A stretch of DNA of 64,000 nt, taken from assembly GCA_944322725.1 (NCBI GenBank), contig CALUPU010000003.1, positions 124,001 through 188,000 on the forward strand, in the 5' to 3' direction. The notes beneath the pieces are model-generated. The model worked only from the letters and a program-made list of their open reading frames with translations. It was not told where the DNA came from and ran no database searches. This stretch comes from Candidatus Gastranaerophilales bacterium (lineage in GTDB: Bacteria > Cyanobacteriota > Vampirovibrionia > Gastranaerophilales > Gastranaerophilaceae). The stretch's first letter is position 1. Each line of letters opens with the position of its first letter. A program made the translations under genes and the position numbers. Of this stretch, positions 1 to 64,000 are shown piece after piece.

Positions 1-817
1 GGGTATTTTTCAAAACTTCTGTCAAATACTCGCAGCGTTTGTAATCGCGTTCAATAATCTTGGTTTTAATATTACTTTTTTCAAGATACTGTGCAAGCAT
101 AAGACCAACACTGCCGCCTCCTATAATAGATGCTGTTTTGACTTTTGTTTTGCTCTGAAAAATATCTCTAGCCAGAATATCCAAAGATGTGGAAGACCCC
201 ATAAATATAGCTTTATCATTCAGCTTAAACTCTGTATCCCCGTCAGGAATAAAGAGAGTTTCATCTCTTGTAACAGCAACGACAAGTGTCTCATCTGCAA
301 AACGGCAATCCTTGAGTTTTTTATTCAAAATAAGAGAATCTTCTTTTATCCTGTATTCCAAAAGCCTTGCTCTGCCGTTGGCAAAATTTTCCACATCAAC
401 AGCTTCTGGTACCATAATTATCCTGAAAATTTCCTGCGTAAGAAGTTCTTCCGGCCAGATAACATAATCAATCATTTCATATCTGGTATTTTTAACCAGT
501 TTTAATGATTCAATATACTCTGGCTTACTAACAAAGCATACTGTCTTAGCCCTGCTTAAACGGCTTACAGTCAAGCAGGATACAATATTTGCCTCATCAA
601 AACTCGTACATGCTATAAAAACATCTGCGTCTTCAATATTGGCAGAATTCAGCGTATTTATATTTGAACCGTTACCTGCAATAAAACTGATATCCAGCTT
701 ATTCAATGCATCAGTACGATTTTCTTCATTGTCTATTATTGTTATATCGTGGTCTTCGAAAAATTCTGTTGCTATAAGGCAGCCTATCTCGCTTGCACCA
801 AATACTACTATCTTCAT
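1..817 (-). CDS. trkA: TrkA-type potassium uptake regulator (C-terminus outside window)
   Basis: The minus-strand frame opens at an ATG (817) and stays open to the window edge, giving about 272 residues. It starts MKIVVFGASEIG, a Rossmann nucleotide-binding loop. A second Rossmann loop (IIGGGSVG) lies near residue 235. Two NAD(H)-binding domains in tandem, each followed by a regulatory segment, is the layout of TrkA, the cytoplasmic subunit that binds NAD and gates Trk/Ktr-type potassium channels. A full TrkA is about 450 residues, so roughly 180 are missing here. The first loop reads GASEIG, where GxGxxG is usual. The gene is divergent from yidC. The membrane subunit (TrkH) is not in view but may lie just beyond the edge. 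Confidence 0.85.
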   Translation of the reverse strand, partial: MKIVVFGASEIGCLIATEFFEDHDITIIDNEENRTDALNKLDISFIAGNGSNINTLNSANIEDADVFIACTSFDEANIVSCLTVSRLSRAKTVCFVSKPEYIESLKLVKNTRYEMIDYVIWPEELLTQEIFRIIMVPEAVDVENFANGRARLLEYRIKEDSLILNKKLKDCRFADETLVVAVTRDETLFIPDGDTEFKLNDKAIFMGSSTSLDILARDIFQSKTKVKTASIIGGGSVGLMLAQYLEKSNIKTKIIERDYKRCEYLTEVLKNT

Positions 818-865
818 TTTTATTGTTTTCCTTTATTTGTTGATAATTATAATACATAAATTTAA

Positions 866-893
866 TTGGCAAAATATATTTTTGTTATAGAAT
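866..893 (+). promoter_or_regulatory. Candidate sigma70 promoter of yidC
   Basis: TTGGCA (866-871), a 16-nt spacer and TAGAAT (888-893) lie in the trkA-yidC divergent gap. This would start transcription near 900, about 50 nt before the GTG start of yidC. Confidence 0.45.
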
Positions 894-948
894 ATTAGGT
901 ATTGAGTATCACTGACCGATTGAGGGTATTAATAAGGGGAGAAAACAA

Positions 949-2070
949 GTGGATTTCACAACTTTAACCATAGATTTTTTAAAGCAGTTAAGTAATATAT
1001 TCGGAAGTTACGGTCTTGGCATCATCGCTCTGACTGTTATTATAAGGCTTGCTATGTGGCCGTTAAATGTGTCACAGCAGCGTTCAATGAAAACAATGCA
1101 GCAGTTGCAGCCCAAAATGAAGGCTATTCAAGACAGATACAAGAATAACCCGCAGGTCATGCAGCAAAAAATGATGGAGTTCTATAAAGAACACAAATTT
1201 AACCCTATGGCAGGCTGTTTACCGTTACTAATTCAAATGCCGATTTTCATTCTTTTGTATTCTTCATTAATGAGCCCTCAGTTCATATCTATGGCAGGTC
1301 AGTCCAAGTTCTTATTTATTAACAGACTTGATGCAACTTTGAAAGGCAATGCAGGTGTTTCAAATGACGGTACGTTTTCCGTTGGTCCGAGAGATACTTT
1401 CTCTTTAAATAAAAATATAAAAGTATATGTTGGAGACAAAGAACTCGAAAATGCAAAACTCTCAAACCCGAGAAATGCGGTTAAAGTACAGGGTGATATT
1501 GTTCCAGGGGAGCCTGTTGATTTAAAAATCAGTCTTGATGACTTTGATTTGAAATTCAGCCAGCTTGCACAAATAACAAGTGCCGAAGCAACTGTTACAG
1601 ATAACAACACAAGAGAAATAGAAAAAGTAACCTTTAAAAAACAGGGGGACAACCTTGTTGCTTCTGTACCGACATCTGCAACAAAATCCTCATTCAACTA
1701 TGATGTATTACTTCTTGTTGTAATATTCGGTGCGTCAATGTTCCTAACACAAAAGATAATGATGGCAACAAACAAAATGCAAAATGCCGACCCTGCACAG
1801 GAAGCAATGCAAAAGTCACTCGGAACAATGATGCCTGTTATGCTTACGGCTACTTTCCTGTTTATTCCGATTCCGGCCGGTGTTCTGCTCTACTTAATTA
1901 CAAGCAACATTATTCAGGTTGGTCAAACATTGATAATAAACAAGCAGCTTGACGACGAAGCAGAGAAAAAGAAAAATAAAAAAATTCTTGCAGATGAAGA
2001 GCCTCTCCCTGCTACTAAAAAAATTGAAGCTAAAGAAATCAAAAATACAGACACGGAGTCGGGAAAATAA
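949..2070 (+). CDS. yidC: YidC/Oxa1 membrane protein insertase
   Basis: YidC inserts and folds inner-membrane proteins, alone or with SecYEG. The start is GTG behind an AAGGGGAG ribosome site. Residues 23-40 form the first core helix with the conserved groove arginine (R33 in IIRLAMWPL). Residues 56-83 form the cytoplasmic helical hairpin. The family signature NPMAGCLPLLIQMPIF spans 85-100. Further helices lie near 240-260 and 290-330, and the tail is Lys-rich. The large N-terminal periplasmic domain of proteobacterial YidC is absent. Instead about 110 soluble, beta-rich residues (roughly 125-235) sit between the second and third core helices, a feature I recall from cyanobacterial homologues. 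The stop overlaps the next gene as TAATG, so the two are translationally coupled. The usual rpmH-rnpA neighbours are not here. Confidence 0.95.
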   Translation: MDFTTLTIDFLKQLSNIFGSYGLGIIALTVIIRLAMWPLNVSQQRSMKTMQQLQPKMKAIQDRYKNNPQVMQQKMMEFYKEHKFNPMAGCLPLLIQMPIFILLYSSLMSPQFISMAGQSKFLFINRLDATLKGNAGVSNDGTFSVGPRDTFSLNKNIKVYVGDKELENAKLSNPRNAVKVQGDIVPGEPVDLKISLDDFDLKFSQLAQITSAEATVTDNNTREIEKVTFKKQGDNLVASVPTSATKSSFNYDVLLLVVIFGASMFLTQKIMMATNKMQNADPAQEAMQKSLGTMMPVMLTATFLFIPIPAGVLLYLITSNIIQVGQTLIINKQLDDEAEKKKNKKILADEEPLPATKKIEAKEIKNTDTESGK

Positions 2071-2639
2071 TGATTGAAAAAGCACAAAAAGCACTTGATA
2101 TACTTATAGAAGGCAACCGTCGTTTTGTAAATGGTGAGACCACTGTTTCAAACAGATGCGTTGACACATTAAAATCACACAAAAACGGTCAATCACCAAT
2201 AGCGTGTATTGTTACCTGTTCGGATTCAAGAGTAATTCCCGAAATGATTTTTGATAAAGGCTTCGGAGACCTGTTTGTTGTAAGATGCGCAGGTGCAGTA
2301 ATAGGTGAAAATATTCTTGAAAGTGTTGAATATGCAGTTGATCACCTTAACGTACCGCTTGTTATGGTGCTTAGTCATGACGATTGCGGAGTTATGAAGG
2401 CAGCAAAGTCTATGTACCCCAAAGAGCCTGACCATTTGCAGTTGTTGATTCGCTCCGTGTATGAGATTATTGATTCCGAAACAGAATGCTACAATGAACT
2501 TGCACGAAATTACACGCTTACAAAGAAAAGAAAGCTTTTAAAGCGTTCTGAAATTCTGCGTAAAGCCCACCACGACAAAAAGTTTGAAATTGTTCGCGGT
2601 TATTTGAGTTTTGAAACAGGCAAAGTAAGTATACTGTAA
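2070..2639 (+). CDS. Beta-carbonic anhydrase-like protein
   Basis: This 189-residue protein has the beta-carbonic-anhydrase layout. CSDSR (residues 50-54) supplies a zinc-ligand Cys and the Asp/Arg dyad. SHDDCG (102-107) supplies the His103 and Cys106 ligands; family members usually have GHxxCG, so Gly is replaced by Ser here. The likely reaction is interconversion of CO2 and bicarbonate in the cytoplasm. The stretch after residue 118 is short and lysine-rich rather than the usual helical dimer segment, so a noncatalytic or divergent member is possible. The ATG overlaps the yidC stop by one base, which implies cotranscription. The link to membrane insertion is unclear and may be positional only. 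Confidence 0.8.
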   Translation: MIEKAQKALDILIEGNRRFVNGETTVSNRCVDTLKSHKNGQSPIACIVTCSDSRVIPEMIFDKGFGDLFVVRCAGAVIGENILESVEYAVDHLNVPLVMVLSHDDCGVMKAAKSMYPKEPDHLQLLIRSVYEIIDSETECYNELARNYTLTKKRKLLKRSEILRKAHHDKKFEIVRGYLSFETGKVSIL

Positions 2640-2674
2640 AAAAATAAGTATTAAAATAACAATTATATCTACTA

Positions 2675-3733
2675 CTAATTAATCAACATACAATCGCCGT
2701 AGCTATAGAACTTGTAGCTTTCTTTAATTGCTTCTTTGTATGCCCTGAATACAAAATCCTTGCCGGCAAATGCTGATGTAAGAATAATTAACGTAGACTT
2801 AGGAAGATGGAAGTTCGTAAGCAGCCTGTCCACAACACGATACTTAAATCCCGGATAAATGAATAGTGTTGAATCATCTATCACTTCAAGAATCTCATCA
2901 TATTTTTGCATACATGTTTCTAGTGTCCTTACAGTTGTTGTTCCTACAGCAGTAATTCTTTTACCTGATTTTTTTGCCTCATTTATAATTTTTGCTGTTT
3001 GTGCAGAAATTTCAAACTCTTCAGAATCCATCTTGTGTTCAAGAATATTATCAACTTTAACAGGTCTAAATGTGCCAAGACCAACATTTAAAGTAACATA
3101 ACAGATTTGTACACCTTTTGTTTTTAATTTTTCAAGTATTTCCTTGGTAAAGTGCAACCCCGCAGTCGGCGCAGCCACAGAGCCTTCTCTTTGTGCATAG
3201 ACAGTCTGATACCTGTCATAGTCAAGTGATTTCAATTGTTCATCCGTCATTGTACGTTCTATGTAGGGCGGCAGCGGGATATTGCCTACTTTATCAAGAA
3301 TTTCATAAAAATTTCCGTCATAGTGAAGTTCAACAAGCCATTTACCTTCATTCTGGCGGGTAAGAACTTTTACATACAGGTCAGGTGAAATCTCAATAAT
3401 AGACTCTTCTCTAACCCTTTTAGACGGATTAATCAGAACTTCCCAGGTTTTGTCACCGATTTGTTTTAAAAGAAATACCTCGATGTGTGCGCCTGTATTT
3501 TTCCGACCAAACAGTCTCGCAGGAATTACCTTAGTATTATTCAAAACCAGCACATCATCCTTATCAAAATAATCAGTTATATCATAAAAATGTTTGTGTT
3601 CTATGGTCTGGTTATTTCTATCCAGCACCATCATACGGCAGTTTTCTCGTTTTTCTGACGGTGTTTGTGCAATTAATTCTTTTGGCAGTTCGTAATCATA
3701 TTCTTTAATTGATATTTTCTGTTCGGTATCCAT
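2675..3733 (-). CDS. queA: tRNA preQ1(34) S-adenosylmethionine ribosyltransferase-isomerase
   Basis: QueA transfers and rearranges the ribosyl group of S-adenosylmethionine onto preQ1 at tRNA wobble position 34, giving epoxyqueuosine. The 352-residue length is normal. Recognisable blocks are YDYELPKELIAQTP at the start, LNNTKVIPARLFG (residues 65-77) and EGSVAAPTAGLHFT, the family's most conserved motif, in the middle. The C-terminus has the typical NFHLPKSTL. The ATG lies 16 nt after the asd stop, so the gene is probably read from the asd promoter. It converges with the carbonic-anhydrase-like gene with no clear terminator between them. Confidence 0.95.
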   Translation of the reverse strand: MDTEQKISIKEYDYELPKELIAQTPSEKRENCRMMVLDRNNQTIEHKHFYDITDYFDKDDVLVLNNTKVIPARLFGRKNTGAHIEVFLLKQIGDKTWEVLINPSKRVREESIIEISPDLYVKVLTRQNEGKWLVELHYDGNFYEILDKVGNIPLPPYIERTMTDEQLKSLDYDRYQTVYAQREGSVAAPTAGLHFTKEILEKLKTKGVQICYVTLNVGLGTFRPVKVDNILEHKMDSEEFEISAQTAKIINEAKKSGKRITAVGTTTVRTLETCMQKYDEILEVIDDSTLFIYPGFKYRVVDRLLTNFHLPKSTLIILTSAFAGKDFVFRAYKEAIKESYKFYSYGDCMLIN

Positions 3734-3749
3734 ATTTTAATCGTGCTTT

Positions 3750-4766
3750 CTAAAACAATCCCATTCTAATTACACTTTCAGCAAGACGTACAGTATTGAG
3801 AGCCGCACCGATTCTGATATTGTCGGCAACACACCACAGGTCAATTGCATTATCAAATGCAATATTTTTACGAATTCTTCCTACATACACGGGATTTTTA
3901 CCAGCTGCATCTCTAGGTGTAGGATAAATATAATTATCTATATCATCCATAACCTCAACACCCCAGGCATTTTCCAGAATTTCTCTTGCTTTTTCCGGTG
4001 TTAATTCTTTTTCAAATTCAATTGTTACGGCCTCAGAGTGTCCGTGGAATACAGGAACTCTTACTGCTGTACAAGAAATCGGAGTGTCTGCGTCAAGGTG
4101 AAGGATTTTTTTAGTTTCATTAGTCACCTTCATTTCTTCTTTTGTATATCCGTTATCACAGAACACATCAATCTGAGGTATTACGTTATAAGCAATCGGT
4201 TTTTTAAATTTAACATTTTCAAAGTCTTTGCCTTCGTTTTGTGCAATTGTATTTTCTTTAAGTTCATTTATTGCTGCAAGACCTGCACCTGACACAGCCT
4301 GATAAGTGCTTACAATCATTCGTTTAATTTTTGCATAGTCATGCAGAGGTTTTAAAACAAGCATAAGCTGTGAAGTAGAGCAGTTCGGATTGGCAACTAT
4401 GCCTTTATGATTCTTCAAGTCATCATCATTTACACCTGCAATAACAAGAGGAACATCTTTTTCCATACGGTATGCACTTGAATTGTCAATATACACACAG
4501 CCTCTTTTAACTGCCTCGGGAGCAAGTGCAAGAGAAGTAGAGCCGCCGGCAGAAGCAAGTACAATATTTACCCCTTCAAAAGCCTGTGGTGTTGCTTCGA
4601 TAATAGTATGTTCTTCACCCTTAAATGTTATTTTTTTACCTGCGCTCTTTACACTGGCTAAAAACTTAATTTCGTTGTATTGAACTTCATTTTCCACAAG
4701 AATTTTTAAGATTTCTCTTCCTACAACACCTGTCGCACCTAACACGGCAATATTGGGTTTTCTCAT
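3750..4766 (-). CDS. asd: Aspartate-semialdehyde dehydrogenase
   Basis: The enzyme reduces aspartyl-4-phosphate to aspartate semialdehyde with NADPH, the branch point to lysine/diaminopimelate, threonine and methionine. The N-terminus has the nucleotide-binding GATGVVG (residues 10-16). The catalytic cysteine sits in NPNCSTSQ near residue 130, and a second conserved block is VSGAG. The 338-residue length fits the bacterial family. A GGAG ribosome site precedes the ATG by five bases. A TATAAT-like element lies about 30 bases upstream on this strand. It is followed by queA. Confidence 0.95.
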   Translation of the reverse strand: MRKPNIAVLGATGVVGREILKILVENEVQYNEIKFLASVKSAGKKITFKGEEHTIIEATPQAFEGVNIVLASAGGSTSLALAPEAVKRGCVYIDNSSAYRMEKDVPLVIAGVNDDDLKNHKGIVANPNCSTSQLMLVLKPLHDYAKIKRMIVSTYQAVSGAGLAAINELKENTIAQNEGKDFENVKFKKPIAYNVIPQIDVFCDNGYTKEEMKVTNETKKILHLDADTPISCTAVRVPVFHGHSEAVTIEFEKELTPEKAREILENAWGVEVMDDIDNYIYPTPRDAAGKNPVYVGRIRKNIAFDNAIDLWCVADNIRIGAALNTVRLAESVIRMGLF

Positions 4767-4843
4767 ACTGTCTCCAAACTTATATGTCTACATCTACAAT
4801 TATAGTACAAACAACTTAGCAGAAGTAATTTTAAGCAAAAAAA

Positions 4844-4861
4844 AACCGACTTGCGCCGGTT
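4844..4861 (-). terminator. Weak terminator-like hairpin
   Basis: On the minus strand, AACCG and CGGTT form a 5-bp stem with an 8-nt loop, followed by a run of eight or more T. No gene on this strand ends here, because the next one upstream is hppA beyond 5476. It could stop antisense transcription or lie in the asd leader. Confidence 0.3.
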
Positions 4862-5051
4862 AAACTTTACCACATATTAGAGAGAGGAATTAGAGAGAGA
4901 GAAAATTTTAAATCTTGTTTGTTTCCTCTACTCTATAAATTCCCTGTGTTAAAATTTTATAACTTTTTTTATATTAAATTTAATATTTCTTTACAAATAT
5001 AAAACAAATAACAAATAATTTTATTTTTGAACTTATATCAAAAAAAAACAG
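4862..5051. other. Intergenic region with purine-rich tract and long inverted arms
   Basis: The divergent asd/5064 gap holds an unusual tract of repeated GAGAG (4880-4903). Inverted arms AAAATTTTAA (about 4902-4911) and TTAAAATTTT (about 4950-4959) flank a pyrimidine-rich stretch that partly complements the GAGAG tract. This could form a long leader hairpin for the plus-strand gene at 5064. No coding sequence is seen. Confidence 0.35.
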
Positions 5052-5063
5052 TTGGAGAAAAAA

Positions 5064-5429
5064 ATGAACAATGTATCTTTTAAAGCAAATATTGAAGGAA
5101 TTAATAACGCTGCTACAATTCATTTATTCAAGTCAGAAACAAAGTCAGACCCAAAACACACATTGACATATCACGGTAAAGACAAAAATACAGGCTGGGA
5201 TATTTTTACATTAAGTAAGGACGGAAAAATTACAGAAAAATACGCAGTTATTAAAAATGCAAGCAAAGACGGAAATTTTTCAATAGACACTTTGCTGCAA
5301 ATTTTCAACATTTTAAAAATTAAAGAAGCCCTCAAAAAGATAGAACAAAGCAAAGAATCCAAAAAATTGCGTGATTTTAATGAATTTATGCATCAATTGG
5401 ATTTAGAAGAACAAAACTGTTTAGAATAG
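5064..5429 (+). CDS. Small orphan protein with N-terminal SFKA motif
   Basis: I do not recognise a family for this 121-residue protein. The ATG at 5064 is preceded by GGAG with a 6-nt spacer, so it is preferred over an in-frame TTG at 5052. The protein starts MNNVSFKANIEG. A beta-rich segment follows (residues 17-70, with WDIFTLSKDGKITEKYAVIK), then a charged helical C-terminus (80-121) that may be a coiled coil. There is no signal peptide or membrane segment. The VSFKA motif recurs near the start of several otherwise unrelated proteins in this window (15374-16069, 27050-27388, 49448-51304). A strong hairpin follows the stop, so the gene is monocistronic. Confidence 0.75.
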   Translation: MNNVSFKANIEGINNAATIHLFKSETKSDPKHTLTYHGKDKNTGWDIFTLSKDGKITEKYAVIKNASKDGNFSIDTLLQIFNILKIKEALKKIEQSKESKKLRDFNEFMHQLDLEEQNCLE

Positions 5430-5460
5430 AAATACTCCTCCGGAAGCCGGAGGAGTATTT
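5430..5460. terminator. Bidirectional intrinsic terminator
   Basis: A perfect 14-bp stem (5430-5443 with 5447-5460) closes a 3-nt loop and carries A/T tails on both sides. It lies between the convergent gene at 5064-5429 and hppA. Confidence 0.9.
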
Positions 5461-5475
5461 CTAACTTAATAACAA

Positions 5476-7914
5476 TTAGTCATTGTTTTCAGTTTTTTCA
5501 GGAATTCTCATTGCATAGAAGCTTCTCCATACAAACACCAATGCGATAATCAGGAATACAACACCTGCAATAGGCGCAATCTGTCTGAAAGATTCATTGA
5601 TAGAGATTTCCATAGCCAATAAACCGAATAAAGTTGTGAACTTGATAATCGGGTTCATAGCTACTGAAGAAGTATCTTTGAACGGGTCGCCTACTGTGTC
5701 GCCTACTACTGTAGCATCGTGCAAAGGAGTACCTTTTTCACAGAGGTCGCATTCAACGATTTTCTTAGCGTTGTCCCAGCATCCGCCTGCGTTAGCCATA
5801 AATACAGCCTGGAACAAGCCGAATACGGCAATTGCAATCAGGTAGCTTACGAAGAAAGCTACAGGAGCAACTGTTTTAGCAGTAGGTGCTGATAAACAAG
5901 CGTAAGCAAGAGCAAAAGCGAATAACGCGATGAAGATGTTAACCATACCTTTTTGTGCGTATTGAGTACAGATTTTAACAACTTCTTTTGAGTTTGCTAC
6001 GTTTGCTGATTTAACGCTTTCATCATCAATTTTGATGTGTTTTTTGATGTATTCAACAGCTCTGTATGCACCGGTTGTAACAGCCTGCATAGATGCACCT
6101 GAGAACCAGTAAATTACAGCACCGCCGGATAAGAATCCTAAAATAGTATAAGGATTCAAGATATTCAATACAGCTTCAGGCTGAATACCCAGTGTATTTT
6201 TGATAACCAGAATCAATGAGAAAATCATTGTTGTGGCACCAACTACAGCTGTACCGATAAGAACCGGTTTAGATGTAGCTTTGAAGGTATTGCCTGCGCC
6301 GTCGTTTTCTTCTAATTGCTGTTTAGCAACATCGAAGTTAGGTTTGAAACCAAAGTCTTTTTCGATTTCTTCTGAGATGCCTTCTCTTTCTTCAATCAAA
6401 GACAATTCATAAACAGATTGAGCGTTATCTGTTACAGGACCGTAGCTGTCTACAGCAATTGTAACAGGACCCATTCCCAAGAAACCGAAAGCAACAAGAC
6501 CAAACGCAAATACTGATGCATAAATCATTACTGCGTCAGGAATCATTGTGCTGAAGTAGTATGCCAATCCCATTAAGAATACGATTACCATACCAATCCA
6601 GAATCCGGAGAAGTTACCGGAAACAATACCTGAAAGGATTGTTAAAGAAGAACCGCCTTCACGTGAAGCTGTAACAACTTCTTTTGTATGAATAGCGTTC
6701 GGACTTGTAAAGATTTTTGTAAATTCAGGAATCAAAGCAGCACCGAGTGTACCGCAAGAAATGATACCTGCCAATACAAGCCAGAGGTTTCCTTCCAAAC
6801 CGCCCAGTAACCATTTGCTTACGCCGAATGTCATAGCTATAGAAAGGATAGATGTTAACCATACAAGGTTTGTTAAAGGTTTTTCAAAGTCAAGTTTTTC
6901 AGCTTTGCCGAAAATCACTTGTGTCAAACCTGTGTTAATCCAGTATGCAACAACAGAAGTCACAATCATTAAGAATCTCATTGTGAAAATCCAAGTTAAC
7001 AACGGGATTTGATATTGAGGGAATACACCCAGCAAGATAAATGAAACGAGAGCAACACCTGTTACGCCGTAAGTTTCGAAACCGTCAGCTGTAGGTCCGA
7101 TAGAATCGCCTGCGTTGTCACCTGTACAGTCAGCGATTACACCGGGGTTTCTCGGGTCATCTTCTTTAATTTTGAATTGAATTTTCATCAAGTCGGAACC
7201 GATATCGGCAATTTTTGTAAAGATACCGCCTGCTACACGAAGAGCGGAAGCACCCAGAGATTCACCGATAGCAAAACCGATAAAGCAAGCACCTGCCAGA
7301 TGTCCTGGGACAAACAGCAAAATAACAAGCATCATGATTAACTCAACACTAACGAGTAATACACCGATACTCATACCTGCTTTTAAAGGAATGTTTAAAA
7401 CCTTTAAAGGATTAGCTTCAAGAGAAGCAAAAGCAGTTCTTGCGTTAGCAAGTGTATTCATTCTGATACCGAACCATGCTACACCGTAAGAACCGAGAAT
7501 ACCGATTACAGACCATAAAAGGATTAATCCCACCCCTTTAAAGCCCATTTGCTGCAAGTATCCGAAGTAAAACGCAATACAAGCACCAATCAGTACTTCT
7601 AATGCAAGTAAGAATTTACCCTGTTGAATCAGGTAAGTCTTACAAGTTTCAAAAATTGTGTTTCCGACATTAGCCATAGCTTCATGAACTTTGTAGTTTT
7701 TGACTTTGATAAACTCTATCAAACCAAAAACCAAGCCCAGTACGGAAATAGCGATACCAATCAAAAGCAGATTAAAGCTTTGAGGGTCGCTTGAAAGATT
7801 TGGTACTACCAAATCGGCTTCCCCTGCGAATGCAGAGTTTGCTGCCAAAAACACGGCAAATGCACTAAGCATGCCTGCTTTAAGCAGTTTGGACCATTTT
7901 TCTAAGATAGCCAT
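5476..7914 (-). CDS. hppA: Divergent membrane-bound ion-translocating pyrophosphatase
   Basis: M-PPases couple pyrophosphate hydrolysis to H+ or Na+ export through about 16 helices. The 812-residue length fits. Family motifs are present but altered. The first acidic motif is DIGSDLMK (237-244) where most members have DxGADLVGKVE. EDDPRNPGVIAD follows at 251, then GDNAGDSIGPTADGFETYG (265-283). GNTFKATSKP (541-550) has Lys at the position that distinguishes K+-independent enzymes. GDTVGDPFKDTSS (738-750) is near the end. Residues 1-30 look like a cleavable signal (AANSAFAGEA), an unusual extension. A divergent H+-PPase subfamily known from green sulfur bacteria is, as I recall, the closest match. 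The ATG follows AAGGGAG. Confidence 0.93.
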   Translation of the reverse strand: MAILEKWSKLLKAGMLSAFAVFLAANSAFAGEADLVVPNLSSDPQSFNLLLIGIAISVLGLVFGLIEFIKVKNYKVHEAMANVGNTIFETCKTYLIQQGKFLLALEVLIGACIAFYFGYLQQMGFKGVGLILLWSVIGILGSYGVAWFGIRMNTLANARTAFASLEANPLKVLNIPLKAGMSIGVLLVSVELIMMLVILLFVPGHLAGACFIGFAIGESLGASALRVAGGIFTKIADIGSDLMKIQFKIKEDDPRNPGVIADCTGDNAGDSIGPTADGFETYGVTGVALVSFILLGVFPQYQIPLLTWIFTMRFLMIVTSVVAYWINTGLTQVIFGKAEKLDFEKPLTNLVWLTSILSIAMTFGVSKWLLGGLEGNLWLVLAGIISCGTLGAALIPEFTKIFTSPNAIHTKEVVTASREGGSSLTILSGIVSGNFSGFWIGMVIVFLMGLAYYFSTMIPDAVMIYASVFAFGLVAFGFLGMGPVTIAVDSYGPVTDNAQSVYELSLIEEREGISEEIEKDFGFKPNFDVAKQQLEENDGAGNTFKATSKPVLIGTAVVGATTMIFSLILVIKNTLGIQPEAVLNILNPYTILGFLSGGAVIYWFSGASMQAVTTGAYRAVEYIKKHIKIDDESVKSANVANSKEVVKICTQYAQKGMVNIFIALFAFALAYACLSAPTAKTVAPVAFFVSYLIAIAVFGLFQAVFMANAGGCWDNAKKIVECDLCEKGTPLHDATVVGDTVGDPFKDTSSVAMNPIIKFTTLFGLLAMEISINESFRQIAPIAGVVFLIIALVFVWRSFYAMRIPEKTENND

Positions 7915-7967
7915 CTTTTTCTCCCTTGTCCTCTTCCATCAAAAGGACCTTTTCTACACATACCCCA

Positions 7968-7995
7968 ATTGTACACAAAACACTCGTTTTATCAA
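7968..7995 (-). promoter_or_regulatory. Candidate promoter of hppA
   Basis: Read on the minus strand: TTGATA (7990-7995), a 16-nt spacer and TACAAT (7968-7973). The predicted leader of about 45 nt contains a small palindrome, AAAAGGACCTTTT, upstream of the ribosome site. Confidence 0.5.
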
Positions 7996-8020
7996 GAACT
8001 TTACATGTATAAATACTATT

Positions 8021-8998
8021 TTAGGTTGATTTTAAGAACAACTGATTGACAAGAGCTTTTGCCATATTTAATTTACTGTTTAACTCAATATAAACATCTC
8101 TGCCATTAGACTCTTTGATTTTAATGTCTTGAATTTCAGACAAGGTCTTAACAAGAATATCCTCAAACTTACCTAAATTAACCTCATATGAGTTCTTAAG
8201 CTTATAAATAAAGCCACCAAAACCAAATTCGGAAGGGTTTAAACAAGGTTTAACAGATGGTTTTAGTTCTTCCAACGCGGCTAAAAGCAACTTGCCTGCA
8301 TACTTTTTCTTTTGCTCCAGAGTAGTTTCCATATGAACAAGCGATGCAAATATATAATCTAAAGGTCTCACTGTTTCAGGCATATCTGGTATCATTTTGT
8401 AAAAATCTATTGCAGTAAGAGTTTTTTCTTTAGGATTTACTATAACATTTGTCCAATTACAATCAAAAATCATTTGGTTATCTTTTGCATGACAAATCTG
8501 CTTAAAAAGCTTATTAAAAGCAGCTTCAGGCAATTCTGCAATCATCTTGGCTATTTCATCTGAAGGTGGCTGGGCCTTTGACCTAGAAAACGATAAAACA
8601 GGATAACCTTCTATATATTTCATAATTGAAGACCCTTTTCCGAGTCTAGCAACAACATGATTAATTTTATCTTCTTCTCGAAGTTTAAGAGAAAAAGACT
8701 TTTTATAATCTTTTATAAAATCCTTATTTAAGCGCACGCAATAATCAGTATCATCTATACGATATACAATTGCCTCTCCGCCTGAGCCAATAAAATTTTC
8801 TCTATTCTTAATTGATTTATCAATTTTTTCAAAAATCTTTTTTTTTGGTAATTGCAGCAAATCTAAGGTCTTAAAACTCACAGTATCTTTATCCAAAGCA
8901 GGACAAAGTTTTAAGCCCCTGAATTCAGCAGGTATCGTTATTTTCTTAACACCGCTGAAATTAGCAGTGTCAAATACTTTATGAATTTTCTGAATCAT
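8021..8998 (-). CDS. Protein-kinase-like fold orphan
   Basis: The sequence reads as a kinase fold (numbering from an upstream in-frame TTG at 9013). A Gly-rich loop FIGSGGEAIVYRI (74-86) is followed by YCVRL, with Arg94 where kinases have Lys. MKYIEGYPV (131-139) resembles the hinge. D184-x4-N189 in FDCNWTNVIVN matches the catalytic loop, and D203 in AIDFY stands for the DFG Asp. It could phosphorylate a protein or a small molecule. The N-terminus has ANFSGVKK, which resembles the SFK-type motif of other orphans here. The start is uncertain: the ATG at 8998 has no good ribosome site. It follows dnaB by about 30 nt and may be cotranscribed. There is no signal peptide or membrane segment. Confidence 0.6.
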   Translation of the reverse strand: MIQKIHKVFDTANFSGVKKITIPAEFRGLKLCPALDKDTVSFKTLDLLQLPKKKIFEKIDKSIKNRENFIGSGGEAIVYRIDDTDYCVRLNKDFIKDYKKSFSLKLREEDKINHVVARLGKGSSIMKYIEGYPVLSFSRSKAQPPSDEIAKMIAELPEAAFNKLFKQICHAKDNQMIFDCNWTNVIVNPKEKTLTAIDFYKMIPDMPETVRPLDYIFASLVHMETTLEQKKKYAGKLLLAALEELKPSVKPCLNPSEFGFGGFIYKLKNSYEVNLGKFEDILVKTLSEIQDIKIKESNGRDVYIELNSKLNMAKALVNQLFLKST

Positions 8999-9030
8999 AA
9001 CATTACAAAACAACTAAATATTTAAAATTG

Positions 9031-10395
9031 CTAAAATACGTTAGTTTTCGTAATATTTTTAAATTTCGTAATATTTCCCTGAAACAGCAAATCAATTGCA
9101 CCGACAGGTCCGTTTCTGTGTTTAGCAATTATTACTTCGGCTTTACCGCGGTTTTCAGTATCTTCCTTATTGTAGTATTCATCACGATAAATAAACATTA
9201 CAATATCAGCATCTTGTTCAATCGCTCCTGATTCTCTTAAGTCTGACAGCATTGGTTTTTTGTCAGTACGCTGTTCAACAGCACGTGAAAGCTGAGACAA
9301 TGCAATAACAGGAACGCCTAACTCTCTTGCAAGCCCTTTCAAACCGCGTGAAATGCCGGAAATCTGCTGGTTACGATCGTCACCGTTACCCGACCCTTCC
9401 ATAAGCTGAAGGTAGTCAATTACAATAAGACCGAGTTCCTTTTGCTCCATTGCAAGACGCCTGCATTTTGCACGAATATCCATTACGCTTACACCTGCAC
9501 AGTCGTCAATAAATATTGGAGCATCTGCAAAGAAATTCATAGCAGTAGTAAGTTTTTCCCAGTCTTTTGACTGCATATTTCCTGTTTTTAATTTCTGAGT
9601 ATCAACTTCTGCTTCTGAGCAGAGCATACGCTGTACAAGCTGTTCTTTAGGCATTTCGAGCGAAAAAATAGCAACAGGTTTTCTTGCTTTCAAACCTACA
9701 TGTTGTGCGATATTAAGAGCAAATGCAGTTTTACCCATTGAAGGACGTGCTGCAAGAATGATTAAATCCGATTTTTGAAGCCCCGATGTCATTGCATCTA
9801 AATCATAAAACCCTGTAGGAACGCCTATAAGTTCATCTCTGTGCTCATACCTGTAAGCAATCTGCTCATAGCTTGTCAAAACAAGATCTTTTACGGAAAT
9901 CAAATCCGATGTCGTTTTTTGCTGGGCAATATTAAAAATAAGTTTTTCAGCATTATCAAGCGTAGCTTCTGTAGAAGTATTATCATATGCCATCTCTACA
10001 ATTTCAGAACCGGCATTAATCAACTCTCTTTTTATAGCTTTTTCCTGTACTATTTTTGCATAATATTCGATATTAGCAGTTGTAACGGAATTTAGGGCAA
10101 GGTCATTTATATAAGCACGGCCGCCTACCATCTCCAATTTTCCTGATTCATTAAGAGCCTCGGAGACAGTAACAATATCTATTGCCTGATTTTTGGTAAA
10201 AAGTTCAACAACCGCTTCATAAATAAATCGGTTTGCGGGTTTATAAAAACTCTTTGACGAAAGCATATCTGCAATTTTGTTAAAACACACCGGATTAGTC
10301 AATACTGCACCGAGAATCGCCTCTTCTGCATCTATATTTTGAGGCGGAATTCTTGTTATTTTCCCCTCGCTTGTTTTCATTAAACTGTTTGCCAC
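9031..10395 (-). CDS. dnaB: Replicative DNA helicase
   Basis: DnaB is the hexameric 5'-3' helicase that unwinds DNA at the replication fork and recruits primase. The N-terminal domain begins PPQNIDAEEAILGAVL. The RecA-like domain has Walker A ARPSMGKTAFAL and a Walker B region ending LIVIDYLQLM. The DNA-binding-loop region contains ALSQLSRAVEQR, and ESGAIEQDADIVMFIYRDEYY lies near the end. The 454-residue length is standard and no intein interrupts it. A GTG start at 10395 follows AAGGAAGG. It is divergent from the cupin gene and followed by the kinase-like orphan. Confidence 0.96.
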   Translation of the reverse strand: MANSLMKTSEGKITRIPPQNIDAEEAILGAVLTNPVCFNKIADMLSSKSFYKPANRFIYEAVVELFTKNQAIDIVTVSEALNESGKLEMVGGRAYINDLALNSVTTANIEYYAKIVQEKAIKRELINAGSEIVEMAYDNTSTEATLDNAEKLIFNIAQQKTTSDLISVKDLVLTSYEQIAYRYEHRDELIGVPTGFYDLDAMTSGLQKSDLIILAARPSMGKTAFALNIAQHVGLKARKPVAIFSLEMPKEQLVQRMLCSEAEVDTQKLKTGNMQSKDWEKLTTAMNFFADAPIFIDDCAGVSVMDIRAKCRRLAMEQKELGLIVIDYLQLMEGSGNGDDRNQQISGISRGLKGLARELGVPVIALSQLSRAVEQRTDKKPMLSDLRESGAIEQDADIVMFIYRDEYYNKEDTENRGKAEVIIAKHRNGPVGAIDLLFQGNITKFKNITKTNVF

Positions 10396-10454
10396 GTCAT
10401 CATACCTTCCTTAAGGATATTATATTCTACTAAAAATTTTTATACAGCATAAAG

Positions 10455-10479
10455 TTATCAAAAATTAACTTTTTGATAA
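10455..10479. repeat. Inverted repeat between dnaB and cupin gene
   Basis: TTATCAAAAA (10455-10464) and TTTTTGATAA (10470-10479) are perfect 10-bp arms around a 5-nt loop in the divergent gap. Its position between two promoters suggests an operator or an untranslated-region hairpin. No regulator can be assigned. Confidence 0.4.
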
Positions 10480-10558
10480 AAACTAAACACACGGGTGTTG
10501 TAAAAGTCCAAAACACAATAAAGAATTAAATCAAAACATATAGCAAAGGGAGAAAATA

Positions 10559-10864
10559 ATGTTCAAAAAGATTATAGTACCGAAAGAAGAACTGCAGTAC
10601 AGACTAAACAGCATTGACTATAAATATTTGATAAACGAAGGTAACAGATCAATAGGATTCTTTGCGGCAACACAGGGGTTGATTGTACCGACACAGATTT
10701 CGCCTCAGGATGTATATTTCTATGTACTTGAAGGCTCAATGGAAGTCAATACAGATGACAGAAGTTTTAATCTTAAAGCCGAAGAAATGCTCTTAATCCC
10801 GAAAACCAGCGCTTATACCATTAATTTTTTGGAGGATACAAAGGCTATTACAATAAGACTATAG
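10559..10864 (+). CDS. Small single-domain cupin protein
   Basis: The 101-residue protein matches a cupin_2 beta-barrel. It has a strand pair around GFFAATQGLIVPTQISP, then YFYVLEGSMEVNTDD, where the Gly of the second half-motif is kept, and AEEMLLIPKTSAYTI. The His ligands that bind metal in most cupins are not visible in the first motif (QISPQDVYFYVLEG), so it may be a metal-free sugar- or ligand-binding member. A GGGAG ribosome site lies 7 nt before the ATG. It is monocistronic and divergent from dnaB. Its substrate cannot be assigned. Confidence 0.75.
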   Translation: MFKKIIVPKEELQYRLNSIDYKYLINEGNRSIGFFAATQGLIVPTQISPQDVYFYVLEGSMEVNTDDRSFNLKAEEMLLIPKTSAYTINFLEDTKAITIRL

Positions 10865-10998
10865 AGTATCAACAAAAAATCATAAACTTTGCCCAGTGTT
10901 CCATTAAATGCAGCGAAAACGGAAGATGTATATTCTTACGAACCTCTGGCATGCTGTTTATATTTTCTCGCTTTTTTACATTTTTTACAGCTTCTTTT

Positions 10999-11748
10999 TT
11001 ACACAAAACATTTGCTTTCATCAGCACACCTTTCATCGCAGTTAAGAGCAAATTGGGCAAACAAATCAGTATAAACAAGATATACATAGAAGGTTACAAA
11101 CGGCAGCAGCAATGCAAAAATCTGACCGTGAATAAGCAGCATCGAGAGTATAAAGTTGCAAAGTGCAACCAGCAGACAATATAGAACCAGTATCACGTAG
11201 TTTAAAAGATTATCTTTTATAAGGTCATATGCTTTTTTAATATTGAGGAAAGAACTTATTCTAAAATCCATAGAAAATTTAAGCGCAAGCATAATATACA
11301 TTGCAGTGTAAATAACATGTAAAATACATACTGCAATCAAAAAAGGTACAAGCTGCATAGAAGCAGTCAAAGGAGCAAATGCCATTAAAAGCAGAAACAT
11401 TACAAGAAACGGTATTGAGAAAATAAAACCGCCTATATACGATTTAACACCAATATAAATATAGTAACTAAAATACTTCCAAGAAGGCAGTTTTCCGTTC
11501 TGGTGAACAATCCTGTTATGGACTGCTTTGAAAAAATACCCGCTGATTGCCAGTAGCAGAGTCAAAGTAAGCATTATGAAAAGCGCGACCATATAATAAT
11601 TCATAGGATCAAAAATCATGCGCCTAATTCCCGGGAAAATATAAACAAAAGTCGGGAAGAAAAGCAGCAACCCGCCTATAAACACTTTAGAAACCCATTT
11701 TGAATCCTGCGGCACAAAACAAAATGCCTGCTTGAGACTAATACCCAT
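10999..11748 (-). CDS. DUF4013-like polytopic membrane protein (copy 2)
   Basis: The ATG at 11748 has AGGAG seven bases upstream and is preferred over longer in-frame starts. The 249-residue product has about six hydrophobic helices (near residues 20-40, 50-75, 100-130, 135-160, 185-210 and 215-235) separated by short basic loops. The shape is that of DUF4013-family proteins of unknown function. The C-terminus is Cys-rich (NCDERCADESKCFV). The neighbouring gene at 11842-12549 has the same architecture, so the two are probably tandem paralogues. A long hairpin separates them. Confidence 0.7.
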   Translation of the reverse strand: MGISLKQAFCFVPQDSKWVSKVFIGGLLLFFPTFVYIFPGIRRMIFDPMNYYMVALFIMLTLTLLLAISGYFFKAVHNRIVHQNGKLPSWKYFSYYIYIGVKSYIGGFIFSIPFLVMFLLLMAFAPLTASMQLVPFLIAVCILHVIYTAMYIMLALKFSMDFRISSFLNIKKAYDLIKDNLLNYVILVLYCLLVALCNFILSMLLIHGQIFALLLPFVTFYVYLVYTDLFAQFALNCDERCADESKCFV

Positions 11749-11767
11749 TAGCACGCTCCTAAATAAT

Positions 11768-11816
11768 AAACACACTATCATTGTAGCACTTTTTGCTAAA
11801 AAATGATAGTGTGTTT
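11768..11816. terminator. Long-stem hairpin between the two DUF4013-like genes
   Basis: Perfect 15-bp arms (11768-11782 and 11802-11816) enclose a 19-nt loop, directly after the stop of the upstream minus-strand gene and 20 nt before the next ribosome site. The trailing sequence is only moderately T-rich, so it may attenuate or protect mRNA ends rather than fully terminate. Confidence 0.6.
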
Positions 11817-11841
11817 TGAAATATTTTTGAAAATTTCAATA

Positions 11842-12549
11842 TTAAATTGAAGCCATCTGTTTCATTTGTTCTATTGCAGGAGATTCCTTGGCGAATTGTC
11901 CCATTACATTGTAAGAGGCAATTAATGATGCAAATATTAATGCTATTGCAGTAATCAACATGAGCAATATTAATATTATAGAAATAAGAGGAACAACTGC
12001 AACTGCTACAGCAAGGGCACACACAATGAATACCAATATAATAAGCGGAATCATATATACAACCTGTACAAGCGAATTAAAAATAAATGCTATTATAAAT
12101 TGCAAAACATTTCCTTTAATAAGCAATAATGCTCTTTGAAAATCAACCATAGAAAGCACCTTATAATCAAGTGCAAAATTTATTGTCATCATAAAACTAA
12201 TAACCATAAAGATTATTTGCAAAAGATTAAATAAACACCAGTATATAACAGGGTGCCTGTCTGCCATAATCATATTAAATATAAAATCAATAATCAGAAA
12301 AGGAATCAGCAATAGTATCAGACCTACAAAATATTTAAAGCCTATGACAAAAGACTTCGAGCCGTGTTTAAAAACATTACCCAATTCTTCATTTCCATTA
12401 ATAATTTTATTTATGTACTCTATTAAATACCCAAGAGAAACAAACCACAAAATAGGTATTGCAAGCACAAGCCCGCCAAGAATCATTCGTGCAATACCGC
12501 CGTCTTTTTGCCAGGGTGACTTTATTGCCTTAACCAAATCAATACTCAT
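11842..12549 (-). CDS. DUF4013-like polytopic membrane protein (copy 1)
   Basis: A 235-residue hydrophobic protein. An N-terminal amphipathic segment (MSIDLVKAIKSPWQKDGG) precedes a first helix at 22-40, and further helices lie near 68-92, 100-125, 145-165, 165-195 and 195-215. The motif of a short cytosolic start ending in a Trp-Lys-Asp turn followed by a long helix is typical of DUF4013 proteins, whose function is unknown. An AGGAG site lies 8 nt before the ATG. It is followed by its paralogue and lies downstream of ribH on the same strand, with a 47-nt gap. Confidence 0.75.
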   Translation of the reverse strand: MSIDLVKAIKSPWQKDGGIARMILGGLVLAIPILWFVSLGYLIEYINKIINGNEELGNVFKHGSKSFVIGFKYFVGLILLLIPFLIIDFIFNMIMADRHPVIYWCLFNLLQIIFMVISFMMTINFALDYKVLSMVDFQRALLLIKGNVLQFIIAFIFNSLVQVVYMIPLIILVFIVCALAVAVAVVPLISIILILLMLITAIALIFASLIASYNVMGQFAKESPAIEQMKQMASI

Positions 12550-12595
12550 ACATAAACTCCTGTTTTATCATTTAAACAAAAGTAATGATATAGTT

Positions 12596-13060
12596 TTATA
12601 CAAGCTTTGTCAAATTCGCCATTTCAATAGCGGCTTTAGCTGCTTCAGAACCTTTATTTCCGGCTTTTGTACCGGCTCTTTCAATTGCCTGCTCGAGGTT
12701 GTCGGTTGTAAGTACACCGAATATTACAGGGACGCAGGTTTCCAGAGATACCTGAGCCACGCCTTTTGAAACTTCGGCAGCAACAAAATCATAATGACCT
12801 GTAGAGCCTTTAATAACCGCACCAAGAGTAATAATCGCATTATATTTACCTGATTTTGCAGCTTTCTTGGCTATAACAGGAATTTCAAACGCTCCCGGAG
12901 TCCAGATTACATCAATAGTATCTTCTTTTATACCGTGCCTTACAAGTTCATCAACCGCACCGGACAATAGTTTTGACCCTATAAACTCATTGAATCTGGA
13001 TATGATTATGCAGAATTTTTCATTATTTGTAGTTAAATTTCCCTGTATTACATTAGCCAT
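12596..13060 (-). CDS. ribH: 6,7-dimethyl-8-ribityllumazine synthase
   Basis: RibH condenses ribityl-amino-uracil with dihydroxybutanone phosphate, the penultimate step of riboflavin synthesis. The 154-residue length and motifs fit: SRFNEFI (20-26), [19 protein letters not shown]-like [15 protein letters not shown], and FGVLTTDN. His89 in the GHYDF motif is the family's catalytic base. The ATG at 13060 follows AGGAG and gives the family-typical N-terminus; the upstream in-frame extension is rejected. Other rib genes are not adjacent, but the next enzyme of flavin metabolism, ribF, lies about 1.2 kb away. Confidence 0.95.
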
Positions 13061-13238
13061 TATTTTTCTCCTGTTAATTTTATCTTCACTAAATTTTACA
13101 ATATAAAAAGTCTGTTTCAAAGTAATATTACCGCTTTTTTACAAAAATTGTCCTATAAATATCCGGTTGGCTAATATAAATACAGATATTTAAACGCAAA
13201 AATTTGAATATACGAATAAGAATGCACGGAGAGAATTT

Positions 13239-13337
13239 ATGTCATACCTTAAAAAAAATTCACGTTTAATTTTTAGTGTTTCATATGTATTTTTTATCTA
13301 CAGCGTTTTAATAGCATGCGTAACACATATTTTATGA
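13239..13337 (+). CDS. Candidate 32-residue membrane peptide
   Basis: An ATG at 13239 preceded by GGAGAG (13228-13233) opens a 33-codon frame. After MSYLKKNSR comes a continuous hydrophobic helix of about 18 residues ending in CVTHIL. The positive start and hydrophobic core would insert as a single-pass membrane peptide. It lies alone in the 414-bp gap between ribH and the gene at 13475, where nothing else coding is seen. A plausible -10 (TATAAA) lies upstream. Too short to be sure. Confidence 0.4.
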   Translation: MSYLKKNSRLIFSVSYVFFIYSVLIACVTHIL

Positions 13338-13474
13338 TAATTATTAAGAATTATTAAAATGGATTTTTCTATTAATAAAGGCGTTTTACGCCATATTACA
13401 AAAATCAACTGGCAAAAAATTTCATTTTTGAATTTAATAAATAACATAATGGTCTTATTAAGAAAGGGGTAATC

Positions 13475-14167
13475 ATGCCTGTACAAAGTATTAATGCAAA
13501 CTCAGCATTTTCAAAAATGCAGCTTGCTCCTGCACAAACAACTGCATCCAAACAAACACAAAAACCTAACATTCCTGCACACAAACCTGAGGAAAACGGA
13601 AAGTTGAAAAAGACTCTTGTATACGGAGCACTTGCACTTGCTGTTTTAGGAGGTGCGGCATACTGGCAGAGAAGCCGTCTCGGGCTGGATAAAATAGGCA
13701 ATGCAGAGAAAAATCTGGAAAAACTTACTGCTAAAATCAATGGCTTAAAACAAAAATACAAACCTGACGCCCTGAAAGTTTTACAGGAAAATACAGTCGG
13801 TGATATGGTCAAGCTTGAAAATATCGAACCAGCAGCAGCAATACGTTCTGCCAGCCCGACAGAAGAGAACAAATTCCATCAGGCTGCAAGCTGGATTGAA
13901 GAAGCTTATAAAGAAGCATATTCCAGAGCTGAACTCAAAGATGATTTCAACATTCTGGACTATATAGCAAAAAGAATCGGAATGGAAAATAACACGCTTG
14001 CACAAATGTATGCGCAAATGCCTAAAGAAGAAGCAGAAATAAGAATCAAACAGTTTGCCGCAGAAGCACAGCAAAAAGATTTCCACACAGGCATGACAGT
14101 TGATGAATTTGTCAAAAAAATGTGGGAAGCTTTTATTCCAAAAGCCAAAAACGATTTGCTTATATAA
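13475..14167 (+). CDS. Orphan single-pass membrane protein
   Basis: I do not recognise this 230-residue protein. Residues 1-44 are Gln/Pro/Ala-rich and probably disordered. A hydrophobic helix at 47-64 (TLVYGALALAVLGGAAYW) would anchor it, and a charged, helical domain of about 165 residues follows on the far side. An NLEKLTAKINGLKQKY segment (80-95) could start a coiled coil. The N-terminal region lacks a cleavable signal. AAGGGG precedes the ATG. A terminator follows, so it is monocistronic. The layout of a disordered head, one helix and a helical tail recurs among orphans of this window. Confidence 0.7.
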   Translation: MPVQSINANSAFSKMQLAPAQTTASKQTQKPNIPAHKPEENGKLKKTLVYGALALAVLGGAAYWQRSRLGLDKIGNAEKNLEKLTAKINGLKQKYKPDALKVLQENTVGDMVKLENIEPAAAIRSASPTEENKFHQAASWIEEAYKEAYSRAELKDDFNILDYIAKRIGMENNTLAQMYAQMPKEEAEIRIKQFAAEAQQKDFHTGMTVDEFVKKMWEAFIPKAKNDLLI

Positions 14168-14186
14168 TTTAGTTCATGTGTTAAAC

Positions 14187-14217
14187 AAAAAGCGGTAATT
14201 AAAAACTACCGCTTTTT
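14187..14217. terminator. Bidirectional intrinsic terminator
   Basis: AAAAAGCGGTA (14187-14197) pairs with TACCGCTTTTT (14207-14217) and ends in a T run. It serves the gene at 13475 and, on the other strand, ribF. Confidence 0.9.
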
Positions 14218-15138
14218 TTATATTTTTATATTTTTGAAAAAATGCCTTATCTCGTTTTCGTCTTTAACAATTTGTGATTTCAAATCAGGAAGAGACCCAA
14301 ACTTTACTTCATTTCTGACTTTTTTAAGAAAACTCACTCTAATATCTTTATCATAGATATTTTCGCTAAAATCAAAAATATTTGCCTCAAGTAGAATATT
14401 AGAGCCGTTGACAGTCGGGCGCCTGCCAAGATTAACCATTGCTCTATACTCTGTGTCATCTATATTAACAAGTGCTGCATAAACCCCGTTGGAAGGTTTT
14501 ATAATATCCTTAGGATACTTGATATTTGCTGTAGGATAAGAAATTGTTCGGCCAATTCTGTTGCCTGTTATTACCCTGCCTTTTATGGCAAAATATTCGC
14601 CAAGAAGATCAGGAACAGCCTCCATTTCACCAGAAGCAATCATCTGGCGTATTTTAGAACTGCTTATAAGTGTATTATTGAAAGTAATAGGAGGAATTTC
14701 AAAAAACTTATAGCCGAATTCTTCCTGATATGCTCTGAGAAAAGCTGCATCGCCCTGTTTATTTGCACCAAAATAATGATTAAATCCAGTAGTTATAAAC
14801 TTTGGCGTAAAATTTTCTACAAGAAAATCTCTCAAATAGTCTAATGCAAGAGAATCAGCAATTTGTTCATCAAAATCAAGTACATAAGCATAATCAATAC
14901 CCTGCTCTGCAATAAGAGCAAGCCGCTCGTCAAGTGAAAGAATATACTGAGGAGTTCTGTTCTGCAAATAACAAAGGGGATGTTCTCTAAAGGTAATTAC
15001 AGCTGACTTAAGACCATTCTGTAATGCAAGATTAACAGCGTTTCTTAAAACAACTTTATGACCCTGATGTACACCGTCAAAAAAGCCCAGGCATATTGAT
15101 AAATTCGGGTTTTTATTCAATTGATTATATACTTGCAT
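14218..15138 (-). CDS. ribF: Bifunctional riboflavin kinase / FAD synthetase
   Basis: RibF phosphorylates riboflavin to FMN and adenylates FMN to FAD. The N-terminal nucleotidyltransferase half has LGFFDGVHQGH (18-28) and the ISSSKIR-like motif LISSSKIRQMI. The C-terminal flavokinase half has GRVITGNRIGRTISYPTANI and NGVYAALV. The 306-residue length is normal. There is no ribosome site before the ATG. Instead a TAATAT hexamer ends six bases upstream, so the transcript probably starts at the ATG (leaderless). Confidence 0.95.
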   Translation of the reverse strand: MQVYNQLNKNPNLSICLGFFDGVHQGHKVVLRNAVNLALQNGLKSAVITFREHPLCYLQNRTPQYILSLDERLALIAEQGIDYAYVLDFDEQIADSLALDYLRDFLVENFTPKFITTGFNHYFGANKQGDAAFLRAYQEEFGYKFFEIPPITFNNTLISSSKIRQMIASGEMEAVPDLLGEYFAIKGRVITGNRIGRTISYPTANIKYPKDIIKPSNGVYAALVNIDDTEYRAMVNLGRRPTVNGSNILLEANIFDFSENIYDKDIRVSFLKKVRNEVKFGSLPDLKSQIVKDENEIRHFFKNIKI

Positions 15139-15144
15139 GCCTAT

Positions 15145-15173
15145 ATATTATGCAATAAGAGAATTATTTTCAA
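15145..15173 (-). promoter_or_regulatory. Promoter of ribF predicting a leaderless mRNA
   Basis: Read on the minus strand: TTGAAA (15168-15173), a 17-nt spacer, TAATAT (15145-15150), then exactly six bases and the ATG of ribF. A normal -10 to start-site distance puts transcription start at the A of ATG. Confidence 0.65.
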
Positions 15174-15245
15174 TAAATTCATATATCTATATATACGATA
15201 TATGTAAAGAAACGGTAATATTAGTTAACATATTGTTCCATGTAT

Positions 15246-15274
15246 TTGCATAATACTCAAATAAGTGTTATAAT
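15246..15274 (+). promoter_or_regulatory. Strong promoter of a candidate small RNA
   Basis: TTGCAT (15246-15251), a 17-nt spacer and a perfect TATAAT (15269-15274). No plus-strand gene follows, only a hairpin terminator about 80 nt downstream. Confidence 0.65.
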
Positions 15275-15280
15275 AATAAT

Positions 15281-15360
15281 GTTATTAATGTTTCGGCTAG
15301 TGTAAAAACCTTACGAGGGTTGGGATGTAATATTAAATTACAAAACCCCTCGTTTTTTTT
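15281..15360 (+). ncRNA. Candidate small RNA, about 80 nt
   Basis: A near-consensus promoter starts transcription near 15281. A two-part hairpin (ACGAGGG 15313-15319 with CCCCTCGT 15346-15353; inner GTAAT 15327-15331 with ATTAC 15337-15341) ends in eight T. There is no ribosome site or reading frame. It lies opposite to both flanking genes (ribF and the gene at 15374), so it is not a leader. About 30 unpaired nt at the 5' side (GTTTCGGCTAGTG region) could be a seed. It does not match small RNA families I can recall. Confidence 0.55.
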
Positions 15361-15373
15361 GTCTAAAATTTTG

Positions 15374-16069
15374 TTATTTATTAAAATCAATATCCAGAAC
15401 TTCTTTAAGATTTATTTGTTTTGAATTTTTAACTTTTTCTACATTTATAAAAGCATCAAGCTCTCGTGATTTGCGCATGAAATTATGTCGTGAAATATAC
15501 ATATCACAACCCATTGAATCAGGCCCTTTATTCTCGATAAAATCAAGAGATTTATAAAAAGTTTTCAACTTTTGAGACATTTTATCAAGCAAATCGAGCA
15601 TTATTACGGAAGTATTCGACTCAATACAATCCTCATACATCATTTTTATCATACTTTTACCTGCAAGCTTAACTGTTGAGCCTTTTGCAAAAGGCCATGT
15701 GACAATATAATCCAGATAGCACTTTTTAAGATTTTTATACGACATGATGCCACACGGTCTTTTATCTTTTGTCAAAAGAAAAGAATGCTGAGGTTCATTA
15801 AATCCCGCCATCATTATCGCATTGTTTATAGAAGCCAGCCAATCATGATTTTGTTTTGGAGTAACTATTTTTTTATTTCCATACAAACTTAACAGATTAA
15901 GCTTTGATGCCATTAAGTCTAAAAAACGTGTATCCTCAAAACCGATTTCATAGGCTTTAAGATTTGTAGTAATTCCATTTATGGTTGTCTTAATGACGGC
16001 ATATTCTCTGGCTTTAAATGATATATTTTTATTATGTTTCTGTTCCAGACCAAGTGATTTTATTTTCAT
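15374..16069 (-). CDS. GNAT-like acetyltransferase orphan with SFKA motif
   Basis: A 231-residue protein starting MKIKSLGLEQKHNKNISFKARE. The SFKA motif at residues 16-20 matches those of other orphans here. The region 105-195 resembles a GNAT acyltransferase fold: a strand CYLDYIVTWP, an acetyl-CoA-loop-like KGSTVKLAGKSMIKMMY helix, a strand SVIMLDLLD, and LKTFYKSLDF, like the FYxxxGF block that closes GNAT domains. The Q/RxxGxG/A pyrophosphate loop is degenerate. Substrate unknown. A GAAGG site precedes the ATG. Monocistronic, between the small RNA and a divergent outer-membrane-like gene. Confidence 0.6.
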   Translation of the reverse strand: MKIKSLGLEQKHNKNISFKAREYAVIKTTINGITTNLKAYEIGFEDTRFLDLMASKLNLLSLYGNKKIVTPKQNHDWLASINNAIMMAGFNEPQHSFLLTKDKRPCGIMSYKNLKKCYLDYIVTWPFAKGSTVKLAGKSMIKMMYEDCIESNTSVIMLDLLDKMSQKLKTFYKSLDFIENKGPDSMGCDMYISRHNFMRKSRELDAFINVEKVKNSKQINLKEVLDIDFNK

Positions 16070-16146
16070 TTTAACCTTCCGGGACTAATAATCATAATAC
16101 AAACACATACTGTTTTGCATTTTTATTTACAAAAGTATTTATTTTA

Positions 16147-16175
16147 TTGCAGAAAATAAAAAAAATTTTTATAAT
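16147..16175 (+). promoter_or_regulatory. Promoter upstream of an early terminator
   Basis: TTGCAG (16147-16152), a 17-nt spacer and TATAAT (16170-16175). A terminator hairpin follows within about 45 nt of the predicted start site, before the gene at 16243. Confidence 0.55.
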
Positions 16176-16198
16176 AATAATTGAAAGGTTATTAATTT

Positions 16199-16226
16199 AA
16201 GTATCTCGTAATGAGGTACTTTTTTT
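16199..16226 (+). terminator. Leader terminator or attenuator
   Basis: AAGTATCTC (16199-16207) pairs with GAGGTACTT (16213-16221) across a 5-nt loop with one G-T pair, followed by a run of T to 16226. It stands between an upstream promoter and the ATG at 16243. Confidence 0.6.
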
Positions 16227-16227
16227 A

Positions 16228-16236
16228 TGCTAAAAT
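16228..16236 (+). promoter_or_regulatory. Extended -10 element giving a leaderless start at 16243
   Basis: TGC followed by TAAAAT (16231-16236) forms an extended -10. Exactly six bases separate it from the ATG at 16243, which has no ribosome site. Confidence 0.5.
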
Positions 16237-16242
16237 TTAGTA

Positions 16243-16971
16243 ATGCGTTTTTTTAAATATATATTCACAATAATCATATACATATCGTTTATTTCCGGTG
16301 CCAATGCACAGCAGACAATCATTACCATGCCGTCATCAGATGTACTGCCGGGAGGCGAAGTTATTTTAAAACAATCTAACAGATACAGCCCGTTCGGCGA
16401 TGCTTATGCTTCTTTAACACCGCAAATCATAATGGGTACGGGCATGGGAACGGAAGCATCTTTAGGTGTAGGCACAAATATTGATGACAGAACCTCTGTA
16501 AAACTGAACCTTGCAGCAAAAAAAGTTTTTAGGATAAAAAAAGCTGCAAGGCTTACTGTCGGAGCAACACTATCTCCTTCCTTGACAGAAGGTAAAAAAC
16601 CTGACAGCATGATATATGCACACGGCTCATATCTGTGTAAAAAAACAAGAACGACTCTAACAGCAGGCGGTTTCGTGGGCGGGAGAGGTCAAATGCCTTC
16701 TTTAACCGGTGTTATGATGGGCATAGACCAGACTATAATACCCAATAAACTGCGTGTTGTTGCAGACTGGGTCTCAAGAAACGAATCATGGGGTTCTTTT
16801 GCAGCAGGTCTAAAAATAAGACCTGAACCTACGACATCCATAACAACAGCTGTTATAATTCCTAACAATGATGAAGACCGGTTAGCTTTTTCTTTATCAA
16901 TTTCAAAATATGTAGGCAAAGTCCTGCCTGAACCTATAAGAAAAGAACAGGAAAATAAGGAGGAACTATAA
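16243..16971 (+). CDS. Putative outer-membrane beta-barrel protein
   Basis: The 242-residue protein opens with a signal peptide (MRFFKYIFTIIIYISFISGANAQ, cleaved near residue 22-23). The mature part alternates polar and hydrophobic residues in Gly-rich strands (SLTPQIIMGTGMG, ASLGVGTNI, RLTVGATLSP, TLTAGGFVGG, SWGSFAAGLKI). That pattern indicates an outer-membrane beta-barrel or a surface beta-sheet protein of perhaps 10-12 strands. The last residues (RKEQENKEEL) are charged and do not carry the terminal aromatic of classical porins, so a periplasmic or lipid-associated role is possible. The gene lacks a ribosome site; its promoter predicts a leaderless mRNA. It is followed after 2 nt by the pentapeptide gene. 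Confidence 0.65.
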   Translation: MRFFKYIFTIIIYISFISGANAQQTIITMPSSDVLPGGEVILKQSNRYSPFGDAYASLTPQIIMGTGMGTEASLGVGTNIDDRTSVKLNLAAKKVFRIKKAARLTVGATLSPSLTEGKKPDSMIYAHGSYLCKKTRTTLTAGGFVGGRGQMPSLTGVMMGIDQTIIPNKLRVVADWVSRNESWGSFAAGLKIRPEPTTSITTAVIIPNNDEDRLAFSLSISKYVGKVLPEPIRKEQENKEEL

Positions 16972-16973
16972 GT

Positions 16974-17405
16974 ATGAAAAAAGGATTTTATCTTACAACC
17001 GTAATTATTATTCTTGCAGCAGTATCTTATGCAGCTTTTGCTGACAGTGATGACTCTTTTGTATACAACATTCTTACAAAAGACTGTCAAAACGCATATC
17101 TGGAAAAAAGAAATTTTGAAGGTATGAATCTTGAGGGCTACAATTTTGAAAAAGCAAAACTCGACAGAACAAACTTTAAGAATGCAAACTTGAAAAATGC
17201 AAACTTTAAAGGTTCAGATATAGAAAACGCAACTTTCGAGGGAGCAAACCTTGAAGGTGCGGATTTTGAAAATGCTGATTTGGAAGAGACTTCTTTGCTA
17301 AATGCCAATATAAAAGGAGCAAATTTCAAAAATACCGAACTCGAATATGCAATATGGGTCAACGGAAAAGTTTGCGGTGCCGGTTCTGTGGGTTCCTGCT
17401 GGTAA
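16974..17405 (+). CDS. Secreted pentapeptide-repeat protein
   Basis: Residues 1-23 form a signal peptide (AAVSYAAFADS cleavage region). From about residue 45 the A(N/D)Lxx-type repeat runs without interruption to about 125, with units such as ANLKN, ANFKG, ANLEG, ADFEN and ADLEE. That is 15 or 16 pentapeptides, folding as a right-handed square beta-helix. The C-terminus has two cysteines (VCGAG and the last CW), possibly disulphide-linked in the periplasm. An AGGAGG site overlaps the end of the upstream gene, so the two form one operon. Function unknown; cytosolic family members can mimic DNA, but the signal peptide argues against that here. Confidence 0.85.
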   Translation: MKKGFYLTTVIIILAAVSYAAFADSDDSFVYNILTKDCQNAYLEKRNFEGMNLEGYNFEKAKLDRTNFKNANLKNANFKGSDIENATFEGANLEGADFENADLEETSLLNANIKGANFKNTELEYAIWVNGKVCGAGSVGSCW

Positions 17406-17483
17406 ATTTCCGTTTTTATTAACGGACACCTTTATCATGTTTCCTGTATAATATAAACACTAAAAACATGAAAGGAACTAATT

Positions 17484-18125
17484 TTGGAATATATTCATTC
17501 ATTTATAAGCTATTTTTCTAAATTATTTGTTACTCTTGACGGAATAGGTCTTGCACCTGTATTCATTGCACTTACAGCAAATTCCAAAGAAAAATGGCGC
17601 AATATAATGATGAACAAAGCCATTGTTATTGCATTTTTTATTCTTTTGTTTTTTGCATATACCGGTTCAGTCGTACTTGATTTGCTTGGAATAAGCCTTA
17701 CAGCGTTAAAGATTGCAGGCGGTATTTTGTTATTGATTATGGCTATTGACCTTGTTCTTGGCAATCCTGAACCGGCAATGAATAACGAAAACAAAGAAGA
17801 GCGCAAAGAATCAATGAAAAGAACAGATATATCTGTTTTCCCTCTTGCAATACCTCTTTTATCAGGCCCTGCAACAATCACTATGCTTACTATATGTATG
17901 AAAAACTCTCAAGGTGATGTCATCGACCGTTCTTTAATTATTGCGGCATTATTTTTCAACCTTGTAGTATGCTGGCTGATTTTAAAATTTTCTTCTAAAG
18001 TCAGCAAAATTTTAGGAAAAACAGGTGTAAGTGTTATAAATAGAATTGTCGGTATCCTGCTTGCAGCAATGTCTTGTGAATTCCTTATGAACGGTTTAGT
18101 TGAGATTATTAAAAGTGCCAGGTAA
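17484..18125 (+). CDS. MarC-family integral membrane protein
   Basis: The 213-residue protein has six predicted helices and the MarC-family landmarks: LFVTLDGIGLAPVF in helix 1 (residues 14-27), a central cytosolic loop (residues 92-113) and PLAIPLLSGPATITML (about 117-132). The family's function is not firmly known; the older link to multiple antibiotic resistance has not held up, and amino acid or metabolite export is often assumed. The start is TTG with AAAGGAA upstream. It is followed after 6 nt by nadA, probably in the same transcript. Confidence 0.9.
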   Translation: MEYIHSFISYFSKLFVTLDGIGLAPVFIALTANSKEKWRNIMMNKAIVIAFFILLFFAYTGSVVLDLLGISLTALKIAGGILLLIMAIDLVLGNPEPAMNNENKEERKESMKRTDISVFPLAIPLLSGPATITMLTICMKNSQGDVIDRSLIIAALFFNLVVCWLILKFSSKVSKILGKTGVSVINRIVGILLAAMSCEFLMNGLVEIIKSAR

Positions 18126-18131
18126 TTAAAA

Positions 18132-19046
18132 ATGGAACAAAAAGAATTAATAGAAAAAATTAATAAATTAAAAAAAGAAAAAAATGCAATAATACTCGCC
18201 CATACATACCAGAATGTAGAAATTGACGAAGTAGCTGATTTTTCAGGCGACTCATTGTATTTAAGCCAGCAGGCAGCCAAAACAAATGCTGATATAATTG
18301 TTTTTGCAGGAGTTTACTTTATGGCAGAAACAGCAAAAATTCTCTCGCCTGATAAAAAAGTCTTACTCCCAAATATGAACTCTGGCTGTCTTATGGCTGA
18401 TATGATTAATTTGCAGCAATTAAGAGAATTCAAAGCTAAAAATCCAAATATTCCTGTTGTCTGCTATGTAAATTCCACTGCAGAAGTAAAATCAGAATGC
18501 GACATCTGCTGCACAAGTGCAAATGCTGTCAATGTAGTACGTTCTTTAGGGGTCAAGGAAGTGTTGTTTGCTCCTGATACATATCTTGGAACTCACGTTG
18601 CAGCGATGCTGCCGGATGTTAATGTTATCACATATCCCGGATATTGCCCTACTCATTTAAGAATTAAACCGGAAGACATAATTGAAAAGAAAAAAGTGTA
18701 TCCTGATTCAATGGTGCTGGCACATCCGGAATGCCACAGAGAAGTTACAAAGCTTGCTGACTTTGTAGGCTCAACAACAGCTATTATAAATGAAGCAAAA
18801 AAATCTGATAAAAAAGAGTTTATTATCGTAACAGAGCAGGGTGTAGTAGACAGGCTCAAACGTGATTGCCCTGAAAAAGAGTTTATTCTCGTAAGCAAAA
18901 AGGCAATTTGTCCCAACATGAAATGGAACACACTTGAAGATATTCTTCATGTTCTTGAAACAGAAGAAAATGAAATTAATGTTGATGCTCAAATAGCTAA
19001 AAAAGCTGTCAGCACAATTGACCGTATGATAAAAATCAACGGTTAA
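18132..19046 (+). CDS. nadA: Quinolinate synthase
   Basis: NadA is a [4Fe-4S] enzyme that condenses iminoaspartate with dihydroxyacetone phosphate to form quinolinate for NAD synthesis. The 304-residue length matches the short, widespread form. Visible motifs are LAHTYQ (near 23), AGVYFMAETAKIL, the cluster cysteines in NSGCLMAD (Cys85), VCYVNSTAEVK and AHPECHREV, and the third cluster cysteine in KKAICPNMKWNTLEDIL. nadB and nadC are not in the window, so the operon is split. Oxygen sensitivity of the cluster fits an anaerobe. Confidence 0.96.
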   Translation: MEQKELIEKINKLKKEKNAIILAHTYQNVEIDEVADFSGDSLYLSQQAAKTNADIIVFAGVYFMAETAKILSPDKKVLLPNMNSGCLMADMINLQQLREFKAKNPNIPVVCYVNSTAEVKSECDICCTSANAVNVVRSLGVKEVLFAPDTYLGTHVAAMLPDVNVITYPGYCPTHLRIKPEDIIEKKKVYPDSMVLAHPECHREVTKLADFVGSTTAIINEAKKSDKKEFIIVTEQGVVDRLKRDCPEKEFILVSKKAICPNMKWNTLEDILHVLETEENEINVDAQIAKKAVSTIDRMIKING

Positions 19047-19061
19047 TTAAGAAATAAGTAT

Positions 19062-19547
19062 TTAAATACTTATTTCTTCTAACAAAACAACAGCATCAAC
19101 AGCAAGGCATTTACCTTCACCGATTGGGCCCATCCATTCCATGGATTTTGCTTTAATTGATACTTGATTGAGTTCAAGGTTTAATACATCTGCAAGATTT
19201 TTTTGAATAGCTTTAATAAAAGGTCCCAATCTCGGCTGCTGAGTCTTAATTGTTGCGTCAATGTTGTTGATTTTATACCCTTCTTTTAAGACAAGATACA
19301 TTGCCTGTGCAAGAAGTTCTGTACTGTCACAGCCGTAATATTGAGGGTCTGTATCAGGGAAGTGCTGACCTATATCACCAAGAGCAAGTGCTCCGAACAA
19401 AGCATCAATAATCGCATGACACAATGCATCGGCATCAGAGTGCCCCAAAAGCCCTTTATTATGATCAATTTTTACACCGCCGAGTATCAAATCTCTTTCT
19501 TCGGCAAACTGGTGTAAGTCAAATCCTTGTCCTATTCTAAATTGCAT
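19062..19547 (-). CDS. ispF: 2-C-methyl-D-erythritol 2,4-cyclodiphosphate synthase
   Basis: IspF cyclises CDP-methylerythritol phosphate in the MEP route to isoprenoids. Motifs are GQGFDLHQF (metal-binding Asp10 and His12), GGVKIDHNKGLLGHSDADALCHAI, with the third metal-binding His, and DIGQHFPDTDPQY. The 161-residue length is typical. The ATG overlaps the end of the HAD gene by 11 nt, so it belongs to the aspS-Nudix-HAD-ispF unit. No fused IspD is present. Confidence 0.96.
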   Translation of the reverse strand: MQFRIGQGFDLHQFAEERDLILGGVKIDHNKGLLGHSDADALCHAIIDALFGALALGDIGQHFPDTDPQYYGCDSTELLAQAMYLVLKEGYKINNIDATIKTQQPRLGPFIKAIQKNLADVLNLELNQVSIKAKSMEWMGPIGEGKCLAVDAVVLLEEISI

Positions 19548-20355
19548 ATTTTTCCCCTATAAATTTAGCAACAGCACAGGCAACTCCGTCGTTGTCCACT
19601 GTTTCCGTTACATAATCAGCTATTTTTTTCAAATCTTCCGAGGCATTGCCCATTGCAACCTTAACCCCGGCAGCAAGCAGCATTTCTATATCGTTATCCT
19701 GATCGCCGCATGCCATAATCTCTTCTTTTTTAATGCCCCATTTATCAGCAAGAAACTTGACTGCATTGCCTTTTGTGGCTTCCGGATTCGAAAACTCGCA
19801 AAAACGAGGTGTTGAACGAACTACGTATAGTTTATCTCCGTATTTCTCAGCCATTTCTTTTTGAAGCTTTTCTATAAGCTGTGTATCATCATCAATGGCA
19901 AGGATTTTATTCATTCCGGTTAAATCCATACCATCACAATTTCCTACAACTTTATACTCAATATTTCTGGCATCGACATATTCTCTGATAAGGTATTTGT
20001 CCTCTTCAACCATTAATACATCATTTATATACAGGTTAAAAAAGATACCCCTTTTTTTCAATTCATTAATAACATCACGAGCAAGAGAAGCATCCATAGT
20101 TTTTTCAAGCAAAGTTTCTTCTCCATTGCAAAAGTTCTTGATAAGACCGCCCTGATAAGAAATAACAGGCGTTGTCAAACACAATTCCTGTGCAATGAGT
20201 TTGGTTGCAGCATACATTCTGCCTGTGCAAAGTACAACTTTTATACCATCCTCACAAAGCCGTTTAAGGGTATTTTTTACCCTGTCAGTTGCTTTATAAT
20301 CTTTTTTAAATATTGTTCCGTCTATATCCAGAACAAGCATTTTGATTTGTGACAT
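19537..20355 (-). CDS. Cof-type HAD-superfamily sugar-phosphate/nucleotide phosphatase
   Basis: The HAD motif I is MLVLDIDGTIF (nucleophile and acid Asp), motif II VLCTGR, and motif IV GNAVKFLADKWGI then ACGDQDNDIEML. The large cap between motifs II and III is of the C2B type, as in Cof/YwpJ phosphatases that act on sugar phosphates, flavin precursors or pyridoxal phosphate. The start at 20355 (MSQIKMLVLDIDG) puts the nucleophile where the family has it. The longer ATG at 20397 overlaps the Nudix gene by 28 nt. Given ribF and ribH nearby, a role in flavin metabolism (dephosphorylation of a riboflavin intermediate) is possible but only a guess. 272 residues. Confidence 0.85.
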   Translation of the reverse strand: MSQIKMLVLDIDGTIFKKDYKATDRVKNTLKRLCEDGIKVVLCTGRMYAATKLIAQELCLTTPVISYQGGLIKNFCNGEETLLEKTMDASLARDVINELKKRGIFFNLYINDVLMVEEDKYLIREYVDARNIEYKVVGNCDGMDLTGMNKILAIDDDTQLIEKLQKEMAEKYGDKLYVVRSTPRFCEFSNPEATKGNAVKFLADKWGIKKEEIMACGDQDNDIEMLLAAGVKVAMGNASEDLKKIADYVTETVDNDGVACAVAKFIGEKYAI

Positions 20356-20369
20356 CCGGTTTAAAAGCC

Positions 20370-20897
20370 CTATAATCCTGTTCTTGCTAATGCGCAAATT
20401 GTCTTTGCATCATTAATTGTACCATTTTTTACAAGATTGTGCACATCGCTTAACGGAAGTTCAAAATAGTCCAGAATTTCACCCTCATCAGGATCAGGCT
20501 TATCAAAAGTCAGACCTGTTGCTTTAAAAAGATAAAGTTTTTCATCACAAATTCCAAATGTTGTAAAGATATACCCCAAAGACTCCCAATTTTTGGCAAT
20601 ATATCCTGTTTCTTCTCTCAATTCTCTTTGTGCAGCAAAAAGAGGGTCTTCTCCCTTTTCCAAACGCCCTGCAGGCAGTTCTGTTTGTATTGATTTCACT
20701 GCATATCTATATTGTTTTACAAGCAGGATATTGCCGTTATCTTTAAGCGCAAGTATAACGACACCACCAGGGTGATGAATAATTTCGCGATGCCTTTTTA
20801 GCCCGTCAGACAATACAATTTCGTCGCTCGTAATATCAAAAATCCGCCCTTGATAGACGGTTTTTGATGATAAAGTTTTTTCTGTGAATTTATCCAT
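20370..20897 (-). CDS. Nudix hydrolase, ADP-ribose pyrophosphatase type
   Basis: The Nudix box reads GRLEKGEDPLFAAQRELREE followed by TGY, matching Gx5Ex7REUxEExGU. The upstream segment (TVYQGRIFDITSDEIVLSDG, then HHPGGVVILAL) and the downstream YIFTTFGICDEKLYLFKA block are those of ADP-ribose diphosphatases, which split ADP-ribose to AMP and ribose-5-phosphate and clear toxic ADP-ribose. The conserved residues after the box (DPDEGEILDYFELPL) fit the same group. Translation starts one base inside the aspS stop (TAATG). Confidence 0.9.
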   Translation of the reverse strand: MDKFTEKTLSSKTVYQGRIFDITSDEIVLSDGLKRHREIIHHPGGVVILALKDNGNILLVKQYRYAVKSIQTELPAGRLEKGEDPLFAAQRELREETGYIAKNWESLGYIFTTFGICDEKLYLFKATGLTFDKPDPDEGEILDYFELPLSDVHNLVKNGTINDAKTICALARTGL

Positions 20898-22684
20898 TAT
20901 ACCTTAGCTTCTCTTTTTACGGTTGAGCGAAGGTGCAATTCCATAAGCTGTTCTTCTGACGCATATGTAGGAGCGTCTGTCATCAGACATTTTGCCGCAG
21001 AGTTTTTCGGGAATGCAATAACCTCTCTGATAGAAGTATTATGAGTCAACAATGCAACCAATCTGTCAAGACCGATTGCAAGACCGGCATGCGGAGGTGT
21101 TCCGTATTGGAACGCCTGCAGCATAAAGCCGAATTTTTGCTGCACTTCTTCTTCTGTCAAGCCGAGCGCTTCAAACACTTTTCTTTGCACTTCTGTAGAG
21201 TGGATTCTCACAGAACCGCCGCCAAGCTCTGTTCCGTTATAAACAATGTCATAAGCAATCGAGCGGACATTCATAGGTTCTGTTTTCATCTTATCAACAT
21301 CTTCAAGGTTAGGAGATGTGAACGGATGGTGCATAGCCATTACTCTGTCGAACTCTTTGCTGTATTCAAACATCGGGAAGTCAACAACCCAAAGAAGTGC
21401 GTGTTTGTTTTCGTCAATAAGTCCGAGTTTTTCACCAAAGAACAATCTGAATCTGCCCATAACGTCATAAGTTGTTTTCTTGTCATCAGCAACAAAGAAC
21501 ACGATATCACCCGGTTTTGCGTCAGCTTTAACCTTCAATGCTTCGATTTGTTCTTCTGTTAAGAATTTCAAGATAGGAGACTTAACTGTGCCGTCTTCCA
21601 TGTAAGTAATCCAGGCAATACCTTTTGCACCAAAAGAAATAGCCGTAGAGCGAACATCGTCCATTTCTTTTCTTGAATAACCGGCAATGCCGGGGATTTT
21701 AATAGCTTTTGCAATACCGCCTTTTTTCAAGGTTTCTTTAACAGGCTCGAATGTTGATTCCATCATAATGTCAGAGATATCAAACAACTCTAAACCAAAA
21801 CGTGCGTCAGGTTTATCAGAGCCGAATCTGTCCATTGCTTCTTGCCAGCTGATTCTTGTGAAAGGAGGTTTGATATCAACGCCGGCTGCTTTAAATGCTT
21901 CTACAAGCAATCCTTCTGTCAATTCAATAACATCGTCTTGAGTAGCAAAAGACATTTCCATATCCACCTGTGTAAACTCAGGCTGTCTGTCAGCTCTCAA
22001 GTCTTCGTCACGGAAGCATTTTGCGATTTGATAATATTTTTCAATACCGCCAACCATCAACAACTGCTTAAAGATTTGCGGTGATTGAGGAAGAGCATAG
22101 AATTTACCTTCCTGAACACGGCTTGGTACAAGGTAGTCTCTTGCACCTTCTGGAGTTGTATTGATAAGGATAGGTGTTTCAACTTCCATAAACTGTGCGT
22201 TATTAAGATAACTTCTGATAGCAGTAACAATGTCATGTCTCAATTTGAGATTTGAAGTCATTTGAGGACGACGTATGTCGAGGTATCTGTATTTTAAGCG
22301 CAAATCTTCTTTTGTATCATCAGAAGAAAGTTCAAACGGAAGCAATTTAGCTTCTGAAAAGATTTTAACTTCAGAAGGATACATTTCGATTTCACCGGTT
22401 TTTAATTCGGGATTATAAGTTTCAGGCGGTCTTTTTGAAACTTTGCCTTTAACCTGAATAACATATTCGTCTTTTAATTTTGAAAACACTGCGTGAACAT
22501 CAGGATTGATTTGAGGGTCAGCAACGACCTGAAAGAATCCTGTTTTGTCTCTCAACTCAATAAAAATAATTCCGCCAAGGTCACGCACAGCAGATACCCA
22601 ACCTGAAAGCTTTACTTCTTTACCAATATCCTGAATTGTCAAATCTTCGTTATAGTGTGATTTCATGTGCGAAAATGTTTTCAT
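20897..22684 (-). CDS. aspS: Aspartyl-tRNA synthetase
   Basis: The 595-residue bacterial-type enzyme charges tRNA-Asp. The N-terminal anticodon-binding OB fold contains VKLSGWVSAVRDLGGIIFIELRD. Class II motif 2 is KCFRDEDLRADRQPEFTQ. The bacterial GAD insertion occupies the middle, and motif 3 is GLAIGLDRLVALL near residue 545. gatA and gatC are present elsewhere in the window, so a nondiscriminating AspRS feeding Asn-tRNA formation is possible; that cannot be settled by eye. It heads the aspS-Nudix-HAD-ispF unit. Confidence 0.97.
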   Translation of the reverse strand: MKTFSHMKSHYNEDLTIQDIGKEVKLSGWVSAVRDLGGIIFIELRDKTGFFQVVADPQINPDVHAVFSKLKDEYVIQVKGKVSKRPPETYNPELKTGEIEMYPSEVKIFSEAKLLPFELSSDDTKEDLRLKYRYLDIRRPQMTSNLKLRHDIVTAIRSYLNNAQFMEVETPILINTTPEGARDYLVPSRVQEGKFYALPQSPQIFKQLLMVGGIEKYYQIAKCFRDEDLRADRQPEFTQVDMEMSFATQDDVIELTEGLLVEAFKAAGVDIKPPFTRISWQEAMDRFGSDKPDARFGLELFDISDIMMESTFEPVKETLKKGGIAKAIKIPGIAGYSRKEMDDVRSTAISFGAKGIAWITYMEDGTVKSPILKFLTEEQIEALKVKADAKPGDIVFFVADDKKTTYDVMGRFRLFFGEKLGLIDENKHALLWVVDFPMFEYSKEFDRVMAMHHPFTSPNLEDVDKMKTEPMNVRSIAYDIVYNGTELGGGSVRIHSTEVQRKVFEALGLTEEEVQQKFGFMLQAFQYGTPPHAGLAIGLDRLVALLTHNTSIREVIAFPKNSAAKCLMTDAPTYASEEQLMELHLRSTVKREAKV

Positions 22685-22833
22685 TTTATAATTCCCTATC
22701 CTTAATATAGTTTATTAGTGTTTCGTACAACAAATTTATAACAAACAAAGCATAGAATCAATTTTATATTCTCTCAAGGTATTGAAGCCTTATAAAAAAA
22801 ATCAATTTTATGGTAAAATACGGGTAAAATATT

Positions 22834-23769
22834 ATGGGAAACAAAATGATAAAATACGCTGTTAATTTAATTAAGAATACTTTTCACCCTTTACAAATTG
22901 CCGAATCTGCTCATGTTGAGCACGGCCAGCTTGTTCTTGTAAGAACAGAAAAAGGCGAAGAAGTTGCAAAGGTTTTTGTTGTAAACCCTCTTATTGCAAA
23001 AGCATGGGAAGCAAAAATGCCGGAATCAGTTCCGCTTATAAGAGTGCTGGGACAAAAGGATTTAGAAACCCTTGAAGAATTAAAAATAGCAGAAGCTGAG
23101 GCTTTTAAAACCTGCAAAGAGCTCGTAGCCCAACACAATCTGCATATGAATCTTGTGCAGACAAAATATACCTTTGACAGACGTAAAATTACATTTTATT
23201 ACACAGCACCCGAACGTGTTGATTTTAGAGGGCTTTTAAAAGACCTTACACAGGTTTTTAAACGTGTAAGAATTGACCTTAGACATATCGGTGTAAGAGA
23301 CGAAACCTCGTTGCTTGAAGGCAACGGTCTGTGCGGAAGACCGTTTTGCTGTTGCACTTTTTTGAGAAAATTTGACTCAATCAATATTAAGCTTGCAAAA
23401 GATCAGGGAATGCCTATAACACCCGGCAAAATTTCCGGCACCTGCGGAAGACTTTTGTGCTGCCTTAACTATGAATACAAAAACTACATTGACGCAGCTA
23501 AAGACATGCCGCCAATCGGTTCCGGCGTTATGACTCCGGACGGTCTGGGCAGAGTCTGTTCTCTTCATTTCTTAAGCAATGAAATTGCTGTTAAAACAGA
23601 AGACGGAAAAATCAAAAACTTCAAAAAAGAAGAAATTGAAATGGTTGACGGTGATGTCAACATTGAAATAGACATTCAAGATACTACTGTTTATCAAGAA
23701 CAGTCTGATTACAATGTTGATATAAAACAGCTTGAAGATGATAGAAACAGCTCAACAGGCAATGTATAG
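22834..23769 (+). CDS. ricT: PSP1-domain protein, RicT/YaaT-like
   Basis: The protein matches the PSP1/RicT family. In Bacillus RicT joins RicA and RicF in a complex carrying Fe-S clusters that guides RNase Y processing. The cysteine pattern is intact: GLCGRPFCCCTFL (about 172-184) and GTCGRLLCCLNYE (about 206-218). The upstream half has the conserved FDRRKITFYYTAPERVDFR. The acidic C-terminal 50 residues are an extension. The start may be the ATG at 22834 or the one at 22846, which has GGGA six bases ahead. It is followed by the FlhA-domain gene after 111 nt on the same strand. Confidence 0.88.
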   Translation: MGNKMIKYAVNLIKNTFHPLQIAESAHVEHGQLVLVRTEKGEEVAKVFVVNPLIAKAWEAKMPESVPLIRVLGQKDLETLEELKIAEAEAFKTCKELVAQHNLHMNLVQTKYTFDRRKITFYYTAPERVDFRGLLKDLTQVFKRVRIDLRHIGVRDETSLLEGNGLCGRPFCCCTFLRKFDSINIKLAKDQGMPITPGKISGTCGRLLCCLNYEYKNYIDAAKDMPPIGSGVMTPDGLGRVCSLHFLSNEIAVKTEDGKIKNFKKEEIEMVDGDVNIEIDIQDTTVYQEQSDYNVDIKQLEDDRNSSTGNV

Positions 23770-23880
23770 CGGATTTTGTGCGGACACGAAGCTGCCCATG
23801 TGAAGCAAAACCACGCTTTTGCTGAACGCCAATAATCCAAAACAAGAATAAAAAAAGAAAAATATGGGAATTATAAAAAT

Positions 23881-25341
23881 ATGAAATCAACGAGAATGCA
23901 ATACTGTATTAAAGCAGTTCCGAGCGATGATACCTTTCAGATGGAGTCGCTTTTAAATGAGATGTCCTCTTTAGGCTGGGAACTTTATACAATGCACGAG
24001 GTAGAAGGTGACGAAGGCTACAACTATAACTGCATTTTTGTAAAAGAGTGTGATGCAGTTCAGGAGAACGAAGATGATGACGAAAACATTTTCGGCTACC
24101 AGTCGCAAATGCAGAAAATGATTCAGTCTCAAAACGAGCCTTATGAGTTGTGCGTTGAAATACAGAGAAAAATTAAAGATAAAAGAAAAAAAATAAACAG
24201 CATAAAATCTCTCATTGATGAAACAAACGAAACTCAAAGACAAGAACTCAACAATGAAATGTACAAATCAATTGAAGAACTGAAAGAACTCAAAAAGCAG
24301 CTTCAAGATACAATTTCGCCGGAAATTATGCTGGACAAAATCGGCGAAGACAAAATAAAAATTAAATTGAGTGAAGAAAATATAGAGCTTGTTAACCCTG
24401 ATATGGATGCAAATCTTGTGGCTCAAACAGTAAAGGTAAGACAAACTCTTGTTGAACAACTCGGTTATATAATACCCAAAATCCGATTTGAAAATGACGA
24501 GACTTTGCAGGCTAACGAGTTTGAAATCGATGTAAGAGGCGTCTGTGCAGCAAAAGGCGTTGTCTTTAACGGATACTATATGTTCTTTAAAGACGACCTC
24601 AACCTTGATAAGCCTGCAAAAGACATGATTAAAGACAAAGACCCTATCACAGGAAAAACCGTGTACTGGGTACCTGTTGAAAAGACAAAAGACTTCTGGG
24701 CACAGGGCTATGACTCATCTCAGGTTATTGCACGTATTTTGGAATATGTCTGCATAAAAAATGTTGATGAGATATTTGATTACAACGATATAAACAATTA
24801 CATTGAAATAGTAAGCGAAGATAATCTTTACTTGATAGAAAATATAGTGCCTGATTTTGTTTCTATAGCAGAATTGAAATATATTTTAACAAGCCTTATA
24901 AAAGAACGTGTTTCTATAAAAGATATTGTTTATATATTTGAAAAAATCAACGACTTTGCCGATGAAGAAACAAAAGAAGATCTCTTAAGCAGGGTAAGAC
25001 ATTCGCTTTCGCGCCAGATATCAAAAAGTATTGCTAATGAAAACAATCTTATACAGGCATTTGAACTTTCAGAAGAGTCTGTAAAATATCTTTCATCAAA
25101 AATTGCAGGCAAAAGTACAGTTATAAGAATAGACAATACAAAAATACAAACAATAGTAAACAACATATACACTGTAATAGACAAACACAATATTAACGCA
25201 GATGAGATTGTTGTAATTGTTCCTATGGAAATAAGACAGGTCACAAGTGTCGTTTTATCGCAGCTTATGCCAAGTGTAAAGGTAGTTGCAAAAGAAGAAA
25301 TTGCAAACGGATATACAACAGAGATTTACGACAGGGTTTAA
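23881..25341 (+). CDS. Soluble FlhA/SctV cytoplasmic-domain protein with DUF4177-like head
   Basis: Residues 1-56 resemble DUF4177 (LLNEMSSLGWELYTMHEVEG, then CIFVKE). An acidic linker and a coiled coil (about 92-143) follow. From about 150 to 475 the sequence follows the cytoplasmic domain of the type III export gate FlhA/SctV: a D1-like segment ending LGYIIPKIRFENDE (194-207), FEIDVRGVCAAKGVVFNGYY (214-233), VYWVPVEKTKDFWAQGYDSS (261-280), LIKERVSIKDIVYIFEKIND (339-358) and LLSRVRHSLSRQIS (368-381), then IVVIVPMEIRQVTSVVLSQL (443-462). The eight-helix membrane half is absent; no hydrophobic segment exists. No other flagellar machine gene is in the window. Ends 4 nt into tspO (convergent). 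Confidence 0.75.
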   Translation: MKSTRMQYCIKAVPSDDTFQMESLLNEMSSLGWELYTMHEVEGDEGYNYNCIFVKECDAVQENEDDDENIFGYQSQMQKMIQSQNEPYELCVEIQRKIKDKRKKINSIKSLIDETNETQRQELNNEMYKSIEELKELKKQLQDTISPEIMLDKIGEDKIKIKLSEENIELVNPDMDANLVAQTVKVRQTLVEQLGYIIPKIRFENDETLQANEFEIDVRGVCAAKGVVFNGYYMFFKDDLNLDKPAKDMIKDKDPITGKTVYWVPVEKTKDFWAQGYDSSQVIARILEYVCIKNVDEIFDYNDINNYIEIVSEDNLYLIENIVPDFVSIAELKYILTSLIKERVSIKDIVYIFEKINDFADEETKEDLLSRVRHSLSRQISKSIANENNLIQAFELSEESVKYLSSKIAGKSTVIRIDNTKIQTIVNNIYTVIDKHNINADEIVVIVPMEIRQVTSVVLSQLMPSVKVVAKEEIANGYTTEIYDRV

Positions 25342-25736
25342 TTCATTTCACATATATACAAATTTATTGCAGATGCATATGCTGACCAGAAAAGATACGG
25401 TATCAGCAGAATCGACGCGTAAAAAGATATTGGGTAATAAACAATTATCATTGCAATTATGCAGAAAAACAACAAAACACTTATTGCAAAAGCCGCGCAT
25501 ATCTTTTGTTTTTTAAAAAACACAGGCATCCATGATAAATTTAAAATCATTTGTATCGAAAACAAGATATAAGCAGCCGGTTTTAGAGGATGAAAAGGGG
25601 CTTTTATAAGCAAAGCCAGTGATATAAAAAGCAAAATATATATAATTGTCCAAACCGGTGCAAAAAGCCACGATGGAGGCAGAAAAGGAGGCTTTTTCAA
25701 ATTTTTATAAAAGTTTGTTTCAGCAGGTTTGTCCAT
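25338..25736 (-). CDS. tspO: TspO/MBR-family membrane protein
   Basis: The 132-residue protein has five predicted helices and the family signatures: FYKNLKKPPFLPPSWLFAPV near the start (proline-rich loop and PVWT), LNLSWMPVFF in the middle and IPYLFWSAYASAINLYI at the end (the WxxxAxxxN motif). TspO binds tetrapyrroles and cholesterol-like ligands and acts in stress signalling; its role in this anaerobe is open. No ribosome site is visible. A TAATCT hexamer ends six bases before the ATG, which suggests a leaderless transcript. Confidence 0.9.
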   Translation of the reverse strand: MDKPAETNFYKNLKKPPFLPPSWLFAPVWTIIYILLFISLALLIKAPFHPLKPAAYILFSIQMILNLSWMPVFFKKQKICAAFAISVLLFFCIIAMIIVYYPISFYASILLIPYLFWSAYASAINLYICEMN

Positions 25737-25742
25737 AGTGCA

Positions 25743-25748
25743 AGATTA
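25743..25748 (-). promoter_or_regulatory. -10 element for a leaderless tspO transcript
   Basis: TAATCT on the minus strand lies exactly six bases before the tspO ATG and there is no ribosome site. The -35 is weak (TACAAA-like). Confidence 0.35.
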
Positions 25749-25802
25749 AACAAAAAATTAAATATTTGTATCAGCCAATTATCACAATCAACTTACTAAA
25801 AA

Positions 25803-26474
25803 TTATTTAATCATGCTGTCAGGATTTGCCGAAATATACTCCTGTAATATATTCATAAATTGTTTATTTTTAGCAATATCATCTTTTGTTAAATATGTTG
25901 TTTTTTGTGCAACAGCTGTACTATGCACAATATTTATGAGTTTAAAATCAGAACTGTTAAGAAGAATTTCCTGTAACAAAACCGTGGGACCCAGGTATGC
26001 AAAAATATCATGTATAGCTATGTATCCGCCGTCAATAATCTTTGGAAAAAACAGTTCAAAATCTCTTTTTACAGCATCATATTTATGAAATCCGTCAATG
26101 AAAATAAACTCGACCGGGTCATTAAATTTTGTTCCTGCAATCTGAGATTTTTCTTTTATATGAGTGATATAATCTAACAGTCCGTTTATTTTCAAGTTTT
26201 TTACAAATGTTTCGTATTTTCCGTTAGGTTCATCTTTAGAAGTTAAAAACGGATCTATACTATAAATTTTATTACTAAACCCGCAAGAAAGAGCACCAGC
26301 TGCAATGTAAGAAAGAGATTTTGCACACCAGGAGCCTATCTCAACAATACATCCTCTGCCCGACAAAGTAGAAGCGGTAGAAAATAATACATCTGACTCT
26401 GCAGAAGTTAACCAGCCTTCAAAATCTTTTGCATTATTTTTTATTGTTTCAACAGACAGAAGTTCTTTTAACAT
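25803..26474 (-). CDS. Class I SAM-dependent methyltransferase (Methyltransf_24 type)
   Basis: The 223-residue protein has a Rossmann SAM-binding fold: motif I GCIVEIGSWCAKSL (41-54), an acidic strand-2 loop KIYSIDPF, and the family-typical VEFIFIDGFHKYDAVKRDFE (about 119-138), with D/H residues near the active site. Then GGYIAIHDIF follows. This is the group of small-molecule or sugar O-methyltransferases in polysaccharide and natural product clusters. Substrate unknown. AGAGGAG precedes the ATG by about 9 nt. It lies behind the ribosomal operon terminator, so it has its own promoter. Confidence 0.85.
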   Translation of the reverse strand: MLKELLSVETIKNNAKDFEGWLTSAESDVLFSTASTLSGRGCIVEIGSWCAKSLSYIAAGALSCGFSNKIYSIDPFLTSKDEPNGKYETFVKNLKINGLLDYITHIKEKSQIAGTKFNDPVEFIFIDGFHKYDAVKRDFELFFPKIIDGGYIAIHDIFAYLGPTVLLQEILLNSSDFKLINIVHSTAVAQKTTYLTKDDIAKNKQFMNILQEYISANPDSMIK

Positions 26475-26534
26475 TCAAACTCTCCTCTATTAAAATCTAA
26501 CATATACTCAAATAAAAAACAATTTTCTAATAAT

Positions 26535-26571
26535 AAAAGAGTCTTCCGTATGTTTTGCGGAAGACTCTTTT
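26535..26571 (-). terminator. Terminator of the ribosomal protein operon
   Basis: A 14-bp perfect stem (26535-26548 with 26558-26571) closes a 9-nt loop with T-rich flanks, 18 nt after the rplR stop. It ends the operon before where rpsE would usually lie. Confidence 0.9.
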
Positions 26572-26589
26572 AAAATATTTAAACAAAAA

Positions 26590-26958
26590 TTAGAAGTCTA
26601 AACCAGCTTCTCTTGCAGCTTCTGCAAGGGCAGAAACTCTACCGTGATACAAGAAACCGCCTCTGTCAAATACACACTCTTTAATACCAGCTTTTAATGC
26701 TTTTTGAGCAATCGCTTCACCAACAGCTTTGGCTGCTTCAATGTTTCCGCCATGGCTCAATTTTTCTCTGAGATCTTTATCAATTGAAGAAGCAGAGCAA
26801 AGAGTAACTTTTGCAACATCATCAATCAATTGTGCATAAATGTGTTTTGTACTTCTGTATACAGCCAATCTCGGAGATTCTGCCGTACCGGAGATTTTTG
26901 TTCTGACACGGATGTGTCTTTTTCTTGTTTGTTCTTTTCTGTTTTTTGCTTTAATCAT
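26590..26958 (-). CDS. rplR: Ribosomal protein L18 (uL18)
   Basis: The 122-residue protein binds 5S rRNA in the central protuberance of the 50S subunit. Conserved blocks are [20 protein letters not shown] (13-32), [11 protein letters not shown] and [20 protein letters not shown]. It is the last gene of this operon; the usual next genes rpsE, rplO and secY do not follow, and a strong terminator lies 18 nt downstream. A 91-nt gap and an orphan gene separate it from rplF. Confidence 0.97.
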
Positions 26959-27049
26959 TTTTCTTTCCTTTCACCCGAACCTTCTTTTTTCAACAGGACA
27001 TCCTGAGGTATTTTCTCATTTGCCCCCGCCTAAAAGGGTTCATACGGGC

Positions 27050-27388
27050 TTATGCTTGTGTATCAAATATTAACTCGACTTTTGTCTTATTAACGTATTC
27101 CTGACCCAATCTTTTATCTAATTTATCAAACAAATCACATAAAACATAGGGGTTGTCTATTATAGTTGAAACTCTTATACCCTTATCTTCTAAATTTTGA
27201 TTTGATTTTGTTATATCAAACCAATCAAGAGTTTTAACATCTAGAAAAGATTCACCGTCTTTATTGGTATAATTCTTTTCAATATAATCCTGAGCCTGTT
27301 TGCATTTTTCGTCTATAAATTCAGACTTAGTTCCTTTAGGAAATCTGATATCGTAGATACCTTTAAAAGATACGGGATTAAGTTTCAT
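27050..27388 (-). CDS. Orphan SFKG-motif protein inside the ribosomal operon
   Basis: A 112-residue protein with no recognised family, between rplF and rplR in a place that is empty in other bacteria. It starts MKLNPVSFKGIYDIRFPKG, with the SFKG motif at residues 7-10 as in other orphans here. The remainder is mixed alpha/beta and charged, with one Cys pair (KCKQ, LCDLF), and no signal or membrane segment. It begins 10 nt after the rplF stop and is therefore cotranscribed with ribosomal proteins. A weak AAGG site precedes the ATG. Function unknown; a growth-linked or secreted role are both open. Confidence 0.75.
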   Translation of the reverse strand: MKLNPVSFKGIYDIRFPKGTKSEFIDEKCKQAQDYIEKNYTNKDGESFLDVKTLDWFDITKSNQNLEDKGIRVSTIIDNPYVLCDLFDKLDKRLGQEYVNKTKVELIFDTQA

Positions 27389-27398
27389 TTAGTTAGAC

Positions 27399-27941
27399 CT
27401 ATTTTTTACCAGTTTTGCCGGCTTTACGTCTTACGTATTCGCCTTCGTATCTTACGCCTTTTCCTTTGTATACTTCAGGAGGACGTTTACCTCTGATTTC
27501 AGCAGCTACGTCGCCTACCAACTGCTTATTAGAACCGGTAACTGTAATTTTTGTGTTAGCTTCAACGGAAATTTTGATTCCTTCCGGAGGTGTAACCAAA
27601 ATCGGGTGAGAATAACCCAAAACAAGGTTAAGGTTAGAACCTTCCATGTTTGCTCTGTAACCGACACCCTGGATTTCTAATTTTTTAGTAAAGCCGTGTT
27701 TAACGCCTTCCACTGCATTGTTTACGAGAGTTCTTGATAATCCCCACAATGCTCTTGCTTTTCTATCGTCATGATTTTTAATATCAACGATAATTTCATT
27801 ATTTTCTAATTTGAGTGTAACTTCCTCGCGGAGTTCAACTGTTTCTGTACCCAAAGGTCCTTTTGCAGTTACAACCTGACCGTCGATTTTTACTTCAACG
27901 CCGTCCGGAATTATAACAGGTTTTTTACCTATACGTGACAT
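27399..27941 (-). CDS. rplF: Ribosomal protein L6 (uL6)
   Basis: The 180-residue protein sits near the sarcin-ricin loop region of the 50S subunit. MSRIGKKPVIIPDGV opens the first of its two structurally repeated domains, and the C-terminal rRNA-binding signature is RGKRPPEVYKGKGVRY. Next to rpsH upstream in the operon, with a 54-nt gap. Confidence 0.97.
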   Translation of the reverse strand: MSRIGKKPVIIPDGVEVKIDGQVVTAKGPLGTETVELREEVTLKLENNEIIVDIKNHDDRKARALWGLSRTLVNNAVEGVKHGFTKKLEIQGVGYRANMEGSNLNLVLGYSHPILVTPPEGIKISVEANTKITVTGSNKQLVGDVAAEIRGKRPPEVYKGKGVRYEGEYVRRKAGKTGKK

Positions 27942-27994
27942 CTTTTTATCTCCAATTAATTTGTTAACTATTTATATAAATTAAAGCGGGTTCA

Positions 27995-28390
27995 CTACCA
28001 TACATAGCAGAGAACTTCACCGCCGAGGTTTTCTTTTCTTGCTTTTCTGTCAGTCATAAGACCTTTGCTTGTAGAAATAATTGCAATTCCTAAGCCGCCG
28101 AATACCTGCGGAAGGTCTTTTGCTTTAGAATATACTCTCAAACCCGTTTTAGAAATTCTTTTCAAGTTAGAAATAACAGGTTTATGAGTTTCATCATATT
28201 TTAAAGTAATAACGAGTACTTTAAATTTACCAACTTCTTTTTCTGTATAATCAGTGATGTAACCTTCTTCTTTTAATACTTTTGCCAACTCTACTTTGAG
28301 TTTGGAAGACGGCATTTCAACTTCTGCATGAGAAACGATATTAGCGTTTCTGATTCTTGTCAGCATATCTGCTATAGGATCTGTAAACAT
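27995..28390 (-). CDS. rpsH: Ribosomal protein S8 (uS8)
   Basis: S8 binds 16S rRNA early in assembly of the 30S subunit and, in E. coli, represses the spc operon through its mRNA. The 131-residue protein has the N-terminal [14 protein letters not shown] and the C-terminal signature [21 protein letters not shown] 210-nt untranslated gap separates it from rpsN upstream, longer than elsewhere in the operon; it may hold an S8-binding leader but no clear fold was found. Confidence 0.97.
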
Positions 28391-28600
28391 ATTATTTTTC
28401 CTTCTTTTTATAAGGCTGCAATTTTAAAAATTAATAACTTAATTTTACACAGCCTCTTAACTACTTACTTGAACTATCATTTATTACTTAATCTAGTGTC
28501 GTATTTTTCGCTTCGAGCCTTCGAAACTCAAAAACTCACTTTTTCAAGCGGTTCTCATATATTCGAACCTGAGTCAGGCAGTATAGCTAAGCGTTTGGAA

Positions 28601-28807
28601 TTACCAGCTTGCTTTAACTACACCGGGTAATAAACCTTCATGAGCCATTTTTCTCAAGCAGATTCTGCAAAGACCGAAGTCTCTGTGGAAACCGTGAGGA
28701 CGGCCGCATATAGAACATCTGTTGTGAAGTCTTACCCTGGGGTATTTACCTTTTGATACGAGTAATTGTCTTCTTTGTTCTTTAGCTATCATTGATTTTT
28801 TAGCCAC
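28601..28807 (-). CDS. rpsN: Ribosomal protein S14 type Z (uS14)
   Basis: The 68-residue zinc-binding form of S14. [20 protein letters not shown] supplies four zinc-ligand cysteines (31, 34, 47, 50). The C-terminus [11 protein letters not shown] is diagnostic. It is slightly longer than the usual 61 residues because of an N-terminal extension ([15 protein letters not shown] region). A structured repeat fills the gap between this gene and rplE upstream. Confidence 0.96.
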
Positions 28808-28858
28808 GATTTTCTCCTTTTTTATGCAATATTTTGCATTAACCTTTTTAATTTATCA

Positions 28859-28978
28859 ATCCGCCTGTCAAATCTGAGATTTGTTCGCTGCGCTAACTTC
28901 GTTAACTCTACAACGGCGGTTTGGAACTGTTACACCTTTGGGCTTCGAATTCTCGAACCCCGGCGGGTTTCACACACA
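28859..28978 (-). repeat. Structured intergenic repeat, copy A (after rplE)
   Basis: About 120 nt beginning 4 nt after the rplE stop. In transcript sense: GTGTGTGAAACCC, a hairpin around TTCGAGAATTCGAA, then a core closed by CCGCC (28915-28919) and GGCGG (28861-28865). The core has two inner hairpins: GTTAACGAAGTTAGC, and CAAATCTCAGATTTG (28869-28883). Copies B and C share the frame and most of the core. Confidence 0.75.
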
Positions 28979-28982
28979 TTTA

Positions 28983-29546
28983 TTAAGCTTGTGATTTCTT
29001 TTTAAACGGCATACCCAACTCTGTTAACAATGCTCTTGCTTCTTCGTCTGTTTTTGCAGTTGTGATGATAGATATGTTCATACCAAATACTGCATCAACT
29101 TCGTCGTAAGAGATTTCAGGGAACAATGTTTGTTCTTTCAAACCTAATGTGTAGTTGCCTCTGCCATCAAAACTTTTAGAAGAGATACCTCTAAAGTCAC
29201 GGATTCTGGGGAGAACTACGCAGATAAGTTTTTGTAAGAAATCATACATTCTTTCGCCGCGTAATGTAACCATACAACCAACAGGCATACCTTCTCTTAA
29301 TTTGAAGGATGAAATTGATTGTTTTGCTTTAGTAATTACAGCTTTTTGACCTGCAATTTTTGTTAATTGTTTTACAATTGTTTCAGCCAGTTTAGAGTTG
29401 TGACAAGCTTCACCTACACCCATATTGATAACGATTTTGTTCAATTTAGGAATCTGGTTTACGTTTTCATAACCAAACTGAGATTTCAAAGATTCTTTTA
29501 CTTCTTCTTCATATCTTACTTTTAAGTCTTTAGTTAATGTTGTCAT
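28983..29546 (-). CDS. rplE: Ribosomal protein L5 (uL5)
   Basis: The 187-residue protein contacts 5S rRNA and P-site tRNA in the 50S central protuberance. Conserved segments: [17 protein letters not shown] (30-46), [20 protein letters not shown] (74-93) and [18 protein letters not shown]. The stop is followed within 5 nt by a structured repeat. The internal SISSFKL here is part of the conserved L5 fold and is unrelated to the orphan SFK motif. Confidence 0.97.
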
Positions 29547-29648
29547 TTTTCTTTCCTTTTCGTAGAATGTACCTTCATTTTAGTACAAACATAATATTTG
29601 TGCACAAACAAGGCACCCATACTCAAACTAATACAGTTATACCTTTAA

Positions 29649-29999
29649 CTAGGCATCTATTTGTTCGCCGCATTTTTTGCAAACACGGACTTTCTTGCCG
29701 TCAACAATTTCGTGTTTGATTCTTGTTGCTTTTTCGCAAGAAGAGCAATAAACCATAACTTTGGAAGAATCAACAGGAGCTTCAATTTTTGTCAAGCCGC
29801 CTTGAATACCTGCCATAGGGTTAGGTTTTTGTGCTTTTGTGATCATATTAGCACCTTCAACAATTACTTTGTTTTCTGATGCAATGATTTTTTTAACGTT
29901 GCCGATTTTGCCTTTATCTTTACCTGAAGTTAAGATAACACGGTCACCGGTTTTAACGTGTAAATCATGTTGTTCTACTGTTTTTTTCTTATTTCTCAT
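29649..29999 (-). CDS. rplX: Ribosomal protein L24 (uL24)
   Basis: An assembly initiator of the 50S subunit at the exit tunnel rim. The KOW motif reads TGDRVILTSGKDKGKIGNVKK. The 116-residue protein ends with a zinc-ribbon-like VYCSSC...VCKKCGEQIDA with two CxxC pairs, a form found in part of the family. A structured repeat lies between it and rplN upstream. Confidence 0.97.
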   Translation of the reverse strand: MRNKKKTVEQHDLHVKTGDRVILTSGKDKGKIGNVKKIIASENKVIVEGANMITKAQKPNPMAGIQGGLTKIEAPVDSSKVMVYCSSCEKATRIKHEIVDGKKVRVCKKCGEQIDA

Positions 30000-30024
30000 T
30001 GTTCTTTCCTTAATTAAGTTGTTT

Positions 30025-30144
30025 ATCCGCCTGTCAAATCAAAGATTTGTTCGTTCCTTCGCTTTCGCTCCGTCACAACGGCGGTTTGGAATGGTTACAC
30101 CCTCTGGGCTTCAAGTTCTCGAACCCCGACGGGTTTCACACACC
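30025..30144 (-). repeat. Structured intergenic repeat, copy B (after rplN)
   Basis: Same layout as copies A and C, abutting the rplN stop codon. P1 arms are CCGCC (30080-30084) and GGCGG (30027-30031). The CAAATCTTTGATTTG arm is intact, while the other inner arm has changed to a GC-rich GAGCGAAAGCGAAG. The first hairpin is TTCGAGAACTTGAA. Ends one base before the stop codon of rplN. Confidence 0.75.
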
Positions 30145-30513
30145 TTATATAACTTCTGGAGCAAGTGAGATAATCTTCATGAAGTTTTTATCTCTTAACT
30201 CTCTGGCAACAGGTCCGAATACACGAGTACCTCTGGGGTTGCCGTCTTTGTTAATAATAACAGCTGCGTTTTCGTCAAATCTGATTACTGAGCCGTCAGC
30301 ACGTTTAATGTCAGCTTTAGTTCTAACAACAACTGCTTTAACAACGTCAGATTTTTTTACAGCCATATTAGGTGTAGCATCTTTAACTGTAGCTACAATT
30401 ACGTCACCAACATGAGCAAACTTTTTGTTTGAACTGCCCATTACGCGGATGCAAAGAAGTTCTTTTGCACCTGTGTTGTCGGCTACGACTAATCTGGTTT
30501 CTTGTTGTATCAT
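30145..30513 (-). CDS. rplN: Ribosomal protein L14 (uL14)
   Basis: The 122-residue subunit-interface protein of the 50[21 protein letters not shown] opens it, and the family signature [20 protein letters not shown] lies near the end. Genes on either side are rpsQ upstream and rplX downstream. The stop lies at the edge of a structured repeat. Confidence 0.98.
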
Positions 30514-30571
30514 TGTCTTTTATCCTTTATTTCTAATTATTCAGAAATTTGTCGGCTAATTTTATTGAAAA

Positions 30572-30817
30572 TTAACGAGCCTTTTCAACAATTTCAGCCA
30601 CAACCCATCTTTTATCACCTGAAATCGGTTTTGATTCGATGATTCTAACAACATCACCTTCACCGCAAGAATTTTCAGCATCATGTGCTTTATAATTTTT
30701 GTGAGTTTCGATGATTTTGTGGTATTTAGGGTGTTTGTTATATTCAGCTACTTTAACAACAGCTGTTTTATCCATTTTGTTGCTTACTACAACACCTTGT
30801 TTTTCTTTCTTCGGCAT
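30572..30817 (-). CDS. rpsQ: Ribosomal protein S17 (uS17)
   Basis: The 81-residue OB-fold protein is a primary 16S rRNA binder at the 5' domain. Motifs are GVVVSNKMDKTAVVKVAEY, YKIIETHKNYKAHD-like YHKIIETHKNYKAHDAEN, and GDVVRIIESKPISGDKRW. It starts one base after rpmC stops. Confidence 0.97.
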   Translation of the reverse strand: MPKKEKQGVVVSNKMDKTAVVKVAEYNKHPKYHKIIETHKNYKAHDAENSCGEGDVVRIIESKPISGDKRWVVAEIVEKAR

Positions 30818-30818
30818 C

Positions 30819-31013
30819 TTACTTTACCTCTGACTTTTCTTTAATTAATGTCTTAGCCTGAGCTACAACTGTTTTTAATTGACGGATTTGAGCTGTGTTT
30901 TCAAGTTTTTGCAAAGATTTTTGCATTCTTAAATCCAAAAGCTGCTTTTTTGTGTCAACTATCAACGCATTAAGCTCATCTATTGATTTTTCTTTAAGTT
31001 CTTGTAATTTCAT
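30819..31013 (-). CDS. rpmC: Ribosomal protein L29 (uL29)
   Basis: A 64-residue two-helix protein at the exit tunnel, binding site for SRP and trigger factor. MKLQELKEKSIDELNALI and a central LLDLRMQKSLQKLENTAQIR match the family. Preceded by AAGGAAA. Located between rplP and rpsQ. Confidence 0.95.
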   Translation of the reverse strand: MKLQELKEKSIDELNALIVDTKKQLLDLRMQKSLQKLENTAQIRQLKTVVAQAKTLIKEKSEVK

Positions 31014-31114
31014 TGTTTTTTCCTTTAATTTTATATTGTCAACTGACTCCGCTTGTCATAGGCTGTTGAAGTCCATGGGGTCACTTTCGCCAATCAACTC
31101 AAACTTGCCTAGTT

Positions 31115-31537
31115 CTAGACCAGTTCTGCTGCATCCTTCTCAATAATTTTAACTTTGATAGGAAGCTTTTGTGCAGCTAATTTAAGTGATTCGATAGCTA
31201 CGTCTCTTTGACCGAATTCGAGTTCAAAGAGTACTCTGCCCGGTTTAACAACCGCTACCCAGTATTCAGGGTTACCTTTACCTTTACCCATACGAGTTTC
31301 AGCAGGTTTTGCAGTAATAGGTTTATCCGGGAAGATTTTAATCCAAACATTACCGCCTCTTTTGATGTTACGAGTCATCGCACGTCTTGCGGCTTCTATT
31401 TGTCTTGATGTAATCCAGGCAGGATCGCAAGCGATAAGACCATAGTTACCAAACTCGAGTTTTGTTCCTCTTGTTTCGTGGCCTTTCATTCTGCCTTTCA
31501 TTTTCTTACGATATTTAGTTTTTTTGGGCATTAACAT
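31115..31537 (-). CDS. rplP: Ribosomal protein L16 (uL16)
   Basis: L16 helps organise the A-site tRNA corridor of the 50S subunit. [20 protein letters not shown] (7-26) and the signature [19 protein letters not shown] are clear. The ATG at 31537 has AGGAG 10 nt upstream; a second ATG two codons on (MPKK) is equally possible. 140 residues. A 101-nt gap with no evident structure follows before rpmC. Confidence 0.97.
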
Positions 31538-31570
31538 TTTAGTGTCGCTCCTAATTATTATTTTGTGTTA

Positions 31571-32305
31571 TTACTCTGCAGATTCAGAAGATCTTTTGCT
31601 TCTTCTTCTTCCGCCTAATTGTTTTTCTTCATGGTTTCCGGCTTTTTTAGCTTTGATATTCATATCAGCTTTTTCGCCGGGCATTAAGTTGCCTTTGAAA
31701 ATCCAAACTTTTACGCCGATTTTACCCATGATTGTATCAGCTTCAGCAAAACCGTAGTCTACATCAGCACGAAGTGTTTGAAGAGGGATTCTTCCTTCTT
31801 TAACCCATTCGCTTCTAGCAATTTCAGCACCGCCCAAACGACCGGATACCATAATTTTGATACCTTGAACGCCGGAACGCATTGTTCTTTGGATAGCCTG
31901 TTTCATTGCTCTTCTGAATGCGATACGTTTTTCCAGTTGAAGAGCGATAGATTCTGAAACTAACTGAGCATCAGCGTCTGTTCTCGCAACTTCTACTACA
32001 TCAATAGAAACTGTTCTGTTGATTAATTTAGCTACGTCTGCTCTTAATTCTTCAATACCTTGACCGCCTCTGCCTACAACGATACCGGGTTTAGCTGTAA
32101 CAACGGTAATATTAACGTTTTGAGCTTTTCTGGCGATTAATATTTTAGAAATACCAGCTGCGTATAATCTTTTCTTAATATATTTTCTTAATTTGTCGTC
32201 TTCTTTAACGAATTCGGGATAATCTTTTCTCTTAGCGTGCCATGTGCTTTCCCAAGGTTCGATTATACCTACTCTGAATCCTTTTGGATGTGTCTTTTGT
32301 CCCAA
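31571..32305 (-). CDS. rpsC: Ribosomal protein S3 (uS3)
   Basis: A 244-residue protein at the mRNA entry tunnel of the 30S subunit with helicase-assisting basic residues. [20 protein letters not shown] opens it. The KH domain contains [16 protein letters not shown], and the C-terminal S3 domain contains [13 protein letters not shown]. The tail is Arg/Lys/Ser-rich ([12 protein letters not shown]). Overlap-free with rplV upstream (11-nt gap). Confidence 0.98.
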
Positions 32306-32316
32306 GGTCAGCCTCC

Positions 32317-32658
32317 TTAATTCTTACTACTTGCTAATTTAACTGTTAAATGAGAAGTTCTTTTGAGTCTTCTGTAGATTCTGCCTTGAGCTCTCGGTTT
32401 ACCTCTCTTGTATGTCTGACTTTCATCAGCGAAAATTTCTGAAATCTTAAGGTCTTCAGCGCTTGCACCAAATTTTTCATTAGCGTTAGCAATTGCTGCA
32501 ACCAAGTTTTTTTCAACAACTCTTGCTGCGAAGTAAGGCATAAATTTTAAGATTTTAGCTGCTTCTAAAGCAGACTTGCCTCTTAACTCGTTGATTACTC
32601 TGCGTAATTTACGAGCCGGCATACTTATATTAGTTTGTTTTGCCATTGATTCTTGCAT
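32317..32658 (-). CDS. rplV: Ribosomal protein L22 (uL22)
   Basis: A 113-residue protein with a beta-hairpin in the exit tunnel, the site of macrolide-resistance changes. Conserved: [19 protein letters not shown] (16-34) and the hairpin [20 protein letters not shown]. The ATG at 32658 gives [10 protein letters not shown]; a start at the second Met is also possible. rpsS lies 3 nt upstream. Confidence 0.97.
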
Positions 32659-32661
32659 AAT

Positions 32662-32943
32662 TTACTTCCTTTTAGCTGTTTTGTCTTGACCTGCATGGCC
32701 TCTGAATAACCTTGTAGGTGCAAATTCACCTAATTTATGACCAACCATTTGTTCTGTAACATAAACCGGTACGTGGCTTTTGCCGTTGTGAACAGCAATT
32801 GTGTGACCCAGCATATCAGGTACAATCATTGATGCTCTTGACCAAGTTTTAATTACTTTTTTCTCTCCAGCTTCGTTCATTTTAGCGATTTTCTTCTGAA
32901 GTGATTCTTGTACAAATGGACCTTTTTTTAGCGAACGAGCCAT
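32662..32943 (-). CDS. rpsS: Ribosomal protein S19 (uS19)
   Basis: A 93-residue 30S head protein near the A-site finger. [18 protein letters not shown] opens it, and the signature is [20 protein letters not shown] followed by RLFRGH. The C-terminal tail (GQDKTAKRK) is basic as usual. A 3-nt gap to rplV, 18 nt after rplB. Confidence 0.98.
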
Positions 32944-32961
32944 TCATTATCTCCTTACTTA

Positions 32962-33789
32962 TTAACGTTTTCTGCCTCTGACAATATACTTATCAGAATG
33001 TTTATTAGATTTTCTAGTTTTGTAACCAAGAGCCGGTTTGCCCCATGGAGTTTTCGGGTGTCCGCCGGGACCTGTTTTACCTTCACCACCACCGTGAGGG
33101 TGATCGCAAGGGTTCATTGTTACACCGCGGACAGTAGGTCTGATACCCATGTATCTTTTACGACCTGCTTTACCGATTTTCATGTTTTTCTGTTCAGCGT
33201 TGCCTAAAACACCGATTGTAGCCAAACATTCTTTTCTAATCATTCTCATTTCTGAACTCGGTAATTTGATAGTTACGTAGTTGCCTTCTTTAGCCATTAA
33301 CTGTGCAGCAGCACCTGCTGTTCTGACCAATTTAGCACCGCGTCCCGGTATCATTTCCACGTTGTGAACCATTGTACCTAACGGAATCATTTCCAAAGGT
33401 AATGCGTTACCTGTAATAATATCTGCGTTAGGGCCTGAAACAATAGTGTCGCCTACGTTTAAGTTTTGAGGTGTTAAGATATATCTTTTTTCACCATCAG
33501 CGTAGAACACTAATGATATTCTTACGTTTCTGTTCGGATCGTACTCGATAGTTTTTACAACGCCGGGAACTCCGAATTTTTCACGTTTGAAGTCAATAAC
33601 ACGGTAAGCTTTTTTTACACCGCCGCCTTTGTGACGACATGTAATTCTGCCTGTATTATTTCTTCCAGCTGTTTTTCTTATAGGCTTCAACAGGGACTTT
33701 TCAGGTTTTGATGTAGTGATTTCAGCAAAATCACTCTTTGTCATACCTCTTTGTCCAGGTGAAGTTGGATTTATTTTCTTTATACCCAT
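32962..33789 (-). CDS. rplB: Ribosomal protein L2 (uL2)
   Basis: A 275-residue core 50S protein required for subunit joining and peptidyl transfer. Conserved segments: [20 protein letters not shown] (45-64), [19 protein letters not shown] and [19 protein letters not shown], which holds the functionally important His. Upstream is a 148-nt spacer with a strong hairpin. Confidence 0.98.
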
Positions 33790-33894
33790 TTTCTTTTGCT
33801 CCTGTTTCTTGGGATTTGCACAGCCATCGGATTTTATCCACCGCTATGCATACTTATTACATTCATCTTGTTTGCTCGCGATTAACGGCGTTTC

Positions 33895-33916
33895 GGTCTT
33901 AGAGGTCTCTAAGACC
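33895..33916 (-). other. Tight hairpin in rplW-rplB spacer
   Basis: A 10-bp perfect stem GGTCTTAGAG / CTCTAAGACC with only 2 nt between arms (a 4-nt loop if the last pair opens), 21 nt after the rplW stop. Outer arms GTTTGC and GCAAAC extend it. No T run follows, so it is a processing or stability element rather than a terminator. Confidence 0.5.
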
Positions 33917-33937
33917 TCCAGCCTCAGCTCGCAAACG

Positions 33938-34246
33938 CTATGCACCAACTAATTCTTCAATCGGGTCGCCTTCGATAGTAACGATTGCTTTTTTACCAGA
34001 TTGAGTTCTGCCTGCACAATAGCCTACTCTTTTTGCTTTAGAAGGCATATACACAGTGTTTACGCTTTTAACTTTTCTGCCAGGGAAAGCCAGTTCGACA
34101 GCCTGAGCAATTTCAACTTTAGTAGCGTCTTTTACAACTTCAAAAGTGTATTGCTGTAAAGTAGTTGCTTCCATAGACTTTTCAGTGATGATAGGTCTTT
34201 TAATGATGTCGTACAGTCTTTCTGTATTGTTTTTCATGCTGCTCAT
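33938..34246 (-). CDS. rplW: Ribosomal protein L23 (uL23)
   Basis: A 102-residue exit-tunnel protein, docking site of trigger factor and SRP. LYDIIKRPIITEKSMEATTL (10-29) and VELAFPGRKVKSVNTVYMPS are typical. Its ATG overlaps the rplD stop, so it is translationally coupled. The long spacer after it holds a strong hairpin. Confidence 0.97.
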   Translation of the reverse strand: MSSMKNNTERLYDIIKRPIITEKSMEATTLQQYTFEVVKDATKVEIAQAVELAFPGRKVKSVNTVYMPSKAKRVGYCAGRTQSGKKAIVTIEGDPIEELVGA

Positions 34247-34881
34247 TATTTAGACAACCTTTCAGTAATTTCATTTATTGCTGCTTCTGTAATAATTACG
34301 TTATCAGCTTCTAACAAGTCTTTTACGTTCAAGTTAGAAGGTAAAATAATTCTTACATTTGGTAAATTTCTTGCGCTCAATTCAAGGTAAGCATTTTCTG
34401 CTGCTTTAACATCAGCGATGATTAAAATTTTACCTTCAACTTTAAGAGCTTTAAGAGTTTCAGCCATCAACTTAGTTTTAGGTTCATTGATTTCAGAGAA
34501 ATCTTTAACCAGAACTGTGTTGTCGATTCTAGCTGATAATGCTGATTTAAGAGCGAGTCTTCTTGCTTTTTGGGGCATTGCAAAACCATAGTCTCTTGGT
34601 TTGGGTCCAAAAATAACGCCGCCTCCTGCAAATAATGGTGAACGAAGAGAACCGGCTCTGGCTCTACCTGTACCTTTTTGTTTCCACGGCTTCTTGCCGC
34701 CGCCTGACACTTCTGCTCTTGTTTTTGTGCATGCACTGCCTGCTCTGCCATTGTTTAACTGACGTCTTAAAGCGAGGTGCATAACGTGCAAGTTAGGTTC
34801 AACGCCGAAGACTTTTTCGTCAAGAGCGATTTGTCCTACTGCACTTCCTTTTGTATTTAGTATTGAAACTTCTTTTGTCAT
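34246..34881 (-). CDS. rplD: Ribosomal protein L4 (uL4)
   Basis: A 211-residue protein; its extended loop lines the exit tunnel. Signature: TRAEVSGGGKKPWKQKGTGR, with RAGSLRSPLFAGGGVIFGPK following. In E. coli L4 represses the S10 operon through its leader; the 119-nt rpsJ leader here could be tested for this. 45 nt upstream of it is rplC. Confidence 0.97.
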   Translation of the reverse strand: MTKEVSILNTKGSAVGQIALDEKVFGVEPNLHVMHLALRRQLNNGRAGSACTKTRAEVSGGGKKPWKQKGTGRARAGSLRSPLFAGGGVIFGPKPRDYGFAMPQKARRLALKSALSARIDNTVLVKDFSEINEPKTKLMAETLKALKVEGKILIIADVKAAENAYLELSARNLPNVRIILPSNLNVKDLLEADNVIITEAAINEITERLSK

Positions 34882-34925
34882 TTTTCTTTAACCTCAATTA
34901 AATTTGTTATGTTAGGAAAATTCCG

Positions 34926-35597
34926 CTAGTTCCATTTAACTCTTGAAGGAACTACTGTAACCATTTTTCCTTCGGGTCCCGGTACTGAACCTTTAACCAG
35001 AAGAAGGTTGCTTTCTTTATCTACCTGAACAACTGTTAATTTTGTAATGGTTACTTTTTCATTTCCCATATTTCCGGCCATTCTTTTGCCTTTAATTACA
35101 CGGCTCGGAGTAGTACCTGCACCGATAGAACCGGGGGCTCTGTGGTTTTTAGAACCGTGACCCATAGGTCCTCTTGAGAAGTTCCATCTCTTAACGGTAC
35201 CCTGGAAACCTTTACCGACTGATTTTCCTGTAACGTCAACTTTTGCTACGTTTTCAAGAATTGATAAGTCGATTTGTTGTCCAACTTTATATTCAGAAGA
35301 GTTTTCAACTCTGAATTCCTGCAAATTTCTGAAGTTATCTAAGCCGTTTTTTGCAAAGTGACCGATTTGTGCTTTTGTTAAGTGTTTTTCTTTAGCGGGC
35401 TCAAAACCTACCTGAATTGCATTGTAACCGTCAGAATCAACGGTTTTAACCTGAGTAACTGTCAACGGGTCAACTTTGATAACTGTTACAGGAATTGCCA
35501 GTCCTTGTTCGTCAAAGACCTGTGTCATTCCTAATTTTTTACCAACAACGCCTAATCTGTTTTTGGATTTAGACGCATTTTTAGCGTTTGTAGTCAT
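34926..35597 (-). CDS. rplC: Ribosomal protein L3 (uL3)
   Basis: A 223-residue early assembly protein; its loop reaches the peptidyl transferase centre. Conserved: GVVGKKLGMTQVFDEQGLAI (18-37), GPMGHGSKNHRAPGSIGAGT and KRMAGNMGNEKVTITKL. The N-terminus (TTNAKNASKSKN) is a short basic extension. The 278-nt spacer before it contains repeat copy C and otherwise nothing coding. Confidence 0.97.
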   Translation of the reverse strand: MTTNAKNASKSKNRLGVVGKKLGMTQVFDEQGLAIPVTVIKVDPLTVTQVKTVDSDGYNAIQVGFEPAKEKHLTKAQIGHFAKNGLDNFRNLQEFRVENSSEYKVGQQIDLSILENVAKVDVTGKSVGKGFQGTVKRWNFSRGPMGHGSKNHRAPGSIGAGTTPSRVIKGKRMAGNMGNEKVTITKLTVVQVDKESNLLLVKGSVPGPEGKMVTVVPSRVKWN

Positions 35598-35752
35598 ATC
35601 TACCTTTCTCCTTGTGAGCGCTACTTGTGTTACTTGTGAGCGGATGTCCCTGCCGCTTCTTTTTTGTTACGGACTGTAGATCACATTAAATCTTATTCAA
35701 TTGTTAATGTGTTATTAGTTTCGGATTTCTTAACCCTTGTTTTTGAAGTCTT

Positions 35753-35875
35753 ATCCGCCTGTCAAATCTAAGATTTGTTCGTTCCGTTAACTTCGTTAAC
35801 TCCACAACGGCGGCTTGGAACGGTTTCAGCTTTTCGGTCTTTCAGTCCTGAAAGCCTTAAAAGCTTTCACACACC
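35753..35875 (-). repeat. Structured intergenic repeat, copy C (after rpsJ)
   Basis: Begins right at the rpsJ stop. Same core as copies A and B: CCGCC (35809-35813) with GGCGG (35755-35759), inner GTTAACGAAGTTAAC and CAAATCTTAGATTTG. The first hairpin has a different sequence (CTTTCAGGACTGAAAG inside AAGCTTTT...AAAAGCT) but the same position, so structure is kept while sequence changes. Confidence 0.75.
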
Positions 35876-36196
35876 TTATAACTTAACCTCTATATCAACA
35901 CCTGCAGGTAAATCCATTCTGCTTAACTCTTCAGTTGTCTGTTGAGTCGGGTCATAGATGTCGATAATTCTTTTGTGGATTCTCATTTCAAAATGTTCTC
36001 TTGACTTTTTGTCAACGTGAGGTGATCTTAAAACGCAATACAATCTTCTTTTTGTAGGAAGAGGAATAGGACCTGCAACCTTAGCATCAGTTCTTTTTGC
36101 TGTTTCAACAATTTTTTCTGCTGAAACATCAATAAGTTTATGATCATATGCTTTTAAGCAAACTCTGATTCTTTGTCTCTTTTGAGATGTACTCAT
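35876..36196 (-). CDS. rpsJ: Ribosomal protein S10 (uS10)
   Basis: A 106-residue 30S protein that also joins NusB in antitermination. [20 protein letters not shown] (7-26) and the signature [20 protein letters not shown]. It heads the S10 operon; in many Cyanobacteria rpsJ sits with tufA instead, so this arrangement is the general bacterial one. An AAGGAAG site precedes the ATG. Confidence 0.98.
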
Positions 36197-36321
36197 TTGT
36201 TATACTTCCTTTGCTTTACTTATTGATTGCTTATTTATAACCTGCCGGGGAGAATGCATATTGATGGCTTTTAGGTAAACTTCACACATTTATGCACCTA
36301 GCCGGCTAGTGTATTAACTAC

Positions 36322-36348
36322 CTTATATTAAACATATTTGCTCGTCAA
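36322..36348 (-). promoter_or_regulatory. Candidate S10-operon promoter
   Basis: On the minus strand: TTGACG (36343-36348) and TATAAG (36322-36327) with a 15-nt spacer, shorter than ideal. A 12-bp palindrome CTAGCCGGCTAG (36298-36309) lies just inside the predicted leader of about 119 nt. Confidence 0.4.
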
Positions 36349-36432
36349 CAGTATTTTTTATGCTTTTTCGACAAAGTTATAAAATTTTACAAAAGTTTAT
36401 AAAAAATTATTGCAATATAATTTATTTTTTCA

Positions 36433-36461
36433 TTGCGAAAGACAAAATTATTAATTATAAT
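36433..36461 (+). promoter_or_regulatory. Promoter predicting a leaderless cyclase-like gene
   Basis: TTGCGA (36433-36438), a 17-nt spacer, TATAAT (36456-36461), then six bases to the ATG at 36468. No ribosome site is present. Confidence 0.65.
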
Positions 36462-36467
36462 ACCCCT

Positions 36468-38576
36468 ATGAATTTTAAAGTTGAGTATATAAATAAATTA
36501 AAAATTACAATAACAACATTTTTGATTATTTTATTATTCCTTTTTGCTTACTTTTTCAAAGATGTATTTAACTATTTTGAAAATAAATTCATTGATTTTC
36601 GAAGCTATTTGAGCACTGACGGCGGGCTGTACAAACATAAATTTAAACACGCCGATGAAAATATTATTATTCTCTCGGTTAATGATTTAACCCAGTACGA
36701 AGCTTCACATTCCTCGGAACTAAATCTTACGCGCTGGCCATGGTCTCGTGTTGTATGGGCTAAAGTAATAAACTTTTTGGAAGCACAAAAGCCCAAGGTG
36801 CTTATTGTAGATTTGAATTTCTCAAACTATGAGGATTTATCCAGAAATTATACTTCACCTGACATGGTTCTGGCTGATACAATCGGGTACTATGATAATA
36901 TAGTTCTTGCAACTGCATTAAGAACGCCTTTTTCTGAAACGGAAAATGTTGACCCCGCAAAAATTCTTGATAACTTTGAAAACCCATATAATCCTGCAAG
37001 CAACACATTGAATATGTATATAGACAACAAGCTTATTGATAAAAACATTGCATATTTTTCACACACGCCAATACCAAATATTTTTACAAACAGCACAACA
37101 ATGGGTGTAACAAATCTTGTCACTTCAAAGAATAAAGAAACAAACATCCGATACTCCCAGCCCGTATACAAGCTTATTAAAGGCAACAAAGAGTATTACA
37201 TACCTTCTATAGCTCTTGGTGCATTGCTAAAAAAAGAAGGTATCGGCAAATTAGCGGAAGAAATACCTATTGAAAACAACATTCTAAAAATAGGAAAGCA
37301 CAGAATTCGTCTTGATGATAACGGGCAAGTACTTATAAACTGGCACGCTCACGGCAATGCATACACAGATATTCCGATAAATTCAATACTTTTGAGTATG
37401 GTAAGAGGCACAAATTATTTTGAATATGACAACAAAAAATTTCCGCTTAATTTCTTTAAGGACAAAATAGTAATTATTGCACAAACGCAGACAGGTATTG
37501 AAACACACAATACACCGGTGGCAAAAGACCTTGCTGATGCACAGATAAAGGCAACAATTATTGACAATTACATCAATGACTCAGACATAACAAACCACTG
37601 CAAAAGACCGTTTTTAAAGCATATAACGCCATATAAAGGAATAATACTGACATGCCTTTTCTGTTTTGCTGTAATTATTGTAATGTTAATTGCAACTAAT
37701 ATTCCTCTCGCATTTATTAACGGATTATTAATAATATTTATTTATATTATTTTAAGCGTATTATTATTCTGCCATCCTAAATACAGAATAATTATAGATA
37801 TGGCTCTTCCACTGTACTGGATTGGCTCGGTATTTTTAATTTCGTTTATTTTAAAACTTCACCACGAGTTCAAAAAGAAAAAGAAGATAGAAAGAATATT
37901 CGGCAACCTTGTTTCCGAAAAAGTATTAAAACAGCTTGTTACCAAACCTCACAGGCTTAATCTGAAATCAAAAGTTCAAAAAGTTACGGTAATGTCTTGC
38001 AACATATACAACAACCTGCAGATTTCAGAAGAACTTCCGCCTGAAAAATATGTGGAATTAATCAACAATATTTTTAATACGATTGAAAAAATAATATTCA
38101 AGTACAACGGAACAATTAATCGATTTGTCGGAAACTCAGTTCTTGTATACTGGGGATATCCGATTCATTCCAGAAAAGACAGTGAAAATGCAATCCGTGC
38201 AGCAATAGAAATTCAGCAAAAAATTGATGAATACAATGCAGGATTTAACAACATAAACTTTGAAGAATATGACGAACAGAACTTTGAAGAAAAAAATCCG
38301 GGTAAATATTCTATTAACGTCAAAATTGCAATCAACACAGGAGATGCTCTAATCGGGCAGATAGGTTCTTCGAGTGTATCTGATTTTACGGTACTTGGAG
38401 AAACTGTTGATGTTGTGGAAAGGATTGAAGCCGTCTGCAGCGAATTTGATAAAAATCTTATTGTCACGGAAAACACTCTTAACCAGCTAGATGAAAAAAT
38501 TCCGGCACAATACATCGGTCAGGTTCGTTTAAAGAATTCCGCTGAAAAAGTAAAAATATACGAGTTAAAAGTATAA
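36468..38576 (+). CDS. CHASE2 sensor with degenerate class III nucleotide cyclase domain
   Basis: 702 residues from the ATG at 36468; an upstream frame extension lacks support. One helix (13-32) precedes a CHASE2 sensory domain (FIDFRSYLSTDGG, then ENIIILSVNDLTQYE and RWPWSRVVWAKVINFL), followed by three helices (about 388-465). A class III cyclase homology domain spans about 500-700 (VTVMSCNI, NRFVGNSVLVYWG, DFTVLGETVDVVERIE). Both metal-binding aspartates are replaced by Asn: N512 in SCNI (usually ADI) and N556 in VGNS (usually GD). The transition-state Asn is Asp (VDVV). It is probably a noncatalytic sensor or effector rather than an active cyclase. Confidence 0.85.
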   Translation: MNFKVEYINKLKITITTFLIILLFLFAYFFKDVFNYFENKFIDFRSYLSTDGGLYKHKFKHADENIIILSVNDLTQYEASHSSELNLTRWPWSRVVWAKVINFLEAQKPKVLIVDLNFSNYEDLSRNYTSPDMVLADTIGYYDNIVLATALRTPFSETENVDPAKILDNFENPYNPASNTLNMYIDNKLIDKNIAYFSHTPIPNIFTNSTTMGVTNLVTSKNKETNIRYSQPVYKLIKGNKEYYIPSIALGALLKKEGIGKLAEEIPIENNILKIGKHRIRLDDNGQVLINWHAHGNAYTDIPINSILLSMVRGTNYFEYDNKKFPLNFFKDKIVIIAQTQTGIETHNTPVAKDLADAQIKATIIDNYINDSDITNHCKRPFLKHITPYKGIILTCLFCFAVIIVMLIATNIPLAFINGLLIIFIYIILSVLLFCHPKYRIIIDMALPLYWIGSVFLISFILKLHHEFKKKKKIERIFGNLVSEKVLKQLVTKPHRLNLKSKVQKVTVMSCNIYNNLQISEELPPEKYVELINNIFNTIEKIIFKYNGTINRFVGNSVLVYWGYPIHSRKDSENAIRAAIEIQQKIDEYNAGFNNINFEEYDEQNFEEKNPGKYSINVKIAINTGDALIGQIGSSSVSDFTVLGETVDVVERIEAVCSEFDKNLIVTENTLNQLDEKIPAQYIGQVRLKNSAEKVKIYELKV

Positions 38577-38577
38577 C

Positions 38578-39093
38578 GATAATATTTATTATGTAAAAAC
38601 CCCCGTACTTATTCCGGTCAGAAATTTTATTTCAAATCCGGATACTTCGCTTTTAGTCCAACTAATCTGTCTTACTCGTTCGCCTTAAACGGCATTACGG
38701 CTTCTGCCTTTGCATAAGCCTTCAGCCTCGGCTCACTCGCGCTCAACTACAGGCTCGCGAACTCGGTTGTTACACAGCCTCAGACACACTCGCCTTGAAG
38801 TTGTTTCGATAAGTTGTTAAATCTCTATACGGCAAGTAAAAACTTCGTTTTTAACTTTGCCTGCCTCTAAAAAAATAATAATTAATTATTTTTTTAGAGT
38901 TCTTGTATAAGATTTTCAATAAAACTTCTGACCTTAAACAAGAAAGCACAGGGTGTTTGTTTTTCATCGGAAGGCATAAGGTGTTTGCTTCGGAGTGACT
39001 TAAAATCCTACCCGCAAGGGCGGATTTTTCGGAACGAAGAAGTAAATTCCTTATGCCTCCTCAAAACAAACCTTTTACATAATAAATATTATC
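38578..39093. mobile_element. MITE-like element, copy 1 (516 bp)
   Basis: 21-bp perfect terminal inverted repeats (38578-38598 and 39073-39093) enclose 474 nt without a reading frame. Internal structure: a 15-bp-arm palindrome (38865-38899), a GGCAAG...CTTGCC-type hairpin (38831-38861) and a nested hairpin closed by GGCATAAGG / CCTTATGCC (38973-39057). The element is nearly identical to the copy at 46414-46913; this copy has about 20 extra nt around 38945-38970. Ends in AT/TA context suggest TA target sites. Confidence 0.8.
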
Positions 39094-39152
39094 AATATAT
39101 AGAATCTTCCATATTCAGAATGTTTCCCGTACAATTTGCATATTAAAAGAGG

Positions 39153-39158
39153 TATAAT
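39153..39158 (+). promoter_or_regulatory. -10 element of rqcH, leaderless or short-leader
   Basis: TATAAT ends six bases before the ATG at 39165. AGAGG overlapping it could also act as a ribosome site, spacing 13, if transcription starts further up. Confidence 0.4.
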
Positions 39159-39164
39159 AAGAAA

Positions 39165-40856
39165 ATGCTACAGCTTGATTCACTGCTTCTTGAAGCGTTT
39201 TACGAAGAAAATAAAGACTTTTTTATAAACGCACGTGTGCAAAAAATACAACAGCCCACACGACGTGAAATTGTTCTGCAATTAAGAAACAATGGTGAAA
39301 CTCGAAAATTATACATTAATATTAATCCCTCTTTTCATCACATCTGCTTTATGAGCAAAGAAAATGAACAAAGAAGGAATATAGAAATCCCCAAACAGCC
39401 TCCAATGTTTTGTATGCTTTTAAGAAAACATATGGAAGGTGCAAAGATTTTAAAAATTAATAAACCGGAATTTGAAAGAATCATCGAACTTACTTTTGAA
39501 AACTACAACGAACTGGGCGACAGAATCGAAGAATGCCTGTCTGTAGAGTTAATGGGCAAACACAGCAATATTGTGCTTTATAATACAGACAACAATATTA
39601 TCATAGGTTGCGCGCATAATATCGGAGAAGAAAAAAGCAAAGAAAGAGAACTCTCGGGCGGTCTGCCATATATTTATCCGCCAAAACAGAGCAAAAAGAA
39701 TCTTTTGCTGACACGATTTGATTGGTTCAAATCAGCGCTTTTAAAATCAGAAGAGCCGCTGAAAAAAGCAATTTCTGACAGATATTTTTCTTTATCACAG
39801 GCAATTGTTGAAGAAATCTGTACTCTAAAAAATATTGACCCTTTGCAAATTGCAAAAGAAATATCAGAAGAAAATATGCAGATTCTTTTTGTGCAGCTTC
39901 ATGAATTTCTTGAAGAAAAAAACAGAAATTACAGTGTGACAAACGACTTTTCAAAGTATTCCTGTTTAAAACAACTCGACATAGAGTATAAAAACATTAA
40001 CACAATGCTTGATGATTATTTTTCTTACAATATTGAGAAAAATCTTGTTTCTAATCTGAAAACAAATTTGAAAACAAAGATTAATAAAGAATTGAAAAAA
40101 CAAAAAAATACATTTCATAACCAGCAAAAACAGATTGATAAGCAGAAAAAAGCACAAATTTATATGACAAAAGGCAATTTGCTCACAGCAAATGCATATG
40201 CAATTTCTAAAGGTCAGCAGTCCGTAACTTTAACTGATTTTGAAACAAACAATCCTGTTGAAATACAGCTGGACGAAAATTTATCCGTAATAGAAAATGC
40301 ACAAAAATACTTTGCACTTTATAATAAAACAAAAAAAGCGTGTCAGATTGCACAGGAAATGTCGCAATCAACAGCAGAAGAAATCGAATATCTTAACCAG
40401 CTTCTTTATGATATTGAAGTCAGTGAAAATCTTACGGAATTAAAAGAAATAATGCAGGAGGTTGAACCTTCCGCTGCACCGTTGCAAAAGAAAAATAAAA
40501 AAGAAGAATCAATAAATATCACAAAACAGAAAATTGACGGTTTTACAGTTTATATCGGGAAAAATAACAAACAGAATGACTATCTGTATTCAAAAATTTC
40601 TTCCGGTGCTGATATGTGGTTTCATACGCTTAATACACCGGGCTCTCACATAATTGTAAAAGCAAAAAATTCCTCTCAGGTTTTAAAAGATGAAACCATA
40701 TTAAAAATAGCAAAACTCGCGAAACAGTACTCTTCTGCGAAAAACTCTTCAAAAGCAGCTGTAATTTATACTTTAAGAAAATATATCAAACGCCCGAATA
40801 ACACAAAATCAGGATTTGTTGTATACAAAAACGAAACAGAAATTGTAGTTGATTAG
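39165..40856 (+). CDS. rqcH: NFACT/RqcH ribosome quality control factor
   Basis: RqcH binds split 50S subunits with peptidyl-tRNA and adds alanine tails that mark stalled peptides for degradation. 563 residues: NFACT-N (1-180, with SFHHICFMS), helix-hairpin-helix and coiled-coil middle (240-400), and NFACT-R (about 460-563) with GKNNKQNDYLYSKISSGADM followed by WFHTLNTPGSHIIVK. Leaderless or short-leader start (see 39153). Convergent with the FlaG-like gene, overlapping by 4 nt. It follows MITE copy 1. Confidence 0.92.
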   Translation: MLQLDSLLLEAFYEENKDFFINARVQKIQQPTRREIVLQLRNNGETRKLYININPSFHHICFMSKENEQRRNIEIPKQPPMFCMLLRKHMEGAKILKINKPEFERIIELTFENYNELGDRIEECLSVELMGKHSNIVLYNTDNNIIIGCAHNIGEEKSKERELSGGLPYIYPPKQSKKNLLLTRFDWFKSALLKSEEPLKKAISDRYFSLSQAIVEEICTLKNIDPLQIAKEISEENMQILFVQLHEFLEEKNRNYSVTNDFSKYSCLKQLDIEYKNINTMLDDYFSYNIEKNLVSNLKTNLKTKINKELKKQKNTFHNQQKQIDKQKKAQIYMTKGNLLTANAYAISKGQQSVTLTDFETNNPVEIQLDENLSVIENAQKYFALYNKTKKACQIAQEMSQSTAEEIEYLNQLLYDIEVSENLTELKEIMQEVEPSAAPLQKKNKKEESINITKQKIDGFTVYIGKNNKQNDYLYSKISSGADMWFHTLNTPGSHIIVKAKNSSQVLKDETILKIAKLAKQYSSAKNSSKAAVIYTLRKYIKRPNNTKSGFVVYKNETEIVVD

Positions 40857-41314
40857 ACTTCTTTGTTTACAAAAATACCCGGGGCTTTTGAAATATGTAA
40901 AAGAGTGTTTGAAGCATCTTCCGGAGAAATTGTTTTGACAACTTCATTTGTATCAGAATCCCAAACCTCTATCATACCCTCATCATTCATTTTAAAATGA
41001 TATTGAGAGCCTTCCTCATCAGAATCATCATCAACAGAAATCTGCTCTGCCTGTGATTGAGAAGAATCATCTTCTTGAGAGTCCTGATTTTCTTCTTCCT
41101 GTTCTTTTGGTTCACCGACAAAAGGGATTGTACCGTTAAACGCAGCATCGGGGTCTTTGCGTCCTGCTTTTTCTTTTTTACCTACTCCGTCAACATCGGC
41201 TATTTGATTTTCCAGAGCCTGCTTTGCTGTTGCTTCCGCTTCACTTGCAAGCTGAGAAGAATTCATATTCCTGTTTAAGCCCAAATTCGACATTGAAAAT
41301 CCGTCTATACCCAC
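40853..41314 (-). CDS. FlaG-like C-terminal domain on an acidic orphan
   Basis: 153 residues. An N-terminal segment rich in Asn/Ser/Ala (GFSMSNLGLNRNMNSSQLAS) and a helix QLASEAEATAKQALENQIAD are followed by an acidic, Gln/Ser-rich disordered stretch (66-102). Residues 104-150 (YHFKMNDEGMIEVWDSDTNE, then VVKTISPEDAS) follow the FlaG domain: strand-turn-strand with xVxDxxTxEVVKxIxPE and a terminal helix. FlaG modulates flagellar filaments, but no flagellin is in the window. GTG start after AGAGG. Convergent with rqcH. Confidence 0.55.
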   Translation of the reverse strand: MGIDGFSMSNLGLNRNMNSSQLASEAEATAKQALENQIADVDGVGKKEKAGRKDPDAAFNGTIPFVGEPKEQEEENQDSQEDDSSQSQAEQISVDDDSDEEGSQYHFKMNDEGMIEVWDSDTNEVVKTISPEDASNTLLHISKAPGIFVNKEV

Positions 41315-41410
41315 AGCTGCCTCTTCTTAATATTTTGCGTAACCTTAAATATAATGATATTATAATATATAATTTGATAAAGAGAAATAGTTGGTATTGT
41401 GGAGTCCATA

Positions 41411-42172
41411 GTGCAAAACAGCTTAGATAATATAATGAAACTTATATACAATGCCCCTGTATGGGTACAGGAGGTTATTTATCTTGATATAAAGAAACAT
41501 CTTGATGAAAAGCTGGCATCTATTTCTCAACCCGATTGCGCATCGGAAAATTATACGGTATTTGTGCCGGAACTAACCTTCAAAGGCAAAAAAGAACTTC
41601 AAACGCATGAATGCAATCTGGATTTTAATATATATAAATATCTAAAATCTGTTGCTGAAGGACTCAGAGTTATTGATATTACATTGAATAATTTTTGGAC
41701 ACTCGAAGAATCATCACTTTATCTTGCAGAATGTTTGAAAAAAGAATTTATTAAGCCGATAACGGATAAAGTGCTTGCTGCTTCTGTCTTCTATCTTGCA
41801 GGAGAAATAAGAATCGGAGAGTATGTTAAAAGATTAAATAAAATTAATGTGGAAGAACTGGATGAAGTTTTGAGAAAACAAAAACAGCATAATCAAGAGA
41901 ATCCCGATGCAAAGATAAAAGTCGGAGAAATAATGGTAGACATGGGTTATGTTGCAAATAAAGATATTGATAAAATTTTATACATAAAAGACGAAGCTAA
42001 AAGAAGGTTTATTATATCAGGAGATGTCAAAACATCAGAACCTGCAGCAGATACAACCAATACAGAAAAGCTGCAGCAACTCACAAGCTTGAATCACAAA
42101 CTTGCTACAGAAAATAAACTTTTGAAAGATAAACTAAGAGCTGTTTTTAATATACAGAAGAAAAATAAATAA
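41411..42172 (+). CDS. Orphan with GspE-N/MshEN-like segment and coiled-coil tail
   Basis: 254 residues from the GTG at 41411, which has GGAG six bases upstream. Residues 20-155 are alpha/beta with no recognised family. About 165-195 (KIKVGEIMVDMGYVANKDID, then KILYIKDEAKRR) resembles the N-terminal domain of type II secretion/pilus ATPases that reads LGELLVxxGxITxxQLxxAL, a cyclic-di-GMP-binding fold in MshEN. The key Arg/Leu pattern is only partly kept. A C-terminal coiled coil ends it. Followed after 2 nt by the asparaginase gene, and divergent from the FlaG-like gene. Confidence 0.5.
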   Translation: MQNSLDNIMKLIYNAPVWVQEVIYLDIKKHLDEKLASISQPDCASENYTVFVPELTFKGKKELQTHECNLDFNIYKYLKSVAEGLRVIDITLNNFWTLEESSLYLAECLKKEFIKPITDKVLAASVFYLAGEIRIGEYVKRLNKINVEELDEVLRKQKQHNQENPDAKIKVGEIMVDMGYVANKDIDKILYIKDEAKRRFIISGDVKTSEPAADTTNTEKLQQLTSLNHKLATENKLLKDKLRAVFNIQKKNK

Positions 42173-42174
42173 TC

Positions 42175-43179
42175 ATGGAACTTAAACCCAAACTTCTTTT
42201 AGAACAAACAAGAAATAATCTTGTCGAACTTCAATTTTACGGCTGGATAGTTTTTTGTGACAGCAGAAAAAATATAAAAACACTTGGCGGCACAAACAGT
42301 TATCCCTTTTTTCACCGTTCCTGCGCAAAGCCATTTCAGGCAAGCATAATAAAAGATTTTAACACTAAAGAGTACTATTCTCTTACTGATAAAGAAATTG
42401 CGGTATGCTGTGCATCACATACAGGAGAGCCTGTACATCTTGAAATTTTAAAAGGTATTTTAGACAAAATAGGGTTAAGTGAAAAGGACTTGTTATGTCC
42501 TGTTATTGAACCATTAAACAAACAAGAGCAAAGACATTATGAAGGGAAATATTCTCCTCTTCATAACAACTGTTCGGGTAAACACACACTTATGCTTGCA
42601 GTGTGCAGACAAATGGGCTGGGATATAAAAACTTACATTGATATAAATCATCCGCTGCAAAAAGAAATTTACAAACAAATAAAATTGTTGTGCGAAACAG
42701 ATTCAGCAAAAGAGCTTCCTTTGTCTCTTGACGGCTGCCGCGCACCCGTGTGGGCAACATCGCTTGAAGAGTTAAGCAAAGGTTTTTACAATCTTTTCTG
42801 TACGGATGACTATCCTGATATCAAGCAGGCTTTTTTAAATAACCCATATCTTATCGGAGGAAGTGAACGACCCGATACTCAGATTATGCAGATGGGGCAG
42901 AACCTCATTGCAAAAGCAGGAGCAGGCGGGCTTTTGTGTGTTGCCAATACGGATACAAATGAAGTTCTGGTATTTAAAATAATTGATGCAAATATGAAAG
43001 CCAGAAGCATAATAGCAATCGATATTATGCAACAACTCGGCTGGATAAATACTAATTCCATAGCTAAAAAACTCCTTGAAAACTCTTTGAATAAAATCGT
43101 GACAACAGAAACAGGCGAAAATGTCGGAGAATATGTCTTGAATGCAAAAGCAGGATTATGGGCAAATAACCTGCGTTAA
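42175..43179 (+). CDS. L-asparaginase II family (thermolabile, Rhizobium-type)
   Basis: The 334-residue protein matches the asparaginase II family, unrelated to AnsA/AnsB; it hydrolyses asparagine to aspartate and ammonia. Motifs: FFHRSCAKPFQA, VCCASHTGEPVHLEIL, HNNCSGKHTLMLAVC (candidate Ser/Lys catalytic pair) and SLDGCRAPVWATS, where most members have DGCGAP, so Gly to Arg. The last region has GRSEVF-like and TGENVGEYVLNAKAG. Start 2 nt after the upstream gene. Convergent with the SASQAR-motif gene (2-nt gap). Confidence 0.88.
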   Translation: MELKPKLLLEQTRNNLVELQFYGWIVFCDSRKNIKTLGGTNSYPFFHRSCAKPFQASIIKDFNTKEYYSLTDKEIAVCCASHTGEPVHLEILKGILDKIGLSEKDLLCPVIEPLNKQEQRHYEGKYSPLHNNCSGKHTLMLAVCRQMGWDIKTYIDINHPLQKEIYKQIKLLCETDSAKELPLSLDGCRAPVWATSLEELSKGFYNLFCTDDYPDIKQAFLNNPYLIGGSERPDTQIMQMGQNLIAKAGAGGLLCVANTDTNEVLVFKIIDANMKARSIIAIDIMQQLGWINTNSIAKKLLENSLNKIVTTETGENVGEYVLNAKAGLWANNLR

Positions 43180-43181
43180 TT

Positions 43182-43856
43182 TTAACCAAAGGTTTTAAAT
43201 GTTTCTTCGATATTCTTATCTATAACTTTTTTTACAGAATCCATTTCTGTTTCAATTGCTTTTTGCTCTGTTGAAAGCTGCTGAATTTCCATGTCAAATT
43301 TCTTATCTATTCTCTCAAGCTTTTCGACAGTAGCTTCATACTCAGCATTTGCAATCGCATAATCACCGGCATCTACTCCCTGATAAATCTGTGCAGAACC
43401 ATCTAATGACATATCAACAAGATGACCGTCCTCATCATAAGATTGAATAGCCCAGTTACCGGTCTTGAGATTATTTTCGAAATAATCCGCCTGCTTACAA
43501 TAAGGTTCTATTGCATAATCAGCAGGAGTTTTATCATCCGGCATAGGGTCAGGCAGTGCAGGAACAACTTCTCGACCGTAAGAATCTCTTACACGCAGTC
43601 CCATCCCGCCGTCTTCAAGAGAACTTGTTACGATACTGTACGACAATCTCGGTAAATCGCTTGAAGCAGAACCTGAGCCGTCTTTAGAATAGTAAAGATG
43701 CTGAACATTCATTCCGTTGCTCCACAGCGCAGCCTCATCATCCAGCTGGTTAGCAAGCATAAGTTTCTGCTGTGTAAGCTGTTGAATTTGAAATTCAACA
43801 TTGTTCTTTCTTGCTGTTAAGCACAGGTAACGTGCCTGTGATGCTGACATGCCCAT
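43182..43856 (-). CDS. SASQAR-motif helical protein, hook/needle-like architecture
   Basis: 224 residues starting MGMSASQARYLCLTARKNNV, then EFQIQQLTQQKLMLANQ. A beta-rich, acidic middle (55-160) and a C-terminal helix pair (LERIDKKFDMEIQQLSTEQKA, then SVKKVIDKNIEETFKTF) complete it. Helix-beta-helix with coiled ends recalls flagellar axial and needle proteins. I recall similar N- and C-termini in unannotated proteins of gut bacteria; no characterised function. No signal peptide, so if exported it needs a nonclassical route. Start after AAGGAG at 10 nt. Confidence 0.6.
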   Translation of the reverse strand: MGMSASQARYLCLTARKNNVEFQIQQLTQQKLMLANQLDDEAALWSNGMNVQHLYYSKDGSGSASSDLPRLSYSIVTSSLEDGGMGLRVRDSYGREVVPALPDPMPDDKTPADYAIEPYCKQADYFENNLKTGNWAIQSYDEDGHLVDMSLDGSAQIYQGVDAGDYAIANAEYEATVEKLERIDKKFDMEIQQLSTEQKAIETEMDSVKKVIDKNIEETFKTFG

Positions 43857-44023
43857 AATCTGATACTCCTTTTTACATATAAGTTATCGGTGTTTTAAGC
43901 ATAATCTTTAGGTTTTTAAATAAAGTTTTAACAAATATTTACATTTTGGTATCATACACTACCAATTTTCAGATATAATTATAAATATTGAATAGTAAAT
44001 ATTAGGGGCAGAAATAGAGAAGT

Positions 44024-45487
44024 ATGGAAGAATTACTGAAAAAGACCGCAGCAGAGCAGAAAAAGGCTCTTTTGAATAAAGAAATTTCCGCTGTAGAACT
44101 GGTAAATGCAGAATATGAAAGAATTGCACAAGTTGATGACAAACTCGGTGCATTCAATTCATTATGTAAAGAACAGGCAATTGAAACAGCAAAAGAAGTT
44201 GATAAAAAAATTGCAGCAGGTGAAGAATTGCCTGCACTTGCAGGTATACCGCTTGCATTAAAAGATAACATCAACCTTAAAGATACAAAAACAACAGCAT
44301 CAAGTAAAATTTTGGAAAATTTTGTTTCGCCCTATGATGCTACGGTTGTTAAAAAGTTAAAAGAAAACATGATTCCCATTCTTGGTAAAGTTAACCTTGA
44401 TGAATTTGCAATGGGTTCTTCAACGGAAAACTCCGCTTTTAAAATTACAAGAAACCCCTGGGATACCAACAAAGTTCCGGGCGGCAGTTCAGGCGGCTCA
44501 GCTGCATCAGTAGCAGGTTTTGAAGCAGCTATATCACTGGGTTCTGATACAGGCGGAAGTATTCGTCTTCCTGCAAGTTTTTGCGGTATTGTCGGTATGA
44601 AGCCGACTTATGGAAGAGTTTCCAGATACGGGCTTATTGCATTTGCTTCATCACTGGATCAGATTGGTCCTTTTGCAAGAAGTGTAAAAGATGCAGCACT
44701 TTTATTAGAAGCAATCAGCGGACATGACTCGCATGATTCCACATCTTTGGATATACCTGTTCCTGCTTTTTCAAAAGCACTTAATAAAGACATCAAAGGT
44801 TCACGCGTAGGTGTTATAAAAGAACTGCTTGCAGAAGGTGTATCACCTGATGTTAAAAAAGCGGTAGAAACGGCTATACAAACCTACAAAAATCTCGGAG
44901 CAGAAATTGTAGAAGTTTCTCTGCCTCTTCTGGAGTATTCTATCGGAGTATATTATATACTTGCTACAGCAGAGGCAAGTTCAAACCTTGCAAGATTTGA
45001 CGGTGTAAAATACGGACACAGAACAAAGGATCCGAAAAATCTCCTTGAAATGTATACAAAAACAAGAGCAGAGGGTTTTGGCGACGAAGTAAAAAGAAGA
45101 ATAATGCTCGGAACTTATGCGCTGAGTGCAGGCTATTACGATGCCTACTATAAAAAAGCACAACAGCTGAGACGACTTATTAAAGAAGACTTTGACAGAG
45201 CATTTGAAAAAGCCGATATACTTATATCACCAACCTGCCCGAACACAGCTTTTGAAATCGGCTCAAAAATTGAAGATCCGCTGAGTATGTACCTGACAGA
45301 CATTGGTACAATCAGTGCAAATCTTGCAGGTATTCCGGGTATGAGTATTCCTTGCGGGTATGATTGCGATGGTATGCCTATAGGCTTACAAATACTTGCA
45401 CCTGCATTGAAAGAAGAAACTTTGTTCAATCTGGCATATAATTTTGAACAGGCAACAGATTTTCATAAAGTACAACCCAATCTGTAA
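44024..45487 (+). CDS. gatA: Asp/Glu-tRNA amidotransferase subunit A
   Basis: The amidase subunit of GatCAB releases ammonia from glutamine for amidation of Glu-tRNA-Gln or Asp-tRNA-Asn. The catalytic Ser-Ser-Lys triad is intact: PLALKDNI (Lys near 83), GGSSGGSAASVA (about 156-167) and SDTGGSIRLPASF (nucleophile Ser). 487 residues, usual length. GatC lies about 18 kb away at 61914 and gatB is not seen, so the complex is encoded at separate sites. GAGAAG precedes the ATG. Confidence 0.97.
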   Translation: MEELLKKTAAEQKKALLNKEISAVELVNAEYERIAQVDDKLGAFNSLCKEQAIETAKEVDKKIAAGEELPALAGIPLALKDNINLKDTKTTASSKILENFVSPYDATVVKKLKENMIPILGKVNLDEFAMGSSTENSAFKITRNPWDTNKVPGGSSGGSAASVAGFEAAISLGSDTGGSIRLPASFCGIVGMKPTYGRVSRYGLIAFASSLDQIGPFARSVKDAALLLEAISGHDSHDSTSLDIPVPAFSKALNKDIKGSRVGVIKELLAEGVSPDVKKAVETAIQTYKNLGAEIVEVSLPLLEYSIGVYYILATAEASSNLARFDGVKYGHRTKDPKNLLEMYTKTRAEGFGDEVKRRIMLGTYALSAGYYDAYYKKAQQLRRLIKEDFDRAFEKADILISPTCPNTAFEIGSKIEDPLSMYLTDIGTISANLAGIPGMSIPCGYDCDGMPIGLQILAPALKEETLFNLAYNFEQATDFHKVQPNL

Positions 45488-45510
45488 TTAAAGAAAAAAT
45501 TGGAGATAAA

Positions 45511-46353
45511 ATGAAAAAATTATTAACTATTCTAGCTTTGACTTTACTTCTGACAACAGGAGCAAACTGCGCTTTAGCCTATTCGACAGAAGGCGCAATG
45601 TACTACAACGAAGGTCTTGATTTTTATTCAAGAGGTGAATATGGCAAGGCTATTCAATCTTTCAAAACAGCTGTAGAAAAAGACCCTGATTTTGTAGATG
45701 CATATTACAATCTCGGTTCTTTATACGAATTTTTAAAAAGTAACCAGTCTGCTATAGCTGCTTATTCAAAAATTTATCAATTAGACCCAAATGACAAAGA
45801 AACCGTGTACAAACTGGCAGAACTTTATTACAAAGTCGGAAATACGGAAAGAGCACTTTTTTATGTAAACAAAATTACAGAAAAAGACGACATGTATGCA
45901 AAAGCCAAAAGTTTAAAAAATCAAATTGTGTTGACAGCACAAAAAGCTGCTGCTAAAAATGCACTTTCAACAACAAATTCTGCAATTGCACAGAACAGAA
46001 GCATTGTAGACAAATTTTCAGGTCCTACCGGTCTTGCAGTAGACTCAAAAGGAGTCTTATATGTTGCAAGTTACACAGACAACTGCATATACAAGGTTAT
46101 GCCTAACGGGCAAAGCCAGCTTTATACAAAAAATCCTGCATTGGGCGGTCCGATTGGTCTTGCTTTTGACTCTATGGACAACCTGTATGTTGCAAACTAT
46201 GCAAAAAACAATATTTTAAAAATTAACAAAGCAGGTCAGGTTTATACATTTATGACAAATATTACCAATCCGTATTATCTTATTATCAAAGGCAACTTTA
46301 TGTACATAACGGAACAGGGTAACAATACTGTTGTAAGATACAAGTTGTATTAA
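45511..46353 (+). CDS. Secreted TPR-NHL protein
   Basis: 280 residues. A signal peptide (1-23, LTTGANCALA) leads to three TPR units (GLDFYSRGEYGKAIQSFKTA, YYNLGSLYEFLKSNQSAIAA and YKLAELYYKVGNTERALFYV), a helical linker and three NHL-type propeller repeats (GPTGLAVDSKGVLYVASYTD, GPIGLAFDSMDNLYVANYAK and PYYLIIKGNFMYITEQGNN). Only half a propeller, so it may dimerise or pack on the TPR. Probably a periplasmic protein-interaction scaffold. TTGGAG precedes the ATG. Follows gatA by 23 nt. Confidence 0.8.
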   Translation: MKKLLTILALTLLLTTGANCALAYSTEGAMYYNEGLDFYSRGEYGKAIQSFKTAVEKDPDFVDAYYNLGSLYEFLKSNQSAIAAYSKIYQLDPNDKETVYKLAELYYKVGNTERALFYVNKITEKDDMYAKAKSLKNQIVLTAQKAAAKNALSTTNSAIAQNRSIVDKFSGPTGLAVDSKGVLYVASYTDNCIYKVMPNGQSQLYTKNPALGGPIGLAFDSMDNLYVANYAKNNILKINKAGQVYTFMTNITNPYYLIIKGNFMYITEQGNNTVVRYKLY

Positions 46354-46371
46354 TAAATGATTTAAAACCAC

Positions 46372-46400
46372 AAAAAGACCGGTTTAATACCGGTCTTTTT
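46372..46400 (+). terminator. Intrinsic terminator
   Basis: AAAAAGACCGGT (46372-46383) pairs with ACCGGTCTTTTT (46389-46400). It ends the gatA-TPR/NHL unit just before MITE copy 2. Confidence 0.92.
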
Positions 46401-46413
46401 ATTTGTTTATTTA

Positions 46414-46913
46414 ATATTGATAATATGTATTATGTAAAAATACCAGTCCTTATTCCGGTCAGAAATTTTATTTCAAATCCAGATACTTCGCTTTTAGTCC
46501 AACTAATCTGTCTTACTCGTTCGCCTTAAACGGCATTACGGCTTCTGCCTTTGCATAAGCCTTCAGCCTCGGCTCACTCGCGCTCAACTACAGGCTCGCG
46601 AACTCGGTTGTTACACAGCCTCAGACACACTCGCCTTGAAGTTGTTTCGATAAGTTGTTAAATCTCTATACGGCAAGTAAAAACTTCGTTTTTAACTTTG
46701 CCTGCCTCTAAAAAATAATAATTAATTATTTTTTTAGAGTTCTTGTATAAGATTTTCAATAAAACTTCTGACCTTAAACAAGAAATAAAGGAGGCATAAG
46801 GTGTTTGCTTCGGAGTGACTTAAAATCCTACCCGCAAGGGCGGATTTTTCGGAACGAAGAAGTAAATTCCTTATGCCTCCTCAAAACAAACCTTTTACAT
46901 AATAAATATTATC
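46414..46913. mobile_element. MITE-like element, copy 2 (500 bp)
   Basis: Terminal inverted repeats of 26 bp with one mismatch (46414-46439 and 46888-46913, counting the conserved AT-rich border). The interior is almost identical to copy 1 at 38578-39093 in the same orientation, minus about 20 nt. The same palindrome and GGCATAAGG / CCTTATGCC hairpin are present. No reading frame. Confidence 0.8.
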
Positions 46914-46938
46914 AATATATCCAATTTTTGTTTATAAT
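46913..46938 (+). promoter_or_regulatory. mnmA promoter adjoining the MITE end
   Basis: TATAAT (46933-46938) ends six bases before the mnmA ATG, with no ribosome site. The only -35-like hexamer at suitable spacing, TTATCA, lies at the right end of MITE copy 2 (spacer about 18 nt). Confidence 0.5.
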
Positions 46939-46944
46939 AGACCT

Positions 46945-48006
46945 ATGAACACACAGGGGAAAAAAGTTAAAGTTGCCGTTGGATTATCCGGCGGACTGGA
47001 CAGCAGTGTAACCTGCTTTCTACTAAAACAGCAGGGCTATGATGTTGTAGCAATAACCGTAAAAATGGTCAACGATGCAAAGTTTGAACAAATAGCAAAA
47101 AACGCAAAAGCTGTAGCAGACAAAATAGGGATTCCCCATTATGTTCTGGATTTGAGCAAAGAATTCAAAAATGACGTTATAGATTATTTCGTGGAATCTT
47201 ACAAAAAAGGTGAAACGCCAAATCCCTGCATAATGTGCAATAGAACTATCAAATGGGGGCGACTGTTTGATTTTGCAATAAATGAACTGGGTTGTGACTA
47301 TGTATCATCAGGTCACTATGCACGAATAGTGGATGATAACGGGATAAAAAAAATGTATCCCGCAAAAGATTTAAAAAAAGACCAGCAATACTATCTTTTC
47401 GAACTTGATCAAAATCATTTGCAAAAAATTATGTTCCCGTTATGTGAATATGTAAAAGATGATATAAGACGAATAGCTGCGGAAAATGACCTGCCGTCTA
47501 AATCCTCCAAAGAAAGTCAGGATATCTGTTTTATAACAAAACCAATGACTACTAAAAAATACATAACGAAAAAATTCGGTTTAAAAAAAGGTGATTTTGT
47601 ATTTATTAAAACAGGCGAAAAAGTAGGAACCCATGAAGGATTTTACCAGTACACAATAGGTCAGAGAAAAGGCATAGGTATTGCGTGGGAAGAACCTTTA
47701 TACGTGGTAAAACTTGACGCCGGTAAAAATATCGTATATGTAGGTACTAAAGATGACCTATACGGCAAAGAATTAAAAATACATGACATTCGATTCCAGT
47801 ATCCTTTTGATAAAAATCAATTTGAAGCAAATGTCAAAATCCGCTACAATATGGAAGCACAACCGGCTGTTGTTTTTGTAAATTGGGACACAAAAACAGG
47901 AAAAATTATTTTTGACAATCCTGTTGCTTCCGTGACAAAAGGTCAAGCAGCTGTATTTTACTCGAAAAAAGACAACCACCTTATCGGAGGCGGATGGATT
48001 GACTGA
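46945..48006 (+). CDS. mnmA: tRNA-specific 2-thiouridylase MnmA
   Basis: MnmA makes s2U34 in tRNA-Lys, Glu and Gln. PP-loop SGGLDSSVT (16-24), NPCIMCNRTIKWG with the first catalytic Cys, SGHYARI, and KSSKESQDICF with the second Cys. The 353-residue length is typical. Leaderless start is predicted. Its last codons overlap the first of hydE by 8 nt. Confidence 0.96.
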   Translation: MNTQGKKVKVAVGLSGGLDSSVTCFLLKQQGYDVVAITVKMVNDAKFEQIAKNAKAVADKIGIPHYVLDLSKEFKNDVIDYFVESYKKGETPNPCIMCNRTIKWGRLFDFAINELGCDYVSSGHYARIVDDNGIKKMYPAKDLKKDQQYYLFELDQNHLQKIMFPLCEYVKDDIRRIAAENDLPSKSSKESQDICFITKPMTTKKYITKKFGLKKGDFVFIKTGEKVGTHEGFYQYTIGQRKGIGIAWEEPLYVVKLDAGKNIVYVGTKDDLYGKELKIHDIRFQYPFDKNQFEANVKIRYNMEAQPAVVFVNWDTKTGKIIFDNPVASVTKGQAAVFYSKKDNHLIGGGWID

Positions 48007-49039
48007 AACATTTGAAATTATAGAAAAAGCAGTACAATCTCATTCACTTACAAGAGAAGAGATTTCTGTTATATTAAAAGATGATTCAATTAACGACTTT
48101 TTATTTAAAGCGGCAGATAAAGTAAGGCAGAAATATGTAGGTGATGAAGTTCATCTGAGAGGATTGATTGAATTTTCGAATATTTGCCGCTGCAATTGTA
48201 AATACTGCGGCTTGAGAAAAGATAACAACCTTGTAAAAAGGTACAGAATGGATATTAAAGAAATTCTGAACCTCGCACAAAGAGCAAAGCAATACGGCTA
48301 CAGAACAATTGTGCTGCAATCAGGAGAAGATGCTTTTTTTTCAAAAGAAAAAATGTGTGAAATCATAAAAGAAATAAAAAAACTAGACTTTGCAATAACT
48401 TTAAGTATTGGAGAAAAAACATTTGAGGAATACAAAGCATACAAAGCTGCGGGTGCTGACAGATATCTTCTAAGAATAGAAACCACAGATAAAAATCTGT
48501 ATGAAAAAATGCATCCGTCAATGTCTTTTGATAATCGTGTAAGATGTCTGTATGATTTAAAAAAAGCAGGTTTTGAAACAGGTACGGGCTGTCTTGTCGG
48601 CTTGCCTTCACAGACAATAGAGTCACTTGCTGATGATATACTCTTTTTTAAAGAACTTGACGCGGACATGATAGGGTTAGGTCCTTTTATTCCAAATCCG
48701 CAGACGCCTCTGAAAGATGAAACGGCAGGTGATTTAATACTGTCAATAAAGGTAATGGCAGTTACAAGACTGCTTCTGCCGGACATTAATATTCCGGCAA
48801 CAACAGCAATGGAAACACTGCAGCCGGACGGCAGGATAATGGCATTAAAAAGCGGAGCAAACGTAGTTATGCCGAACGTAACCTGTGAAGATTGCAAACA
48901 AAAATATGAAATTTATCCGGGCAAAGCAGGTCTTAACAACTCTCCCGAAGAATATAAGAGAGTCATCACATCAAAAATTGAAGCAATCGGCAGAACTATC
49001 TCTGACGGATACGGTTTTAGAACTTCAAGGCTAAATTGA
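47999..49039 (+). CDS. hydE: [FeFe]-hydrogenase maturation radical SAM protein HydE
   Basis: HydE builds part of the H-cluster di-iron site of [FeFe] hydrogenase. FSNICRCNCKYCGLRKDNN holds the CxxxCxxC radical-SAM cluster (with a preceding Cys). Then VLQSGEDAFF, LSIGEKTFEEYKAYKAAGAD, RYLLRIETTD and GLGPFIPNPQTPLK match the family. 346 residues. TTG start inside mnmA, with GGAGG upstream. HydF, HydG and the hydrogenase are not in the window. The 3' end converges with the orphan at 49031. Confidence 0.93.
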   Translation: MTETFEIIEKAVQSHSLTREEISVILKDDSINDFLFKAADKVRQKYVGDEVHLRGLIEFSNICRCNCKYCGLRKDNNLVKRYRMDIKEILNLAQRAKQYGYRTIVLQSGEDAFFSKEKMCEIIKEIKKLDFAITLSIGEKTFEEYKAYKAAGADRYLLRIETTDKNLYEKMHPSMSFDNRVRCLYDLKKAGFETGTGCLVGLPSQTIESLADDILFFKELDADMIGLGPFIPNPQTPLKDETAGDLILSIKVMAVTRLLLPDINIPATTAMETLQPDGRIMALKSGANVVMPNVTCEDCKQKYEIYPGKAGLNNSPEEYKRVITSKIEAIGRTISDGYGFRTSRLN

Positions 49040-49444
49040 GCCGAACTTTATACCGTTGTCATTGAGAAAATCAAATAAGGCTTTTTGTGTTTTTGTATCA
49101 CGAAGAAGAGATTCTATCGCATTTTTATCGCCTTTTGAATATGTCATATCGACTTTTTTGCCTTCTTTAGGATTATTGAAAAAGAAAGACAAAAACCAAT
49201 TTTTTCTTTTCTTTTCTACAACCACTGTCGCAACTTCATCAGCATTGCTGATTACTTCTTTTGCAACCTTACCAGGAACAGACATCTCAGGAATTTTCGG
49301 TACTTCTGTTCTCAGGTACTTAAATGTATCTTTAATAACAACGGGCATTGCTTCTCTTGCACCGCAAAATGCAGGTCTGTTCATGTATGTTTTATTATAA
49401 TTGCCCTTGTTATAGTTTGGATGTGTAAATAGTGCAACTTTCAT
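49031..49444 (-). CDS. Orphan with N-terminal AFCGARE motif
   Basis: 137 residues, no recognised family. The N-terminus MKVALFTHPNYNKGNYNKTY then MNRPAFCGARE places an aromatic-x-Gly/Ala motif near residue 25, similar in place to SFKA/SFKG of the other orphans. A beta/alpha core with KKVDMTYSKGDKNAIESLL and a C-terminal helix follow; a basic-aromatic patch KRKNWFLSFFFNNPKEGKK sits in the middle. No signal or membrane segment. Overlaps hydE by 9 nt at the 3' end. Only 3 nt separate it from the RelA/SpoT-like gene upstream on the same strand, so the two form one unit. Confidence 0.6.
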   Translation of the reverse strand: MKVALFTHPNYNKGNYNKTYMNRPAFCGAREAMPVVIKDTFKYLRTEVPKIPEMSVPGKVAKEVISNADEVATVVVEKKRKNWFLSFFFNNPKEGKKVDMTYSKGDKNAIESLLRDTKTQKALFDFLNDNGIKFGSI

Positions 49445-49447
49445 TAT

Positions 49448-51304
49448 TTATTTTCCTTTTTTCTTATTAGTAAATTCTTTTTTAATACTCTCTGCTTTTT
49501 TATCAATTTTTTCCAGAGATTCGAAACTCAATATTTCATAGTCTTTCAACCCGAACATAGAGAGTTTTGGTTTCATATAGTGTCTTGATGCACCGTTTTT
49601 GGATGAATATTTTGTACTTTCATTGAGTCTTATCCAATGGTACATTGTATTTTCATAACTTATATACTTTTCTTCTTTTGCATCATCATTAAAGACATCG
49701 TTTACAGCTTTTTCTATTCCTATAGAGTCATAATAGTCTCTTAAAGCCGGTATACCTTTAGAAATATCTTTACCTTCCAGAATGTCATAAATCAAATGTT
49801 CAATCTGACCGATTTTGTTTAATTTCTTGGTTCTTATTTGCAGTTCACCAAGTATAGTCTTATTTTTTTGTTTATTTTTTTCAATATTCTGTGCTTTTTT
49901 AGAAACTTTATTATTTGCTTCTTTTTTAGAAATATTTTTATTATTCACAGGATGTATAATATTCAGCTGTGTAGTAGTATAACCGTTGCGTTTACGCACC
50001 TTGCTGTTTTCAACCAGTAACATACCCGGCATTGCTTCTTTCCATTTTTTAGCTGTTTCATATTTTATATACGGCAGAATATGGTTATCGTGGTAATTGC
50101 AGATTCTTGTAATTTTAATTTTATTGTAACGAATTGCCTTTGATATGTATTGCTCAACCTGACGGAGTTCTTCTTCGCTGCCTGTCGGGAGCACAAGTCT
50201 TGTACCAACAAGATCTTTTACATAATTACGTGCTTTCTCTCGTTCTTTATTCGATATCTTGTACATTTTTATACAATTTTCAATTTCATCATGGGAAAAA
50301 CTCATATTACCTGATTGTAATTCCATGAGGATAAGCTTTTTCTCATCTGAAGATAATTTCGAATAGGGTTTATTGAGCGAATCATACTCATCTTTTGTAA
50401 TTATTTTATCTTTAAAATATTCAAGAGAAATGTGTCTTTTTTCAATATTACTTAATCTGGCATAAGGTTTTACAATTATTTCATATTCTGCCTTTGAAAT
50501 AGTTTTACCTGTACGATATTTTTCCGTCAGTTCTGCTTTTTCTTCCGCTGTTAATTTTGTATACGGTTTGTAAGCCGATTCATATTGTTCTTTAGAAATA
50601 ATGGCATTTTTATAGTATTCTTCGGAAATAAGTTTTAAGTCTACGTTTTTTAATCTTTTATACGGTATTTTAAAAGCTTCTTTAGCCAGCCTGTCCATCA
50701 TTACACCGTAGAACTGTTCATCCTTAAATTCTTTTACAAGTTTATTAAAAATGGATTTTTGTGATTTTGTACGTATCACAACGTGTTTACCCAGAGCATC
50801 TTTACCGCCGAACAGATTTTGCATCTGCAAGAGAACTTCATCCTTTGCATCTTCAGCTTCCTGCTCAAGAAGTTTTGCCTCTTCCATATAAAAATCCATT
50901 CTTTTTTTTGCCGCATCAATCAGTTTTGTCTGCGTAACAGTAAAAACTTTTTCCCCTGAAGACTTTGTTTTAGGAGTTAAATAGCTGCGAAGTTCTTCAG
51001 GAATAACTTTTTCTTTAAGAAGAATATCCAGAGTTTTTTGTGTTTCTCTGTAAAGTTTTGGTGAATAATGCTTAGAAATTTCCGAAGTTTTTTCCGGTTT
51101 AATTACATCAGAAACTGCAGCAGACTTTTCAAAAGTATCATTAGGCATTTCAGCACTAAGAGAAACTTCTTTAGCCTGCTTGAAAGAAATAAAATTATTC
51201 CTTGTTTTATTTATGGCTGATATAGCCGCATTAAATGTTATCATTGTTTCATACTGCCAAATGTTTCTATTACTTATAAAGCCATAAACAAAAAAATTTG
51301 TCAT
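49448..51304 (-). CDS. RelA/SpoT-synthetase-like orphan with internal repeats and SFK motif
   Basis: 618 residues (ATG 51304; a second ATG at 51244 is possible, no ribosome site at either). RelA/SpoT motifs in order: R178-x-K180-xxx-S184-xxx-K188 in IRTKSQKSIFNKL, DLVGTRLVL (364-372; catalytic Asp364), NGYTTTQLNI (440-449) and GELQIRT (486-492; catalytic Glu487). Between the first two lies an insert (about 220-325) of three 33-36-residue repeats with EYxKxxIIxKxxYxxxxKPYxKL then SxxEK. N-terminal FISFKQAKE (38-46) matches the orphan motif. It likely makes or binds an alarmone or pyrophosphorylates another target. Cotranscribed with the AFCGARE orphan. Confidence 0.65.
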   Translation of the reverse strand: MTNFFVYGFISNRNIWQYETMITFNAAISAINKTRNNFISFKQAKEVSLSAEMPNDTFEKSAAVSDVIKPEKTSEISKHYSPKLYRETQKTLDILLKEKVIPEELRSYLTPKTKSSGEKVFTVTQTKLIDAAKKRMDFYMEEAKLLEQEAEDAKDEVLLQMQNLFGGKDALGKHVVIRTKSQKSIFNKLVKEFKDEQFYGVMMDRLAKEAFKIPYKRLKNVDLKLISEEYYKNAIISKEQYESAYKPYTKLTAEEKAELTEKYRTGKTISKAEYEIIVKPYARLSNIEKRHISLEYFKDKIITKDEYDSLNKPYSKLSSDEKKLILMELQSGNMSFSHDEIENCIKMYKISNKEREKARNYVKDLVGTRLVLPTGSEEELRQVEQYISKAIRYNKIKITRICNYHDNHILPYIKYETAKKWKEAMPGMLLVENSKVRKRNGYTTTQLNIIHPVNNKNISKKEANNKVSKKAQNIEKNKQKNKTILGELQIRTKKLNKIGQIEHLIYDILEGKDISKGIPALRDYYDSIGIEKAVNDVFNDDAKEEKYISYENTMYHWIRLNESTKYSSKNGASRHYMKPKLSMFGLKDYEILSFESLEKIDKKAESIKKEFTNKKKGK

Positions 51305-51340
51305 CCCGTAAAAGTAATTTTCAAATATTGCAATATTTTG

Positions 51341-51368
51341 TTACAAGAGTGAAATTTCATGCTAGAAT
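51341..51368 (+). promoter_or_regulatory. Promoter of the lptC-lptA unit
   Basis: TTACAA (51341-51346), a 16-nt spacer with TGC, and TAGAAT (51363-51368), six bases before the ATG at 51375. Extended -10, leaderless prediction. Confidence 0.55.
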
Positions 51369-51374
51369 TAACTT

Positions 51375-51956
51375 ATGTCAAAACGAAAAATAGCTTATAT
51401 CGTAATACTCTCAACAATTGTTATCGGATGTGCATGGGCGTTCATCAGTGCAGGCATTATTACAAAAAATTTTAAAAAAGAAATTTTAAAAGATGCAGGC
51501 GAAAAACAGGAACTTAATATACAAAACCTCATCATTACAGAGACAAAAGAAGATAAAAAATACTGGGAGTTATACGCTGAATCAGGCTATTATGATAATC
51601 AAAACAAAGTAGCAATACTTTATAATGTTATAGGCAACTTTTATGATGATGATAAAGTTGTATTGAGTATGGAGTCCAGCAAAGGTACTTTCAGCGAAGA
51701 TACCAAAAAAGTTGTATTATATGATAATACCTATTTTATATACAAAGACGGCACAGACGTACGTGCAGACCGTTTTGTATGGCAGGGTAACGACAAAGAC
51801 ATAACAGCACAGGGCAATGTTGTGATAAGAAGAAGCGGTGAAATTAAAACATACAGCAATGAAGCTGTTCTCGGAAATAAGATGACTACGGTAAAAATCA
51901 AAGGCCGTTCAAAAACTGAACTTTACAGCAAGGGGAATTTTAATGAAAAGATTTAA
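51375..51956 (+). CDS. lptC: LptC-like LPS transport protein
   Basis: 193 residues: a single N-terminal membrane helix (8-28) and a periplasmic beta-jellyroll with the repeating strand pattern of LptC (NLIITETKEDKKYWELYAE, GTFSEDTKKVVLYDN, DVRADRFVWQGNDKDITAQG, GEIKTYSNEAVLGNK). LptC passes LPS from LptBFG to LptA. Sequence identity to enteric LptC is low, so the call rests on size, topology and the adjacent lptA-like gene. Leaderless promoter. It overlaps lptA by 14 nt. Confidence 0.75.
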   Translation: MSKRKIAYIVILSTIVIGCAWAFISAGIITKNFKKEILKDAGEKQELNIQNLIITETKEDKKYWELYAESGYYDNQNKVAILYNVIGNFYDDDKVVLSMESSKGTFSEDTKKVVLYDNTYFIYKDGTDVRADRFVWQGNDKDITAQGNVVIRRSGEIKTYSNEAVLGNKMTTVKIKGRSKTELYSKGNFNEKI

Positions 51957-52911
51957 ACTTTTAGTAATAATATCAGCTTTAATCCTGGCTGCGGCAGGGA
52001 TTGCAATAGCTGCGGATTTATCCATAGAGTCAGACAGACAGACCTTCAAAATGGAGGAAAACAAAGCCAAATTTGAAGGCAATGTCAGAGTAAAAATGGA
52101 TGATATAAAAGCAACATCTCCCCGTGCGGAAGTATTCATTGACCCTAAGACAAAGCAGCTTTCTGACGCAGTCATGTACGACCAGCCTTATGTTGTACAG
52201 GTAAAAACAGACAAGAAAAACGAAATAAAAGCTAACATTCTTAAAATGTCGCTTTTAAACAAAAAACTAAGAGCAGAAGGCAGCACTCAGACAACCGTTA
52301 CAGAAACCGGAGCAATGAAGCCGTCCGTTATAATTACAGCTGATGTGCAGGAATATGATACAAACACAAAAACACTTACAGCAAACGGAAGCGTAATTAT
52401 TTATTATAAAGACGTAGAAACATTCTCAGACTCTGCTGTTGCAAACCTGAACCAAAACGGCGATTTACAAAAAATCACACTGACAGGCAACGGCAGAATC
52501 AAGCAAAAAGACAGTGTTATAACCGCAAACAAATTCATTTACGATGCGGTAAAAGAAATTGCATACGGTCTGGGTTCAGCGCACAGTGATGTAGACATGG
52601 ACGGAACAAGAATAAATGTATGGTCTGACAGACAGGAATACTACAAAGCCTCTAACATCATACAAGCATCAGGCAAAGTGCATGTTACATACAAAGACTA
52701 CGATGCAAGAGGGCCAAAAGCTACAGTATACCCTGATAAAAAGACCAACAAACCTAATGAAATTGTTTTCCTCGGACGTTCTGTAATAACAGAGCAGATG
52801 CGTTCAATAGAAGCTGACAGAATCAAGATGTTTATTGAACCTAAAAACTTCTTTGCAGAAGGCAATGTAAAAACTGTTATAAGAAATATTCAGCAAAATA
52901 AGAAAAAGTAA
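51943..52911 (+). CDS. lptA: LptA/OstA-like periplasmic protein, double domain
   Basis: 322 residues. A signal peptide (1-23, ALILAAAGIAIAA) precedes OstA-like jellyroll repeats: NKAKFEGNVRVKMDDIKATS, DVQEYDTNTKTLTANGSVII, DSVITANKFIYDA and NIIQASGKVHVTYKDYDARG. It is about twice the length of enteric LptA, as in many diderms with fused bridge modules. LptA forms the periplasmic bridge for LPS. Starts inside lptC, so the pair is translationally coupled. Confidence 0.82.
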   Translation: MKRFKLLVIISALILAAAGIAIAADLSIESDRQTFKMEENKAKFEGNVRVKMDDIKATSPRAEVFIDPKTKQLSDAVMYDQPYVVQVKTDKKNEIKANILKMSLLNKKLRAEGSTQTTVTETGAMKPSVIITADVQEYDTNTKTLTANGSVIIYYKDVETFSDSAVANLNQNGDLQKITLTGNGRIKQKDSVITANKFIYDAVKEIAYGLGSAHSDVDMDGTRINVWSDRQEYYKASNIIQASGKVHVTYKDYDARGPKATVYPDKKTNKPNEIVFLGRSVITEQMRSIEADRIKMFIEPKNFFAEGNVKTVIRNIQQNKKK

Positions 52912-53955
52912 TTATACTAATTCAACCTTAAAATCAGGTGTACTCTTTAACTTTTCTTCTATCTGAGCGAATGTTAAAAATCCTTCCTGTGCTCCAAAGT
53001 TGGAAACCACTGATGCCGCATTTACGGAAGCTATCATAAGGGATTTTTCAATATCCCAGCCGGTATACTCCAGTGCAGCTGCAAATGTTGAGGACAGAGC
53101 ATCACCTGCTCCAAGAGTGCTTACAACTTTAGCAGGAAATTCTGGACAGCGGTAATAAGTTTTACCGTCATAAGCATATACGCCGTTTTTACCATCAGTA
53201 ATAATAACGACTTTTGCATCTGTTGATTTCAATTTATCAAGCATAGCTTTTATATCAGGGTGAATAACCTCCGAGGAAAAAGACTCGGTCTTTGTATCAG
53301 GGCGTACTTCTATCTTTGTAACAAGAGAAGCTTCTTCCTTATTCATTACAACAACTTCTGCAGTTGCAAGGATTTTTTCGAAGTATTTCAAACCTTTTTT
53401 CAAGCTTGAACTGCCGGGATTTATGATTACGTTTGTATTATTTTCTTCGGCATAAGCTGCGAGTTTATCAAGTACGGCTCCTGATTTACCATTCAATGGA
53501 GCAATATAAAGCCACTTTGAATTTTTAACAGCTTCATAATTTATTTCCTCAGGCTTAACGGTACCGTTAGTTCCTCTGTGCGCCAGAACGGTTCTGTTAC
53601 CTTCAAAACTCAAAAGGATAATAGAAAAACCTGAGGATTCATCTTTGCTCACAATTACATTATCAGTGTCTACACCGGCATTTTTTACACGGTGCATAAT
53701 TGTTTTCCCTTGAAAATCTTCACCGATTTTAAAAATTGCGCTTGTTTTGTATCCGAGATTAGCAAGATTAGCAGCAGCATTCAACCCTCCTCCGCCTACG
53801 GCAGTGCGGAAGCTGTCTATTTCCATTTTTGCGCCGTAAGGATATGCCATAAATTCTGTTTTTGCATTCTTTGTACTTACAGATACTATATCTGCCTCAT
53901 CACACTCTACAAAAGCATCTATTGTGGCACTGCCAATTGTTATAAAATCATACAT
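52912..53955 (-). CDS. PfkB-family sugar/nucleoside kinase
   Basis: 347 residues of the ribokinase fold. GSATIDAFVECDE starts the first strand. The first PfkB signature region is AVGGGGLNAAANLANLGYKT, and the second is STLGAGDALSSTFAAALEYT, with the catalytic Asp of GAGD. PGSSSLKKG and EVVVMNKEEASL fit sugar-kinase substrate loops. The substrate (adenosine, ribose or another sugar) cannot be read out. AGGAG before the ATG. Ends one base from lptA (convergent) and lies downstream of xerC, with a 26-nt gap. Confidence 0.9.
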   Translation of the reverse strand: MYDFITIGSATIDAFVECDEADIVSVSTKNAKTEFMAYPYGAKMEIDSFRTAVGGGGLNAAANLANLGYKTSAIFKIGEDFQGKTIMHRVKNAGVDTDNVIVSKDESSGFSIILLSFEGNRTVLAHRGTNGTVKPEEINYEAVKNSKWLYIAPLNGKSGAVLDKLAAYAEENNTNVIINPGSSSLKKGLKYFEKILATAEVVVMNKEEASLVTKIEVRPDTKTESFSSEVIHPDIKAMLDKLKSTDAKVVIITDGKNGVYAYDGKTYYRCPEFPAKVVSTLGAGDALSSTFAAALEYTGWDIEKSLMIASVNAASVVSNFGAQEGFLTFAQIEEKLKSTPDFKVELV

Positions 53956-53981
53956 AAATTTTCTCCTGTAAAATTCCGGAA

Positions 53982-54896
53982 TTACGCTCTCGGATGACTA
54001 CTATCATACACCTCTTTGAGTCTTTCTGTCGAGACATGAGTGTATATTTGCGTATTTGAAATTGAAGCATGCCCCAAAAGTTCCTGCACAACCCTCAAAT
54101 CTGCACCGTTTTCAAGAAGCTTTGTTGCAAAGCTGTGTCTGAATACATGGGGGGTAACTTTTTTAGGAAGTTCAATCTTTTTAACTATATCGTTAAGTGC
54201 TGTTCTTACAGACTGCGGCTGGAGCCTGTATCCCGTTTTATTGATAAAAACAGGACTGTCTTCTGCTTCTTCAGGTCTTTGACCGTCTTCAACTACCATA
54301 AAACGAACATTACTTATATATTTTTGCAAAAAATCCTTAGCCCTTGCCGAAACAAGAACAATTCTTTCCTTTGCCCCTTTACCCATTACCTTTATTTCAT
54401 TTTCCTCAAGGTTAAGGCTGGCAAAATTGAGATTGCTCAATTCCGAAATACGCATGCCCGTTGCATATAAAAGTTCCAGAATTACACGATTTCTGTATCC
54501 CGCCGGTGTTTCGATTTTTATATTGTTAAGTATTTGTTCTATTTCTGTATTAGAAAGGAATTTTGGCAGGCTTTTGTTTTTTTTCGGAGCATGTACGCTG
54601 TTGGCTGGATTTATTTCAATAATTCTTTCCCTGTACAAAAATCTATAAAATGTCCTTATTGCCGCTATTTTTCTGGACAGAGTCGTCTTTGAATAATTAA
54701 ATCGCTGTATAAAAACGAGATAATCCTTGAGTTTTGTATGATTTGTTTCTTCAAGAGGTGTGGAATCAAGCCACAATAAAAAACTCAAAATATCTGAATT
54801 ATACGCACGAACAGTGTGTTTGGAAAAGTTTTTTTCTACTTCCAGATACACAAGAAAATTCTTAAGATAATTTTTTGTTTTTTCACTTAGTGCCAT
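53982..54896 (-). CDS. xerC: Tyrosine recombinase XerC/XerD
   Basis: XerC/D resolve chromosome dimers at dif with FtsK. 304 residues with a SAM-like N-terminal core-binding domain (1-100) and catalytic domain: ATGMRISELS (Arg), HVFRHSFATKLLENG (HxxR) and LGHASISNTQIYTHVS (His, Tyr nucleophile). A Lys on the beta-hairpin (VMGKGAKERIV) completes the site. Since no phage gene flanks it, a housekeeping Xer is more likely than an integrase. Leaderless start is predicted. Confidence 0.93.
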   Translation of the reverse strand: MALSEKTKNYLKNFLVYLEVEKNFSKHTVRAYNSDILSFLLWLDSTPLEETNHTKLKDYLVFIQRFNYSKTTLSRKIAAIRTFYRFLYRERIIEINPANSVHAPKKNKSLPKFLSNTEIEQILNNIKIETPAGYRNRVILELLYATGMRISELSNLNFASLNLEENEIKVMGKGAKERIVLVSARAKDFLQKYISNVRFMVVEDGQRPEEAEDSPVFINKTGYRLQPQSVRTALNDIVKKIELPKKVTPHVFRHSFATKLLENGADLRVVQELLGHASISNTQIYTHVSTERLKEVYDSSHPRA

Positions 54897-54902
54897 AGAT
54901 TA

Positions 54903-54908
54903 ATTATA
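54903..54908 (-). promoter_or_regulatory. -10 element for a leaderless xerC transcript
   Basis: TATAAT on the minus strand ends six bases before the xerC ATG; no ribosome site is present. A weak TTTAAC-like -35 lies 17 nt further upstream. Confidence 0.55.
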
Positions 54909-55017
54909 CATTATTCAGGCATATAGTTAAAAAACTTAAACAATTTGAAAAATAAACTGGATATTGTATGATTGGAACAGGATTAAAAGACAATAATAAA
55001 ATAAAAAGGAGAGGAAA

Positions 55018-55833
55018 TTGTCTATCGTATTGGATAAAAAACAGTGTTTGATAGCAGGTGACGGAGAATTACCCGTTACAATGGCAGAGTCTGCACAGAA
55101 AAACGGATTTGATGTTGTAGCGATTTCCTTGTCTTCAGATAACAGAAACAGATTGAAAAAATTCTGTACAAAAGTGTACAACTTTGGTCCCGGTGAAGTT
55201 ACTAAAATTAAGCAAACCCTTATTGATGAAAAAATCACACAGGTTACTTTTATCGGTAAAGTACACAAAGGATTGCTCTTAAGACGCCCCAAACTGGACA
55301 TGGAAGCAATCCGTCTTATGAAAGAAGCACAAAGGCTCAATGACGATGCGGTCATGCTGATTATAGTCGACCAGCTTGAACAAATGGGTATAAGAGTGCT
55401 CGACCAGACAATATTCATAAAAAATCTTATGGCTCCTCCCGGTGTATTGGGCATACACGAGCCTGATGAAGATCAGGCACTGGACGTAGAATACGGTTAC
55501 TGGCTGGCAAAAGAGATGGGCAAGCTTGATGTAGGGCAGTCAGTTGTAATCAAGAATAAAATGATTATGGCGGTTGAAGCAATCGAAGGTACTGATAAAT
55601 GTATTGAACGAGGCTGCAAACTCGGCGGCAAAGGCATTACAGTCGTAAAAGTAAGCAAACCGACACAGGACAAACGTTTCGATATACCGGCAATCGGACT
55701 TAATACATTAAAAACAATGGACAGATACGGTGCAAAAATTCTCGCTATCGAAGCAAACGAGACAATTATCGTAGACCAGAAAAAAGTAATTGATTTTGCC
55801 AACAGAAAAGGCATTATTGTAATGGCAATTTAG
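55018..55833 (+). CDS. lpxI: UDP-2,3-diacylglucosamine pyrophosphatase LpxI
   Basis: LpxI (DUF1009) cleaves UDP-diacylglucosamine to lipid X and UMP, replacing LpxH in many diderms. 271 residues. IAGDGELPVTMAESAQKNGF (12-31) opens the N-terminal domain; EAQRLNDDAVMLIIVDQLEQ and GVLGIHEPDEDQALDVEYG follow; EAIEGTDKCIERG and FDIPAIGLNTLKTMD are in the catalytic C-terminal domain. TTG start at 55018 behind AGGAGAGGAA. Followed by lpxB after 11 nt. Confidence 0.93.
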   Translation: MSIVLDKKQCLIAGDGELPVTMAESAQKNGFDVVAISLSSDNRNRLKKFCTKVYNFGPGEVTKIKQTLIDEKITQVTFIGKVHKGLLLRRPKLDMEAIRLMKEAQRLNDDAVMLIIVDQLEQMGIRVLDQTIFIKNLMAPPGVLGIHEPDEDQALDVEYGYWLAKEMGKLDVGQSVVIKNKMIMAVEAIEGTDKCIERGCKLGGKGITVVKVSKPTQDKRFDIPAIGLNTLKTMDRYGAKILAIEANETIIVDQKKVIDFANRKGIIVMAI

Positions 55834-55844
55834 GCGACACGCTT

Positions 55845-56975
55845 ATGACAAAAAAATTATTTATTATTACAGGCGAATTATCAGGCGATAAACATGCCTC
55901 TCTTGTTGTGAAAAATCTTCTTGAAACAAGACAGGATATTGAAATAGAGGCTATCGGAGGTGAAAACCTTAAAAAGCTGGGAGTAAAGCTGTTTGTTGAC
56001 CATTCAAAAGTGCATATGTCGGCAATGGGGCTGACACCTAAAATTTTATTTGACCACATTACTCTGGGTAAAAGGGTTGTTGATTACCTGAAAAATGAAT
56101 ACAAACCCGACCTCGTTTTGCTTATTGATTACGGCGGGTTTAATCTCAATATATCTAAGTTTCTTAAAAAAGAAGGAATAAAGGTCTTTTACTACATTCC
56201 CCCGCAAATCTGGGCTTCCCGTAAATGGAGGATTAAAACAGTAAAGAAAAATATATCCAAAGTTATGACTATTTTTCCTTTTGAAAAAGAAATGTATGAA
56301 AAAGCAGGAATTGATGCACAGTTTGTAGGTCATCCTCTTATTACCCAGATGCCTCCGGCTGCAAACAGGGACGCTGTCTTTGAAAAATACGGACTCGACA
56401 AAACAAAAAAACTTATATCTATTTTCCCTGGCAGTCGTACTTTTGAACTGCAAAATCTTATGAAAACATTCTTAAAATCAGCAGAGTTGATTAGAAAAAA
56501 ACATGATGATGTGCAATTTGTAATTGCACAGGCTGACAGCTTAAAAGACAGTATATTTAACAAATATCTTGGCAAAACAGATATTAAGGTTATAAAAAAT
56601 GATAACTATTCGTTATTGAGCGTGTCAGATGCACTAATGCTTGCCTCCGGTACAGTTGCGCTGGAAGCAGCGTTATATTCAACACCTATGATAATCAGCT
56701 ATAAAGGTCCGTGGATTGCTTATTTCGTATACAGGCTTGTAAGATGCATAGATAGAGTCTGTCTGCCCAATATAATTATGGATAAAGATATTGTACCGGA
56801 ACTTTTGCAGGCTGATTCCAACCCGAAAGTTATTTCTCAAAATCTATTAAAAATTCTTGAAGATAACGATTACAGAAACAATATGGTTGAAGATTTGTCA
56901 AAAGTTAAAGCAATCCTATCAAAACATGAAGCAGCAAAAGAAGTTGCACAGACAATCAGCTCAGAGTTAAATTAA
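55845..56975 (+). CDS. lpxB: Lipid-A-disaccharide synthase LpxB
   Basis: A GT-B glycosyltransferase that joins lipid X to UDP-diacylglucosamine. 376 residues with GELSGDKHAS (8-17), KLGVKLFVDHSKVHMSAMGL, YYIPPQIWASRKWRIKTVKK and FVGHPL, then FPGSRTFEL and ASGTVALEAALYSTPMIISY. Together with lpxI this is strong evidence for an outer membrane with lipid A. Directly follows lpxI. Confidence 0.96.
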   Translation: MTKKLFIITGELSGDKHASLVVKNLLETRQDIEIEAIGGENLKKLGVKLFVDHSKVHMSAMGLTPKILFDHITLGKRVVDYLKNEYKPDLVLLIDYGGFNLNISKFLKKEGIKVFYYIPPQIWASRKWRIKTVKKNISKVMTIFPFEKEMYEKAGIDAQFVGHPLITQMPPAANRDAVFEKYGLDKTKKLISIFPGSRTFELQNLMKTFLKSAELIRKKHDDVQFVIAQADSLKDSIFNKYLGKTDIKVIKNDNYSLLSVSDALMLASGTVALEAALYSTPMIISYKGPWIAYFVYRLVRCIDRVCLPNIIMDKDIVPELLQADSNPKVISQNLLKILEDNDYRNNMVEDLSKVKAILSKHEAAKEVAQTISSELN

Positions 56976-56983
56976 TAAGCAGC

Positions 56984-57583
56984 ATGACAAAAAAAATAAG
57001 TTTATTAAAATTATTCCGGATATATTTCAAAATCGGACTGGTGCTTTTTGGCGGCGGTTATGCAATTTTGCCGTTTTTAAAAGCAGAAATGGCAGAAAAA
57101 GAAAAAATCTGCACAATGGAAGAAATTACAAACTATTATGCCCTTAGCCAGTGTTTTCCAGGTCTTGTTGCAGGTAATGTCTCGATGTTTACTGGATACA
57201 AAGCAAGAGGCATAGCAGGTGCATTTGCTGCTGTCTGCGGTGTATGCATGCCTGCATATCTGGCAATTGTAATTGTTTTTTCCTTTCTGTCTGTAATAAC
57301 GGGATATCCTATCATACAAAATATTTTTGAGGTGCTTGATATAGCGGTGTGTGTGCTGATTCTGCTTACAGTGATGGAATTGTGGGAGTTTTCAGTTTTT
57401 GATAAATTCACAACTTTTATATTCATTGCTGCATTGGTTGCAGCAATTATGAATATTTCGCCTTTTATCATAGTAATTTCTGCCGGACTGCTGGGTGTTT
57501 TCAGACATTTTGCATTTCCCAAAGACCGTGTCCCCTGTGCCTGCGTAAAAAATACAATGTCAGAGGAGGAAGACAATGAATAG
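56984..57583 (+). CDS. Chromate transporter ChrA, short-chain subunit 1
   Basis: 199 residues with five to six predicted helices. FGGGYAILPFLKAEMAEKEK (22-41) and YALSQCFPGLVAGNVSMFTG carry the CHR-domain motifs FGGG-AxxP and PGP-type PGLV; the PGP core is PGL here. Two-gene short-chain CHR transporters form heterodimers. The annotated substrate chromate is rarely the natural one; an anion exchanger or uptake role is possible. Follows lpxB by 8 nt and overlaps subunit 2 by 8 nt. Confidence 0.88.
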   Translation: MTKKISLLKLFRIYFKIGLVLFGGGYAILPFLKAEMAEKEKICTMEEITNYYALSQCFPGLVAGNVSMFTGYKARGIAGAFAAVCGVCMPAYLAIVIVFSFLSVITGYPIIQNIFEVLDIAVCVLILLTVMELWEFSVFDKFTTFIFIAALVAAIMNISPFIIVISAGLLGVFRHFAFPKDRVPCACVKNTMSEEEDNE

Positions 57584-58142
57584 CATTCTCCTTCTTGCGT
57601 TTGAATACTTTAAAATCGGCTGTGTTGCAATTGGCGGAGGTTATACGGTTATACCGTTTTTGTACTATCTTGTAGACAAATACAAATGGTTTAATGTTGC
57701 TGAAATAACCCAAATGATAGCAGTATCAAACCTTACCCCCGGCCCAATCGGTATAAATATGGCGACATTTGTCGGAGTAAAAGTCGGAGGGATATTTGGT
57801 GCTGCTTTTACAACAATAGCTTTTATGATTCCGTCTTTTATTATTGTGTGTTCTTTGTCTAAATTCTTAAAGAAAAACGGAGAAAATAAATGCATCAATA
57901 ATATTTTATACGGCCTAAGACCTGCAGCAGTCGCTCTCATAGGGGTTGCGGGGTTAAAAATAATGGACGCAACCGTATTTGAATTTTCAAAGTTTTTAAA
58001 GACTCATAATTTTGAGGATTTAATGTCAATAAAAGCATTTTTACTGCTGCTTGCCTTTAGCGCAATGGGTTTAAAATTCAAAAAGAACCCCATGATTCTC
58101 ATCGTAGTTGCTGTTATAGCCGGTTTTGTAATTAAATTATAA
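57576..58142 (+). CDS. Chromate transporter ChrA, short-chain subunit 2
   Basis: 188 residues, second CHR domain: IGGGYTVIPFLYYLVDKYKW (22-41) and AVSNLTPGPIGINMATFVG with the canonical TPGP. A helix-rich C-terminus follows. Paired with subunit 1, with opposite topology expected for the heterodimer. The gene converges with wecB, without a visible terminator. Confidence 0.88.
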   Translation: MNSILLLAFEYFKIGCVAIGGGYTVIPFLYYLVDKYKWFNVAEITQMIAVSNLTPGPIGINMATFVGVKVGGIFGAAFTTIAFMIPSFIIVCSLSKFLKKNGENKCINNILYGLRPAAVALIGVAGLKIMDATVFEFSKFLKTHNFEDLMSIKAFLLLLAFSAMGLKFKKNPMILIVVAVIAGFVIKL

Positions 58143-58155
58143 TAACTTATAGGAT

Positions 58156-59268
58156 TTAGCCGAGTTCTTTTTTAATAATTTCAACGATTCTCTTACTTGC
58201 AAGCCCATCACCGTAAGGGTTTACCGCCTCTGACATTTTTTTGTATTCAGCTTCATTGTCAAGAAGGTTCTGCACCTCGTATACAATCTTTTCTTTGTCA
58301 GTACCGACAAGTTTTACCGTACCATATTCCACAGCCTCGGGACGCTCTGTAGTGCTTCTTAAAACAAGCACAGGCTTGCCCAGTGACGGCGCTTCCTCTT
58401 GAACCCCGCCCGAATCTGTCATAATAATATGAGACTCTTTCATCAAGGATGAAAACGGAGCATATTCCATAGGTTCAATCAAATGGATTCTTTTTTTATT
58501 TCCTAGAAGTTCATTTACAGGCTTTTGCACATTTGGATTCAGGTGGACAGGATATACAACCTGAACATCTTTATTTTTTTCAACCAGTTCAAGCACTGCT
58601 TTACAGATATTTTTAATAGGCTCGCCAAAGTTCTCTCTTCTGTGCGAAGTCAAAAGAATTGTCTTTAAGTCAGGATTTAAACCTATATAACTCAAATCAG
58701 CTTTGTTATTTTCAACAGTATGTAAGAGAGCATCGATTACAGTATTGCCTGTTTTATAGATATGTTTTTCCGGTATTGCCGATTTTACAAGGTTATTTAC
58801 ACTTGTGTCAGTGGGTGCAAAGTGGTAAGTACAAACAGCGTCTGCAAAAACTCTGTTAATTTCTTCAGGGAAGGGATAGTATTTGTCAAAAGTACGAAGC
58901 CCCGCTTCTACATGTCCCACAGGAATCTTTGCATAAAAAGCAGACAAAGCTGCTGCCATTGATGTGGTTGTATCACCGTGTACAAGTACTATATCAGGTT
59001 GACTTTTTTCGAAAACATCTTTCATAAGCAAAAGAACATCAGATGTAATTGTCCACAAATCCTGATTGGGTTTCATAATATTTAAGTCAAAATCCGGTGT
59101 AATATCAAACAAAGATAACACTTGATCAAGCATCTGTCTGTGCTGGGCTGTAACACACACTATACTTTCAATATTTTCATTATCCTTTTTTAGTTCTTTA
59201 ACAAGAGGCGCCATCTTTATAGCCTCGGGACGCGTACCAAACACCGTTAATACTTTAATCTTTGACAT
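58156..59268 (-). CDS. wecB: UDP-N-acetylglucosamine 2-epimerase (non-hydrolysing)
   Basis: WecB makes UDP-ManNAc for surface polysaccharides. 370 residues: VFGTRPEAIKMAPLVKEL (9-26), VHGDTTTSMAAALSAFYAKI, HVEAGLRTFDKYYPFPEE, HRRENFGEP and DSGGVQEEAPSLGKPVLVLR (catalytic region). GAGGA 11 nt before the ATG. A ManNAc dehydrogenase (wecC) or other polysaccharide genes are not in view. Confidence 0.95.
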   Translation of the reverse strand: MSKIKVLTVFGTRPEAIKMAPLVKELKKDNENIESIVCVTAQHRQMLDQVLSLFDITPDFDLNIMKPNQDLWTITSDVLLLMKDVFEKSQPDIVLVHGDTTTSMAAALSAFYAKIPVGHVEAGLRTFDKYYPFPEEINRVFADAVCTYHFAPTDTSVNNLVKSAIPEKHIYKTGNTVIDALLHTVENNKADLSYIGLNPDLKTILLTSHRRENFGEPIKNICKAVLELVEKNKDVQVVYPVHLNPNVQKPVNELLGNKKRIHLIEPMEYAPFSSLMKESHIIMTDSGGVQEEAPSLGKPVLVLRSTTERPEAVEYGTVKLVGTDKEKIVYEVQNLLDNEAEYKKMSEAVNPYGDGLASKRIVEIIKKELG

Positions 59269-59338
59269 AAAAATAATATCCTCAAGCGTGTTTTACTTAA
59301 GGATATTATATTTCAAATATAAAAATTTTTATAATCTT

Positions 59339-60142
59339 TTATTCTTTTGGCGCAAACCAGTCGCAGGATTCTTCACCGCAAAATGCGTTTTCCAAATCTT
59401 TCATAATGCTCTGGTGAGTCATTTCAAAAGTAATAGGAGTAATTGAAACTTTATTCATACGAACGGCATTGATATCAGTACCGTCGTTTTCGTCGTATTC
59501 AATCAATTCACCGGCAAGCCAGTAATAGGTCTTGCCTCTCGGGTCAAGACGTTTATCATATTTGCTTGTGAACATTCTTGTACCGAGTTTTGTTATTGCA
59601 ATGCCTGCAATATCTTCTTCTTCAAGTGAAGGGAAGTTGATATTCAATATAGATTTTTGAGGAAAGTTTATGTCTTTAATCCTGTGAACAAACTTAGCCA
59701 TAAAATTTGCAGCAAAAGCAAAGTTTTCAACTTCATAATGCAAACCTGCAAGAGATGTTGCTATAGCAGGGTAGCCAAGCATCGCGCCCTCCAATGCACA
59801 GCTTACTGTTCCTGAATACAAAATATCCGCTCCAAGGTTGGGACCGTGGTTGATACCAGAAATAACAAGGTCCGGCATTTCATGAGGTTCTAAAATTGCA
59901 CTCAAACCGATTTTAACACAGTCACCCGGAGTACCTGTTGTAACCCAGTTTCTTTTTGCTCCGAACTTAGGTTCAAGTTCTTCAACCCTCAATGGTGTAT
60001 GAAGTGTCAATGAATGTCCCGCAGCACTTCTTTCCCTGTCAGGTGCAATTACATACACATCGTGCTCACAACTCAAAGCTTCTGTCAAAGCCCTGATTCC
60101 GTTAGCCATTAGTCCGTCATCATTTGATAATAGAATATTCAT
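59339..60142 (-). CDS. surE: 5'-nucleotidase SurE
   Basis: SurE dephosphorylates nucleoside 5'- and 3'-monophosphates. ILLSNDDGLMANGIRAL (4-20) holds the metal-binding DD; VIAPDRERSAAGHSLTLH and VISGINHGPNLGADILYSGT follow, the last with metal-binding Asn/Asp and Ser. 267 residues from the ATG at 60142, which has AGGAG six bases upstream; the GTG one codon earlier is less likely. Confidence 0.95.
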   Translation of the reverse strand: MNILLSNDDGLMANGIRALTEALSCEHDVYVIAPDRERSAAGHSLTLHTPLRVEELEPKFGAKRNWVTTGTPGDCVKIGLSAILEPHEMPDLVISGINHGPNLGADILYSGTVSCALEGAMLGYPAIATSLAGLHYEVENFAFAANFMAKFVHRIKDINFPQKSILNINFPSLEEEDIAGIAITKLGTRMFTSKYDKRLDPRGKTYYWLAGELIEYDENDGTDINAVRMNKVSITPITFEMTHQSIMKDLENAFCGEESCDWFAPKE

Positions 60143-60216
60143 CACACACTCCTATATTGTGTCTTCCATGGATAATAATACCCATTTTTTCAAGTTATAA
60201 ACGAAAAAAGCTTATT

Positions 60217-61824
60217 TTAACTTCTTTTATTTATAGCATTTATTAAGCCGGCAAACAAGGGGTGCGGATGTTCCGGACGGGATTTAAATTCCGGATGGAA
60301 CTGACAGGCTACAAACCAATCATTTTTAGGATATTCCACAATTTCGCATAACTGTCCGTCAGGAGACATTCCTGAGAAAACAAGACCTGCTTTTTCTATT
60401 TGTTCTTTGTATTCATTGTTTACTTCATATCTGTGGCGGTGGCGTTCAGAGATTGTTTTTACTTTTCCGTACGCATCATAAGCTTTTGTACCTTTTTTCA
60501 ACACACAGTCATATTTACCGAGACGCATTGTTCCGCCCATATTTTCGATATTTTTCTGTTCCAGCATAATATCAATAACAGGATACGGTGTGCCTTCATT
60601 AAATTCCATAGAGTTTGCATCTTTTAAACCGACGACATTTCTTGCATATTCTATAACGGAACACTGCATACCAAGACACAAGCCTAAAAACGGCAGGTTG
60701 TTTTCTCTGGCATATCTTATTGCATTGAGTTTTCCTTCTATACCTCTTACTCCAAAACCGCCAGGTACAACAAGACCGTCCACATCGCTCAAGATTTCTT
60801 TTGTTTTTTTCATATCAGTGCATTCTTCAGAATTTATCCACTTGATATCGATTTTGGCGTGATGTGCGTAACCGGCGTGTTTCAATGCCTCCACTACAGA
60901 TATATAAGCATCGGATAAGCCTGTATATTTACCTGCAATAGCGATTTTAAAGGTTTTTGTCGGATTTTTGATTGTATCAACAAGTTTTTTCCAGCTGTCT
61001 AAATTCGGCTTTTTATCAAGCAGCTGTAATCTTTGAAGAACAACATGAGCCATATTCTGGTCTTCCAATGCCAGAGGTACTTCATAGATTGATTTTAAAT
61101 CTTTGCATTCAATAACAGCATCAACAGGCACCGAGCAGAACAAAGCCAATTTTTCTTTTTCTTTTTTCGGAATAGAACGTGTTGTTCTGCAAACAAGGAT
61201 TTCCGGCTGAAGTCCGTAGCTTCTTAATACAGCAACACTGTGCTGTGAAGGTTTTGTTTTTAACTCACCGGATGTTGGCAAATACGGTATCAATGTGACG
61301 TGGATATTAATACTGTTTCCGAATCCGATTTCTGTTTTGAATTGTCTTATTGATTCGATAAAAGGCAAACTCTCAATGTCGCCTATAGTACCGCCTATTT
61401 CTATAATCAAAAAATCCGGTTTAAACTGTGAAGCTGCCTTTTTGATTCTTGATTTGATTTCATTTGTAATATGAGGAATCGTCTGAACTGTTGCACCAAG
61501 GTATTCGCCTTTACGTTCTTTTTTAATTACAGTCTGATAAATAGAACCTGATGTTACATTATTAACCCTTCCGAGAGAAGTATCCGTAAATCTTTCGTAA
61601 TGCCCGAGGTCAAGGTCAGTTTCAGCGCCGTCATCTGTCACAAAAACTTCACCATGCTGAAACGGGCTCATTGTACCGGGGTCAACATTTATATAGGGGT
61701 CAAATTTTTGTATAACAACAGAAAATCCTCTGGATTTTAAAAGTTTTCCGAGTGAAGCGGCAACAATCCCCTTACCTAGTGATGAAACTACACCGCCTGT
61801 TACAAAAATAAACTTAGTTGTCAT
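60217..61824 (-). CDS. pyrG: CTP synthase PyrG
   Basis: Converts UTP to CTP with glutamine. 535 residues: N-terminal synthetase with [20 protein letters not shown] (9-28), [20 protein letters not shown] and [16 protein letters not shown]-terminal glutamine amidotransferase with [29 protein letters not shown] (Cys nucleophile) and [25 protein letters not shown] before the ATG. A 92-nt gap precedes gatC on the same strand. Confidence 0.98.
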
Positions 61825-61874
61825 ACGATACCCCTTTTATCTAGCCTTTTTAATCTTTCTTATGCTTATAGTTA

Positions 61875-61906
61875 AAAAGCTTAGAGGGTGATGCCTCTAA
61901 GCTTTT
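61875..61906 (-). terminator. Terminator after gatC
   Basis: A 13-bp stem (61875-61887 with 61894-61906) around 6 nt, followed on the minus strand by TTTTT. It separates gatC from pyrG, so pyrG has its own promoter. Confidence 0.85.
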
Positions 61907-61913
61907 AAGAACT

Positions 61914-62195
61914 TTAATTGATTTTCGGAACCCTGAAAAATCCGTCTTCTTCTGCGGGAGCGTTTGCCATCAATTCCTCTTTTGTTTGCTCAGAGACAAC
62001 AACATCTTCCCTCATTACGTTTACTACGGGAATTGCGTGACTCATAGGCTCGACACCCGTCGTGTCAACTTCATTCATCTGTTCAACGTATTTTAAAATA
62101 TCACCGAGCTGCTTTGAAAACTTGACCTTTTCGTCCTCTGTAAGTTCAAGTCTTGCAAGCTTTGCTACGTGTTCAACATCTTTTATGGTAATCAT
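61914..62195 (-). CDS. gatC: Asp/Glu-tRNA amidotransferase subunit C
   Basis: 93 residues from the ATG at 62195 (GGAG six bases upstream). VEHVAKLARLELTEDEKVKF opens the helical part; the GatC signature VEPMSHAIPVVNVMREDV and C-terminal EDGFFRVPKI wrap GatA. gatA is 18 kb away. The longer in-frame start at 62234 is rejected. Confidence 0.95.
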   Translation of the reverse strand: MITIKDVEHVAKLARLELTEDEKVKFSKQLGDILKYVEQMNEVDTTGVEPMSHAIPVVNVMREDVVVSEQTKEELMANAPAEEDGFFRVPKIN

Positions 62196-62287
62196 TTTTA
62201 CTCCAACCAAAATATTATTTAATATTTGTACCATGCACAGACGTATTTTTCCATGGTTTGTTGTAAATTTTTACACTTTTTTCACAC

Positions 62288-62322
62288 AAAAATAACCTGC
62301 AAAGTAGCTGCAGGTCATTTTT
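62288..62322 (-). terminator. Terminator after the gene at 62343
   Basis: Stem arms 62289-62301 and 62309-62321 with one A-C mismatch and T-rich tail on the minus strand. Confidence 0.7.
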
Positions 62323-62342
62323 AATATTTTTTCATCCTGATT

Positions 62343-62768
62343 TTATTTTTTCAAAGGAGCAGAACTTTTTGCACCTTCACCGTCAAGAGTAAATGTATGG
62401 TCTACAAACTGAGCTCTGTCTAAATATTTCTGCTCAATTTTACCTGCTTTATAAGATCTGACAAGCAGACTCAAACCAGCAAGCGCACCTGCAATAACCT
62501 TAACCGGCTTCGGTGCATTTTTAATATACATACCGATTTTTTTAACCATTCCCATATTAGCAACTTTTGAAGCAAGTTCTGTATTCTTTGCCAGAGCAGC
62601 TTTACCGGCAAGTGCTGTCAGACCGCCAAGAGCTGAGATTTCGATGTTTGATACCATTGAATTGCCAAAATGTTTTGCTGCACAGTCAATTTTGTTGCCT
62701 GTAGTACCTTTTCTAGGGTCAACAAAAGAGTTCAAAGTAGGCGATATCAAAAATAAAACTTTAGACAT
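62343..62768 (-). CDS. Orphan small membrane-associated protein
   Basis: 141 residues, no recognised family. A conserved-looking N-terminus (LFLISPTLNSFVDPRKGTTG) is followed by an Ala-rich helix (about 44-62) and a likely membrane helix VKVIAGALAGLSLLVRS (about 90-106). Basic and disordered C-terminus. AAGGAAA precedes the ATG at 7 nt. Monocistronic with its own terminator. Function unknown. Confidence 0.7.
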   Translation of the reverse strand: MSKVLFLISPTLNSFVDPRKGTTGNKIDCAAKHFGNSMVSNIEISALGGLTALAGKAALAKNTELASKVANMGMVKKIGMYIKNAPKPVKVIAGALAGLSLLVRSYKAGKIEQKYLDRAQFVDHTFTLDGEGAKSSAPLKK

Positions 62769-62865
62769 TAAATGTTTCCTTATCTTTCACACACTATATA
62801 TAATGTAAAACATATGAAGCAGCTTTTTTGATAAAACAGTAAATTTATTTTACAAATGTTAATAA

Positions 62866-63339
62866 TTAATAAGAATATTTTGAAATATCTTCAAAGTATT
62901 TTTCAAGAGCCATATAGCCGTTGTAGATTTCATTTGATATCAGTGTATATCTGCAAGCCGCAAGATATTTGAGTTCTCTGGCACGAATCTCCATAATCCT
63001 GTCCGCATCCGCTTTAAGATTTTCGTCAGGAGACATTGCCCATTTTTTCAAAAGTTCCAATTCTTCGTTAATTTGTTTGATGGTAGTGTATTCCAGCTGG
63101 TTAAAGTCATATTTGCCAAGCAAAGAACGCTCTTTATTGGTGATTCTGCTTTTTACAACAGGAACACCATAAACTTTTTTGATAACCATATAATTATCTG
63201 CAATAAGTGTATGAGAAAGAGGCACTCCTGCCTTAGCAAGCATAGAAGAAGTGCTCAAAGAACTGAATTTGCCTTTTTCATCAGAGAGGGCACTTAAATT
63301 TGTAACCTGTTTAAAATTTTCTCCGTTAGCAGTATTCAT
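62866..63339 (-). CDS. Orphan helical protein
   Basis: 157 residues, unrecognised. A disordered head with a TNLSALSDEKGKFSSLSTSS segment, then VKSRITNKERSLLGKYDFNQ and two long helices (YTTIKQINEELELLKKWAMS and ADADRIMEIRARELKYLAACR). No membrane segment or signal. Weak ribosome site. The 193-nt gap between this gene and the divergent one at 63533 holds their promoters and nothing coding. Confidence 0.65.
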   Translation of the reverse strand: MNTANGENFKQVTNLSALSDEKGKFSSLSTSSMLAKAGVPLSHTLIADNYMVIKKVYGVPVVKSRITNKERSLLGKYDFNQLEYTTIKQINEELELLKKWAMSPDENLKADADRIMEIRARELKYLAACRYTLISNEIYNGYMALEKYFEDISKYSY

Positions 63340-63532
63340 ATTGAAATAATTCTCGTTAATGGTTCTGTTCCTCTTAACTGTTGATGTACTAATTTTATAT
63401 CAGGCTTAGTTTTTTGTCATGCTACCTTGTAGAATTGTTAAGTTTATAAATAATTTCGTACTGCGGGCAATTTTTACAAATCAAATGTTTTTATATAAAT
63501 AAGGGAAACTATGAATATTTGGGGAAAGGAAA

Positions 63533-64000
63533 ATGGGAGAACAAGCATTTTTATCCACTGTCTCACAACCAATCAGCGCAATAAATACGCTTCGTCGTTT
63601 TAATTCTGATTACAAAAAGAATGAAGCATTGCAAAAATCAAATGCACTGACACAGGGCATTTACGAATCTGTAGAAGCCTATCAGGAAAGGATTAAACAG
63701 TGGCGCGCAGAACATGCCAAAAAGATTGCCGCAGAAAATACAACAACGGCTGAAAAGAAATATCAGGATATATTGAGCCTCTATCTGAATCAAACCAATG
63801 ATCCGAAACAAATGGAAAGAGGTTTGAGCGAATTACAGTCGCTTTTCAGATTTACACAATTCAATAATCTTAATACATCTTTTGACAACAAACTCCATCT
63901 CGCACAAAAGCAGGAAAGAATTGTATCGGAAAGATTGTACAAATATAAAAACGGACAGGAAGCTGATAACTCTTCTGTGTCAAATCCTATGCTGTACAGC
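63533..64000 (+). CDS. Orphan coiled-coil protein (C-terminus outside window)
   Basis: The ATG at 63533 follows GGGGAAAGGAAA. The 156 visible residues run off the window. Starts MGEQAFLSTVSQPISAINTL. Charged helical stretches (YESVEAYQERIKQWRAEHAK, LHLAQKQERIVSERLYKYK) predict coiled coils. No recognised family, signal or membrane helix. A short out-of-frame ATG at 63511 with its own AAGGGA site (a 30-codon frame) overlaps the start; coding is unlikely. Confidence 0.65.
   Translation, partial: MGEQAFLSTVSQPISAINTLRRFNSDYKKNEALQKSNALTQGIYESVEAYQERIKQWRAEHAKKIAAENTTTAEKKYQDILSLYLNQTNDPKQMERGLSELQSLFRFTQFNNLNTSFDNKLHLAQKQERIVSERLYKYKNGQEADNSSVSNPMLYS

Follow-up and report, generated by a model that had tools for sequence, protein, structure and literature searches.

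FlhA and SctV have been studied as a single chain in which the export gate is joined to the platform, and the FliJ/SctO stalk, a two-helix coiled coil, docks on the FlhA/SctV ring. The nonamer is held by D1-D3 contacts and the D4-D4 cleft receives the FliJ/SctO stalk (PMC7584215), the chaperone dimple of FlhA is composed of D456, F459 and T490 (PMC8166844), and GYXLI with G368 serves as the switch motif of FlhA (PMC9431611). The window, which is the whole 64-kb stretch of DNA analyzed here, lies on contig C3 of a 1.9-Mb Gastranaerophilales genome and contains a gene for a soluble paralogue of the FlhA cytoplasmic domain (FlhA-C), whose features are listed in Table 1. Two further, full-length FlhA genes of this genome lie on other contigs, one belonging to the flagellar gate (type B, C12) and one to a second apparatus (type A, C16). 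Our literature search, which left most subscription journals outside, returned no report of a soluble FlhA-C paralogue and nothing relevant on type III secretion in Vampirovibrionia.

Table 1. Features of the soluble FlhA-C paralogue gene and its neighbours, in window positions
Feature	Position	Strand	Basis
RicT/PSP1-family gene, upstream neighbour; linked in the window's genus only	22834..23769	+	
GGGA, weak ribosome-binding-like site, 11 nt 5' of ATG	23866..23869	+	sequence
Soluble FlhA-C paralogue gene, 486 aa	23881..25341	+	sequence, profile and structure matches; conserved in order
Residues 1-58, DUF4177-like beta-alpha-beta-beta head; invariant L25, N26, W33, Y36, E40, I52, F53	23881..24054	+	sequence, model
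Residues 76-145, helix and two-helix hairpin (coiled coil) in place of membrane half/linker; invariant P87, K97, I98, K109	24106..24315	+	model, alignment
Residues 158-230, subdomain D1, first part; S164 for G368 (GYXLI replaced), R187 (R391) kept	24352..24570	+	alignment
Residues 231-278, subdomain D2; D254 (D456) kept, T257 for F459, Y277 for V482	24571..24714	+	alignment
Residues 279-298, subdomain D1, second part; R285 for T490	24715..24774	+	alignment
Residues 299-377, subdomain D3; best conserved, mean column identity 0.71	24775..25011	+	alignment
Residues 378-486, subdomain D4; least conserved, 0.49	25012..25338	+	alignment
TspO/MBR-family gene, convergent, overlaps stop by 4 nt; not a conserved neighbour	25338..25736	-	

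Fold, functional sites and N-terminal additions

The open frame runs from an ATG start to a TAA stop with zero internal stops. The Pfam FHIPEP profile (PF00771) matches residues 126-476 with an E value of 2.3e-53, where only profile positions 303-654 of 657 are covered and the membrane half, about eight helices with the FHIPEP loop, is absent from the match. Likewise, TIGR01398 (FlhA) matches in its C-terminal half only (E 6.8e-48), and the score of 163 bits is below the NCBI equivalog cut-off of 772. Hydropathy analysis detected no transmembrane segment, the best 19-residue window being 1.38; the full-length FlhA proteins of the same genome reach 2.91 and 3.01, with 7 and 9 segments, respectively. 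Among solved proteins, FlhA cytoplasmic domains are nearest, and B. subtilis FlhA-C in the PDB gave 2.8e-25. An AlphaFold model built with 67 relatives as input had a pLDDT of 81.9, and all top Foldseek matches of the model were FlhA/SctV C-domains (E 9.9e-23). In structural comparison (VIA), residues 138-486 aligned with the V. parahaemolyticus FlhA nonamer (7amy) over 337 residues with Z 30.5 and rmsd 4.6, and comparison with 6ch2 gave Z 30.2 and rmsd 2.9. Both the FlhA cytoplasmic domain without a membrane half that the original prediction had described and the fold that it expected a structure search to recover are borne out by these matches. Judged from profiles and model, the paralogue is firmly predicted to be a complete four-subdomain FlhA cytoplasmic domain without the eight-helix gate.

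Compared with FlhA, the paralogue retains all four subdomains and 16 of the 39 positions universal in the compared FlhA proteins, including R391, G399, P403, W465, E547, D553, E559, R579, R655 and E676, whereas the eight-helix gate and FHIPEP loop are lacking, GYXLI and the dimple are replaced, and a head and hairpin are new. Since the membrane half is missing, the equivalog score is below its cut-off, and neither GYXLI nor the dimple is kept, the protein belongs to the FHIPEP superfamily through its C-domain without being an export gate of the FlhA or SctV kind. The cytoplasmic domains of SctV, YscV, MxiA and CdsV have the same fold (Z 22-29 for SctV-type domains; TIGR01399 match of 1.9e-28), although the likeness is weaker by sequence than that to FlhA and the paralogue has no membrane half. 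No injectisome-type gene was found near it.

In an alignment of 21 diverse family members (site residues are quoted in E. coli/Salmonella numbering), G368 of the GYXLI switch is replaced by Ser in 20, F459 by Thr or Ser with one Asn, and T490 mostly by Arg or Lys and otherwise by Leu, Gln or Ile, while H491 is lost. D456 (21/21) and W465 are invariant in the family. At positions 456/459/482/490/491, type B FlhA keeps E/F/V/T/H and type A mostly has D/Y/V/T/H. Because D2 carries invariant residues of its own (W263, W273 and G276), this subdomain is selected for some other property. The mean column identity of D1 and D2 is about 0.6, where the subdomain limits are presumably those of the Salmonella structure, and the position of D3 as the best-conserved subdomain is only suggestive of a D1-D3 homo-nonameric ring. 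Considering that F459 and T490 of the dimple and G368 of GYXLI are replaced and that D3 is conserved best, simple docking of export chaperones, a role offered in the original prediction, appears unlikely.

In the model, the head forms a beta-alpha-beta-beta fold at residues 4-58. It resembles the small DUF4177/Sp36 proteins in this fold and in the pattern LLNxMxxxGWELYxxxE...CIF, and differs from them in that it is always fused to FlhA-C. DUF4177 (PF13783) was matched in 17 of the 21 family members (best E 0.0015), with a weak match for the window copy (E 0.059, 14 bits against a cut-off of 25), and the Sp36 family matched at 5.8e-4, so the proposed DUF4177-like nature of the head is weakly but consistently recovered. 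To our knowledge, no function of DUF4177 has been described. A structure search with the head gave Z 6.5 at most, for the C-terminal domain of KCTD5 and for acetyltransferases; common arrangements also reach this level, and the matches were discounted. The following helices are modeled at residues 76-82, 87-112 and 117-145, and the hairpin within residues 87-145 accounts for the coiled coil noted at the outset. A helical hairpin on an FlhA-C ring domain has the general look of the FliJ/SctO stalk, from which homology does not follow, and a Pfam profile search found no FliJ match in the paralogue. The hairpin is unlikely to be a FliJ replacement, since FliJ-like genes of two types persist in many order genomes, with weak or absent matches in several flagellin-less ones. 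A hunt for repeated ARYLxLTARK proteins returned the window copy only.

Conservation, origin and the two export gates

Among the nearest 59 genomes (G000 counted), the paralogue is present in 54 of the 58 that belong to Gastranaerophilales, the exceptions being G003, G024, G025 and G055. In a class sample searched with the head and the start of the hairpin, one copy per genome was found in 143/144 order members and zero in other orders, and FlhA is present in other families of the class without the paralogue. A phylum sample gave 172 of 173 order genomes and one marginal match (E 6e-4, G345), and essentially none occurs in the phylum outside the order. The open frames are almost always 484-531 aa, and every head observed came with FlhA-C, save one contig-end truncation (G268). 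Within the genus, pairwise dN/dS was 0.05-0.06, a rough value with synonymous sites near saturation, and the gene is, by this measure, apparently under purifying selection and not decaying. The original prediction had called the gene intact and had asked about decay and about conservation of the architecture; the clean start and stop, the dN/dS and an order-wide family with a constant head and hairpin in nearly all order genomes uphold it on each point.

No other flagellar or gate gene was found in the 64-kb window by tblastn with 22 flagellar proteins of the lineage, as had been stated. The implied absence of an export apparatus, however, does not hold, because elsewhere in the source genome there are two gates along with two ATPases and a pair of MS-ring genes; FliP, FlhB and FliF have two copies each, none of them in the window. 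The type B set goes with flagellin, while the type A apparatus persists in genomes without it. Ten surveyed same-family genomes without flagellin (G023, G024, G025, G027, G028, G030, G031, G033, G034 and G035) have a single FliP, of type A, and the paralogue is kept in 8 of these 10, where type A is the only gate. Type B FlhA occurs in 39/144 order genomes (best match below 1e-240; count from our own table), and about 104 of the 105 order genomes without it have the paralogue, some of the type B absences perhaps being assembly gaps. Type A FlhA is very conserved (72-94% identical within the order). The gate and the FlhB of type A occur across the whole order, and all 15 order genomes checked had a type A FliF.

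In maximum-likelihood trees of the C-domain, the soluble FlhA-C family forms one clade (100/100, and 99/99 in a second tree). Type B groups with E. coli FlhA, and the soluble family falls with types A and C on the other side (split 87/100). The exact sister of the family is unsure owing to its long branch and to E. coli FlhA being flagged as a long branch, and its side is better supported than its position. Type C, found in six sampled genomes, joins an N-terminal domain of the spacer gene between type A fliF and fliH (blastp to that gene 1e-8 to 1e-45) to FlhA-C by way of a few membrane helices; its loci are sporadic (L119, L120, L121, L122, L123 and L130 in G012, G002, G008, G010, G004 and G034). 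A genome of family f11 (G089) encodes a 553-aa protein with apparently one N-terminal membrane segment and FlhA-C, together with shorter FlhA-C-like genes (L222:2796-4457(-), L227:289-1236, L225:151-1113). In family f9, a 289-aa FlhA-C-like gene of G086 (L223:4498-5367(-)) adjoins type A flhA in a FliF-X-FliH-FlhA cluster, and its tree place is unsure, with a very long branch. Since the f11 proteins group with the FlhA of family f12 and not with the soluble family, the domain has separated from the gate more than once, and all well-placed detached cases are on the type A side. The original premise that this domain is always attached to a membrane part therefore fails even among relatives, where detached and re-anchored forms are found.

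In terms of gene neighbourhood, a conserved operon with RicT was rejected because the linkage is confined to the window's genus. Most neighbours are housekeeping genes, and ClpP, BamA/Skp, a nucleoside phosphorylase and a 178-aa protein are recurrent ones in other clades. Only the linkage in family f7, where the paralogue gene lies directly upstream of fliJ-fliK-flgD-flgE, is informative, and it speaks for export in general and for the hook side in particular.

Candidate functions of the paralogue

As the best reading, held with about even confidence, we take the protein to serve the type A export platform as a soluble subunit, either an accessory part of the ring or an adaptor. The paralogue would have arisen from the type A FlhA lineage before Gastranaerophilales radiated, losing the eight-helix gate and linker and gaining the DUF4177-like head and helical hairpin. 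Most likely it is an accessory subunit of the platform with no gating role, whose D1/D3 body may sit alongside, on or within the nonamer formed by membrane-bound FlhA, above all that of type A. With the dimple and GYXLI switch gone, the added head and hairpin may instead recruit a partner or control which state the ring adopts. The type A apparatus, a second one derived from the flagellum, comprises FliF, FliH, FlhA, FliI, a FliMN-like protein, FliOPQR, FlhB, FliE and rod proteins. The accessory reading is based on the fold, the purifying selection and the order-wide presence as a single copy, on the occurrence of the type A gate across the order, on the placement of the clade on the A/C side and its retention where type A is the sole gate, on the recurrence of detached FlhA-C on the type A side (type C, and the G086 gene beside flhA), on the f7 gene preceding the hook genes, and on conservation being highest in D3, of the D1-D3 ring interface, with the dimple and GYXLI altered. 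A component whose ring-forming body is retained while its docking and switching surfaces are exchanged would suit these observations. Against it, the neighbours are housekeeping except in f7, whose hook genes belong to the type B side; a type A gate exists without the paralogue in G024, G025 and other orders of the class; and the ring-stabilizing linker residues E351, W354 and D356 are missing in the family, although they mostly differ in the local types A and B too. The earlier suggestions of a regulator of another secretion system or a repurposed ring scaffold are thereby narrowed to a subunit that plays an accessory part in the type A apparatus, a refinement that we would judge as likely to hold as to fail.

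A repurposed cytosolic scaffold or regulator with no tie to export, in which the FlhA-C body would provide a stable ring or platform to another process and the head would bind an unrelated partner, for example in RNA processing given RicT next door, is possible but rather doubtful. The mostly housekeeping neighbours, the adjacency of RicT in the window's genus, the near-universal presence in the order and the replacement of the export sites (dimple, GYXLI) would all suit it. However, the RicT linkage is limited to the genus, the f7 gene is linked to fliJ-fliK-flgD, other detached FlhA-C domains of the class stand beside or are fused to type A parts, and in the class sample the paralogue occurs only with a full-length gate gene, save in G239 and G138, where the full FlhA is missing or fragmentary, probably owing to assembly gaps. 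The same f7 arrangement upstream of fliJ-fliK-flgD-flgE would point to a part of flagellar (type B) assembly, such as control of hook-stage export with FliJ and FliK. This is unlikely, as the paralogue is kept in 8/10 flagellin-less genomes with no type B gate and in about 100 genomes that lack the type B FlhA, and the tree puts it with type A and not B.

A role as a soluble decoy, which would lower export by competing for FliJ or for export chaperones, is more improbable still. While it is soluble and its fold is that of the docking platform, the chaperone dimple is changed across the 21 diverse members (F459 to T/S, T490 to R/K) and conservation is lowest in D4, the subdomain that makes up the FliJ/SctO cleft (PMC7584215). 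As for a decaying flhA fragment, to which the missing N-terminal half could be ascribed, the dN/dS of 0.05-0.06 and the intact, constant head and hairpin across nearly all order genomes make its probability negligible, and a pseudogene or fragment was ruled out by dN/dS and distribution.

The source genome has this soluble ring-domain protein beside normal flagellar-type gates, and its retention in nearly every order genome suggests that the inner platform of the gate can be a separate, exchangeable part. A broader and tentative possibility is that the platform is modular in this lineage, in which membrane-less or re-anchored FlhA-C would co-assemble or stack with the membrane-bound FlhA of the flagellin-independent export apparatus into hetero-oligomers, with new docking heads replacing the dimple. 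A natural, order-wide separate platform domain in which the switch and chaperone site are replaced offers a way to probe the ring apart from gating and to look for mixed rings. A further point of interest is the second export apparatus of gut Gastranaerophilales, whose genes were earlier read as incomplete flagella.

Further features of the type A apparatus and the window

Incomplete sets of this sort have been taken as partial or reduced flagella (PMC4040986; PMC3787301), and Soo et al. 2013 suggested ongoing reduction (PMC3787301). In G041, a well-assembled genome, the type A cluster encodes FlgF/FlgG-like, FlgB-like and FlgC-like proteins, FliE, FliF, two proteins without assignment, FliH, FlhA and FliI, and type A FliMN, FliO, FliP, FliQ and FliR are encoded elsewhere in that genome; some of these names come from reading the sequences, domain checks having been made on equivalent genes of G027 and the source genome. 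Type A loci on contigs C16 and C8 of the source genome are L117:15624-19889, L118:1058-2686 and L170:8087-12108, and further loci are L172, L171, L178 and L179. A conserved type A gene of 319-338 aa occupies the fliG position and may be a FliG substitute (L172:7233-8249; L178:7872-8831(-); upstream of fliH on C16 in the source genome); a Pfam scan of one copy gave no match. A small gene lies between type A fliQ and fliR (L170:10971-11321; L171:8992-9360(-)), one copy of which shows a weak likeness to a secretin-type N-terminal domain (PF13629, 0.0014).

Elsewhere in the window, positions 36360-38576 encode a CHASE2 sensor with a class III adenylate/guanylate cyclase, here in a small gut genome, and positions 5476-7914 encode a membrane H+-pumping pyrophosphatase. 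Several flagellin-domain proteins of unusual length (open frames of about 600-1400 aa) are present in the window's genus, such as a 595-aa frame in G000 (C15:31261), with similar ones in G001, G011, G013, G014 and G022.
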